A program made the translations under genes and the position numbers. A DNA stretch of 39,490 nt from a virus: positions 1-39,490 of IMG/VR virus record IMGVR_UViG_3300049845_000349. One strand, written 5' to 3'. This document shows, piece after piece, positions 1 to 39,490 of this stretch (positions within the stretch are counted from its first letter, which is position 1; every line of letters begins with the position of its first letter). The notes beneath the pieces are model-generated. The model worked only from the letters and a program-made list of their open reading frames with translations. It did not search any database and had not been told where the DNA came from.

Positions 1-885
1 TTGAAGACTTGCAATATATGGGTTTTCTTTAAATGCCTTTGCTCCAATATGCGTAACACCTCCTAATCCTGCAATTCGTTGAGCTTCATTTAAAGATATT
101 TGTTTCCCTCCAATTGGCTGTGTCTGCGCTGTTGGAGTAACCGGAGCAGGAGCAGTTGGAACCTGCGGAGCCTGTGGAACTTCCGGAACTGGCTGAGTAT
201 TGAAATCCGTAGGAACCTGAGTTTCAGGCTGAGTGGCACCCGGAGCCAAACCCCATTGACCAGTTGTTCCAAGCTTATCAGCCCAATTTCCGGATTCAAC
301 AGGAGCATTCTGCGAAGGTTGTTCTCCTGTAGTTACTTGTTGGCCTCCGACCGGCTGTTGTCCTTGAGCAATCTTCATTGCTGTTTCATTAGCAAGTTTT
401 TCCTGTTGAGCGGAAATAGAAGTATCAATATATTTTTGATAAGATTCAAATGAATCTCCAAAATTAGGATTAATTTTTAATCCTTTTGTCTCTTGGTATG
501 CTTTACTTTGAGCAAAATCATACAGCATCTTGGCAACTGCTTCAGAATCTTTTGCTGCGTTTATCTTTGCCTTTGCGATATCGAGGCCCTTTTTGTCTCC
601 AGCAAGTAACTCTTCAACTGTGGTAAGGGCGGTAGCCTTAAATTGCTTTGTATCTGCCATCATCTTTTTTAGCTCTTCCATGGCAGACAACTGAGATTCT
701 GCGGTTCCCATTTTTACTTTGTCAACAAGGTCATTATACTTTCTGTATTTCTTTTCTTGAATATATTGACCGACAGCTTCTCCAACAGCCGCTCCAACAT
801 CTTCCACCTTATTTCCAATTCCAGAATATGACCGCTGATAGTCTATCGCTGGCCCATAAATAGCTGGGTTAATTTTAGGCATCAT
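1..885 (-). CDS. Probable virion/ejection protein, 3' end cut by window edge
   Basis: An open frame on the minus strand runs without a stop from an ATG-ATG pair (885 or 882) off the left end of the window. AGGAGG lies just upstream, and the second ATG (882) has the better spacing. The start overlaps the stop of the 122-aa gene. The visible part (about 295 aa) begins MMPKINPAIYG, has a charged, probably helical region of about 150 residues (QEKKYRKYNDLVDKV, MEELKKMM), then a Pro/Gln/Val-rich linker at roughly residues 205-255 (repeated VPxxP-like steps), then a new folded-looking segment. No family was recognised. Its place behind the other distal virion genes suggests an internal or ejection protein. 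The linker before a C-terminal domain would also suit a virion-borne enzyme whose catalytic part lies outside the window. Confidence 0.75.
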   Translation of the reverse strand, partial: MMPKINPAIYGPAIDYQRSYSGIGNKVEDVGAAVGEAVGQYIQEKKYRKYNDLVDKVKMGTAESQLSAMEELKKMMADTKQFKATALTTVEELLAGDKKGLDIAKAKINAAKDSEAVAKMLYDFAQSKAYQETKGLKINPNFGDSFESYQKYIDTSISAQQEKLANETAMKIAQGQQPVGGQQVTTGEQPSQNAPVESGNWADKLGTTGQWGLAPGATQPETQVPTDFNTQPVPEVPQAPQVPTAPAPVTPTAQTQPIGGKQISLNEAQRIAGLGGVTHIGAKAFKENPYIASLQ

Positions 886-1250
886 CGCCCTCCTATCGCT
901 TGACCAATTTTTTGAGTTGCTGTCGGTTGAGGATTACTGAATATTCTTGCGACATTGCTTCTGTAAACTTGATTTCTATCTATGTTTGAAAGAGTAGAGG
1001 CAGTCTTTGCTCTCATCTCTTCGAGGCGGCGAGTTCGCTCGTTAATGGCTTTTTGCTCAGCCAAAGCCTTATCTGCCTTTAACTCCTGCCTTCGGGCATT
1101 TATATCTGCTTTTTCTTCAAGCCTTGCAGCTTCTTCTGCCATTGCCTTCTGAGAAGTTTTGGATTCTTTCTCTTGCTTGTACATTCCATACCCTTGAAGG
1201 ACTAGCCCTATTATCTTTGATCCCGCTGAGATTATCGCCGGTAAAGACAT
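882..1250 (-). CDS. Small probable internal virion protein, helical
   Basis: 122 aa with start ATG behind AGGAGAAATAG. The N-terminus is hydrophobic and glycine-containing (residues 4-23, AIISAGSKIIGLVLQGYGMY) and may insert in or lie on a membrane. Residues 27-90 are a highly charged Ala/Glu/Lys/Arg helix, probably coiled coil. The C-terminus is short and Gly-rich. It sits between the 707-aa protein and the truncated gene, with an ATGA overlap to the latter. A membrane-active start plus a long amphipathic helix is typical of small ejection or internal core proteins of podoviruses. That role is inferred from layout and composition, not from a recognised motif. Confidence 0.7.
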   Translation of the reverse strand: MSLPAIISAGSKIIGLVLQGYGMYKQEKESKTSQKAMAEEAARLEEKADINARRQELKADKALAEQKAINERTRRLEEMRAKTASTLSNIDRNQVYRSNVARIFSNPQPTATQKIGQAIGGR

Positions 1251-1304
1251 CTCTATTTCTCCTTTTATTTTCTTGCCTTGTTGGCAGCATTATTAACGAT
1301 AGCC

Positions 1305-3428
1305 CTAAACTGTCGCCGTTTCAGTTTCGGCAGAGGCATCGGTTATTCCTAGCAAGTCATTATTTAAACTCCAATTTTCATCGTTCGTATAGAAATTAAA
1401 AGGCTTCCCTGTTTTGAGATCTATAAATGAAAGATGGGACTCTGTAACCCCTGCTCCTGCTCCTGTTAAAATTGCTTTTGTTCCATTGGGAAAAGTAACC
1501 ACCTTTCCTTTGTTCGCCTCTGTCCAAGAAGATGCAAGGGCAGAAAGATCAGTGTCTCTCTGATTGCCGTGTTTAAGAATTCCGAAAAATCCAGATCCTA
1601 CCATATGAACCTGACTTCTTAAGGCAGGATCATTAATTATGGTATCAACATTTTGCTCTGCAAAAAGCTGAGGATATAATTCAGCTATTTTAGGATCAGA
1701 TTCCGCAGCATAGACGACATTTCTTATATATGGAAGAGACCCGGCCTGAAGCTCTCCAGTGGATGTCACCAATGAACCTTGAGTGTCCAAAATTTCTTGT
1801 ACGGCAGTAAAAGATTTTCCTGTTTTGTTATACCACGACAGATACTCTGCGGATGATTTTGGTCTTCCTGCCATTATCCACAATTGACTGTCTATTTTTT
1901 CAGCTTGGTCAGTAGGAAAGCTTTCCATGAAAGCGGAAAACTGCTCTGAATCAGCAGGAGTAACTCCTTTAAGATAGTCATCTGCTTTATCCCAATCCAC
2001 AGTAAGATTACCATCAGAGTCAAATCCTGAAAATTTTACCATGGCAGACTCTATTTCTTTTTCGCTTTTCCCGGGATAAAATCTAATGAGATCTTTTGCT
2101 GGATAGGTTTTGAACAATTTGGCAACAGGGCTTGAAACAGACTGAACGGTTTCATACATGCTCTTGAGGCCTTTGTCGTCTATTCCAATACTGCTGGCAA
2201 GATCAAGAGTTCCATCTTTTTCCATTTCTGCTCTTGCCTCATCGAAATCGTATCCAGCTTCAAAATATTTGCCAAACTTTGTTCTTACGTCTTCAAAGGT
2301 GTTCCATTTGTCTTCATTTACCATCTTGCTCCAATCGACATTTATCCCATAAGCCTTATTAAGGATCGATCCTCCGGCAAGAATGTTTTCTTGTCCACCT
2401 TGAGAGAATAGTGTCTCTGCAGCTCGTTCGGCCTGCTCAGTATCAAATGTGGACTGAGTAATAGTGGCATTAAGAAGAGTATTTCCTCCAGAAATGAGAG
2501 CTTCCTTTGCCTTGGCAGCAAGATCCATTGCCTTTTGAGCGGTATCTGCCATGAGATTGCTTCTTTCGGCCTCAACATCCCGGCCATATACCTGCTCAAG
2601 GCTCTTTGCCTGCTCTGCAGAAAGTCCTGATTGTGCAGCATATTGACGAGTAGCTCCGGCAGCAGCCGCTGCCCCTCCTCCAAACTGACCTATCGCCTTG
2701 TTGGCAGCGGCTTCCAGCTCTGGAGATTTTCCTGCTGCGACCTCTGCAGTCCCCTGCAATCCCTGACGGATGTAATCAAGGCCGGTTGTGTCTCCGGAAG
2801 GAGGAACATAATCCGATCCGGTTCTAGGAGGAACATAGTCTGCTCCCATGGTAGTGCTTATGGGAGGAGCAACTGTTCCTGTCGTTCCACCAATTGCATT
2901 CCCCGCAGAAGATACTCCGCTCTGGAGGCCTCTGAACAAGGAAGATCCCATGAGAGGATTTCTTATTCCGCCAGTTATAGAGGCGGCAGGATTAACAGGA
3001 GTGGTCGGCATGTTGGTTGTAGCAGCGTTCAAATTGCTGGCGGCTGTTGCAGCATTGCCAAGAGTTGACGAAATTGAATTATTTAAATTCCTGTAGGTAG
3101 AAGACCCCCTCAGGGCATCGATACCACCTTGATACCCACCAATCTGCCCCTGACTCTCCAACTGCTGCAGCATATTCTGAGGAACCTGATTCGCAGGAAT
3201 AACAGCAAACCGACCATCCGATGCCTGAAGGCGCAGCTCGCCCTCGTGCAGCATCTTTGGCCCTTGAGATGTTTCCATCATGCCGATTGGCTTACTTGGC
3301 TCAAGGACTCCGTTCTGCCCCGTCCCGGTATACTGCATACCAATTCCCGTGGGAGAGGAGTTCTTCTGAGTCCCGAATATTTCGGGAGGAAGTTTCTTGT
3401 ACCATGGAGTTGATGCTATTCCATTCAT
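1305..3428 (-). CDS. Large probable ejection/internal virion protein
   Basis: 707 aa with ATG behind AGAGGACACT. The N-terminal part (to about residue 110) contains MLHEGELRLQ and VIPANQVPQN, which resemble the 'HEGE' segments seen near the ends of large phage tail or internal proteins. Residues about 110-260 are low-complexity Ala/Gly/Thr/Ser/Asn with two close copies of YVPPRTGSDYVPP-type sequence. Residues about 260-340 are Ala-rich helix, and the remainder is a folded, Trp/Tyr-containing region. It lies distal to the fibre genes and before two other helical proteins, where P22-like podoviruses place proteins injected with the DNA. No enzymatic motif was seen. A lytic transglycosylase domain would be worth searching for, but none is visible by eye. 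Confidence 0.75.
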   Translation of the reverse strand: MNGIASTPWYKKLPPEIFGTQKNSSPTGIGMQYTGTGQNGVLEPSKPIGMMETSQGPKMLHEGELRLQASDGRFAVIPANQVPQNMLQQLESQGQIGGYQGGIDALRGSSTYRNLNNSISSTLGNAATAASNLNAATTNMPTTPVNPAASITGGIRNPLMGSSLFRGLQSGVSSAGNAIGGTTGTVAPPISTTMGADYVPPRTGSDYVPPSGDTTGLDYIRQGLQGTAEVAAGKSPELEAAANKAIGQFGGGAAAAAGATRQYAAQSGLSAEQAKSLEQVYGRDVEAERSNLMADTAQKAMDLAAKAKEALISGGNTLLNATITQSTFDTEQAERAAETLFSQGGQENILAGGSILNKAYGINVDWSKMVNEDKWNTFEDVRTKFGKYFEAGYDFDEARAEMEKDGTLDLASSIGIDDKGLKSMYETVQSVSSPVAKLFKTYPAKDLIRFYPGKSEKEIESAMVKFSGFDSDGNLTVDWDKADDYLKGVTPADSEQFSAFMESFPTDQAEKIDSQLWIMAGRPKSSAEYLSWYNKTGKSFTAVQEILDTQGSLVTSTGELQAGSLPYIRNVVYAAESDPKIAELYPQLFAEQNVDTIINDPALRSQVHMVGSGFFGILKHGNQRDTDLSALASSWTEANKGKVVTFPNGTKAILTGAGAGVTESHLSFIDLKTGKPFNFYTNDENWSLNNDLLGITDASAETETATV

Positions 3429-3437
3429 AGTGTCCTC

Positions 3438-3794
3438 TTATGCATAGAAATTGATTGAAGTCACAGTCGTGTTCACATCCAAATATAACTTAGTTACCTG
3501 AACCGGATGTAAAACTCCAGAAGCAAAAGTGTCGACCACATTCTCAGATGCAGGCATATCAAAATGCACTTGCGCAGCATTCTTTAAGCATATTGCTCTT
3601 ACAGCAAAAGTGGGAACATATTCCACAGTAATTTCAGTGGATGTGCCATCGATCTGCTTATACCATTTTCCTCCGGTATAGTATACCCTCACGCTTCCAA
3701 CGGCTCTCATCACCGCACGTTCTGCACCACTTCCGGTGTCATCGATGAAAAATCCGTTATCTGTTGACCTCTGATTGTTGTGATGAAACGGCAT
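3438..3794 (-). CDS. Small beta-rich tail protein
   Basis: 118 aa. The ATG at 3794 is chosen over an upstream in-frame ATG at 3848 because AGGAGG sits 5 nt before it. The longer version would overlap the upstream gene's last 43 bases and lacks a ribosome-binding site. The sequence is rich in alternating hydrophobic residues (VGSVRVYYTG, ITVEYVPTFAV, TKLYLDVNTTVTSINFY), suggesting a compact beta sandwich. It lies immediately behind the 304-aa beta-rich protein and probably belongs to the same tail or decoration group. Function is not recognised. Confidence 0.8.
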   Translation of the reverse strand: MPFHHNNQRSTDNGFFIDDTGSGAERAVMRAVGSVRVYYTGGKWYKQIDGTSTEITVEYVPTFAVRAICLKNAAQVHFDMPASENVVDTFASGVLHPVQVTKLYLDVNTTVTSINFYA

Positions 3795-3805
3795 ATAATC
3801 CTCCT

Positions 3806-4720
3806 TTATGGGTTCGGTTCTATCCATCCACGCATTGATACTGTGCAAACTGTAGAGTTCTGACCCGGGATACAGGACATTTTAAGGTCTGTTGTAGATG
3901 GGAAAAACTCTGGAATTTCAAAGTGCCTTTCCAAGGCTTGGTCTGTCAGGTTAACTTCAAAATGAGGCATAAAGAATAGCCCCGGAGTAAGGGTCGCACC
4001 AAGCTCGTCATCATATGTTGCCCTCAACGTAAACAGCCCCGAGTTCCCTGTTGTAGACGTTTTGCTTACTCCGCAAACGATACTCGTAATAAACAGCCTC
4101 TTTCCGGCAGGAACGGTATATGCAGAGTGCCTTGTTCTTGTATATCCCGGGAGCATTCTCGCATAAATCGGAGTATCTGAGATATGCCTTATGTCGATAT
4201 TCCCTGCTGCAGCATACCCAGATCCAACCGTAATAGCACGCATATGGTTTATTCTAAAAATGTCAGATACTGATGTTGCAACAGGTGTAACTCCGTTTAG
4301 AATTACATCGGTCGTTGCCTCTGTATAGTCGTCTTTCAAATAGTAAATTCTTACAGTCCTAACCCCAGATCCGGCACTCGAATCGCTTGCAGAAGAGCTT
4401 ACCACTTCCATCTGCATGGCTCCCGTTGGGAAAACAAAATTTCCACCAACAGCCCAGATATCCCCTCCCCCTGTACCAAGGACAACATATCCAAGCCTTA
4501 ACCATGAAGTATGATTAGCAACTTCTCCTTCAGCAACAGCAATCAAATAATCCTGAGTTCTTATAGCACCATTCTCCATTGACACGCCTTGAGCAGTGTC
4601 GTTGGTGTCTATAAGCTTGACCGCAGGGTTGGTAAGATTTACATCGACAGGAGTACTGCTATCAATGGTAACCTCTCCGGTTATTTCCATTGGCTCGTTG
4701 GGTGATACTTTTGCGCTCAT
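3806..4720 (-). CDS. Beta-rich tail or decoration protein, two-domain
   Basis: 304 aa. The start ATG at 4720 overlaps the end of the 112-aa gene. The sequence is almost entirely beta-type: an N-terminal region of VxVxLT steps, then a Gly/Ser-rich segment (residues about 85-125), then from about residue 190 a segment with YTVPAGKRLFITSI. That segment closely resembles YTVPPAKRFEIRCI in the neighbouring 112-aa protein, so the C-terminal half is probably a homologous beta-sandwich domain. No catalytic residues were recognised. Position after the hub and fibre and before ejection proteins favours a tail-associated or capsid-decoration role. Confidence 0.78.
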   Translation of the reverse strand: MSAKVSPNEPMEITGEVTIDSSTPVDVNLTNPAVKLIDTNDTAQGVSMENGAIRTQDYLIAVAEGEVANHTSWLRLGYVVLGTGGGDIWAVGGNFVFPTGAMQMEVVSSSASDSSAGSGVRTVRIYYLKDDYTEATTDVILNGVTPVATSVSDIFRINHMRAITVGSGYAAAGNIDIRHISDTPIYARMLPGYTRTRHSAYTVPAGKRLFITSIVCGVSKTSTTGNSGLFTLRATYDDELGATLTPGLFFMPHFEVNLTDQALERHFEIPEFFPSTTDLKMSCIPGQNSTVCTVSMRGWIEPNP

Positions 4721-5055
4721 AAATTCACCAATGCCCCGTCAATGTGAATTGTCACGCTGCCAGAGGTCTTGTATCCTCGAATCGTATCGCCCTCGTCAAG
4801 AACCTTCCAAGTATCGTAATCGATCGCCTTCCCCGCCGGAACAGCATACTGAGCAGTTCCCGGTATAAGCACGTTGGAATTCCCTGCAGATCCTCCGGCA
4901 GGAACCAGATAGAGATACCATACAGCATCATTCACAGCGTCTCTATTAACTGCCGTAATGCACCTTATTTCAAACCTTTTTGCAGGAGGTACGGTATACA
5001 GGGTCGCTATAGATCCTGCCATATCTGCCCTTACTGCATTGCGTCCTATTGACAT
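4717..5055 (-). CDS. Small beta-sandwich tail protein
   Basis: 112 aa with ATG preceded by GGAG and a 6-nt spacer; its stop overlaps the next start. Residues 19-34 (LYTVPPAKRFEIRCIT) and two further VPAG steps at about 66 and 86 give a repeated strand-turn pattern. The same VPxxKR signature appears in the C-terminal half of the 304-aa protein downstream, so the two are likely related by duplication. Such small one-domain beta proteins in tail gene clusters are often decoration or fibre-attachment proteins. The exact role here is not known. Confidence 0.78.
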   Translation of the reverse strand: MSIGRNAVRADMAGSIATLYTVPPAKRFEIRCITAVNRDAVNDAVWYLYLVPAGGSAGNSNVLIPGTAQYAVPAGKAIDYDTWKVLDEGDTIRGYKTSGSVTIHIDGALVNL

Positions 5056-6156
5056 TTAAAACTCCGGTATATACTGACGACCTTGGTTTTTCAACACATC
5101 GTTGTACATCGAATTCAACGCCCCGTCACTTATCTGCTTTGAATAAATTCTTACGTCAAAATATTCTGCAAAGTCTATCAGTTCAAGATTCGCAGGGAGT
5201 CCTGTAACATCCTTGGCGTAGACAAACTTGAACCCATTTATTTCGTTAGATAACTGATTGAATGTTATCCCATTGATAGGAGCTTGAGTATCAGCCCACA
5301 TCACGATTGTATAGTTGTTAGGAACCACTGGATTTTCTAGATCGATTACCGTATCTGTCGAGAAGGCGCTGTCCTGCAACCCATCAGCCCCAGATATGCT
5401 TGTCACGCTTCCAGATAACACATTTCGACTTACTCTGTCCTTCAGAAGGTTCAGACCTCTTGACAAATGAACCACCTTGTCAGATGCAAGTTCAAGTTCA
5501 TATGAATGCTCGGTCATTGTCCGTTCGGAGATGCTTCCGCATTTCATCTTTGCGATAAGGTCGTGACGTATTCCGGTAAGGATTACCTCTGACGCAGTCC
5601 CTCTCCATACAAACTGAATCCGTCTCGCTTCAACTTTGTGACCTGAGAAAACAACGTCCCCATTTTCAGGGATGTTTTCTGTAGTAGCTTCCGAAGATAG
5701 CTTTTCACCATCAACATAGCAGTCGAGATCAATTTCAAGGTTGTCACGGAGACCAGAGTCGGTATATCCAACCTGACCTCGCTTCTCCGTATATTTTGGT
5801 CTAACATAAACATGGCTCTCACTATGCTCTATTTTTTTGTGTTCATTGTCAACTGATGCGGTCTCTTCAATTCCCCACTTTTCCCAACTGATTTCAGATC
5901 CGTCAGCACCATTGACCTCTTTATCGGTCGGAGCGGGTCTGATTTCATTTATCCTGTCAAACGTAGCACATTCATAGACATTGTTATCACGGTCGAAGAC
6001 AACAAACCGAGGAACAAAATTACTATCGATAAGAAGCATTGTCCCCCAATTATCCTTGGGCATAACCCAATCAGCTCCAGAGTACTCAGCCCAACCGATA
6101 CCCTCGGTATGTTGAGTCGCAAACCTAAGACAAAATCTATTTATTACGAGTGGCAT
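5056..6156 (-). CDS. Tail-cluster structural protein, possible receptor-binding or fibre component
   Basis: About 366 aa from the ATG at 6156. An in-frame TTG at 6171 could add five residues, but both starts lie inside the end of the upstream glycosyltransferase gene. The N-terminus (VINRFCLRFATQ) leads into a Trp/Asp-rich domain, then beta-type sequence to about residue 240, and then a C-terminal region containing YTIVMWADTQAPING and DFAEYFDVRIYSKQISDGAL. The last part resembles the strands of concanavalin/LamG-like folds often found in fibres ('R.Y...LS..EI...Y.'), hence a possible carbohydrate-binding C-terminus. No enzymatic motif was seen. It is assigned to the tail by context. Confidence 0.72.
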   Translation of the reverse strand: MPLVINRFCLRFATQHTEGIGWAEYSGADWVMPKDNWGTMLLIDSNFVPRFVVFDRDNNVYECATFDRINEIRPAPTDKEVNGADGSEISWEKWGIEETASVDNEHKKIEHSESHVYVRPKYTEKRGQVGYTDSGLRDNLEIDLDCYVDGEKLSSEATTENIPENGDVVFSGHKVEARRIQFVWRGTASEVILTGIRHDLIAKMKCGSISERTMTEHSYELELASDKVVHLSRGLNLLKDRVSRNVLSGSVTSISGADGLQDSAFSTDTVIDLENPVVPNNYTIVMWADTQAPINGITFNQLSNEINGFKFVYAKDVTGLPANLELIDFAEYFDVRIYSKQISDGALNSMYNDVLKNQGRQYIPEF

Positions 6157-6958
6157 TTGGTTTCTCTTCAAGCTGTTGTTTCAATTGTGCGTTCTCTCTC
6201 GCCAAGGCAAGAATAGTATCTCCCATGGCTTGAATGTTTGAAGACAGTTTGGAACACTGAAGCACTACTGCATTGATCCCGTCCTCTATAGAGGCTTTCT
6301 TTTCCTGAGACATTCTTTTCTCCTTTTCTTTGGCTTCATCTGCCATATTTACCCGTCTATGCTTAACGACACAACTCATGTCGACATAGATCGGGATGTT
6401 GTTTTCTTTGAGTCTTACTGCGAATCCAACATCGCATGACGTAATATCCATCTTTCCGCCGTGAACAACATTGAGAGGAGGAAAGTATGGTCTTCCAATC
6501 TTCTCAAAAACTTCACGATCTACCATCATCATCCCCGTTCCGCAGAAGTCTACCTTCTTTATTCCCCTTGTAGAAAGAGGAAGGAACTCTTTAATAAGAC
6601 CGCCGGGATGCCTGCTATCAAAGTATCCACAACAAGATTTATTCGATTCTCCATCACCATAAAGCTCGTAAGACAAAGAACAAACAGGGTACTTCTTCGA
6701 CAAAGCCATAAGAGCGTTAAATTGATTTATGGTAAAACTTATATCGGCATCGAGGAGAAAATACTTGTCGAACCTTTTTTCTAACTTTGGTGTTTTGTAT
6801 ACAGAGCCGTTGGTAATAAGCATCTCCCGGGATTTATAAATATTGGTTCCTTGTGATTTAGCCAATATGTACTGCAATCCAGTTTTTCCAATAGCATCAA
6901 CAGAGTCAAGGGTCGCTTGGCTTATTGCACTATAATATGGGATACATATCTTTATCAT
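6137..6958 (-). CDS. GT-A-type glycosyltransferase fused to coiled coil, inside tail gene cluster
   Basis: 273 aa. Residues 1-205 have the layout of a GT-A nucleotide-sugar transferase: a starting beta strand (KICIPYYS), DAD at residues 70-72 as the metal/nucleotide-sugar motif after hydrophobic YFLL, a GTGMMMVDREVFEKIG segment near 139-154, and a late His (VVKHRR) as a possible metal ligand. Residues about 208-265 are a charged heptad-like helix ending in LARENAQLKQQLEEK, probably coiled coil. The gene is interleaved between the fibre gene (overlapping its stop) and the next tail gene, far from the main glycan locus. It may modify a tail component or be assembled on it. Donor and acceptor are unknown. 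Confidence 0.75.
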   Translation of the reverse strand: MIKICIPYYSAISQATLDSVDAIGKTGLQYILAKSQGTNIYKSREMLITNGSVYKTPKLEKRFDKYFLLDADISFTINQFNALMALSKKYPVCSLSYELYGDGESNKSCCGYFDSRHPGGLIKEFLPLSTRGIKKVDFCGTGMMMVDREVFEKIGRPYFPPLNVVHGGKMDITSCDVGFAVRLKENNIPIYVDMSCVVKHRRVNMADEAKEKEKRMSQEKKASIEDGINAVVLQCSKLSSNIQAMGDTILALARENAQLKQQLEEKPNATRNK

Positions 6959-8235
6959 GCTTTACTCTTTACATATCTTGCACCAGCCGTAGTGTCAATC
7001 CACAGAGCTTTGTTTGGAATTCCTGCGGGAGGAGCAGTATCCTCAGGCAACAATAAAACTGCTATATGGTTGACTCCATCGAAATAAATATACCCGTCAT
7101 TACCTTCGCCAAACACAACCGCTGTGTTATCAGTGCATCTAAGCCCGGAAAGACCAGTACCAATGTCATCAAGAATTCGTACTTCAGTGAGTCCTGTCCC
7201 TACATTGAAGTCGATTGAACTGTTGCTTGCAGGATTGTCTATAGTCAATCGGCTTGTTCCTACTGAATAAATATCAGCATAAAGAGTGTTCCCCGTATGA
7301 TATACACGCAACTTTGGATTATTGAGGGCGTCAGTTTTAATCTTGAAATAATCTTTTGTAAACTCGTAGGTGCATTGAGATGCATCTCCAGAATAAAAAG
7401 TTATCCCAAGTTTATCTGTATCTGCTGCGGTTGGAGCAAGGAAAAGACCTGTCTCTGATGAATCGTAAAATATTTGAGCATCATCAGCAATGGTAGCTAC
7501 GCTTGAAAGACCTGTTCCAAATGCCAGATAAGAACCTCTCTCAATTATAAGCTCTCCTGCAGTTATCGCCACGTTGGTGTTGTTAAATGCAGGGGATGCG
7601 TCAAAACGAAGCATCCCAGCACTTGTTGTAACATGAAAATCTATAGAAGATGCAGTTGCGTCATAAAGAATCTCAGCTTTTTTCACAGAAGCATTATAAT
7701 CGTAAGCATTCTCATAAAAAGTGATATAGGCTGTCGAATCAATTCTAAGCTCCCCATCGGCAATTCCAATAGACATAAAATCATTTACAAGAAATCTAAA
7801 GAACTCAGCACTTGTACCAGTTCCCTCAAGATTAAAATCTACCATACAATTGTCGTGCGTTCTTATAGAAAAAAGGTTCCCGTCTGGAGTTCTTATGTCC
7901 AAGTTTCTCAATGTAGAATTACTGTCGCCAATAGACAGCATTGCCGTTGGAGTTGTCCTCACTCCAAGCCTATCATTGACTTTATCCCACATAAAAACGC
8001 CAGTAGAGTATTCAATGGTCTTTCCGTCAGCACCGAGAAATGGTATATCTCCAGAAACTGCAGTATCGTCCATCGTGTTGAGATTGTACCTGAAGTCTGT
8101 GGCATCTCTAAATATTTCTCTACCAACATCGGTTGCGATTCCGATTTGGTATGGCTGAAGCTCCTTCGCCCCACCGACATTAGTAAGATCGGCAAGAGTC
8201 CCGTTTTCTCTAAGGATCTGTTTATCTAAAGCCAT
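6955..8235 (-). CDS. Tail fibre-like protein
   Basis: 426 aa with ATG 16 nt after GGAGGG. The N-terminus (LDKQILRENGTLADLTNVGGAKELQPYQIGIATDVG) has the style of fibre base domains that begin by setting up a per-item description. Behind it are long repetitive beta-type sections rich in Asp, Gly, Thr and Ala (for example IDSTAYITFYENAYDYNAS, TAGELIIERGSYLAFG). The C-terminal stretch (PPAGIPNKALWIDTTAGARYVK) is common in phage fibre or collar proteins. It follows the hub gene with a 1-nt gap and overlaps the glycosyltransferase start. It is probably the main host-contact fibre or its shaft. No depolymerase or lyase motif was recognised. Confidence 0.75.
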   Translation of the reverse strand: MALDKQILRENGTLADLTNVGGAKELQPYQIGIATDVGREIFRDATDFRYNLNTMDDTAVSGDIPFLGADGKTIEYSTGVFMWDKVNDRLGVRTTPTAMLSIGDSNSTLRNLDIRTPDGNLFSIRTHDNCMVDFNLEGTGTSAEFFRFLVNDFMSIGIADGELRIDSTAYITFYENAYDYNASVKKAEILYDATASSIDFHVTTSAGMLRFDASPAFNNTNVAITAGELIIERGSYLAFGTGLSSVATIADDAQIFYDSSETGLFLAPTAADTDKLGITFYSGDASQCTYEFTKDYFKIKTDALNNPKLRVYHTGNTLYADIYSVGTSRLTIDNPASNSSIDFNVGTGLTEVRILDDIGTGLSGLRCTDNTAVVFGEGNDGYIYFDGVNHIAVLLLPEDTAPPAGIPNKALWIDTTAGARYVKSKA

Positions 8236-8236
8236 T

Positions 8237-10315
8237 TTATAGTGTCCCTCCGTTGTCTTGAATTATATCTCCGGCAGGAATCGCTGTCCCACCGTTATCT
8301 TGCCATACATCGTCTCCAACCCATGACGTTCCACCATGATCTATGACATAGCTGTCATCAAGGCTCTCTGCGTCTACCCACTTGTAAAGCCATAGAAGAT
8401 ATCCATCAAGCCTTGAATATCCAGAGGCAACTCCATACGTTGGATCTACTGCCTCAATATCGTCAGATACCGCTTTATCACCAGACTCTTGATCAATAGC
8501 AAAGTTCTCTCTGCTCCAACTATGACCATCGAATGTCCGTATCGCAGGTTCATTTGTCAATGCGATTATCAGAGAAGAGTTTATATACGCAATGCTTTGC
8601 CAATGATAAATACCAATGCTGTCATCTGACTTTATGATAGGATTAAGCCTGAATACAACCTCTCCTATATCTTCTCTTCCATCATCTGTTGAGTTATTCA
8701 ACGGGAGGGTATAAGTCTTGTTTACAAGAAAGATCACAGCAGTTGACGGGAAAATGACAATGTGTCTGATTTGCCCGTCAACTGGTTCCTCTTGGCTTAC
8801 TGGTCGATAATATCCGTCACAAAATTCTTTGTCGCCGATCTGGCAATAATAAAACCTTGATCCTCCCCGGGAACAGTAAATTGAGAATCCAGAATCTATA
8901 CCAACAAGATCAGAGCTTGGAACAGGTCTCCAGAATCTACGAGGAACATACAGATCCCCTCCAGCTCCAGAAGAGATTCTCGCCTGAAGGCTTAGTGGTA
9001 TTACTGAATTATCCTCGTCCGGAAGGTAATCATTATAATTCCTGAAAAAATTTCCGGTTCCCGGCTGAATAGTAAATGCTTGCAGGGGTTTATCTGCTGT
9101 TGCTGTTATGTCTACAGAAGATCCTGTACCGTAAGCAGTTATTACTGCCGTTGTCCCATCAGCGAAAAAGACTGTTCTCCCAACGTCCTGAGGAGAAAAG
9201 ACTCCACCATACATACCCATTAATGTTATTTGGTTGGAGTTTACGACACATCTTCCCGCCCTGCCTCCTCCGATAGATATGTAGTACGTCCCGGCAGCAG
9301 CTACAAGAGTTGTTGTAACAGATGTAGGGCTTGAATATGCGGTTATTGTTCCAGTAGATCCGTTATATGCTCTGAATGTACATCCAACGTCCCCACGATC
9401 AAACTCTCCCATGATTGCTGTGGCAACCCCGGCATTGTCAATTGTGACATTCAGAGACTTTGCAATAGGAATATCTGCTACCCAAGTGAATCGTGCTGCA
9501 TTGTTTCCTTTTCCACTTATGGGGTCTATACCATTGCTGTTCTCTCCTATGTTCTTGGTTCGATACAGAGAAAAGTGGGTAACGTGCTGCACTCCAGAAG
9601 GAACTTGCATTATCCCGATAACGTGATCAGCTGTAAGATCTTCACCGATCTCAGAATCAAAAAAGCATTGCCCGTAATCTCTCTCGGAAACGTCTGATAG
9701 GCACGTTCCGCTCTCATACTGGAGAATTACTCCATCGGTGATTCGATCCCTTACTCCAGACCCGCTGATCCTTGATACAGAATACAGATAGTTGTATCCG
9801 TAAACAAGGTTCGATGTCTCGGCAATATCTGTTATAAGATTATTGGGAACCGCAGTATTAATGCGGTACATATAATAATAAGACTCGGTAAGCACTATTC
9901 TGAAGATGCCTGAAGATGTAGCAAGCCTTGCCTCGTCATCATATACTGCAAGCATCGCAATTGAATCAGGAATTGCTGTGGAACTGATATTGATGACCTC
10001 GGTGAATGTGGTCATCGCCTTGTCGCTTATGTAGACCTTAGTTCCGATATGGAAAATGAGAACTTCTTTTTTAGTGTGGTCTATTCGTGCGTTGATGTTA
10101 CCTGTCGGTAGGGATGTCGAGTATCTTCTCGATCCGGGTCTTGCTTCTGCCCACTTGCCATAATCAACGATATTGATGTTCCGTGCAGATCTGTCTTGAG
10201 AGATCTCTGAGTTGGGAGTAGATTTCATCATCCCAAGGAAGTTAACCTGAACCTTGGGAATAGATACTTCAGCGTTGCGCTGGCTGTTGGGATCTTTGAT
10301 CTTTGTTCTCGACAT
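8237..10315 (-). CDS. P22 gp10-like tail hub / head-completion protein
   Basis: 692 aa from the ATG at 10315. An in-frame ATG at 10345 would add ten residues but would overlap the upstream gene. The N-terminal part has DRSARNINIVDYGKWAEARPGSR, a signature seen in podovirus hub/stabilisation proteins of the P22 gp10 kind, which plug the portal channel and carry the tail needle and spikes. The body is beta-rich, with many VxTT/ITxT strands and Gly-rich turns, and length is well above P22 gp10 (about 470 aa). The last 40 residues contain three DNGGT-type steps (WQDNGGTAIPAGDIIQDNGGT), a small C-terminal repeat. Neighbours (connector upstream, fibre downstream) agree with the assignment. The match rests on pattern memory, not an alignment. 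Confidence 0.68.
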   Translation of the reverse strand: MSRTKIKDPNSQRNAEVSIPKVQVNFLGMMKSTPNSEISQDRSARNINIVDYGKWAEARPGSRRYSTSLPTGNINARIDHTKKEVLIFHIGTKVYISDKAMTTFTEVINISSTAIPDSIAMLAVYDDEARLATSSGIFRIVLTESYYYMYRINTAVPNNLITDIAETSNLVYGYNYLYSVSRISGSGVRDRITDGVILQYESGTCLSDVSERDYGQCFFDSEIGEDLTADHVIGIMQVPSGVQHVTHFSLYRTKNIGENSNGIDPISGKGNNAARFTWVADIPIAKSLNVTIDNAGVATAIMGEFDRGDVGCTFRAYNGSTGTITAYSSPTSVTTTLVAAAGTYYISIGGGRAGRCVVNSNQITLMGMYGGVFSPQDVGRTVFFADGTTAVITAYGTGSSVDITATADKPLQAFTIQPGTGNFFRNYNDYLPDEDNSVIPLSLQARISSGAGGDLYVPRRFWRPVPSSDLVGIDSGFSIYCSRGGSRFYYCQIGDKEFCDGYYRPVSQEEPVDGQIRHIVIFPSTAVIFLVNKTYTLPLNNSTDDGREDIGEVVFRLNPIIKSDDSIGIYHWQSIAYINSSLIIALTNEPAIRTFDGHSWSRENFAIDQESGDKAVSDDIEAVDPTYGVASGYSRLDGYLLWLYKWVDAESLDDSYVIDHGGTSWVGDDVWQDNGGTAIPAGDIIQDNGGTL

Positions 10316-10316
10316 T

Positions 10317-11003
10317 TTAGAACCTGTAGTTGTCGTAGCCTGCATCAGGGAACTCTTGGTATTCCTCCATCACTGGAGTCTGACCCAATGTCGATTGCTC
10401 TCCTCTGTTAAGTTCTTTTCTTATTTTCTTGGCGATCTCTTCAATCATCATAATATCTCCCCCGGTCTCGCCATACTCCTCGTTTGAGATCATGGCAATA
10501 ACTGCTCTGCGGAGATAAAAATGAACATGGTCTGGAAGGATGAGCTGTTGACTCTCGTCAAGAAGCTCAGGGAATTCTAACCAGTAAGAATGGTAGTATT
10601 TATCGGTTGTCGTCCCGGGATCTTCCTGAAATATCACTTGAGCGAGAGTGCCGTCAGGCTGCTTGTCTCTCGATGCAACAGCAATTTTATAATATCCTTT
10701 GTTCCTAAAGTAATATTCACGCCTAGGACCAACAGGTCTTGTCCTGCTGAATGAATTAGGAAGGGACATAGAGAAAACACAAGCAGTCCTTCGGCAATTG
10801 GAGGGCGCGTCATAGGTATACACTCCCTCCGTTGTTTGAATATAAGGAGGCATTCCGGTCGCCGGATCGATGTAGGTCGTCTGCTCGGTTTCCTGAGAAT
10901 AGACGATCTGCTGAACCTCGTTCAGTATATCCAGAATCTGTGGGCGACTGTAATTTGTCGCTCTCCTCTGGATCATCGATATATTATAGGCGGTTGTCGG
11001 CAT
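10317..11003 (-). CDS. Head-tail connector / tail accessory protein
   Basis: 228 aa with ATG behind AAGGAATAGCAT. The N-terminus (IQRRATNYSRPQILDILNEVQQIVYSQ) is a helical start typical of connector or adaptor proteins that bind beneath the portal. A beta-rich middle (YYFRNKGYYKIAVASRD) is followed by a helical C-terminal half (VHFYLRRAVIAMISNEEYG, MMIEEIAKKIRKELNRG). Position between the coat-proximal genes and the gp10-like hub is where P22-like phages place gp4-type adaptors. No catalytic residues are claimed. It ends 1 nt before the hub start, so the two are probably translated together. Confidence 0.65.
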   Translation of the reverse strand: MPTTAYNISMIQRRATNYSRPQILDILNEVQQIVYSQETEQTTYIDPATGMPPYIQTTEGVYTYDAPSNCRRTACVFSMSLPNSFSRTRPVGPRREYYFRNKGYYKIAVASRDKQPDGTLAQVIFQEDPGTTTDKYYHSYWLEFPELLDESQQLILPDHVHFYLRRAVIAMISNEEYGETGGDIMMIEEIAKKIRKELNRGEQSTLGQTPVMEEYQEFPDAGYDNYRF

Positions 11004-11006
11004 ATG

Positions 11007-11855
11007 CTATTCCTTATCGTTCAAAGCTTTCTCCATCTCCTCAATCGGCATATCAAGGGCTTCTTCCTTGATCCCGTCCTGCTTGTTCATAATGATCGAT
11101 ACAAGCTCTTCCCTCGTATTGATCGGCTTGAACTTAGCCCCTGTCACCTTTGCGGTCTTTCTCAGATCTGCGAGAGAGAGTTTCTCAAGATATTCTCTTC
11201 CATACACTGTCGAAGAGACTCCAGAGACCATAAGTTTCTTTTCCTTCTCGGCGATCTGCTTCTCCTTCTCTTTCAACTCAAGGATCATCTTCTCCATCTC
11301 TTGCCGTTGTTTGAAGAGAATCTTCTTCTCTTCGCTCAGATCTTCTTTGGCTGTCGCTTTAGGATCTGATCCAAAAGACGGAAGGGCTTCGAGATGATGC
11401 GTATGCATAGATTTGATGCGTGCGATATTGAATTCACGAGTTTTTTCATCCCACGCTTTTTCCATTGCTTCATACATGATCCTCACTTCTTGATCGATGA
11501 CGGGATCCCGTATTGTCCAGAGCTTATCAGCATACATACTGGCAAGCTTTTTCATATTGTACGGGGTCTTGGCTACCTCTCCAACAAACGCTCCTGCACC
11601 GCCCGGGCGCATCCACATTACGCTTCCCGGCTTCCGATAACTTATTGCCAGATTCCGAGTCCTCGGATTGACGGTAATTATCGTATCTTCAAACCCTCTT
11701 GTCTTCCCGTAATCTGAATTCTGATGGAGAGGGTTACTGTTCCATCTGAGTTCGATAAGCTGAAACGGGTTCCCATAAACGTCAAGCTCTCCGGTCGCAT
11801 TCTTCTTCCAGTAATCAGAGTTATAAGCTCTGGTTGCATTCTTAACGATGATCAT
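11007..11855 (-). CDS. Unknown virion-operon protein with SAP/HeH-like C-terminal segment
   Basis: 282 aa with ATG behind AGGAGATGCC. Residues 1-100 form a compact Trp/Arg/Gly-rich domain. Residues about 150-210 are strongly charged helix (KQRQEMEKMILELKEKEKQ), probably coiled coil. Residues about 218-259 (YLEKLSLADLRKTAKVTG, then REELVSIIMNKQ) look like the short helix-extended loop-helix of SAP/HeH or Rho-N-like nucleic acid-binding modules. It is the first gene after the coat terminator and just before the connector. A role in head completion or in binding DNA within the head is possible. The identity is not known. Confidence 0.7.
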   Translation of the reverse strand: MIIVKNATRAYNSDYWKKNATGELDVYGNPFQLIELRWNSNPLHQNSDYGKTRGFEDTIITVNPRTRNLAISYRKPGSVMWMRPGGAGAFVGEVAKTPYNMKKLASMYADKLWTIRDPVIDQEVRIMYEAMEKAWDEKTREFNIARIKSMHTHHLEALPSFGSDPKATAKEDLSEEKKILFKQRQEMEKMILELKEKEKQIAEKEKKLMVSGVSSTVYGREYLEKLSLADLRKTAKVTGAKFKPINTREELVSIIMNKQDGIKEEALDMPIEEMEKALNDKE

Positions 11856-11885
11856 GGCATCTCCTTGTGGTTGTCATTAATGACT

Positions 11886-11918
11886 TATAAAAGTCCTGCT
11901 CCAGTTAAGGAGCAGGAC
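11886..11918 (-). terminator. Intrinsic terminator after the coat gene
   Basis: A perfect 10-bp inverted repeat (GTCCTGCTCC / GGAGCAGGAC) with a 6-nt loop lies 10 nt past the coat stop. On the minus strand it is followed by TTTTATAAG. It should reduce transcription into the connector and tail genes, giving high coat expression relative to the distal genes. A 12-bp palindrome GTCATTAATGAC follows at 11873-11884. Confidence 0.85.
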
Positions 11919-11927
11919 ACTTGACAC

Positions 11928-13235
11928 TTACGACAGACTTGTGTACGGATTGTTCTCAGGAGGCATTGCGAACGGAAGCACAATCGATCCGTCCTGCTGA
12001 ACAGTGGTAGCATCACCGCCCGTTACATCAAAGATGGGCTGTTTGATACCAACTGAACAGAAAATACCAGAACCAAAGAACTTGTCGTACTGCTCGTATT
12101 CCCATTCCCAATGAAAGCCTTCCGGCATCCACTCACAGAGAGCAGCCTGACCGAGGAGGAATCCGCACTGGCGAGCGGATGCGCTCTTGTCACGGGGATC
12201 GCTCGACCCGTCATCGGCACGACCCATACCACGATACTGAGCAGTAAGAGTATAGTCGTACTCAGAGTCGGTGAGGTATCCAACATCGGATGCGGATCCA
12301 CCGAGGGTGAGGGTAGGATAACGCTGATCTTCAACGATGCGGAGACCGCCGATCTGACCGATGAGACCGGGGAAGTGCATCTTCACATCTTTGTCAAAGT
12401 AAGAAACGTCACGCCACACACCGCCCATGACTCCTGCCTGTACAGCGTGTTTCAGCCAACGGCACTGAGGTGTTGGGAGGGTAACGACATATCCATCACC
12501 GCCGTCATCGAACTCGATTGGGGTGATGTACGCTTCAGTGCGTGCCCACTCTTCAAGACGCTGCAGATACAGAATGTTAGCAGCAGCATTCACACCAGTT
12601 CCGGCAGCGGTCAGAGAAGCAACGATCTGATCTACCCAATCCTGAGGATCGGTAGTGTACGTTCCATTGACCCGAGACGGCTGTTGTGCATTCGTCCTAT
12701 TAGGAACATACCAGTTCGGGCTAAACCCTGCAGCAAGATAGTGCGGAGCATCTTCAAGGTTCTCCGAATGGAGTTCCAGAAGAGCCTGACGGCGCATTTT
12801 ACCGAAGTACTGTTTGAAGTACTTGGCAAGACCTTCGACCCGATACTCAAACACTTTGTATGGGGCTTTATCGCGGGCATAAACGCCATACGCTTGGTTT
12901 GTAGTAGCATGAGAGAGATCAGTATACTCTGCCCGGAAGAACTTCGTAACGATCTCCTCTTCGCTTCCACGCTGATCTCCGGTCGCACCAAGAGTGGGCG
13001 CACCAGACAGGTCTTTTACGAGAGGAACTTTGCAAGTGCGACCATCATCCGCTTCGCTTTTCAGCTTGAGGTAGACGGCGTTGGGCAACTGAGCAGGCTC
13101 TTCACCAGTAGCATTGATATAATCGGCAGAGAGGTTGTCGAAAATGTCGTTCGGAAGATATTCCCGGCGCATATCGGTAAGATAAATTTCGATCTGTAGG
13201 GCAGCATCGAGTTCGGTAGGTTGGTTGATACCCAT
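11928..13235 (-). CDS. Major capsid (coat) protein, probable
   Basis: 435 aa with ATG behind AAGGAG and an 8-nt spacer. The length is close to the P22 coat protein (430 aa), and the gene directly follows a scaffold-like gene and precedes a strong terminator. Features include an N-terminal helix (ALQIEIYLTDMRREYLP), an extended acidic loop-like stretch (SGAPTLGATGDQRGSEEE), YRVEGLAKYFKQYFGKMRRQALLE as a possible spine helix, and LTAAGTGVNAAANILYLQRLEEWAR as a further helix within the fold. Assignment to an HK97-fold coat is by size, order and composition; the family could not be named. Coat in the tailed phages assembles on the scaffold around the portal. Confidence 0.75.
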   Translation of the reverse strand: MGINQPTELDAALQIEIYLTDMRREYLPNDIFDNLSADYINATGEEPAQLPNAVYLKLKSEADDGRTCKVPLVKDLSGAPTLGATGDQRGSEEEIVTKFFRAEYTDLSHATTNQAYGVYARDKAPYKVFEYRVEGLAKYFKQYFGKMRRQALLELHSENLEDAPHYLAAGFSPNWYVPNRTNAQQPSRVNGTYTTDPQDWVDQIVASLTAAGTGVNAAANILYLQRLEEWARTEAYITPIEFDDGGDGYVVTLPTPQCRWLKHAVQAGVMGGVWRDVSYFDKDVKMHFPGLIGQIGGLRIVEDQRYPTLTLGGSASDVGYLTDSEYDYTLTAQYRGMGRADDGSSDPRDKSASARQCGFLLGQAALCEWMPEGFHWEWEYEQYDKFFGSGIFCSVGIKQPIFDVTGGDATTVQQDGSIVLPFAMPPENNPYTSLS

Positions 13236-13247
13236 AACAAAAACTCC

Positions 13248-14609
13248 TTAGTAGCGTTTTGAACCATGAAATTGTGGTAATCGTCCCATAACATCGAGAC
13301 GTAGTTTCTTAAGTGTCGCCCATTTCGGAGATGCTTCAAAAGCTCTGGCGTGTTTCTCCCCAGCATCGACCGCAGACTTCCACTCTTTTACAAGAGTAGC
13401 AAGTGTCTGCTTTTTCTGCTCGGATGACATCACCTCGACTTGCAAATCATCTCCTCCGGAGAGTGACGAGCCGGAGAGTACTGTTGCCTCCTCGGATTCC
13501 TGCTTCTTTTTGGAATCGAGAAGTGCCTTTTCCTCAGAAGCAGTAAGTCCAGTTTTCTTTGATTTTCCCAAGGTGTCAACCAATCCGGTGTCAATAAGAC
13601 AGCCTTTCAAAGATCGATACCTTGCTTTTGGAATTCCGGACGAAAAATCATAATAAGACTCAGTGGCAATGCGGATCTTCTCGTAAGCATCGAGGTCTGT
13701 TTTCGGGACAGACTTAATAAACAACTGAGCGTGTTCCTTCTGTTCTGTTGTTGCCGATGCGTTATTGAGAACTCCAAATGCATCGCTGATATCCCTTGGC
13801 TTGACTTTGGTTTCATAGCCATATTCCTTCTGAAATTCAGGAATAGTCTTGTTCCAAACTTCAGACCAAGCTTCCTCTTGGATTCGACTGTCAAGTTCTC
13901 GCTTTGAAGCGTCAACAAAAGTAGATACTTCGTCTACCTTTGAGAGCTTCTCCTCGACTTTCTCTGCCCACTTCGGTCGTTTGGAATCGAGATAGCTTTC
14001 GTAATCCGACTCAAACTTCTCCATGGAAGATTCATACTTGTCAAGTTCAGCTTGATACTTGTCATCGAGAATGCCCTCATCAAAATCGCTCGGCTTCGGT
14101 CGCTTTGGACGAACGGGCTTGCTTACTTCAGACGGAACATCTGACTTTTTAATTTCAGACCTTTCCTTCTCAAGGGCTGCGAGCTTTTCCTTCATCTCTT
14201 TGAGGGACTGACCAAGAGATCCTCTCTCAGCGTTGTATTTGTCAATCTGCTGCCTCTGTTTTGAAATAAGCTCTCTAAGGCTTTCGACCCGCTTGTCGTC
14301 ATCCATTTCCGGTTCCGGATCAATTTCTTTCGCCGGATCTTTGGCTTTCGACTCAGGTTCCGAAGGGATCTCGTCAGTTACAGCAGGAGTAGACTTTTGC
14401 TCTGGCGTTTCCGGCTTCTTTTCCTCCGAAGGCGTCTCCGTAAGGAACTTATTCCGAATGTCGCTGTTAGGATCCGCACTTGCAAATTGCAGGAACGCAT
14501 CCCGATCTACCCCTTTTTCTGGAACCTTGATCTCTCCAGATCTGATTTTAAGCGTAATCTCATCCTTCTTGAGATCCTTAATTTCAGAGAAATTGACTTT
14601 TGTTGTCAT
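13248..14609 (-). CDS. Scaffolding protein, probable
   Basis: 453 aa with ATG behind GAGAGGATCAT. The composition is typical of scaffolds: very high Glu/Lys/Asp/Ser content, few aromatics, a long heptad-bearing helix at residues about 110-160 (LRELISKQRQQIDKYNAERG, LKEMKEKLAALEKERSE) and another at about 180-235. A short basic C-terminus (KHARAFEASP, LKKLRLDVMGRLPQ) resembles the coat-binding tail of P22-type scaffolds, which are usually shorter (about 300 aa). The gene lies immediately before coat with a 12-nt gap. No protease motif was seen, so scaffold exit rather than cleavage is more likely. Confidence 0.75.
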   Translation of the reverse strand: MTTKVNFSEIKDLKKDEITLKIRSGEIKVPEKGVDRDAFLQFASADPNSDIRNKFLTETPSEEKKPETPEQKSTPAVTDEIPSEPESKAKDPAKEIDPEPEMDDDKRVESLRELISKQRQQIDKYNAERGSLGQSLKEMKEKLAALEKERSEIKKSDVPSEVSKPVRPKRPKPSDFDEGILDDKYQAELDKYESSMEKFESDYESYLDSKRPKWAEKVEEKLSKVDEVSTFVDASKRELDSRIQEEAWSEVWNKTIPEFQKEYGYETKVKPRDISDAFGVLNNASATTEQKEHAQLFIKSVPKTDLDAYEKIRIATESYYDFSSGIPKARYRSLKGCLIDTGLVDTLGKSKKTGLTASEEKALLDSKKKQESEEATVLSGSSLSGGDDLQVEVMSSEQKKQTLATLVKEWKSAVDAGEKHARAFEASPKWATLKKLRLDVMGRLPQFHGSKRY

Positions 14610-14622
14610 ATGATCCTCTCAG

Positions 14623-14886
14623 TTAAACTGTGATTTTCGTTGCTTTGGGTTTCGGAACAGTATAAGTGTTCGATCCACCAGTATGAACCGAAGGCATACC
14701 TTTCAGATTCTCGATCTTGCCGGGGTGACGGTCTCGTCTAACGACACCGGAGGTCTGAGCAGAACTCAGAGCGAATCCACCCCCACCCTTCGGAGTATTT
14801 GACGACAATGCCTTGCCGAAATATGCCGAATTGGCAGATGATTTTGAATCTGAATTCCGTGCCTTACAGCATGAAGATGTAGCCAT
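14623..14886 (-). CDS. Small Ser/Gly/Lys-rich protein between portal and scaffold
   Basis: 87 aa with a strong start (AGGAGG, 4 nt, ATG). It begins MATSSCCKARNSDSKSS, continues with a Gly run (KGGGGF) and ends with GSNTYTVPKPKATKITV. It is largely unstructured in appearance and basic. It sits between portal and scaffold in the head operon, so a small head or decoration role is possible, but no family is recognised. The good ribosome-binding site and tight spacing (8 nt to the portal stop) support a real gene. Confidence 0.75.
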   Translation of the reverse strand: MATSSCCKARNSDSKSSANSAYFGKALSSNTPKGGGGFALSSAQTSGVVRRDRHPGKIENLKGMPSVHTGGSNTYTVPKPKATKITV

Positions 14887-14894
14887 AATGCCTC

Positions 14895-16955
14895 CTATAA
14901 ACTTAGGAATTCAGGTGTTTCTTGTTGAGGCGTTCCTTCCAATGCAACCTCTTCAGAAGGTTCTCCTGCAGAGATCTGCTGCGGAGGTTCCTGAGATGCT
15001 TGCTGTGGAACGGGTGTCGCCTGTTGTTGCTGCTGTTTTGCCATGCCTGCCTGTTGGAGAGTCCCCTTCAGTTGCATATTCATAACAGCTTGCTCCATCG
15101 CAGAGTTCGATTTCAATAGGTTCAGAGCCATTTTAATCTCTTCCTTCGTCTCTTCAGACATATCTGGCAGAGTGTCGAAGATTCCCCCAACAAAAACCAA
15201 CTTAAGCAGTCGGTCGTTAGGGTCATTGAGAAGAGGCAAAAGCTCAGAATATTGAGCGCGAGCCTCGGTGCGAATATTAATTCCAGATGACGATGGCACT
15301 AAAATGACTTTCATCTCTGGCAATTTGCTGATATCATCAAGGACGTACCTTCGCCCGTATCCGTCAGATACCCTCTGATTGATAACGAAGGTGTCGCCTC
15401 CATCCTTGCTTGTAAATTCTCTCGGGAATCCGGCGTATGTGATTTTGGCTTGCTTCGTGTAAGCCATCGCCTTCGCCCTTTTGTGACGCTCATAAATCTT
15501 CATGTAGTATCGCTGAGAGATCATCCCCACTTGGACTTTGCTTTGGAATAACCTACCAGACTCTCCTGCGTGTTCTGTACGGGCTTCCATTGCAGCAGGA
15601 ACCATTGATAAAACATCAGCGAGATCGTACTTCCTGTTGACCTGTGCGATGTATGGAGACTGATCCGATACCCCCGGCAGAGGAATTACTCCACCGTGCT
15701 GCCCGAGGTTCGCCGTGGCGTTCTCATCGACCCATATCCTTGCAGCAGGATTATTCCAGTTCGCTTCGATCTCTCTTTCAACGCTGCTATCTCCACCGGA
15801 CAAGGCACGGTCGAGAATGAAGGCTCCCTTGGCTGCTCTCATCTGCATATCGTCAAGGTTCATCTCGCCCTTATTGATTGACAACTGGACATCGTACAGC
15901 TCGTCTGTCGTGCCTTTGTACTGACCGTTATAAGAGTTTCCAATAGGGTAGATATTGCAGTTCTGGGTCTGGATCTTGTCTTTTCCTGATGTCAGGAATA
16001 GCTCATCGTCAAGCGTGGGAACGAAAGCCTCGACCATCTTAGTCTTCATCTTACGCTTTATTGTGACGATATCGGTCTCAGGATTAAGACCCATTGCCAT
16101 GATGTACTGGATCTTGGCATCTTGGTCGTCCTTAGATCCGATCTCAAATCCTGTCTCAGGGAAATTGCAATGGTTGATGAGATCGTATTCCCACTCGATC
16201 TCTTTAGTTTTAAGGGAATGGTACTCTATTACCTTGTGGCGATCTCCCCACTTATCCTCTGTGGTCTTATAAAGGTTGACACCGCCATTAAAATATCCGA
16301 GATTTATTCCATCTCTCTCTTCACGCTCTTTTAAATTTCTGATATATTCGGATTTAGTCTTGTATTTCGACATGATCTCTGATGGTGTCATCATCGACCA
16401 AGTGAAATAATGATTGATGTTGTTGACATCGTAGTCTTTCCACCCGATGTCGAGGTAAACATGAGCCGGGTTTACTGGCTCAAATGCTATGTTGCCCATC
16501 TCATTGTACTGATCGGAAATGTACATTCGCTCGTAGCCGATCATGTTGAAGCAGTCTCTGAGGGCGATAATTTCTGCAGTCTCCCAATCAAGGTTCGACT
16601 TATCGCAATAGAACATATCGAGCAGTTTATTCGTTAAACTATCAATATTCCCATTGACCGGGGTATATTTCATGTCGAATCCATTCGCAAGGAACGATCC
16701 GATCTGAGCTTCAATTTTCTTTGCAATGATATTAAATGTAGGAGGTCTCCTGCCTTGAACCCTTAATTTTTCAACAACATAGCTAGGCCATTGTCCGAAC
16801 CCAACCCCCCACATGAACCTCTGATTCCGGATTAATCGCTCGATCTCCGGTCGCCAGTACTCCTCATAGCGATTAAATTGATTAGTGACCCACCTAATCC
16901 TCGCTGATTTATCCTCTGCCTCAGGGATCTCTCGATCCTTTTTATACTCAGGCAC
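14895..16955 (-). CDS. Portal protein, P22 type
   Basis: 686 aa, near the length of P22 gp1 (725 aa). The start is GTG at 16955, overlapping the upstream TAG stop (TAGTG), with AAAGGA 8 nt before it. Recognisable portal features are the N-terminal FNRYEEYWRPEIERLIRNQRF helix, the RPPTFNIIAKKIEAQIGSFL segment, and FEPVNPAHVYLDIGWKDYDV with the following W-M-x-PSEIM pattern. The last 70 residues are Gln/Pro/Glu-rich (QQAGMAKQQQQQATPVPQQ) and probably disordered; in P22 the C-terminal barrel reaches into the head. It forms the dodecameric ring through which DNA is packaged and ejected. It is separated from the terminase genes by the roughly 10-kb accessory and glycan block, which is unusual. Confidence 0.88.
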   Translation of the reverse strand: MPEYKKDREIPEAEDKSARIRWVTNQFNRYEEYWRPEIERLIRNQRFMWGVGFGQWPSYVVEKLRVQGRRPPTFNIIAKKIEAQIGSFLANGFDMKYTPVNGNIDSLTNKLLDMFYCDKSNLDWETAEIIALRDCFNMIGYERMYISDQYNEMGNIAFEPVNPAHVYLDIGWKDYDVNNINHYFTWSMMTPSEIMSKYKTKSEYIRNLKEREERDGINLGYFNGGVNLYKTTEDKWGDRHKVIEYHSLKTKEIEWEYDLINHCNFPETGFEIGSKDDQDAKIQYIMAMGLNPETDIVTIKRKMKTKMVEAFVPTLDDELFLTSGKDKIQTQNCNIYPIGNSYNGQYKGTTDELYDVQLSINKGEMNLDDMQMRAAKGAFILDRALSGGDSSVEREIEANWNNPAARIWVDENATANLGQHGGVIPLPGVSDQSPYIAQVNRKYDLADVLSMVPAAMEARTEHAGESGRLFQSKVQVGMISQRYYMKIYERHKRAKAMAYTKQAKITYAGFPREFTSKDGGDTFVINQRVSDGYGRRYVLDDISKLPEMKVILVPSSSGINIRTEARAQYSELLPLLNDPNDRLLKLVFVGGIFDTLPDMSEETKEEIKMALNLLKSNSAMEQAVMNMQLKGTLQQAGMAKQQQQQATPVPQQASQEPPQQISAGEPSEEVALEGTPQQETPEFLSL

Positions 16956-17230
16956 TATGCGAGTCCTTTTTGGAGGTTATCAATTGCAGCTTCGACTACC
17001 TCTTTGAACTGTTCCATGTCGGTGAACTCCTGCTCAAGGGGCTGCTTCTCAGCTATTCCAGAGCAGCAGAATCGATTAATCTTCCCGGTAATGGTAGGAG
17101 TCCCATTGATCTCTTTCTTCTGGAGGGAGACAGAGAATCCGGTCTGGTTGGTGTTCTTCTCATATTTGGTGAGGCTTGCCATTTTTACCATGGCTTTCCC
17201 CTTACTGGTCTTATCAACAACTCTGATCAT
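16955..17230 (-). CDS. Small unknown protein upstream of portal
   Basis: 91 aa with ATG at 17230 overlapping the previous stop (TAATG) and a TAG stop overlapping the portal GTG. The N-terminal half is basic and beta-like (KGKAMVKMASLTKYEKN, FSVSLQKKEING), with two adjacent cysteines in RFCCSG. The C-terminal half is an acidic helix (MEQFKEVVEAAIDNLQ). No family is recognised. Its natural TAG stop shows that TAG is an ordinary stop codon in this genome, which matters for reading the interrupted HTH gene at 30603-30833. Confidence 0.75.
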   Translation of the reverse strand: MIRVVDKTSKGKAMVKMASLTKYEKNTNQTGFSVSLQKKEINGTPTITGKINRFCCSGIAEKQPLEQEFTDMEQFKEVVEAAIDNLQKGLA

Positions 17231-17511
17231 TATGCTTTTCCTGAAAAGGTTATCTCTTCGTAAGCTATCTTCTCGCCAAGGTCGGGCATATTCTCAACGG
17301 GTGAAATAGTAAGCTTCCCATCTTTGTATCCGACTTCTGACCATCTTACTGAAGAATGGCACGCCGGACACCTGAATATGCATCGGACTTCTGGATCAAG
17401 ACGTAAGATGTCTATTTGGAGATCGGTGAGAACTGCGAGGATTCTTCCGCACCGCCTCGGCTCTACACCAGACTTGTCTTTATTGACGTTTTCGCAGGTT
17501 ATTACTTTCAT
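17230..17511 (-). CDS. Small zinc-ribbon-like protein
   Basis: 93 aa. Cysteines at about 6, 21, 44, 48 and 51 (CENV, RRCGR, CIFRCPAC) suggest a zinc ribbon resembling the Com-type Cys clusters of phages, which bind RNA or serve structural roles. The C-terminal 40 residues are beta-like and acidic. It is the first gene after the hairpin terminator at 17530-17571 and overlaps the 91-aa gene. The ribosome-binding site is weak. Function unknown. Confidence 0.68.
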   Translation of the reverse strand: MKVITCENVNKDKSGVEPRRCGRILAVLTDLQIDILRLDPEVRCIFRCPACHSSVRWSEVGYKDGKLTISPVENMPDLGEKIAYEEITFSGKA

Positions 17512-17529
17512 CGTCTTTTCTTGACTTAA

Positions 17530-17571
17530 AAGGAAAATGGCTTGACAACCTGTTTCCAGATCATCAAGCCC
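17530..17571 (-). terminator. Intrinsic terminator with GAAA-capped stem
   Basis: On the minus strand the sequence folds as GGCTTGA / TCAAGCC (7 bp), a TG/TG internal loop, then ATCTG / CAGGT closed by a GAAA tetraloop, followed by ATTTTCCTTTT. It lies between the end of the 63-aa gene and the zinc-ribbon gene. It probably ends transcripts coming from the glycan locus or from the promoter at 17744-17772. Confidence 0.72.
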
Positions 17572-17593
17572 TTATTATCGGATACTTGACTAT

Positions 17594-17785
17594 TTACAGA
17601 ATTTTTCGCCGAGCGATTTGCTCTTCTTCTTGAGGCTCTCCCTTATACCAGTGCAGTATTGTCTGTCCGGTAAACTGCGAGGAAGCCCTCTTCATATTGC
17701 AATCATTGATAAATCTACACTTACGATACACCTCTTCATCAATATTATAGTTATTTTCCCCACGCTTGTCAACAATTTTTTCCAT
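17594..17785 (-). CDS. Small unknown protein downstream of the glycan locus
   Basis: 63 aa from the ATG at 17785, chosen because GGACGAGG lies just upstream. A longer in-frame ATG at 17851 would overlap the LicD-like gene by 34 nt. The protein is charged, with two cysteines (RKCRFINDCNM) and an acidic C-terminus (GEPQEEEQIARRK). A perfect-consensus promoter lies inside the first third of this frame, so a shorter product from the internal ATG of MKRASSQF (33 aa) is possible. No family recognised. Confidence 0.55.
   Translation of the reverse strand: MEKIVDKRGENNYNIDEEVYRKCRFINDCNMKRASSQFTGQTILHWYKGEPQEEEQIARRKIL
17744..17772 (-). promoter_or_regulatory. Full-consensus leftward sigma70 promoter inside a small ORF
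   Basis: On the minus strand TTGACA (17772-17767), a 17-nt spacer and TATAAT (17749-17744) match the sigma70 consensus at every position. Transcription would start near 17737 and meet the terminator at 17530-17571 about 200 nt later. It lies inside the 63-aa frame. If active it defines a short self-contained transcript, or a booster for the portal operon if the terminator is leaky. Confidence 0.7.
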
Positions 17786-17817
17786 TGACCTCGTCCTTAA
17801 TTTAAAGTTTAAATTTC

Positions 17818-18567
17818 TCAGACTTTCGTCAGCTTCAAATCTGTCCACCATTGATCCTCCGAGATCTTCAATTGCTGTTTGATATGTTTCTCATCATTCC
17901 ACTGAGCCATCGACTTAACATGAACCCTGTAACGGCTCTTGGCACTGGATTTATTGTATGGGGCTGCCATTTCAGGCTTGAATTCAAACTTCTTTCCTAC
18001 GGTGTATTTTTGTTTCTGATATGCCCAATCTCTGTATGTGCAGTCAAGCAGCTCGCCCGGGAACCTCGGGACTCGTATCTTTGCATACTGAGGAATACCC
18101 TGCCACTCAACGAGCCGGAATAGCCTCTCATCGTTGACTATGCGGTCTGGGACTCCTTTGAAGAAGTACCCAGAGGGAGGAACCATTGTTCCTACGACCT
18201 CATGGTTCTGGTCATGGCAGTAATATCTCATTCCGTCATGTAGATACCAGAACGACACGCAAACGTGAGCGTACTTTTCCCGATCTATTGGATTGAATCC
18301 GGCATAAACCACGTTATTTTGATCGACATCGTTGAGCATTGCCCGAACCATACGGAACCCGAACTTATTAAAAGACCGCTCTATCTTCCTGTAATCTGTT
18401 CCATACATGACGCATACGTCAAAATCATCGTCAGGGATCACTCCATCATATTTCGTGAGTGCAAGCAGTCCTCCGAATCCGAGCCAGTAGTGGATCCTCG
18501 CACCTCCGAAAATTGCGTGAATTACCCTTATTGTCCTCTCGATTTTCAAGCATGGTTCTAATGCCAT
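17818..18567 (-). CDS. LicD-like nucleotidyltransferase-fold transferase
   Basis: 249 aa with ATG behind GGAGTAGATA. The N-terminal half has the LicD/fukutin pattern: YWLGFGGLLALTKYDG followed by IPDDDFDV, where the Asp cluster at residues 46-50 would bind the metal. Later come FNPIDREKYAHVCVSFW and VPRFPGELLDCTYRDW, again like LicD-family C-terminal ends. LicD proteins transfer phosphocholine or related phospho-groups to surface glycans. The donor here is unknown. It is the last gene of the glycan locus and overlaps the FkbM-type methyltransferase by one base. Confidence 0.78.
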   Translation of the reverse strand: MALEPCLKIERTIRVIHAIFGGARIHYWLGFGGLLALTKYDGVIPDDDFDVCVMYGTDYRKIERSFNKFGFRMVRAMLNDVDQNNVVYAGFNPIDREKYAHVCVSFWYLHDGMRYYCHDQNHEVVGTMVPPSGYFFKGVPDRIVNDERLFRLVEWQGIPQYAKIRVPRFPGELLDCTYRDWAYQKQKYTVGKKFEFKPEMAAPYNKSSAKSRYRVHVKSMAQWNDEKHIKQQLKISEDQWWTDLKLTKV

Positions 18568-19223
18568 TATCTACTCCAGAGTTGATCGCCCTGACTGACT
18601 CCCGGCGTACAGGTATTTTTAATAAGCTTGAATCCTTTATTGACCATATAACTTTCAACTTGTGTCCTTATCGGCTGTCCTGCATAAAGCTCAATGTTGG
18701 ATACTTCCATCCATATCATTCTGGCTCCGTTCAGATCATCAGTCATTCCCGATAACACTAAAAGCTCTGCGCCCTGCACATCGATATGAACAAAATCGAT
18801 TTTACCGTCATATATGCTTTTTAATTGAACAGTTTCTACCATCCCCTTATCAAACTTACACCAAGGATGAACCCTTATGTGCTGCCTTGGAGCGAGGATA
18901 GAGCTTGAATATTTCCAGTTTTCAGTATGACCTTTTGGAATTCCTCTTGACCGATAGAAGACTGACTTTCTGTTGAATTTTCCGAGAACTGCATTGATAA
19001 CCAAAGTGCGGTCTGACAATCCAGCATTCTCCATATTCTTCCGGCACAATTCGCAATTATCCTTTCTTGCCTCAAACAGAATAGCCTTTGCCCTTGGAAA
19101 TAACGACAGGTATGTAACAGTGGATGCTCCGTCACAGGCTCCGATATCGGCAATCATTATCTCCGGATCTTCTCCAAACATCTCAATTAGTTCGTCTTTT
19201 ATCTGGACATCTTCAATGATCAT
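18567..19223 (-). CDS. FkbM-family methyltransferase
   Basis: 218 aa with ATG behind GGTGAGAGT. A Rossmann methyltransferase glycine loop is seen at residues 24-32 (IADIGACDG), an acidic strand end in ILFEARKDN, and the FkbM-typical FVHIDVQGAELLVLSGM, where the Asp and the Glu are the family's conserved pair. FkbM enzymes O-methylate sugars or other small hydroxyls using SAM. With the neighbouring transferases this points to a methylated glycan. It overlaps both neighbours by 1-4 nt, so it is part of one translation chain. Confidence 0.82.
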   Translation of the reverse strand: MIIEDVQIKDELIEMFGEDPEIMIADIGACDGASTVTYLSLFPRAKAILFEARKDNCELCRKNMENAGLSDRTLVINAVLGKFNRKSVFYRSRGIPKGHTENWKYSSSILAPRQHIRVHPWCKFDKGMVETVQLKSIYDGKIDFVHIDVQGAELLVLSGMTDDLNGARMIWMEVSNIELYAGQPIRTQVESYMVNKGFKLIKNTCTPGVSQGDQLWSR

Positions 19224-19915
19224 ACTCTCACCATCCTTCTTTTATCGTGAGGAAAAAATCTTTTCATCTTTATTTCCGACTGGTTAACCTTCTCAAACTG
19301 TCCCGCCAGTTCGTTCTTAACAAAGATGAGATTTAGTCCTTCAGTGAACGCAACCAGAGAGTATCCTTTCTTCTTCCCAAGATTGATCAATGCCGAAGAC
19401 GTTGCGCCATAGTAGTCAGTTCCCTGCCAAGATAGATTCCTGTTGTACTTGACAGACAGGGGAATGTCCTGCTTGAATGATGGGTTGTACTCGATTACAA
19501 CAACCTTCGGATCGTATTCCAACGCCTTCCAGATCCAGTAATCGTTTCCGTCAACATCTATCGATATAAGATCAAAGTCTTTTGGAATTGGTGTGCTTGA
19601 CAATATGGAATTTATGTTAGTATCGTTTCTTTCCCGGGTAACTTTCTTGTTGACAATGTAGACTTGGTTCCTATTGTAGTAATCTATTGTGTTAAGTCGA
19701 AGAGTAAACATCTTTTTTTCATCCGCTTCGATATATATACCTCGCCATCCTTTGTAAAGAAGGCACCTTGTGTTGCTAAGAGAAACCCCATCAGATGCCC
19801 CAAACTCAACAAACCAACCAATATGTATTCCGAGATGAAGAAAAAGACTTTCAAGAATACCATCTTCCCCGCCTTGGCTGAACGTGTTTCTCTTATTGTC
19901 GTTGAGTTTCACCAT
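19220..19915 (-). CDS. SAM-dependent methyltransferase, FkbM-like
   Basis: 231 aa. The N-terminal FSQGGEDGILESLFLHLG and WFVEFGASDGVSLSNTRCL (about 12-52) are characteristic of a methyltransferase group often found in polysaccharide loci, related to FkbM. Residues about 133-150 (LISIDVDGNDYWIWKAL) carry the matching Asp motif. It is the second of three methyltransferases in the locus and is only distantly similar to the 218-aa one, so they probably act on different positions. Start and stop overlap the neighbouring genes. Confidence 0.8.
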   Translation of the reverse strand: MVKLNDNKRNTFSQGGEDGILESLFLHLGIHIGWFVEFGASDGVSLSNTRCLLYKGWRGIYIEADEKKMFTLRLNTIDYYNRNQVYIVNKKVTRERNDTNINSILSSTPIPKDFDLISIDVDGNDYWIWKALEYDPKVVVIEYNPSFKQDIPLSVKYNRNLSWQGTDYYGATSSALINLGKKKGYSLVAFTEGLNLIFVKNELAGQFEKVNQSEIKMKRFFPHDKRRMVRV

Positions 19916-20742
19916 TTACTTATGATCCTTTCGACTTGCAGGCATACTCCGTCTAATGAAAAATATTCATCGTAGAGCTTTATGCACTCTGCCCTCATCT
20001 CGGCAATTCTCTCCTGAGATATTGATCTGAGTCTATCTACTATTGAACCGATTTCAGACTCCTTAACAATTACACAAAACTTGTCCCAATCAAGAACGTC
20101 AGTATATGGAAGCCAGTGAACATCGGACACATAGACAGGAATCGATCCAGCCTCTATAGCCTCATACATCCTAAACGATGTTCTGCCGTATCCTCTTGGA
20201 CACAGTGAGAACGTAGAATCTATCATCATCCCAACGAAATCCCTGTTGGCTCCCATAAATAGCTCGTAATGGAACCCGTACTGTCCTTCCAATGCTTTCC
20301 TCAACTCTTCCCTTATCGGATGAGTTGGAGATCCAACGAACGAACAAAGCAGCCTCGGATTCATTTTGACTGTAATATTTCTCTTTGAGCAAGTCAGTGG
20401 TATCGGGATATCTCCGACACCTCCTGCAGACAGATGAATACAGTCTTTTATTTTTGCCAAAGCCCCGTCATCATACTGATGGATAGTCCAACACTTCTCC
20501 CGAATGGTAGAGCAGAATCCCTTGAGGATATTAAGCCGTTGAGCATTTCTTCCATAGTCTGCCGTTATGTGCTGATACGGAGTCCAATGGATCGGGAGAA
20601 ACGCTCTTTCGCATTTTATGGAACCTGACCGCTTCGATATGTACCCTCCAACGTATTCATCCACAGTAGTTTTTGTACTGTGAGGAGGATAAGGCAGTCT
20701 CACTCCCGGCTGAAATTTTTTCGGTACATTAATGATTTTCAT
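19909..20742 (-). CDS. Exostosin-like (GT47-type) glycosyltransferase
   Basis: 277 aa. The C-terminal half contains FSLCPRGYGRTSFRMYEAI followed by EAGSIPVYVSD, the classic exostosin-domain signature in which the Glu contacts the nucleotide sugar. The upstream LLCSFVGSPTHPIREELRKAL also fits that domain (FVG...R..l...l). It would be a GT-B-type transferase adding a hexose, uronic acid or similar to a growing chain. Sugar specificity cannot be read from the sequence. It lies between two methyltransferase genes and overlaps both. Confidence 0.82.
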   Translation of the reverse strand: MKIINVPKKFQPGVRLPYPPHSTKTTVDEYVGGYISKRSGSIKCERAFLPIHWTPYQHITADYGRNAQRLNILKGFCSTIREKCWTIHQYDDGALAKIKDCIHLSAGGVGDIPIPLTCSKRNITVKMNPRLLCSFVGSPTHPIREELRKALEGQYGFHYELFMGANRDFVGMMIDSTFSLCPRGYGRTSFRMYEAIEAGSIPVYVSDVHWLPYTDVLDWDKFCVIVKESEIGSIVDRLRSISQERIAEMRAECIKLYDEYFSLDGVCLQVERIISKW

Positions 20743-21253
20743 ACGCTACCAGAACATCATCTTTAAAATCAAGGCTCGACTCAAGCTTGAAGTCGTAACT
20801 TGGATTTATCTTTTTCAATACCTCGTAGACTGTATCCTTGCCAACTCCAAGCTCAGTATCAAACAACCGATAGTCATCGATTAATATCGTGCTATTTTTT
20901 ACACCACAAGAAAGCATGATGTTAAGTTCGTCCAGAAGCGGATATGTTCCCTCATCAGTTGGGCTTGCCTTATGGGCATCGAGATAGAATACCAATCCTT
21001 TTCCATTATCAACATTTACATCTTTGATGATGTCTGGGAGAAAAATAGAGCTATCTCCATAATACAGAAAGACATTCTTTTCATTCTCAAGACGACCCTT
21101 CGCCTTCAGATAAGCTTCTTTTCGGATTTCTATTGATAATACCTTTCCAAATCCTGCCTTGACAGCTTCAATAGTTGTGTCTCCTGAAGATGTCCCCGTC
21201 TCAATAAAGCAATCGCTTCTGTATTTCTCAAGAACTTCTTTCATTACTGGCAT
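20729..21253 (-). CDS. Class I SAM-dependent methyltransferase-like protein
   Basis: 174 aa. CFIETGTSSGDTTIEAV (residues about 15-31) is a methyltransferase motif I with its preceding strand, VLSIEIRKEAY is the acidic strand end, and FLYYGDSS and FYLDAHKASPTDEG follow as later motifs. It is shorter than most methyltransferases and lacks an obvious N-terminal substrate domain. The start lies 26 nt inside the previous gene. Role: modification of a sugar or lipid-linked glycan, inferred from the locus. Confidence 0.75.
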   Translation of the reverse strand: MPVMKEVLEKYRSDCFIETGTSSGDTTIEAVKAGFGKVLSIEIRKEAYLKAKGRLENEKNVFLYYGDSSIFLPDIIKDVNVDNGKGLVFYLDAHKASPTDEGTYPLLDELNIMLSCGVKNSTILIDDYRLFDTELGVGKDTVYEVLKKINPSYDFKLESSLDFKDDVLVAYENH

Positions 21254-21950
21254 CGTTATTCTCCATGAAAAGTTTTTTTACTGAAGCTATAGACTCTTTC
21301 CCTCTCCCGGCATTAATTTTCCAAGTGCTTCCCTTGTGAACTCTATGACCATACTCAAGATCCTTGTCGATATACAGATATCCTCCGTTCTTTAATAAAC
21401 AGTAATTTATAAACATTGAATCTGCGATGAACGGATCATACTCTTCAAACATTGATACGCTTTCAAGGAAGAAGTCTCTGTTGCATACCCAATTCATGGT
21501 ATTCAGAAGACAGTCGAAAGCCTTAGTGTTGTTTTTTATATGTAGTATTGCCTTTTGTAAATCTATCTTATCCCCTGCATAAGACCTATAATCAAGATAC
21601 GGACTCCCCATAACCGGGCATCTTATCATATTACTTTCAGAGTCCTTAATCGCACAATCTATATACTTGGTAGTTATCAAGTTGTCGGAGTCCAGAAGTA
21701 TTACTGTTTCGCACGATGCCATTTTCATAGCAGATATTTTGTTCTTGAAAACAAAGTGCTTTCTGGAAAGCTTTTTTATTTTCACCTTTAGATGCCGAGT
21801 GAATGAGGTATTGCTCCCCGGCTCTGCAGAGTAAACAATCTCCTCCACCGTTGGATCATCTGCTACAGATGCAATAAGTTCGTTAGCCCAAGCGACCCTA
21901 TTCCCGTGATACGGTACTGCTATGCTTACTTTTTCCAATAGTAATTCCAA
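21228..21950 (-). CDS. GT2-like glycosyltransferase
   Basis: 240 aa. The N-terminal strand VSIAVPYHGNR, then a helix and VEEIVYSAEPGSNTSF, leads to ILLDSDNLI, giving DSD at residues 87-89 as the metal-binding motif of a GT-A fold. Further on, NTMNWVCNRDFF and YDPFIADSMFINY are placed like the acceptor-side residues of GT2 enzymes. The ATG at 21950 overlaps the GT11-like gene by 25 nt. A TTG at 21938 giving LEKVSIAV is an alternative start. Donor sugar unknown. Confidence 0.75.
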   Translation of the reverse strand: MELLLEKVSIAVPYHGNRVAWANELIASVADDPTVEEIVYSAEPGSNTSFTRHLKVKIKKLSRKHFVFKNKISAMKMASCETVILLDSDNLITTKYIDCAIKDSESNMIRCPVMGSPYLDYRSYAGDKIDLQKAILHIKNNTKAFDCLLNTMNWVCNRDFFLESVSMFEEYDPFIADSMFINYCLLKNGGYLYIDKDLEYGHRVHKGSTWKINAGRGKESIASVKKLFMENNDASNERSS

Positions 21951-22708
21951 TCATATCGAGCCAGAACAGGGTCGTTTATGAACTGTCCATCGACCGCTTT
22001 GGCTCCGTTTATGTGAGCAAGATTGAGAGGGTTCTTCTTCATCCACGGGGCAAATGTAAATATGCTTTTAGCTTCTGATAAAAATGTTGCCCACCACGAA
22101 AACGTGCTGTTAGAACAGAGGATTGTATCGAACGACCGGATGAAATCAAAATCACTTTTAGGAGACCCAGATACGATGACCGGATCGTATGGATTGAACT
22201 GCCTCAGATATTTCTCATTTGTTGGATGAGGTTCCACGACCAAATACAGCTTCTGTTTGCGCTTGTTAAATCCGATGCGCTGCAATATAGTCTTATACCA
22301 AGCTGGGCTGATTACTGCCATATTATAATGCCAGTAATAATCAGTAAGCCTGAGATGAGCCACAACGTCCTTGCTGTTTTTTTCAACCTTATCAAGCTTC
22401 CAGAATGTCTTTATTTTGTCCCTGTAAGGGTTATATATCGCCACATTCTGAAAAAACCCACGGAGCAATACGTTCTTTCCCCTGTAATCAGCATCAAGAA
22501 ACGGTCTTGAGTGATCGTCCCTCTCGGTATCTTTTACAAGTATTTCTTCCCCAGATCCGCATTCTCCTCCTTCAGGCTCGTTGGCTTCAAACAATTGACC
22601 TGTCCACTTAGTGCCAAGCTTCAGGTTGTTCTTTTCGCAGAGTATCCTCGCAAGAGAGTACTGATACAGGTTGTTTCCTGTCCTCCCGATGTAATCAATA
22701 GTCAGCAT
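21926..22708 (-). CDS. GT11-like transferase (alpha-1,2-fucosyl/L-galactosyltransferase type)
   Basis: 260 aa with ATG behind GGAGAAAAAG. The family marks are clear: GRTGNNLYQY at residues 8-17, VVAHLRLTDYY with the HxRxxD donor-binding motif, and LCSNSTFSWWATFLS near residue 200, which is diagnostic of GT11 fucosyltransferases. GT11 enzymes use GDP-L-fucose. Here the adjacent upstream gene encodes a GDP-mannose 3,5-epimerase-like enzyme whose product would be GDP-L-galactose, the 6-hydroxylated analogue of GDP-L-fucose, so L-galactose transfer is a reasonable inference. No GDP-fucose synthesis genes are present in the window. Confidence 0.85.
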   Translation of the reverse strand: MLTIDYIGRTGNNLYQYSLARILCEKNNLKLGTKWTGQLFEANEPEGGECGSGEEILVKDTERDDHSRPFLDADYRGKNVLLRGFFQNVAIYNPYRDKIKTFWKLDKVEKNSKDVVAHLRLTDYYWHYNMAVISPAWYKTILQRIGFNKRKQKLYLVVEPHPTNEKYLRQFNPYDPVIVSGSPKSDFDFIRSFDTILCSNSTFSWWATFLSEAKSIFTFAPWMKKNPLNLAHINGAKAVDGQFINDPVLARYDWNYYWKK

Positions 22709-23681
22709 CTTTTTCTCCAGATTTGACGAGATTATCGATCCATGGATATAGCTTTTCCAAACCGTCCATAAGGCTTAATTTAGGGAGCCAACCTATAGTA
22801 GAATGAATCAGGCTATTGTCGCTACATCTTCCTCTTACCCCTGTAAATCCGTCAACGTGGGTAATCTTTGTATCTGCCCCTGCTATATCAGATACCATCT
22901 TTACGAGGCGATTTATGCTCACCATCTCTTCGCTGCCGATATTGTAAATCCCTTGGCAATCGTTATCCATGAGCAGCCGTATTGCATCGAGACAATCATC
23001 GATATACAGATAAGACCTTGTCTGCTCTCCATCACCCCAGACCTCAACAGTCATACTTTTGTTGTGTATTGCCTCGGAAACTTTCCGACACATTGCAGCA
23101 GGAGATTTCTCTCTGCCGTTGTTCCACGCCCCTCTAGGACCGTATATGTTGTGGAATCTTGCGATCCTGACCTGAATATCGTATCTGCGGAGCATATCGA
23201 ACATATGCTCTGCGAATAGTTTCTCCCAACCATATTCGCTATCCGGGCAGGCAGGATACGCACTAATCTCTGAGCAGACAGGGTGGTTCTCGTCCATTTG
23301 GTTGTACTCAGGATAAATGCAGGCACTCGATGAATAAAAGACCTTCTTTGGACAGTACTTCCTGCAAGCATCAACAATGTTTGAGTTAATCCTGTTATTG
23401 TCGATGACTATCTTGTGATCGTTCTTCTTTGAGAAGATGTATCCTGCTCCTCCCATATCTGCTGCAAGCTGATATACCTCATCAATATTCGGATACAGCT
23501 TGAACACTTGTTCCACATTATCACTGCAAACAAGATCAAGTACCATAAACGTATTGCATTTTGTCTTATTGTACGCAGGGATTTTCTTATCAACCCCGAT
23601 TACATTGTATCCGCTTTCAGCAAGCCTCTCAGACAAAGCGTTTCCGATAAATCCTCCGGCTCCAAAAACTATTGCATTCAT
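22695..23681 (-). CDS. GDP-mannose 3,5-epimerase-like NAD-dependent epimerase
   Basis: 328 aa of the extended SDR family. Gly motif GAGGFIG at residues 7-13; SSSACIYPEYNQM at 117-129 with Cys121 at the place of the catalytic cysteine of plant GDP-mannose 3,5-epimerase; YGWEK at 150-154 as the Tyr/Lys pair; then RIARFHNIYGPRGAW, GREKSPAAMCRKV and WGDGEQTRSYLYIDDC. These last blocks fit GDP-mannose 3,5-epimerase better than GDP-fucose synthase or UDP-sugar epimerases. The reaction would turn GDP-D-mannose into GDP-L-galactose (and GDP-L-gulose). It overlaps the GT11-like gene by 14 nt and the GT2-like gene by 4 nt. GDP-fucose synthase shares the CIYP motif, so some doubt remains. Confidence 0.85.
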   Translation of the reverse strand: MNAIVFGAGGFIGNALSERLAESGYNVIGVDKKIPAYNKTKCNTFMVLDLVCSDNVEQVFKLYPNIDEVYQLAADMGGAGYIFSKKNDHKIVIDNNRINSNIVDACRKYCPKKVFYSSSACIYPEYNQMDENHPVCSEISAYPACPDSEYGWEKLFAEHMFDMLRRYDIQVRIARFHNIYGPRGAWNNGREKSPAAMCRKVSEAIHNKSMTVEVWGDGEQTRSYLYIDDCLDAIRLLMDNDCQGIYNIGSEEMVSINRLVKMVSDIAGADTKITHVDGFTGVRGRCSDNSLIHSTIGWLPKLSLMDGLEKLYPWIDNLVKSGEKDADY

Positions 23682-24391
23682 AAAACTTCGATCCTTTTTA
23701 AAGGTGTTTTGTTGCGGATATACTGACTTGTAATGATCTGATCAAGTGCATTTACCTTGTGATCATTGTTTGGATTTCTGTTGTTGTATATGTAAAGTCT
23801 CTCTTTTATGTACCTTGTCCTATCGATACCAGCAAGCTCTATTGCAGGTAACATAATAGCAAGATCTCCAGCTGTCATCACCCAATTTCCGCCCATCATA
23901 AAATCATCTATTGGAATTGCGTCAAAGAGCTTTTTTCTGAACGTCCTCAGGTGGCTTGTCGTCCACCTCTCTTCTCTGACATTGCCTTTTATCTCCCCGT
24001 TGTGCCTTCCGAGCTTACCCGTGCTTTCCGTTACATACGACCCATATGTAAGCATCACGTTTGGATCTCTGTACACTTCCTCTATCTTCCTGAGTGCATT
24101 TGGTCTCAATTGATCATCAATGTCTACTATTGCAATAACATCGTCAGGAGATGCTCCAGACGAGCGTATTGCCCTGTAAATGTTCTTCATTGCCCCGTTC
24201 CGCTCTACGGTAAGCAGGAACGAAAAGTCCCCGTCCTCTTCGAACAGGGAATGCAATACAAACAACTCCTTGTCAGTCATGTTATCAACAACCATGATAT
24301 GCCGATGCGGAACAGATTGTCTATTGACAGACTTCCAACATCTTTTGATATATTCAAGACAGTTCCATCCTGCCGATATGACGTATATCAT
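23678..24391 (-). CDS. GT2-family glycosyltransferase
   Basis: 237 aa. Beta strand IYVISAGWNCLEYIKRCWKS, then HIMVVDNMTDKE, then VIAIVDIDDQL with D90/D92/D93 as the DxD motif, in the usual GT2 order. GGNWVMTAGDLAIMLPAIEL follows near 165-185. Short for a GT2, and probably soluble because no membrane helix is present. The start overlaps the next gene's stop. Sugar and acceptor unknown. Confidence 0.8.
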   Translation of the reverse strand: MIYVISAGWNCLEYIKRCWKSVNRQSVPHRHIMVVDNMTDKELFVLHSLFEEDGDFSFLLTVERNGAMKNIYRAIRSSGASPDDVIAIVDIDDQLRPNALRKIEEVYRDPNVMLTYGSYVTESTGKLGRHNGEIKGNVREERWTTSHLRTFRKKLFDAIPIDDFMMGGNWVMTAGDLAIMLPAIELAGIDRTRYIKERLYIYNNRNPNNDHKVNALDQIITSQYIRNKTPLKRIEVL

Positions 24392-25116
24392 CCACGCACC
24401 CTTGTGAGCTTGTCCAGTATCTCAAATTGCCACTTTACCATTGGATCTCTTACTGTGGCAATGGCATCATTGACCCCACAGAGAAGGATCTCCTGCCACT
24501 TCGCTGCCATTGCACTCGTTACCCGGGAGAATATTGCGCTCTTTATTTCTTGATACGTCCTGCGGTCTTTCTTCCCACGGATAGTTCCAAGGTGTATTCC
24601 ATGATGCCTTTTGATAAGAGGTCTGTGAATATCTATCTTGAGACCGCTCTTCCTGCAGATCTGCATCAGCATCAGCTCATCATCGATGTCTCGGTTGCCC
24701 ATAGCTCCGGCATCTATCATGTTCTCGTATCGTTTCCTAACCTCGGCTGTCCTGCGATACCATTCCCGTGATGCAAAGTGCAGCCCTGTCAGTCGCTCGG
24801 TTCCCCGGCGTTCGGTCGATCTCGGTATGTTGGAATAGCAGAGTCCGGTCTCTTTCATCTCTGCCAGATGGATCTCATGCAGCATCGGATCTTCCCGCAA
24901 TATCATCATATCAACATCAGTTACATAGCAATAGTCCCAATCACCGGATGGCTCATGCACAAACCTCCTGCAGTTCGCCTCGTATGGAGTCAGCACCTCA
25001 TCAAGTTCCATGATATCGACCTCGTAGTTAGGATAGGCGATCTCGATGCACCTTGAGAATACTGGTATGTATTGACGGTATAGACCCGATGCTGTTGTGA
25101 ATACCTTGATCTTCAA
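24388..25116 (-). CDS. GT-A-type glycosyltransferase (GT8/GT32-like layout)
   Basis: 242 aa with a TTG start at 25116, coupled to the small basic gene (TTGA overlap) and preceded by AAGGGG. KIKVFTTASGLYRQYIPVFSR at the N-terminus, WDYCYVTDVDMMIL with D67-V-D69, and a late LIKRHHGIHLGTIRG that could supply the metal-binding His. This order is like enzymes that extend glycans from NDP-sugars without a membrane anchor. It is the first gene of the glycan locus. Donor unknown. Confidence 0.75.
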   Translation of the reverse strand: MKIKVFTTASGLYRQYIPVFSRCIEIAYPNYEVDIMELDEVLTPYEANCRRFVHEPSGDWDYCYVTDVDMMILREDPMLHEIHLAEMKETGLCYSNIPRSTERRGTERLTGLHFASREWYRRTAEVRKRYENMIDAGAMGNRDIDDELMLMQICRKSGLKIDIHRPLIKRHHGIHLGTIRGKKDRRTYQEIKSAIFSRVTSAMAAKWQEILLCGVNDAIATVRDPMVKWQFEILDKLTRVRG

Positions 25117-25241
25117 GCGTACAACCCCTTACCTTTCGGGGGTTTACTGTTCTTCTTTGGGAACATCATTGCCGATTCGGCAGACTTCTTCGACCCTGAC
25201 TTCTTAGCACCGGACTTCGCACCCTTACCGCACTTAGGCAT
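25113..25241 (-). CDS. Very small Lys/Ser/Gly-rich basic protein
   Basis: 42 aa from the ATG at 25241, chosen because GGAGG lies 5 nt upstream. An in-frame ATG at 25295 exists but overlaps the previous gene's stop region. About a third of the residues are Lys, with GKGAKSGAKKSGSKKS and KKNSKPPKGKG. The composition recalls small nucleic acid- or capsid-binding basic peptides. No fold can be assigned. The strong ribosome-binding site and the tight coupling to the next gene support expression. Confidence 0.65.
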   Translation of the reverse strand: MPKCGKGAKSGAKKSGSKKSAESAMMFPKKNSKPPKGKGLYA

Positions 25242-25260
25242 ACCGCCTCCTTTGTTTGTG

Positions 25261-25536
25261 TTATGGAACAGATGGAATCTCTCCATCGTCATCATCGAAC
25301 TGAATATTTCCTTCTGTTAACATCTTCAAAACTTTATCTTGCGTCAGAGGATCCTCTGCCTTGATGTCCTCTGATGTTGCCATCTCAAGCGTTCTCTTCA
25401 GATCAATAGCTGATTCAATCACGGCAATATCCCTCACCTTGTCAGGAGCAAAAACAAGATACGCTGAGATCATCCTGTAGACAGTTGCCACATCGATGTC
25501 GAACTCGTATCCTCCAGCCACGGTTTTTACTTTCAT
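25261..25536 (-). CDS. Small unknown acidic protein
   Basis: 91 aa with ATG behind GAGGAG and a 7-nt spacer. A short beta start (KVKTVAGGYEFDIDV) is followed by a helical body (VYRMISAYLVFAPDKV, VIESAIDLKRTLEMA) and a very acidic C-terminus (IQFDDDDGEIPSVP). The acidic tail may serve for protein contact. It overlaps the GNAT-like gene by 4 nt. Family unknown. Confidence 0.72.
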   Translation of the reverse strand: MKVKTVAGGYEFDIDVATVYRMISAYLVFAPDKVRDIAVIESAIDLKRTLEMATSEDIKAEDPLTQDKVLKMLTEGNIQFDDDDGEIPSVP

Positions 25537-25898
25537 TCTGCACTCCTCGTCCAGATGATATTCTTTCCTACCTGACGGAAGCCGTGGTATTGAAGGAACA
25601 GCTTCCCTGCATCGGTACTGTCGGTGTACGATGTCTTGATACTTTTAATCCTGTCATCGCTCTTGATATAGGATATAATATTTGACATCAGCTTCTTTCT
25701 ACGATGTTCTTTCACCGTATGAATTCTGATGATTGAACAGGTCATCCTGACCCCGTGCAGATCAGTCTCAGGAACCTTCGATATTGAGTTGACAATGGGC
25801 ATCAGAAGGCATTGAGCTGATGCAACCGGAATGTCACCATCGAGGATCTGGTACGTTGTGTACACGCAATCACGATAAGCTCTGACAAGGATATCCAT
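25533..25898 (-). CDS. GNAT-like N-acetyltransferase
   Basis: 121 aa from the ATG at 25898, with GGAGG and a 6-nt spacer; a GTG one codon upstream is also possible. RMTCSIIRIHTVKEHRRKKLM followed by a helix sits at the place of GNAT motif A, where acetyl-CoA binds (usual Q/R-x-x-G-x-G/A is altered to EHRRKKL). AGKLFLQYHGFRQVGKNIIWTR is the typical C-terminal Y/F-x-x-x-GF motif. The weakened motif A makes activity uncertain. The substrate is not evident from neighbours. Confidence 0.7.
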   Translation of the reverse strand: MDILVRAYRDCVYTTYQILDGDIPVASAQCLLMPIVNSISKVPETDLHGVRMTCSIIRIHTVKEHRRKKLMSNIISYIKSDDRIKSIKTSYTDSTDAGKLFLQYHGFRQVGKNIIWTRSAE

Positions 25899-26056
25899 CA
25901 CTTCCCTCCATTATCTATTCTTATTCTGCTAACTAAATATGCCGAAACCGTTGAAAGAAATATCGCAGCCTCGTACTTGTCTCCTTTTATCTCGACAAAG
26001 AAATCAGCGATTCCTTTAACTTCATCCTCAATAACTGCTGCGAGGTCTTTGAACAT
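25898..26056 (-). CDS. Small unknown protein, possibly frameshifted off a 5' exon-like frame
   Basis: 52 aa beginning MFKDLAAVIEDEVKG and ending RIRIDNGGK. It is helical with a hydrophobic middle (AAIFLSTVSAYLVSRI), and its stop overlaps the next gene (TGATG). There is no good ribosome-binding site at this ATG. A separate 12-codon frame (26096-26058) begins with an ATGA overlap to the upstream gene and stops right after an A7 run. Removing one A would join both into a 65-aa protein. Either the true gene is 26096-25898 with a +1 shift, or this ATG is used by re-initiation 2 nt after the stop. Confidence 0.55.
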   Translation of the reverse strand: MFKDLAAVIEDEVKGIADFFVEIKGDKYEAAIFLSTVSAYLVSRIRIDNGGK

Positions 26057-26092
26057 CTCATTTTTTTGTCATTCTGAATTCTTCCTCTTCTG

Positions 26093-26488
26093 TCATAATT
26101 TCACCTCTTTCTTTTTTCTCCCACGCTTGGGCTTTGGTGACAGGTCAAGCATCGAGTCTGCAACGCTCCACTTTAGATCCTCTTTGATCATACCTTCGAG
26201 CAGAACCAGATACGCGATATTGTCTGTAATCTTCTCGTTTATCAGCTCGTATGTTGGCAGGCTAACCTTGCCATAGTCATCCACAATGTCCAGTATCGAT
26301 ACAATGTGCTTCACCCACATCCCAACCAGAGCGTGCATTGCGCTTCCACCGAGCATCCTGCTTGCTCTCTGAAAATTGTGGAACCTGTCCTTGGTTCCTG
26401 ATGCATACTCTTTGCGCTTCTTGCAAAGCATCTCTTTTACTGCAGATAACCTATCCTCAACAATCTTGTCGAACTCTTCTGAGGTCAT
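26093..26488 (-). CDS. DUF1599/Nmad1-like protein (nucleotide-modification associated domain)
   Basis: 131 aa with ATG behind GGGAGCTGC. The core KKRKEYASGTKDRFHNFQRAS, then ALVGMWVKHIVSILDIVDD and INEKITDNIAYLVLLEGMI, follows the pattern of the helical DUF1599 / nucleotide-modification-associated domain 1 family found in phages and thought to act on nucleotides, related in fold to MazG-type pyrophosphatases. The C-terminus is basic (KPKRGRKKK). It may serve nucleotide-pool control or DNA modification. Assignment by pattern only. Confidence 0.65.
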   Translation of the reverse strand: MTSEEFDKIVEDRLSAVKEMLCKKRKEYASGTKDRFHNFQRASRMLGGSAMHALVGMWVKHIVSILDIVDDYGKVSLPTYELINEKITDNIAYLVLLEGMIKEDLKWSVADSMLDLSPKPKRGRKKKEVKL

Positions 26489-26685
26489 TTTGCAGCTCCC
26501 TTCACGATTGATTTTGACTTAATGATCTGGATAATCTTCTCCAGATCGTCTATTGGCTTTGTCCATACCACATTGAGACCTTTTGAATACTCAATCATTC
26601 TCAATGAATCCAAAATGTTCTTTGCCGATGACACATGATGAATGAGATCGTTTTTGTTGATGATGTAGTATTCACGCTCTGTCAC
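26485..26685 (-). CDS. Small unknown helical protein
   Basis: 66 aa with GTG start at 26685 (GTGA overlap with the upstream stop; GGAGG upstream). Mostly helix: NDLIHHVSSAKNILDSLRMI and PIDDLEKIIQIIKSKS. No motif recognised. It is embedded in a chain of overlapping small genes, so it is probably expressed with its neighbours. Confidence 0.65.
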   Translation of the reverse strand: MTEREYYIINKNDLIHHVSSAKNILDSLRMIEYSKGLNVVWTKPIDDLEKIIQIIKSKSIVKGAAK

Positions 26686-26924
26686 GCTTCCTCCTTCTTT
26701 GGTAGTCGAGGTGTCCTCAGGTGCGTCTCATCACCCGGAAGAGTTTCCGTCAATCTGTTAATGTCTGCGTGTTTGCATCTGTCAAGACGCTTCCATTTAA
26801 TACGCTCCTTGAAAATGTCGCACCAGAGTTCGGTTCCTGTTCCCACGTCAGTGTGCCGGATCGACTTGAATTCGCACGTTCCGCACTTTGCATCGGTCGA
26901 GATCTTGAGAACTATCAACGCCAT
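26682..26924 (-). CDS. Small Cys4 zinc-binding-like protein
   Basis: 80 aa with ATG behind AGGAGAGATGAGTA. Cysteines at about residues 14, 17, 35 and 50 (AKCGTCEF, LWCDIF, DRCKHAD) form a CxxC...C...C pattern that would hold one zinc. The same pattern recurs in the 102-aa protein at 29847-30155, and such modules are common in small phage proteins of unknown role. The C-terminal tail is charged. Function unknown. Confidence 0.7.
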   Translation of the reverse strand: MALIVLKISTDAKCGTCEFKSIRHTDVGTGTELWCDIFKERIKWKRLDRCKHADINRLTETLPGDETHLRTPRLPKKEEA

Positions 26925-27121
26925 TACTCATCTCTCCTGTATAGTATTTCAATGTTGTTTTCTTTGCAAAATGTTATTGCCTCGTCTGTTAATCTGACAG
27001 TATCGTGTAGCATGAGCTGATACGGTCTACCTATCCTGCACTTTTCAGCGTGCCTGAATGCATTAGACACATAGTCGATATCAAGAATATCTCTGGTGCT
27101 AAAATCTGAACAGATGCTCAT
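26924..27121 (-). CDS. Small unknown protein directly after terminase
   Basis: 65 aa from the ATG at 27121, which overlaps the large-terminase stop (ATGA). An in-frame ATG at 27133 lies further inside terminase. Sequence: MSICSDFSTRDILDIDY at the start and EAITFCKENNIEILYRRDE at the end, mixed alpha/beta. It resembles no family I can name. Translational coupling to terminase makes expression likely. Confidence 0.65.
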   Translation of the reverse strand: MSICSDFSTRDILDIDYVSNAFRHAEKCRIGRPYQLMLHDTVRLTDEAITFCKENNIEILYRRDE

Positions 27122-29196
27122 TGAGCCATCCAATCATACTGGTTCGTATCATCGGTATCATTTTTACTTGGAACGTCCATCTTCCGCAGGGTTTCCCTTA
27201 TGCTCTTCTTTTTGTAGCTGTATGGTTGCATCTCGTCAGGCTCCTTCAGCTCATCCATCTCCCTGAGTTCTGATACCACGATACAGAGTGCCCTGCAGAG
27301 GGGGAATCCTGCCTGAGGCACGCCATTGACGACCGTCCAACCTCGGATCTGCTCATCCATCTCAATGCACTCATCGGACAACATGATCTGAGCGGATCGG
27401 AATAGGTCATTGACTACCATGACCGCCCCGGACTCGTCTGATTTTGGATTGCAATACACCCGGATGCCAGATTTGCGGAGTTGTGCGATCTGATCCGCAC
27501 CGCCCCTTTGCATCTCTTTGTTGCAATATATCCGCTTTATCACCGGACGATTGCTCTGGCGATCACCGATTTTGCACCCTGCGAGCCTCTCAAGGCTCTC
27601 TGCGATCTCTCTGGCGACCGGAACCCGATGCTCGTACTCGGCGTAGACGGTCAATGTCTTATCCCGGCGATCCCACAGAAAGAAAGCTCCCGAGATCCCA
27701 TAGTCACGATCCATCACCATTGCGCCCATTACGATGACGGTCTCAGGATCATAGGAATCCCATTTGATGTCAACCTTACCACGGTGTCGCTCATCAGTAG
27801 ACAGGTAATCAGCCCAGACCCGTTGTTCGTCTGCCTGCGTAGCGAGGCACAGGATCAACGAATCAGCTCGGTCTGGACTATCACCATACCTCTTCTTGAA
27901 CTCTGATTTTGGCTCTATCCGGATGCGTCCAGATCCGTCCATTGAGTACCTACGAGTAGACAGCTCTTCTACCAGATAATCTGACTCCAGACAGTCCTCG
28001 ATCTGGATCTTGTGGATGACGGACTTGGTCTGTCCCCACAGCCACGACACCCTGTCGTAGTACTCGCCAGAAGCCACCTTGCCTCCAGAGTTAACAGGCA
28101 CGACTCGGATGTTATCGGTAGTGTTTTTGTTTAAGGTGTCGATTGCCCCGGCTCCCCAACCACCGGAGTTGTCTACCTTAACATCGCACCTTGACTGAAT
28201 TCCTGTGAGCTTCCTATATTTCCTCAGGGTAGTTACAACCAGAGCGACTATGTCATCGGTATCTGACTGCGCCAGAGTTACCTGAGGGTAAACATGGAAG
28301 CCGTTGCGTATTGTTAGACAGGTCATATCGTCACCGAATCTGGCGCAATCCAACCCGATGCATAGCGTTCCGTTTCCCTCGACTTCTCGGTTCCGTGCCA
28401 TCTCTACATCTGATAGCTGGATAAATGAGTCTGGGTTCCCCTTTGGCTCCTGTCCGAGTACTCGCACCCTGTATACATCTGACTCAAGACCGTACTTCCT
28501 CGCTATACGGTCGCAATAGCTCTTCTTTGCCAATGGAGAGCGCGAGCTGTCGAACCGTAGGCACGACCATTCATCTCGATCCCTATGGAACGCTGAGTGG
28601 CAATAGCCCACAATTACGGTATGCTGTCCTGCGATGATTATCCTGTTGTCTGCCTCGGTGAGAGATCCCTCAATGGTCTCCCATACCATATCGTCCGTGA
28701 TTCCGAACGCCTCGTCACAGATCCAGAGGAGATGCGATGCATGGAATCCCTGCACGGCATCGGGCTTTTTAGGGCTTCGAGCGCGTATGAATGAGTTGTC
28801 CTTGCTCCCATTGACAAAAACCTCGTCCTTCTGCACGGTAAGAAGCTCTGAAAACAGGGAAATTGGTATCCATCGGTTGAATTCAGGAAACAGGATGTCC
28901 TGCAGTTGGTGATACGTTGGTGCGATACAGGGTATCTTGGTTAGATTCCCCGCCTTATTGTGGCGAGTAATGAGGAACCAGAGTGCTATCCATGCGAGTG
29001 CTGTCGACTTACCAGTTCCATGTCCTGACTCTATTGCTACACGATTGTCTGAGTTTATTGCGTTGGCGAGAGCTATTTGATCCGGAGTCATATCTATGCC
29101 CGGAATGGAGCGTCTGGCTGGAACTAAAATGCACTCTCTGATGAACTCTACAGGATGATCGTAGTAGTACTCAAGAGCTGCCGGATTTATCAGCAT
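27118..29196 (-). CDS. terL: Terminase large subunit with extra C-terminal domain
   Basis: 692 aa with ATG behind AAGGCAGATTTAG. The packaging ATPase occupies residues 50-260, with Walker A SGHGTGKS at 57-64 and Walker B LLWICDEA at 156-163. The nuclease is at about 275-455: GLDCARFGDD (281-290), KVDNSGG (340-346) and GDSPDRADSL (438-447) supply the Asp cluster of the RNase H-like fold. That already completes a normal large terminase. A further region of about 175 residues (476-648) again looks like a terminase nuclease domain but without the full set of acidic residues. The enzyme cuts concatemers and pumps DNA through the portal. Its start overlaps the small subunit by 26 nt. Confidence 0.93.
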   Translation of the reverse strand: MLINPAALEYYYDHPVEFIRECILVPARRSIPGIDMTPDQIALANAINSDNRVAIESGHGTGKSTALAWIALWFLITRHNKAGNLTKIPCIAPTYHQLQDILFPEFNRWIPISLFSELLTVQKDEVFVNGSKDNSFIRARSPKKPDAVQGFHASHLLWICDEAFGITDDMVWETIEGSLTEADNRIIIAGQHTVIVGYCHSAFHRDRDEWSCLRFDSSRSPLAKKSYCDRIARKYGLESDVYRVRVLGQEPKGNPDSFIQLSDVEMARNREVEGNGTLCIGLDCARFGDDMTCLTIRNGFHVYPQVTLAQSDTDDIVALVVTTLRKYRKLTGIQSRCDVKVDNSGGWGAGAIDTLNKNTTDNIRVVPVNSGGKVASGEYYDRVSWLWGQTKSVIHKIQIEDCLESDYLVEELSTRRYSMDGSGRIRIEPKSEFKKRYGDSPDRADSLILCLATQADEQRVWADYLSTDERHRGKVDIKWDSYDPETVIVMGAMVMDRDYGISGAFFLWDRRDKTLTVYAEYEHRVPVAREIAESLERLAGCKIGDRQSNRPVIKRIYCNKEMQRGGADQIAQLRKSGIRVYCNPKSDESGAVMVVNDLFRSAQIMLSDECIEMDEQIRGWTVVNGVPQAGFPLCRALCIVVSELREMDELKEPDEMQPYSYKKKSIRETLRKMDVPSKNDTDDTNQYDWMAQ

Positions 29197-29773
29197 CTAA
29201 ATCTGCCTTAATTTTGGCTAATCGTGCCTTATATGCTGCCGTTGCAGCCTCATCAAATTGGTCAGATATGCTATGTTTTACATCGAGCTTTTCAACGAAC
29301 ATCTGCAGATTCTTTCCGAGTAGCTCCAGAGATTTGATCTTATCGTACAGCTTGATCTTAACTCTTGCACGCTCTCCCGGGATACTGCTGTTCACCACTT
29401 CCAGTTGCTGTATTGCTTTGGCTGCATGACCAAAATCATTTAGGGTCTTAACCGTTACCTCAGTACCATTCTCGGCAACATAATTTCGGATGTCAGAGAA
29501 CCCAACTGCCACAAGTTCTCGTATAATCTTCTCAGCAGATATCTGTAACGGAGTCAGGTGAGCATCCAGTAACTCCTTTATCTTCCTCTGAACTTTTGGA
29601 CGGTTATATAATTCAGTGGCTTGCGATCCATTCATTCCGTCCTTGCCTGCCGAGTACCCCGCATCCTTAAGAGCCTGTAGCATATTGAAGCCATTGCTTA
29701 CATACTCATAGCAGAACATGACCTCTCTGGCATTGAGTTCATCATCGAGAGGTGATACTGGAGGGCTTCCCAT
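29171..29773 (-). CDS. terS: Terminase small subunit
   Basis: 200 aa. LNAREVMFCYEYVSNGFNMLQALKDAGYS (about residues 11-39) is the N-terminal DNA-binding helix-turn-helix of the terminase_2 type; LYNRPKVQRKIKELLDAH and ISAEKIIRELVAVGFSDIRNY follow in the usual order. The C-terminal third is helical and charged. The subunit recognises the packaging site and feeds DNA to the large subunit. A leftward promoter-like sequence lies just upstream, so it heads the late operon. Confidence 0.85.
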   Translation of the reverse strand: MGSPPVSPLDDELNAREVMFCYEYVSNGFNMLQALKDAGYSAGKDGMNGSQATELYNRPKVQRKIKELLDAHLTPLQISAEKIIRELVAVGFSDIRNYVAENGTEVTVKTLNDFGHAAKAIQQLEVVNSSIPGERARVKIKLYDKIKSLELLGKNLQMFVEKLDVKHSISDQFDEAATAAYKARLAKIKADLDADKSGSS

Positions 29774-29805
29774 TTGTCAATCTTCTTGTTGAGTGGTTGG
29801 ATACT

Positions 29806-29839
29806 ATTATAATCTACTGATTTTTATTGGATTTGTCAA
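29806..29839 (-). promoter_or_regulatory. Probable leftward promoter for the terminase/late operon
   Basis: On the minus strand TTGACA (29839-29834) is followed after 17 nt by TAGATT (29816-29811), and a consensus TATAAT (29811-29806) lies 22 nt from the same -35. The region is AT-rich and intergenic, about 35-60 nt before the small-terminase ATG. Which -10 is used is unclear, since TATAAT has a too-long spacer and TAGATT matches only four of six bases. Confidence 0.5.
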
Positions 29840-29846
29840 GTGTAAT

Positions 29847-30155
29847 TTATTGTGATAATTTCTCAAGAATTTTGAGTGTTTTTGTATAACTTATTCTTCC
29901 ATAGTTTTTGTGAAAAAGCATTTTGTCCTGTAACTGAATTAATGCGTTCATTGCTATCTCTGCGATTTCTTTTGTGCTTCCATAATCCCTGAAGCTATTA
30001 TCTTTGAATTCTCCGCACCAATCATCTTTAGATACTACAGCCCATACATCATATTGATTTTTATCTTGCTCGTTTAAGTGTAAACTCGGCTTTGGAGTGT
30101 ATTTCCTACAGGTAAGAGTGTTTAAATCAAAATAGAAGCATTCGCTACATTTCAT
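29847..30155 (-). CDS. Small Cys4 protein
   Basis: 102 aa with ATG behind GAGGGGCTAATAA. CSEC at residues 3-6, a Cys at 16 (LTCRKYTP) and WCGEFKD at about 46 make a CxxC-C-C zinc module similar in layout to the 80-aa protein at 26682. The C-terminal half is helical (TKEIAEIAMNALIQLQDKM). It lies between the nuclease-like gene and the terminase promoter. Base composition is noticeably more AT-rich than the virion genes. Function unknown. Confidence 0.72.
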   Translation of the reverse strand: MKCSECFYFDLNTLTCRKYTPKPSLHLNEQDKNQYDVWAVVSKDDWCGEFKDNSFRDYGSTKEIAEIAMNALIQLQDKMLFHKNYGRISYTKTLKILEKLSQ

Positions 30156-30170
30156 TTATTAGCCCCTCAT

Positions 30171-30602
30171 TTAAAATGCCTTAAATAATTCCATCGGGAT
30201 CATTGCTACTGGCTCGATGTCGTCCTCATCACGGGTCTGTATTGTTCTTCCCTTGATAATATATTTTATGCGTTTGTCAATTTCATCAGAATATTTAATT
30301 ACATAATCTCCATTTGTAAAGCGAATCGCCAATAGAAAATCAATCCCTGTGTCCAGATAGTACCTCTTTCCCGAGATCCACTTACTCATCGATATCATGT
30401 AATCATGGTAGCTGTTTGATGCAGTGTTCCGGCATTTAACCTCTACCCAATAACGGATTCCAGAGATATCTGATAATGCATAGTCAATACGGTACTGTGA
30501 AGGCAATTTAATAGCAGACAGATTTCTCATTTTTGCCATTTTCTCAATGACGGAATTCTCATTTATGAGATCAATTGGAGATTCGTATTGTGGTCTGGTC
30601 AT
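30171..30602 (-). CDS. PD-(D/E)XK-like nuclease / endonuclease-like protein
   Basis: 143 aa. RIDYALSDISGIRYWVEVKCR gives Asp40, Glu54 and Lys56, the spacing and hydrophobic surroundings of a PD-(D/E)XK core (D...ExK). A Glu at 20 in the first helix (NSVIEKMAK) would complete the active site. Downstream TGIDFLLAIRFTNGDYVIKY forms the expected strands. Possible roles are a VRR-NUC or Holliday-junction-type nuclease or a restriction-like enzyme; the family was not pinned down. The ATG directly follows the TAA of the interrupted HTH gene. Confidence 0.68.
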   Translation of the reverse strand: MTRPQYESPIDLINENSVIEKMAKMRNLSAIKLPSQYRIDYALSDISGIRYWVEVKCRNTASNSYHDYMISMSKWISGKRYYLDTGIDFLLAIRFTNGDYVIKYSDEIDKRIKYIIKGRTIQTRDEDDIEPVAMIPMELFKAF

Positions 30603-30833
30603 TTAATCGAATAAATCACAAGAAATAAGTTTAAGGTATTGATTTTTAGGTTTATTTACCCCACGAATTTTAATTAACATCTTGTAAGTTTCTTCTGAAA
30701 TTTCTTTCCCAATTATCCTATTTATCCAACCTGTAACTAATGGAAATTTAATTCCAAGCTATTTACATTGAGTCTTATTTATTCCTACTCCATTTTTACA
30801 TATTTCTTTTATTAAACCTAATGTCACTTTCAT
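30603..30833 (-). pseudogene. HTH (Cro/CI-like) gene interrupted by one in-frame TAG
   Basis: The frame from ATG (30833) to TAA (30605-30603) is 77 codons, open except for TAG at 30761-30759 (codon 25). Around the stop it reads IKEICKNGVGINKTQCK, stop, LGIKFPLVTGWINRIIG, EISEETYKMLIKI, the typical five-helix XRE/Cro layout with the stop just before the 'LGI..PLV..W' recognition part. No downstream ATG with a ribosome-binding site restores the domain. Since the 91-aa gene before portal ends naturally in TAG, the codon should terminate. It is probably a point-mutated repressor or regulator, unless suppressed. It abuts the nuclease-like gene (TAA-ATG). Confidence 0.7.
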
Positions 30834-30889
30834 TTACTCACTCTTTCTACTACACCGAATTTTATTTATTTCGTTGATGCCTCTGATTA

Positions 30890-31200
30890 ATGATATCTTG
30901 CTAAGGACACGAAGGAGACCAAAAACCCTTAGCCCCCTCTCATCCCCCACTGGAGATTTGAAGTGGCTAAAGGTTTTATTGATCGACATCTTAGCTTAAG
31001 GTATCAGTCGATTGGCAGAGGAACCACTCAATTTAATGAGCCAAACCTTGCCAAAACTATTTTCCGGACTTTGCATTGCTGCAGGTGACCAGATAGGTTA
31101 GTCCCAGACCTACTTTGTTCTTTTACTATTTCGAGAGTTAATCCCACCTGTAACTCAGTGGTTTCTCTATGCTCAATTTTTCATACCTGTATGAGCATTA
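30890..31200. other. Gene-free, hairpin-rich region of unknown function
   Basis: No open frame of note on either strand. Several short inverted repeats follow one another: CTAAGG/CCTTAG (30901-30906 with 30927-30932), CCACT/AGTGG (30947-30951 with 30962-30966; the latter can also pair with CCACT at 31024-31028), ATCGAC/GTCGAT (30982-30987 with 31007-31012), TAGGT/ACCTA (31094-31098 with 31108-31112), GAGTTA/TAACTC (31135-31140 with 31151-31156) and ATGCTCA/TGAGCAT (31169-31175 with 31192-31198). The loop of the GAGTTA hairpin holds CCAC, complementary to GTGG right after the stem, as in an H-type pseudoknot. This could be a structured RNA or the leader of the leftward genes. Strand is undecided, and no known RNA family or tRNA was recognised. 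Confidence 0.45.
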
Positions 31201-31204
31201 CAAA

Positions 31205-31337
31205 ATAAAAAAGGCATCGCCCTTAATTACGCTCCGCTGTCACTTGTCGCAGAAGTGGAGCGGAATATGGGACGATGCCTTATATCTATTCCATGTCTGC
31301 GACACATGATAATAACGGAAGTAAATGTAAAAGAACA
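31205..31337 (-). ncRNA. Putative leftward small RNA with two complementary 7-nt hairpin loops
   Basis: A promoter at 31343-31371 would start an RNA near 31337. It first forms a hairpin (31292-31308: CATGT stem, loop GTCGCAG), then a long hairpin (31211-31281) whose base is AAGGCATCG/CGATGCCTT plus CCC/GGG, with an inner CGCTC/GAGCG stem and an apical CACTT/AAGTG stem (loop CTGCGAC, 31246-31252). The two loops are exact reverse complements, so they can kiss within one RNA or between two. The long hairpin is followed by TTTTTTATTTTG, an intrinsic terminator. Total about 130 nt. No open frame fits. Its job is unknown; control of the adjacent repeat array or of replication is an inference. Confidence 0.72.
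31207..31281 (-). terminator. Intrinsic terminator ending the leftward small RNA
   Basis: The 9-bp AAGGCATCG/CGATGCCTT stem, extended by CCC/GGG past one bulged base, is followed on the minus strand by six T, an A and four T. On the plus strand the trailing sequence is TATATCTATT, so termination there would be weak. It shields the region to the left from transcripts starting at the leftward promoter. Confidence 0.75.
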
Positions 31338-31342
31338 CTATC

Positions 31343-31371
31343 AATATAACAATAAAAAATATGTTTGTCAA
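31343..31371 (-). promoter_or_regulatory. Leftward sigma70 promoter of the small RNA
   Basis: Minus strand: TTGACA (31371-31366), 17-nt spacer, TATATT (31348-31343), with TGT before the -10 (extended -10 type). It is of the same class as the three rightward promoters of this window. No protein gene follows before the terminator at 31207-31281, which argues for an RNA product. Confidence 0.78.
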
Positions 31372-31389
31372 TAGAAAAATAAAAATATT

Positions 31390-31411
31390 TGTGGCATGAG
31401 TGTGGCATGAG
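31390..31411 (+). repeat. Two tandem copies of an 11-bp repeat
   Basis: TGTGGCATGAG occurs twice head to tail at 31390-31400 and 31401-31411. The 11-bp period is the same as that of the larger array 20 bp further on, although the sequence is different. It may be a second binding site for an origin or control protein. Confidence 0.75.
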
Positions 31412-31431
31412 AATATTATTATTTGTAAACG

Positions 31432-31563
31432 TGAACCGGAAATGAACCGGAAATGAACCTGAAATGAACCGGAAATGAACCGGAAATGAACCTGAAATGA
31501 ACCTGAAATGAACCTGAAATGAACCGGAAATGAACCTGAAATGAACCTGAAATGAACCTGAAA
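31432..31563 (+). repeat. Iteron-like array, 12 tandem copies of an 11-bp unit
   Basis: Twelve uninterrupted copies of TGAACCNGAAA, identical except for position 7, which is G in copies 1, 2, 4, 5 and 9 and T in copies 3, 6, 7, 8, 10, 11 and 12. The 11-bp period puts every copy on nearly the same face of the helix. Each frame is broken by TGA, so it is not coding. An AT-rich stretch (31564-31643) follows. Arrays of this kind are typical of replication origins that bind an initiator in rows. They could also be an operator for the promoters on either side. Confidence 0.85.
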
Positions 31564-31643
31564 TAATTCATTGCCATTTGTAAAATTTTACACATTGCAT
31601 CTCTTTTGTTTTCATGTGATTGTTAATTTATTTAAAAAAAATA

Positions 31644-31672
31644 TTGACAATTATTTAAAACTGTGGTATATT
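31644..31672 (+). promoter_or_regulatory. Rightward early promoter 1
   Basis: TTGACA (31644-31649), 17-nt spacer, TGG-TATATT (-10 at 31667-31672). The transcript would begin near 31679, and a small stem TGCCGG/CCGGTA (31683-31698) stands at its 5' end, followed by AACCTGAGGAGG and the 69-aa gene. It is next to the iteron array. Confidence 0.85.
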
Positions 31673-31718
31673 TACTTATGTCTGCCGGATGTCCGGTAGC
31701 GAACCTGAGGAGGATAGT

Positions 31719-31928
31719 ATGGCAGAGAAGAAGCTCAAAATCGGAACACGAGTATTCTTGCAGGACACGCCCGACACGCCCGGAGAGTTCTTTAATAAGG
31801 GAACTGTTATCGGAAAATCCCGTGGTCCCTATGAGGTGCGTTTAGATCGGGGGATGGAAATTATGGGCGAGTTTACCATGACATACGTTGCAAAAAATTG
31901 GCAAGTTGTTCCAGATCTTTTTGCTTAA
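31719..31928 (+). CDS. Small early protein, SH3-like appearance
   Basis: 69 aa from the ATG at 31719 (AGGAGG, 5 nt). An in-frame ATG at 31689 lies upstream of the ribosome-binding site, inside the leader. KKLKIGTRVFLQ, KGTVIGKSRGPYEVRLD and MTYVAKNWQVVPD show the alternating strands of a small SH3-like/KOW-like barrel. It is the first gene of the rightward operon behind the iteron array, a usual spot for small host-takeover or control proteins. Function unknown. Confidence 0.8.
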   Translation: MAEKKLKIGTRVFLQDTPDTPGEFFNKGTVIGKSRGPYEVRLDRGMEIMGEFTMTYVAKNWQVVPDLFA

Positions 31929-31948
31929 CCTGAGGAGGGGATGCAATC

Positions 31949-32182
31949 ATGGCAAAGCGCAAAAATCCGACAGCATTTGAGATCGGTGGACTCCGATCTC
32001 TGGCGACCAATATGGACTGCTCAATGTCTATGCTCATCGATGCAATCATGGCAAACTGCGTTATCGAGGAGATCGGTAGACAGGTCGCATGGCTCAAAGA
32101 GAAAGAAGCTGAAGAACAGTCCTATTGCGCCACGCATTCATGCGTTGACTGCAATAGCCGTTGTGGAGGCGTAAATGGATAA
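31949..32182 (+). CDS. Small early protein with Cys-rich tail
   Basis: 77 aa behind AACCTGAGGAGGGG with ATG 8 nt further. The N-terminal two thirds are helical (AFEIGGLRSLATNMDCSMSM, LIDAIMANCVIEEIGRQ) and the last 20 residues hold four Cys and a His (CATHSCVDCNSRC), possibly a zinc site. No family recognised. It overlaps the next gene by 8 nt. Confidence 0.75.
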   Translation: MAKRKNPTAFEIGGLRSLATNMDCSMSMLIDAIMANCVIEEIGRQVAWLKEKEAEEQSYCATHSCVDCNSRCGGVNG

Positions 32183-32402
32183 AATTACAGCCCAACGTGT
32201 AATCGAGTTCCTCCGGCGCGAACCGGAGGCAGTCGCTCAGGCTCTTGTTGCAGAGCATAGAACCCATCAGCAGTCCACTATTCGGTCGGTAGTAACCGTG
32301 CTTATTGCGTATGCTTGTAGCGATACAGACCTTCGCAATGAGGCATCGGTTAAATGGGCGGAAAAAGCAGTAGATCAATTTGAAGGTTTTCCTTTTATCT
32401 GA
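32175..32402 (+). CDS. Small early helical protein
   Basis: 75 aa with GGAGG 5 nt before the ATG. Entirely helical in appearance: ITAQRVIEFLRREPEAVAQAL, IRSVVTVLIAYACSDTDL, VKWAEKAVDQFEG. No motif recognised. Part of the rightward chain of small early genes. Confidence 0.75.
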   Translation: MDKITAQRVIEFLRREPEAVAQALVAEHRTHQQSTIRSVVTVLIAYACSDTDLRNEASVKWAEKAVDQFEGFPFI

Positions 32403-32415
32403 TAGGAGGTTTCCA

Positions 32416-32745
32416 ATGGGTGAAGAGATTATTCTGACCAGAGATATCCCAGATTGCTTTATTGAAATGCACAATCTGAAGGAGTACTGCGAAGTGGAAT
32501 TTATCATAGATGTAGAGTTCGACCGTGTAGATGGAATATGTGCTGTTGACCATATTGTTTATCCGCATCCATCTACAGGGGAACTGGTACGGTTTGAGCC
32601 AGATTGCGGATCGTGCATTCTTGAGCATTGCGTCTGCCACCCAGATACGCTGAAATACGATGCCGAGGCTACTGCAGAGAGCAAATTGAAATCATCATGG
32701 GAAGATCAAATTGAATCCGGTCGAGAGACCGCAAGGGGGTACTAA
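32416..32745 (+). CDS. Small early acidic Cys-rich protein
   Basis: 109 aa from the ATG at 32416 (AGGAGG, 6 nt); the in-frame ATG at 32380 lies inside the previous gene. Cys residues are spread as DCGSCILEHCVCH near 80-92, plus earlier ones at about 13, 24 and 41, which suggests metal binding. The N-terminus is beta-like (CEVEFIIDVEFDRVDG). The C-terminus is a charged helix. Function unknown. Confidence 0.75.
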   Translation: MGEEIILTRDIPDCFIEMHNLKEYCEVEFIIDVEFDRVDGICAVDHIVYPHPSTGELVRFEPDCGSCILEHCVCHPDTLKYDAEATAESKLKSSWEDQIESGRETARGY

Positions 32746-32975
32746 TGAGCAAGCCAATGATCAGTGTTTCAGTTTTTCCGGAATGGCGTTTTGCCTATCT
32801 GGATATGTGCGGGATGGTTTTCAAATCCTATAACGGAGAAGAGATCGGAAGAGATCACTGGATTCACATAAACTCAACTATCGGCTGCGATATCCATGTA
32901 ACAGACATGACCATTCCCTATCGCCATGTACACCTGTATGGTCAGGACGCACTGACGTTTTTGGGTTGGCAATAA
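32745..32975 (+). CDS. Small early protein of unknown function
   Basis: 76 aa starting at a TAATG overlap with the previous stop, with GGGGG upstream. Beta-rich and Trp/His-containing: MISVSVFPEWRFAYLDM, HWIHINSTIGCDIHVTDM, RHVHLYGQDALTFLGW. It is the last gene before promoter 2. No family recognised. Confidence 0.72.
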   Translation: MSKPMISVSVFPEWRFAYLDMCGMVFKSYNGEEIGRDHWIHINSTIGCDIHVTDMTIPYRHVHLYGQDALTFLGWQ

Positions 32976-32992
32976 ATATTTTAAAAAAGTTT

Positions 32993-33021
32993 TTGACAAC
33001 TTTTAAGAATTATGGTATATT
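32993..33021 (+). promoter_or_regulatory. Rightward early promoter 2 (helicase)
   Basis: TTGACA (32993-32998), 17-nt spacer, TGG-TATATT (-10 at 33016-33021). A perfect 9-bp hairpin ATGTGGTGG/CCACCACAT (33026-33050, 7-nt loop) lies at the predicted 5' end and is directly followed by AACCTGAGGA and the helicase ATG. Confidence 0.85.
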
Positions 33022-33067
33022 GTCTATGTGGTGGTCGGAAGCCACCACATAACCTGAGGAAGAAACG

Positions 33068-35044
33068 ATGGAACAGTTACTGACCTACAGAGACGGCGAG
33101 TGGATTTGGCTCGGTGGATACGCAACAAAGGACATTGCGAAATCTGCCGGAATGCGTTGGAATCCGGATGCGAAGCGGTGGTGGACTCGCATCCTGACTG
33201 TTGCAGGCAAGCTGCGCGAGTACGCAGACGATGCAGCACTCGCCCAAATCGATGTTCAGGTCGCGACTGCCGTTGCATCGGTACAAGCTTCTCAGGCTAC
33301 AGATGCCGATGTATCAATCCCCTGCAATGATGGACTCGCCTACCTGCCGTATCAACGCGCAGGTATCGCATACGGACTCAATCATGCCAACGTGCTAATA
33401 GGAGATGAGATGGGCTTGGGCAAAACCATCCAAGCAATCGGCATCATCAACGCCGATGAATCCATTAAATCAGTACTGGTTATCTGTCCGGCATCGCTCC
33501 GCATCAATTGGGAGCGCGAATTAACCAAATGGCTCACTCGCAAGATGAGCATCGGAATCGCCAACGGAACCGTTCCGGAAACTGATATCGTAATAATCAA
33601 CTACGATATCCTCAAGAAGCACCATGCAGTTCTGACCTCCAGAGCATGGGACTGCAAAATAATCGATGAATGCCATTACCTCAAAAATGGCAAAGCCCAG
33701 AGAACCGCCATGGTATTCGGCAAAGCCCCTACCCCAAAGTCTGACCGGATTGCCCCTATCACCTCACGCCGAACGGTTATGCTCACCGGAACGCCTATCC
33801 TCAACAGACCGTCAGAGATGTGGACTATTGCCCACGCTCTGGCTCCTCAGAAGTTCTCATCATGGAAGTATTACCATGAGCATTTCTGCAATGCCTATCA
33901 GACCCGCTATGGTTGGGATGTTTCTGGAGCATCTAATCTGGACGAACTCCAGAGGATCCTCAGGGAGACCATAATGGTTCGCCGTCTGAAACAGGATGTC
34001 CTGACCGAACTGCCACCCAAACGCCGTCAGATCGTTGTGGTTCCGGTCGGATCCGCATCCAAGGCAGTTGCTAAAGAAACCAAGATGCAGGCATCCTACG
34101 AGGCTCAGATAAGCTCTATCAATGACCGCATCAACTCTGCGATCTGCTCAGGTGATGGATACGAGCAAGCCGTTGCCGATCTGCAGGAAGCCGAACAGGT
34201 TCATTTTACCGAGATGACAAAGTGCCGTCACGAAACAGCTCTCGCCAAAGTTGAGTACGCAATTGAGCATATCTCAGCTGCAGCAGATGAGGCAAAAGTG
34301 GTAGTATTCGCCCACCACCATGACGTTGTAGCAGCACTCATGTCCGGACTCTCAGATTACAATCCTGTCAGACTGACCGGAGAGGACAAGATGAGCGACC
34401 GTCAGGCATCGGTCGATAAGTTCCAGAACGATCCGTCATGTAAAGTCTTTATTGGATCCATAGCTGCTGCAGGAGTCGGTATAACTCTGACAGCATCGAG
34501 CCATGTAGTTTTCGTAGAGTTGGATTGGGTTCCCGGGAACATCAGCCAGTGCGAAGACAGAACCCATCGTATCGGACAGCGCAATAGCGTTCTCATTCAG
34601 CATCTTGTCGTAGACGGATCAATAGACCAGAAATTGGCAGAAACTATTGTAGCCAAACAGGCAGTCATCGAGACCGCTCTCAACGGAGGAGGTCAGGATC
34701 TCACAGACGCAATGCAACCCATCCAGATCGCTGTTTCGGTCGAGGCTTCAGATGATACTGATCAAGCTGAGATCCGCAGATCTGACCGCATATCCGCTCG
34801 TCAGGCACGGGTTAACGCTCTGGTCGAGACGATCACCGATGATCAAATAGCACAGGCTCACGCTGATCTGCGCCGGATCGCATCTGCAGATATGGATCAT
34901 GCCATGTCACAGAATGGAATTGGGTTCAATAAATTAGATACCAAAATTGGTCACGAATTGGCAAACCTCGATTCCTTGACTCGCCGTCAGGGTGCGTTCG
35001 CCATGATGCTCGCAAACAAATATCGGCGACAATTAGGTCGCTGA
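33068..35044 (+). CDS. SNF2-family DNA helicase/translocase
   Basis: 658 aa with ATG behind GAGGAAGAAACG. All SNF2 motifs are visible: LPYQRAGIAYGL as the Q-like motif, DEMGLGKT (113-120, Walker A), DECH (200-203, motif II), LTGTP (239-243, motif III), a second lobe from about 385 with VVVFAHHHDVV, GVGITLTASSHVVF (about 469-482, motif V) and QCEDRTHRIGQ (494-504, motif VI). The N-terminal 60 residues (GMRWNPDAKRWWT) form a small separate module with W-rich sequence, like single-strand-recognition add-ons of SMARCAL1-type proteins. The C-terminal 120 residues are helical. It probably remodels forks or recombination intermediates with the Rad52-like protein encoded downstream. Confidence 0.92.
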   Translation: MEQLLTYRDGEWIWLGGYATKDIAKSAGMRWNPDAKRWWTRILTVAGKLREYADDAALAQIDVQVATAVASVQASQATDADVSIPCNDGLAYLPYQRAGIAYGLNHANVLIGDEMGLGKTIQAIGIINADESIKSVLVICPASLRINWERELTKWLTRKMSIGIANGTVPETDIVIINYDILKKHHAVLTSRAWDCKIIDECHYLKNGKAQRTAMVFGKAPTPKSDRIAPITSRRTVMLTGTPILNRPSEMWTIAHALAPQKFSSWKYYHEHFCNAYQTRYGWDVSGASNLDELQRILRETIMVRRLKQDVLTELPPKRRQIVVVPVGSASKAVAKETKMQASYEAQISSINDRINSAICSGDGYEQAVADLQEAEQVHFTEMTKCRHETALAKVEYAIEHISAAADEAKVVVFAHHHDVVAALMSGLSDYNPVRLTGEDKMSDRQASVDKFQNDPSCKVFIGSIAAAGVGITLTASSHVVFVELDWVPGNISQCEDRTHRIGQRNSVLIQHLVVDGSIDQKLAETIVAKQAVIETALNGGGQDLTDAMQPIQIAVSVEASDDTDQAEIRRSDRISARQARVNALVETITDDQIAQAHADLRRIASADMDHAMSQNGIGFNKLDTKIGHELANLDSLTRRQGAFAMMLANKYRRQLGR

Positions 35045-35065
35045 TTAACCTATGAGGAGGTTGGT

Positions 35066-35251
35066 ATGCGTAATGTAGTGTTTAGTGATCCGTATGCAGC
35101 AGTAGAGACCGCTCCGGTTGTAATTGGATGGCAGGAGGTAATCGGAAAGACCGCTGTACGAGTAACTGATGAGACCGGAACTCCACAGGTCACGGCGATC
35201 CTGTCATCTGGATACGATCTGATCAAAAATAATATGGGTCACCTCCCATGA
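35066..35251 (+). CDS. Small early protein, possibly truncated by a frameshift
   Basis: 61 aa with AGGAGG 5 nt before the ATG: beta-type PVVIGWQEVIGKTAVRVTDE and QVTAILSSGYDLIKNN, then a sudden stop. In the +1 frame a continuation (HEMTGMSSISAGTSCTEWALK) runs to a stop at 35312, joined at an A5 run (35225-35229). One base less would give about 82 aa. Whether this is an error, a decay event or recoding cannot be told from one sequence. Function unknown. Confidence 0.65.
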   Translation: MRNVVFSDPYAAVETAPVVIGWQEVIGKTAVRVTDETGTPQVTAILSSGYDLIKNNMGHLP

Positions 35252-35352
35252 GATGACCGGAATGTCATCAATATCTGCAGGGACATCATGCACCGAGTGG
35301 GCACTGAAATAATTAACAGCAGGGGAGCAATCCCCTGCAAACAGGAGGAAAT

Positions 35353-35646
35353 ATGGATTATCAAGTTACTGCAGGGTGTCACCCGTCATACGAGCCGAGA
35401 GGTGGAAAAATGTGCGTTCTATTCTCGGACGTAGAGTCGGTAGTTCCGATCAAAAAAACCGAACAAATAGTTGTCCCAGAGGGATCTGATATCCTGACAG
35501 AACTGGAAAAAAAGATTCACGCCGAGAAAGCCGCATTTTTAGCCGAGGCAATGCAGAAAATAGCAGAGCTTCAGAAAGAGGCAGAAGAACTGAAACAATC
35601 TTTATTTTCTGGAAGGGACTCTTATGCCAAAGAAATTGACGTATGA
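35353..35646 (+). CDS. Small protein with coiled-coil C-terminus
   Basis: 97 aa with AGGAGG 4 nt before the ATG. Residues 1-35 are beta-like (CVLFSDVESVVPIKK). Residues about 45-85 form a charged heptad helix (ILTELEKKIHAEKAAFLAEA, MQKIAELQKEAEELKQ), probably a coiled coil. The end overlaps the next start by 23 nt. Function unknown. Confidence 0.75.
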   Translation: MDYQVTAGCHPSYEPRGGKMCVLFSDVESVVPIKKTEQIVVPEGSDILTELEKKIHAEKAAFLAEAMQKIAELQKEAEELKQSLFSGRDSYAKEIDV

Positions 35647-35842
35647 CAATAACTATATCCACATCGCCGTTAAGCCAGAATCTGCAAAAGAAATCGAGAG
35701 GATAAGCAATGAGACAAGAGAATTCAAGTATGAGGTTGTCGAGCAGGGACTTCGCTTGTATGCCCAATATCTGCGACTGCGGAAGGGTAGCAATGCCAAG
35801 CGGGAGATGCCTGAAGTGCAACCTGATCCTGTTTGCAACTAA
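35624..35842 (+). CDS. Small ribbon-helix-helix-like protein
   Basis: 72 aa with GGAAGGGA 5 nt before the ATG. NYIHIAVKPESAKEIERISN followed by a helix (FKYEVVEQGLRLYAQYLRLR) is like a short strand with two helices, as in Arc/MetJ-type DNA-binding proteins, though the fit is loose. The C-terminal part overlaps another candidate frame (35760-35921). Possible small regulator. Confidence 0.6.
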   Translation: MPKKLTYDNNYIHIAVKPESAKEIERISNETREFKYEVVEQGLRLYAQYLRLRKGSNAKREMPEVQPDPVCN

Positions 35843-35921
35843 TTTACAAACGAGAAAGTCTCTGGAGTTAAAATACGGACTCCAGAGAAAAAAAATTATG
35901 GATAAATTTTATTTGAGATAA
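35760..35921 (+). CDS. Small zinc-knuckle-like ORF overlapping its neighbour
   Basis: 53 aa from the ATG at 35760 (GGGA upstream), +1 relative to the 72-aa gene and overlapping it by 83 nt. MPNICDCGR and PSGRCLKCNLIL put Cys at 5, 7, 17 and 20, a regular zinc-ribbon layout that is unlikely by chance in an alternative frame. The C-terminus is basic. A 9-bp hairpin (CTCTGGAGT/ACTCCAGAG, 35860-35887) lies in its last third, which lowers certainty about the 3' end. It may be a coupled small gene. Confidence 0.5.
   Translation: MPNICDCGRVAMPSGRCLKCNLILFATNLQTRKSLELKYGLQRKKIMDKFYLR
35860..35887. other. Perfect 9-bp hairpin before promoter 3
   Basis: CTCTGGAGT and ACTCCAGAG are separated by 10 nt. 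On the plus strand it is followed by A-rich rather than T-rich sequence, so it is not a standard terminator for rightward transcripts. It may serve as an RNA processing or stability element, or as a protein-binding site. Confidence 0.45.
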
Positions 35922-35924
35922 ATG

Positions 35925-35953
35925 TTGACAACCGTTGATTAAAGTGGTATATT
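35925..35953 (+). promoter_or_regulatory. Rightward early promoter 3 (recombination genes)
   Basis: TTGACA (35925-35930), 17-nt spacer, TGG-TATATT (-10 at 35948-35953). The 5' end of the message carries a GCGGTC/GATCGC hairpin (35960-35976, one G-U pair), then AACCTGAGGAGG and the 27-aa gene. It drives the Gp157/Rad52/SSB-like group. Confidence 0.85.
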
Positions 35954-35995
35954 GATAATGCGGTCAGGTAGATCGCAAAACCTGAGGAGGTTAGT

Positions 35996-36079
35996 ATGTG
36001 TCCAGAATGCGGAGCCGAGTGGGATGTCGATCATAACAGATGCTCAGATCAGTGCGGTCAGGATCGAGGTGCAGAATGA
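35996..36079 (+). CDS. 27-aa zinc-finger-like microprotein
   Basis: ATG 5 nt behind AACCTGAGGAGG, the strongest ribosome-binding site of this operon. The peptide begins MCPECGAEW and contains NRCSDQCGQ, giving Cys at 2, 5, 16 and 20, enough for one zinc. It ends in an ATGA overlap with the Gp157-like gene, so it may act as a leader that couples translation as well as a product in its own right. Confidence 0.7.
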   Translation: MCPECGAEWDVDHNRCSDQCGQDRGAE

Positions 36080-36567
36080 AACTTTACGAAATTAACTCCA
36101 TGCTCGTCGAGGCGATCAATGTAGCCGAAGAACTGGTCAATCCTGAGACGGGGGAACTGCCTGAGGATTGGTCAAATTTCCTCGACCAGATCCAGATGGA
36201 AAGAGATTCGAAGTGCCTCGATGTAGCACGATACATCAAGGGGCTTGAGGCAGAAGCAAAAGCTATCCGTGAGGAAGAGCGGATCCTTGCTGCCAGACGG
36301 CGATCTGTTGAGAACGAAGCGGAAGACCTCCGCAAGTATATCATCCGTAATGTTCAGATTGGCGAGAAAATTGACGGTGTCAATACCGTTATAGGTTGGC
36401 GCAAGTCGACCTCGGTCAACGTGCTTAATCCAGACAAGGTGCCGGATATGTACTGCAAGATCGAGCGGAAACCGATCCTTCCCGATCTCAAACAAGCAAT
36501 AACCTCAGGCGTTAATCTCGAAGGAATCGCCGAACTCAAAGTCAACAATAACCTCCAAATCAAGTAA
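36076..36567 (+). CDS. Siphovirus Gp157-like protein
   Basis: 163 aa from the ATG at 36076 (ATGA overlap). The N-terminus MKLYEINSMLVEAINV, then DPETGEL-like VNPETGELPEDW, the long helix DVARYIKGLEAEAKAIREEE with RILAARRRSVENEAEDLRKYI, and a beta-rich end (NTVIGWRKSTSVNV) are the standard outline of the Gp157 family. Members are found beside single-strand annealing proteins and SSBs in phages, and some give phage resistance when cloned. Its exact biochemical role is not established. It precedes the Rad52-like gene by 12 nt. Confidence 0.85.
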   Translation: MKLYEINSMLVEAINVAEELVNPETGELPEDWSNFLDQIQMERDSKCLDVARYIKGLEAEAKAIREEERILAARRRSVENEAEDLRKYIIRNVQIGEKIDGVNTVIGWRKSTSVNVLNPDKVPDMYCKIERKPILPDLKQAITSGVNLEGIAELKVNNNLQIK

Positions 36568-36579
36568 AGGAAGTCAATC

Positions 36580-37230
36580 ATGGACAATCTTGAAAATTGG
36601 AACAAGCTCAAGACACCTCCTCAATGGGCTATAAAAACCATAAGCGGAGGTCGTTTGTCAGGGAAGTCGGACATCAATCCTCAGTGGCGTTACAAGGCAA
36701 TGACTGAGGTATACGGAACCTGTGGTATCGGATGGAAATTCGACGTCGTCAGGGAGTGGGAAGTTCCCGGGACGGATGGACAGATAATGGTTTTTGTCAA
36801 AGTAGCAGTCAGAATTGCAACTGAGCATGGTTGGTCAGAGTCAGTGACCGCAATTGGAGGTGATTTTCTGATAGAAAAAGAGTCCCGAGGGATGCACTGC
36901 AATGACGAGGCATACAAAATGGCAACGACCGATGCGCTTGGAACGTGCCTTAAATACTTCGGAGTTGCAAGCGATGTCTACGAAGGTGGAAACCATGATA
37001 CCAAGAGTACTCGCAAAGAGCCTGCAGCCAAAGAGCCATCCAATGCACTCAACGTGGCTCAACGCAAGCTGCTGGCTGATGAATGTGCAAGTCGTGGCAT
37101 TAATCCTTCTGATGTCAAGGAGTGGCTAAAGACATCGACCGGAAGCGACAAAGTAACCCAAGATAATTTCCAGATTGTGCTGGATACGATACGCAACTCT
37201 AATTTCAAAGGAGACGCAAATGTCAAGTAA
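36580..37230 (+). CDS. Rad52-like single-strand annealing protein
   Basis: 216 aa with AGGAAG 6 nt before the ATG. PPQWAIKTISGGRLSGKSDINPQWRYKAM at the start, YGTCGIGWKFDVV, the strand VFVKVAVRIAT, and ALGTCLKYFGVASDVYEGG at about 120-140 follow the DNA-binding core of phage Rad52/DdrA-like annealing proteins (K-rich start, 'DAL..A.K..G'). The C-terminal 75 residues are a linker and a small helical end (NVAQRKLLADECASRG). It should bind and anneal single strands in phage recombination, together with the SSB-like product of the next gene and the helicase upstream. Confidence 0.85.
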   Translation: MDNLENWNKLKTPPQWAIKTISGGRLSGKSDINPQWRYKAMTEVYGTCGIGWKFDVVREWEVPGTDGQIMVFVKVAVRIATEHGWSESVTAIGGDFLIEKESRGMHCNDEAYKMATTDALGTCLKYFGVASDVYEGGNHDTKSTRKEPAAKEPSNALNVAQRKLLADECASRGINPSDVKEWLKTSTGSDKVTQDNFQIVLDTIRNSNFKGDANVK

Positions 37231-37711
37231 CGTAGTTCTCAACGGAAAGTACAACGTAACGGTGAGCAAGACAGCTCTTGCTTACTCGTCAAAGAACAAG
37301 ACTCCTTCTATCAAGATCCTGTTGGTTGTCGATTCTCCGGTTGCCGAACCTGAGAACAAGATCAACCAATTTATAAGCTATGATCTCTGGATTACTCAGG
37401 GAACCATTATCAATACCAAAAACTGCCTCAAATACGTTTTTGGATTTGACGGTGATGACATCAGCGTATTTAATAACCCTGACCAATTCTCAGGAACCAA
37501 GGCTACGGCTGTAATTGAGATGGAGGAGTACGAAGGGAAGTCTCGTCCACGGGTTAGGTTCCTCAATGCATTATTTTCAGTCAAACCTGTAGACGCAATG
37601 TCTGCTGTCGAGATCTGTAAAAAATTCAACGAACTGAGCGGAGATTCGGGTGTCAATCCTCCGAAACTTGAAGACAATCAGAGTATGGCTGATGACGGCT
37701 GTCCATTCTAA
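37220..37711 (+). CDS. SSB-like single-stranded DNA-binding protein
   Basis: 163 aa from the ATG at 37220 (AAGGAG, 6 nt), overlapping the annealing gene by 11 nt; a longer in-frame start at 37175 lies deep inside that gene. Strands NGKYNVTVSKTALAYSS, SIKILLVVDSP and KATAVIEMEEYEGKSRPRVRF fit an OB fold. The extreme C-terminus is MADDGCPF, the acidic tip ending in P-F that SSBs use to call partner proteins. No Zn motif. It likely coats single-stranded DNA at forks and recombination sites. Confidence 0.8.
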   Translation: MSSNVVLNGKYNVTVSKTALAYSSKNKTPSIKILLVVDSPVAEPENKINQFISYDLWITQGTIINTKNCLKYVFGFDGDDISVFNNPDQFSGTKATAVIEMEEYEGKSRPRVRFLNALFSVKPVDAMSAVEICKKFNELSGDSGVNPPKLEDNQSMADDGCPF

Positions 37712-37783
37712 TACCAACGAATTGATCATGGCGATTTTCATTGTCGCCATGGTCATAATCATAACATCGATCTGGAGACTGTA

Positions 37784-37897
37784 ATGAGCAGATATGACAT
37801 AGCAGCATTTTTCGTAATTGCGTTTATAGTTTTAATGGTAATTGGATTTATGTATGTTCTATCGCTGTTAACTGTCGGTGTGTTCTCGTGCCTGTAA
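37784..37897 (+). CDS. 37-aa single-span membrane protein
   Basis: ATG 5 nt behind GGAGA. After MSRYDIAAFF comes a hydrophobic stretch (VIAFIVLMVIGFMYVLSLL), enough for one transmembrane helix, with almost nothing after it. A still shorter hydrophobic frame (18 aa) ends just before it at 37784. The stop overlaps the next start (TAATG). Small membrane proteins at this place may act in host takeover, superinfection exclusion or lysis timing; nothing specific can be said. Confidence 0.6.
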   Translation: MSRYDIAAFFVIAFIVLMVIGFMYVLSLLTVGVFSCL

Positions 37898-38172
37898 TGA
37901 AAAAATGGCATAGGTACGAAAACATGGTTGGGAACTCTATTTGGATCAGAACAATCATTCCAATAGAAGACAGAATCGTCAGCATTGAAATGATGAAGCA
38001 TTACAAGGAGGTTCCATTTGGACATCAAATTTGTGAGAGAGACAGACGGAATTCGGTGGGAATGCATACAAGACCCTCTACTCACCGGAAGCGAACGAAG
38101 AAAAACGAAGAGACTTCCCCAAACGATCTCTTGAGCCAAGAGGAGCCTGAGATTTTTTTTGAAGAAAATTAA
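37897..38172 (+). CDS. Small unknown early protein
   Basis: 91 aa from the ATG at 37897 (TAATG overlap; no clear ribosome-binding site of its own). The first half (MKKWHRYENMVGNSIWIRTI, IPIEDRIVSIEMMKHYKEVP) looks protein-like. The second half is very charged and low in complexity (HRKRTKKNEETSPND) and lies over another frame with a better start (38018). The true gene may therefore be shorter or shifted. Confidence 0.5.
   Translation: MKKWHRYENMVGNSIWIRTIIPIEDRIVSIEMMKHYKEVPFGHQICERDRRNSVGMHTRPSTHRKRTKKNEETSPNDLLSQEEPEIFFEEN
38018..38134 (+). CDS. Alternative TTG-start small ORF in the same interval
   Basis: 38 aa starting at TTG 38018, exactly placed behind AAGGAGG (6 nt). It reads DIKFVRETDGIRWECIQDP and ends KRLPQTIS. 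The strong ribosome-binding site and the sensible beta-like start favour it over the low-complexity second half of the 91-aa frame. Both could be translated, or the 91-aa frame may be an old fusion. No family recognised. Confidence 0.45.
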   Translation: MDIKFVRETDGIRWECIQDPLLTGSERRKTKRLPQTIS

Positions 38173-38248
38173 CTGCGATCATATCGAACCAAATTTCACT
38201 GTGATCGATGGTGGAAACCAAGTCCTTCAGACAGAGATGAAGCTATGA
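38159..38248 (+). CDS. Tiny TTG-start ORF coupled to the NinB-like gene
   Basis: 29 aa from a TTG at 38159, behind a GAGGAG about 14 nt upstream, so the ribosome-binding site is rather distant. It reads KKINCDHIEPNFTVIDGGNQ and ends in an ATGA overlap with the next gene, as nearly all true neighbours here do. A coupling leader or a real micropeptide; uncertain. Confidence 0.35.
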   Translation: MKKINCDHIEPNFTVIDGGNQVLQTEMKL

Positions 38249-38685
38249 AATCGTTCCCTTATACTTTCATTGCTCACGTTGACAAAGGAAAGTTGATTCC
38301 TAACGATCCAATGGCACTAAACGTATTTCTGTCTGGTGCAAAAAATGGTAGAGTTGCTGTTACAATTGACTCTATCAAAAAGCAAAAGTCAAACTCCCAG
38401 AACAAATATTACCGTGGGGTAGTGATCCCGATCATTGCAGATTACATGGGATACCCATCATGGGAGCATGATATTGTACATGGGATAATAGCTGCCAAGT
38501 ATTTTATCGCTGAAGATTCAAAAGGCATGAAGTATGTTCGGTCGTCCTCGCTTGACAAATGGACTACCGAAGATTGGGAAGAGGTAATGCACAGAATTAA
38601 ATACGATTTTGCTAATATGGGTTGTTACATACCAGACCCTGACGAAAACAACAATTCAGTCTTTGGTGACAAAGGAGAAGTATGA
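38245..38685 (+). CDS. NinB-like recombination protein
   Basis: 146 aa. Core pattern: KKQKSNSQNKYYRGVVIPII followed by ADYMGYPSWEHDIVHGIIAAKYF, then WTTEDWEEVMHRIKYDFANM and CYIPDPDENN. This follows phage NinB / Orf-like recombination mediators (S-N-x-Q-N-x-Y-Y-x-G motif and a late 'I..P'). It would help load recombinases or bind single-stranded DNA with the Rad52-like and SSB-like proteins. ATGA overlaps on both sides. Confidence 0.75.
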   Translation: MKSFPYTFIAHVDKGKLIPNDPMALNVFLSGAKNGRVAVTIDSIKKQKSNSQNKYYRGVVIPIIADYMGYPSWEHDIVHGIIAAKYFIAEDSKGMKYVRSSSLDKWTTEDWEEVMHRIKYDFANMGCYIPDPDENNNSVFGDKGEV

Positions 38686-38819
38686 AAAAACCGGATACCG
38701 AATCAGTAAAAATGCGTCTTGAGAAAAATCTCAGAGACCGCGTCCACGAAGAAGCGAAGAAGACTTGCCGGTCGTGGCAGGATATGGTCAGACACATTAT
38801 CAAGGAGTATTTCAAATGA
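38682..38819 (+). CDS. Small Arc-like ribbon-helix-helix protein
   Basis: 45 aa with AAAGGAG 4 nt before the ATG. TESVKMRLEKNLRDRVHEEAKK, then CRSWQDMVRHIIKEYF, is an Arc/MetJ pattern: a short strand with a basic residue, helix A, turn, helix B. The length suits a single DNA-binding dimer unit. Likely a small transcriptional regulator. ATGA-coupled to the NinB-like and hydrolase genes. Confidence 0.78.
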   Translation: MKKPDTESVKMRLEKNLRDRVHEEAKKTCRSWQDMVRHIIKEYFK

Positions 38820-39343
38820 ATATTAACTACGACAATTTGCATCCAATGGATTTAGTTCTATGCGGAGCATCGAGTCCATTCGCATGGATCACCAGATTGG
38901 TAACTCGCAAAACACTAAATCGTAATGTGGCAACTCACGTTGGTATGGTAATCGACCTATACGGTCAGAAAGTCATTGCAGAAATGACCGGGAGGGGGCT
39001 GTCAATAGATCCGTTGTCATACTACATCAAAAACACAAAGCGCAACTGGATAGTCGGGGTTAAGCGTCATAAGGTATATGACTATGAAACCACTAGGCTG
39101 TTGGCTCAAGAGCGAGTCATAGTTGATTTCAGGAGGACTATTGAATACGATTACAAAGGGTTACTCACGTTTGTTTTTAAAAGAATTAACGACAATCACA
39201 AACGTGCGTACTGTTCTGAATATTACTATCAGCAGACAATAAAAGACGGAATCGATTATCCGTCTAAATTCAAGGCAAAGGTATCTCCTGCAGACCTACA
39301 GGATGCTGACGGGTTTAGTCCTATTGCTTGGGAATTAAAATGA
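38816..39343 (+). CDS. Permuted papain-fold (YiiX/NlpC-P60-like) hydrolase
   Basis: 175 aa from the ATG at 38816 (AAGGAG upstream; ATGA overlap); a longer in-frame start at 38765 lies inside the previous gene. ATHVGMVID gives His41, VIAEMTGRG an acidic residue (Glu55), and AYCSEYYYQQ Cys133, in the His-Glu-Cys order of circularly permuted papain-like enzymes such as YaeF/YiiX. These act on amide or ester bonds of lipids, peptidoglycan or proteins. No signal peptide, so the target is intracellular unless exported by other means. Placed in the early region, not in a lysis cassette. Confidence 0.78.
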   Translation: MNINYDNLHPMDLVLCGASSPFAWITRLVTRKTLNRNVATHVGMVIDLYGQKVIAEMTGRGLSIDPLSYYIKNTKRNWIVGVKRHKVYDYETTRLLAQERVIVDFRRTIEYDYKGLLTFVFKRINDNHKRAYCSEYYYQQTIKDGIDYPSKFKAKVSPADLQDADGFSPIAWELK

Positions 39344-39490
39344 TATGCAATATGTCAGATAAAATCAGAAAAGATTACAGAGTGTATCTTGAGCCATTGC
39401 TTGCATATGCTTGTAACCATCAAGCCGGAAAATGTGGAGCAAAAACAATGAGCAAGTATATACGATACGCTGTAATAAACCAATTAATAC
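39340..39490 (+). CDS. Small protein, 3' end outside window (RHH-like tail)
   Basis: The frame opens at ATG 39340 (ATGA overlap with the hydrolase) and is still open at the window end. It reads SDKIRKDYRVYLEPLLAYAC and then KTMSKYIRYAVINQLI, which resembles helix A/B of a ribbon-helix-helix protein (MSKYIRYAV...). About 50 codons are visible. Possibly a DNA-binding regulator. Confidence 0.6.
   Translation, partial: MICNMSDKIRKDYRVYLEPLLAYACNHQAGKCGAKTMSKYIRYAVINQLI

Follow-up and report, generated by a model that had tools for sequence, protein, structure and literature searches.

Genome organisation

The window analysed here is a whole virus record in IMG/VR, 39,490 nt in length, and its genes form two divergent blocks. 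The leftward block contains terminase, portal, head, and tail genes, and a cluster that resembles by eye genes for sugar and methyl transfer. This cluster (17818-25116, minus strand) has about ten genes that appear by eye to be LicD-like, FkbM-like, glycosyltransferase, and epimerase genes, in a phage of only 39 kb. The rightward block comprises an SNF2 helicase, a Gp157/Gam-like protein, a Rad52-like annealing protein, and SSB. Known phages are distant, with a best terminase identity of about 33%, and a tblastn search of the portal against the phage collection gave no match. The large terminase (27118-29196, minus strand) has 692 amino acids and an extra C-terminal domain of about 230 amino acids, which by eye resembles a second RNase H-like nuclease domain. 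Among the loci fetched, only a rumen contig (L017/L097) and a MAG contig (L114) also have such a domain.

The region between the blocks (30603-31688) comprises 1,086 nt without convincing genes, and the predicted RNA lies inside it. The iteron array that the original prediction placed next to the RNA is present at 31432-31563 (no strand assigned) and consists of about 12 copies of an 11-bp unit, TGAACC(G/T)GAAA. The iteron unit TGAACCTGAAA and the ribosome-binding site AACCTGAGGA have AACCTGA in common.

Promoters and expression context

The RNA is preceded on the minus strand by a sigma70-type extended -10 promoter at 31343-31371, TTGACA-17-TATATT (TTGACA-17-TGTTATATT), which matches 11 of 12 consensus positions and also has the TG. 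TTGACA lies at 31371-31366 and is followed by a 17-nt spacer and the TG-extended TATATT at 31348-31343. The promoter is thus present as first described, and it ranks second among the sigma70-like sites on the minus strand of the window. A divergent early rightward promoter, TTGACA-17-TGGTATATT, is found at 31644-31672 on the plus strand and is followed by a leader hairpin and the ribosome-binding site AACCTGAGGAGG. The plus-strand sites at 31644, 32993, and 35925 are identical to the promoter of the leftward RNA in hexamers, spacing, and TG. These three near-identical early promoters (31644-31711, 32993-33060, and 35925-35988, plus strand) are each followed by a hairpin leader and a AACCTGAGGA ribosome-binding site. 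Since its promoter is of the same class, the leftward RNA should be made early, together with the replication genes.

No other good leftward promoter was found between 31343 and the first leftward genes (gene 30602), and a weaker candidate, TTGACA-17-TAGATT, is present at 29839-29811, directly ahead of the small terminase gene. The RNA would therefore either be made on its own or lead a leftward unit comprising at least genes 30602-29847. On the plus strand, no strong promoter reads into 31205-31337.

The predicted RNA and its complementary loops

The predicted short RNA has 133 nt, with a start near 31337 and an end near 31205 on the minus strand. Its minimum free energy (MFE) is -42.2 kcal/mol, which is lower than in all 200 dinucleotide shuffles (z -4.6). 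Hairpin 1 (UCAUGUGUCGCAGACAUGGA, 31290-31309, minus strand), referred to here as arm b, carries the loop GUCGCAG at 31303-31297. Arm e, the apex of hairpin 2 (UCCACUUCUGCGACAAGUGA, 31240-31259, minus strand), carries CUGCGAC at 31252-31246; it is complementary to arm b at 16 of 20 positions, arm b being its inverted copy. A long terminator hairpin (31207-31281, minus strand; base AAGGCAUCGUCCC/GGGCGAUGCCUU) ends in U6 at 31212-31207, which agrees with the reported T6 run. The absence of an open frame, also reported, is right in substance: a 26-codon ATG frame starts at nt 31 of the RNA and has no Shine-Dalgarno sequence. This frame was judged to be due to chance, and a leader peptide was rejected.

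The two loops GTCGCAG and CTGCGAC are exact reverse complements, as claimed, and TGTCGCAGA occurs without mismatch in the window only at the two loop sites. No other two hairpins of the window combine stems of ≥5 bp with loops that contain complementary 7-mers. Such pairs occurred 14 times in 908 whole-window shuffles (0.015 per window), and four comparable pairs were found in other loci of phages and bacteria (1.9 Mb). The loop-loop duplex has an energy of -10.5 kcal/mol. The description of two 7-nt hairpin loops holds for their sequences and complementarity; it does not hold for CTGCGAC as a clean apical loop, which is absent from the minimum-energy fold and whose GC is mostly paired in the ensemble. 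The fold carrying both 7-nt loops has -37.5 kcal/mol and lies 4.7 kcal/mol above the MFE.

ColE1 RNA I and RNA II are transcribed from opposite strands, and their 7-nt hairpin loops kiss with perfect complementarity. The loops described here are likewise perfectly complementary over 7 nt, but both are in one minus-strand RNA, with no counter-transcript and no strong opposing plus-strand promoter, and the proposed kinship to the ColE1 type was not borne out.

Inverted arms and competing folds

The complementarity is larger than the loops to which the original prediction confined it. It covers 16 of the 20 positions around the loops plus another arm of 11 nt, and at the sequence level the two halves of the predicted RNA nearly mirror each other. 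Hairpin 1 (TCATGTGTCGCAGACATGGA) is identical at 16 of 20 positions to the reverse complement of the hairpin 2 apex (TCACTTGTCGCAGAAGTGGA). All four differences are in the stems, where they make up two compensatory pair changes (U-A/C-G and G-C/U-A), and both hairpins survive because each changed stem pair is altered on both sides. By a back-of-envelope estimate, in which the arms are taken to be copies of one another, the odds of such compensation for four random differences in 20 positions are of the order of 2 in 10,000. Arm a (UUACUUCCGUU, nt 14-24, 31314-31324, minus strand) adds 11 nt of leader pairing with the 3' side of hairpin 2. Its partner is arm f (AGCGGAGCGUAA, nt 100-111, 31226-31238, minus strand), which also contributes one strand to the centre of the terminator hairpin, where it pairs with UUCCGCUCC. 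The arms are about 34 nt each, and the inverted-repeat pairing amounts to about 28 bp.

Two folds can be formed from these arms. Fold A consists of hairpin 1 and the terminator hairpin, with arm f paired to UUCCGCUCC, and has -42.2 kcal/mol. Fold B is one long hairpin of both arms, in which arm f is paired to arm a and the 3' arm of the terminator is left without a partner, and has -40.5 kcal/mol. The two are mutually exclusive, near-equal in energy, and have no long helix in common. In silico, the leader thus has two mutually exclusive folds, one of them with an intrinsic terminator, as in an attenuator. In prefixes of 95-125 nt, which stop short of a complete terminator 3' arm, fold B has the lowest energy; fold A overtakes it only in the full-length RNA. 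For direct refolding from B to A, the lowest barrier found is about 38 kcal/mol, which is an upper bound. All these energies exclude pseudoknots and kissing, and they show capacity and not behaviour.

When the 56-nt leader was shuffled and the terminator kept constant, none of 2000 sequences reached the real energy with the terminator 3' arm unpaired (z -4.6). With this arm unpaired, the gap to the MFE is 6.6, compared to 19.1 ± 2.4 in the leader shuffles. Among 548 hairpin-plus-U-run sites, comprising those of the window and of other loci, the element ranks third in the number of leader-terminator pairs (33), and only two sites have a lower leader z-score. The two sites ranked above it by z-score owe their position mainly to separate upstream hairpins.

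A possible read-through transcript

Past the terminator, the segment 31116-31130 (minus strand) is complementary, with one bulge, to the 5'-terminal 15 nt of the RNA, and 8 of 1000 shuffles pair as well. In a longer transcript, pairing of the 5' 15 nt with nt 208-222 (31130-31116) would close a multibranch domain. The same complementarity means that the short RNA could also bind the read-through RNA. A second leftward terminator-like hairpin (AAAACCUUUAGCC...GGCUAAGGGUUUUU) is present at 30921-30977 on the minus strand. The 413-nt read-through RNA has a z-score of about -6.2 to -6.6, and the stretch between the two terminators alone is unremarkable (z -1.2). A longer structured RNA of about 415 nt that ends at the hairpin 30977-30921 is no more than a possibility.

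Search for related elements

None of the 4227 Rfam families matched the predicted RNA at the gathering score, in line with the original statement that no matching family was known. The models of P4 CI, C4 antisense RNA, and isrK gave no match up to an E-value of 10, and no Rfam covariance model match was obtained for ColE1 RNA I/RNA II, pRNA, ROOL, or GOLLD. A tRNA-like or tRNA-linked element was rejected, as no tRNA was found. A 551-nt region compared with phages gave nothing usable, and the predicted RNA compared with phages and plasmids at a relaxed E-value gave chance matches only. In IMG/VR, searches with an exact 37-mer, a 20-nt hairpin motif, and loop-pair patterns yielded no match with a paired-hairpin context, all matches having been read. 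The early promoter and ribosome-binding site signature matched sequences in IMG/VR that resemble parts of unrelated genes, and no protein of the window has a relative in those loci.

Searches of the terminase and portal in IMG/VR and in genomes identified L017/L097 and L114 as the closest kin, at about 30-35% identity. L017 contains no complementary-loop pair, and L114 includes no upstream sequence. No relative with the element turned up in phages, plasmids, or IMG/VR, but these collections may leave out the records most similar to the window, so one may still exist.

A proposed leader with a terminator/antiterminator switch

The reading favoured here, tentatively and at somewhat less than an even chance, is that of an early leader RNA of the leftward unit with a terminator/antiterminator switch, whose terminated 133-nt product would be a self-complementary small RNA. 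It builds on the promoter class, the two inverted arms of about 34 nt, the two exclusive folds of near-equal energy, and the U6 terminator, as obtained from sequence and folding. The original picture of a self-contained leftward small RNA with kissing loops is retained, at the sequence level, as a leftward, self-terminating, and self-complementary RNA. Its ColE1-like kissing part is replaced by the pairing of about 28 bp of arms, of which the 7-nt loops are only a portion. An attenuator in the leader of a leftward operon is at least as good a description as a kissing-loop small RNA, because a single RNA contains both partners, no notable opposing promoter is present, and the arm pairing is this long. 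The further suggestion of replication control is a guess, drawn only from the adjacency to the iterons.

In such a switch, the loop of the emerging arm e would contact the 7-nt loop of hairpin 1, and the arms would then exchange, an exchange that the complementary loops probably nucleate. Fold B would serve as the antiterminator, forming ahead of the synthesis of the terminator 3' arm and giving read-through towards the leftward genes. If hairpin 1 were held closed, for example by a bound protein or by a second copy of the short RNA through the same loops, fold A and termination would be favoured. Termination favoured by a second copy of the short RNA would be a form of autoregulation.

Several observations count against the switch. 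In the 413-nt read-through RNA, the arms of fold B pair with a probability of only about 0.005. Some 600 nt and the second terminator-like hairpin separate the RNA from the first leftward gene, and a separate promoter candidate for the terminase genes is present at 29839-29811. Pairing of arms b and e is what any inverted duplication would give. Neither a ligand nor a protein nor a leader peptide was identified for the switch.

A stronger form of the switch would be an attenuator without a separate antisense RNA or ligand, and it is considered improbable. Here the two halves of the leader would be mirror copies and its terminated product its own antisense regulator, with loop kissing as the antiterminator nucleus in cis and the blocking signal in trans. 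Phage leaders that choose between termination and read-through normally require a protein or a countertranscript. If this form is true, inverted duplication would have supplied the leader with its own antisense, making it a minimal self-limiting timer of early transcription. Such a compact self-antisense leader would be easy to test and reusable as a synthetic RNA device.

Comparison with known systems and alternative readings

Plasmid attenuators of the pIP501/pT181 type have competing terminator and antiterminator folds in the leader, and control is exerted by a countertranscript made from the opposite strand. Competing leader folds are present here too, but no opposing promoter of note is found and the RNA is complementary to itself. 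In IsrK of Gifsy-1 and the seqA/CI RNA of satellite phage P4, one promoter gives short terminated and read-through forms, and complementary segments within one transcription unit (seqA, CI, and seqC) control termination (PMC4825925). The predicted RNA contains complementary segments that in silico compete with its terminator, and these may likewise bear on termination. The element differs in having an intrinsic U6 terminator and nested self-complementary arms, and not a processed CI RNA. By analogy, IsrK and P4 CI RNA offer the nearest documented logic; this is a likeness and not membership, because no Rfam family matches.

An alternative that is possible though unlikely is a stand-alone early small RNA with a structural or regulatory role, which would form dimers or multimers through its complementary loops, like phi29 pRNA or the ornate phage RNAs. 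The phi29 pRNA is a phage RNA with two complementary loops per molecule that pair between molecules (PMC7357161), and the ornate ROOL and GOLLD are phage noncoding RNAs that assemble via kissing loops (PMC12286853). The 7 complementary nt in two loops, the loop duplex energy, and the preservation of both intra-arm hairpins through two compensatory changes between the copies are in favour of this alternative. The 4-nt linker and the long second stem would also strain an intramolecular kiss and make intermolecular contact easier. Against it, the fold with both loops is not the minimum, and none of the pRNA, ROOL, and GOLLD models matches. Kissing in phi29 pRNA involves 4 bp, compared to 7 nt here, and this phage has a two-subunit terminase. 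Its large and small terminase genes are ordinary, of a kind without a known need for pRNA, and not a gp16-type packaging ATPase with prohead RNA. ROOL and GOLLD are much longer and often near tRNA islands, whereas no tRNA island is present here.

A plain early promoter and terminator of the lambda 6S kind (pR'-tR') is rather unlikely. The locus would then give a constitutive short transcript, with read-through only in the presence of a phage antiterminator protein, and the mirror arms would be incidental. Lambda 6S RNA is a short constitutive leader followed by a terminator and a long operon. The strong promoter, short leader, and strong terminator, with about 600 nt to the leftward genes, resemble this arrangement. 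In contrast, the promoter is of the early class, the inverted arms are left unexplained, and no Q-like gene was recognised among the proteins searched, although several small early proteins are without assignment. If the locus is merely an early RNA with a terminator, it would be a phage small RNA of an ordinary kind that has not yet been named.

The probability left after these three leading readings is divided among an origin element, antisense action, and chance. A role of the inverted hairpins in replication initiation, either as DNA or within an origin transcript by the iterons, as protein-binding or single-strand hairpins, is improbable: the nearest iteron is about 120 bp from the hairpins, but neither an initiator gene nor a DnaA-type origin was identified, the transcript heads away from the iterons, and the promoter and U-run point to RNA. 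An RNA that acts in trans as antisense to messages of the phage or its host is highly improbable, in spite of an unpaired, pyrimidine-rich 5' end and 11 nt that match the read-through RNA at 31126-31116; no 12-mer complement occurs elsewhere in the phage, and phage start regions were rejected as targets, as the best 5'-end pairing with them is at shuffle level (65 of 200 shuffles as good).

Frame and repeats downstream of the terminator

The region downstream of the terminator contains a small helix-turn-helix-like frame at 30831-30603 on the minus strand (MKVTLGLIKEICKNGVGINKTQCK*LGIKFPLVTGWINR...), with one in-frame TAG. As TAG ends five other genes, it is a real stop in this phage, and the frame is either a decayed gene or read through. 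Translation with X at the stop gave no Pfam match. An 18-nt repeat, AGTTACAGGT(T/G)GGAT(A/T)AA (minus strand), is found inside this frame at 30738-30721 and again just past the terminator at 31155-31138, and is perhaps the remnant of a duplicated gene.
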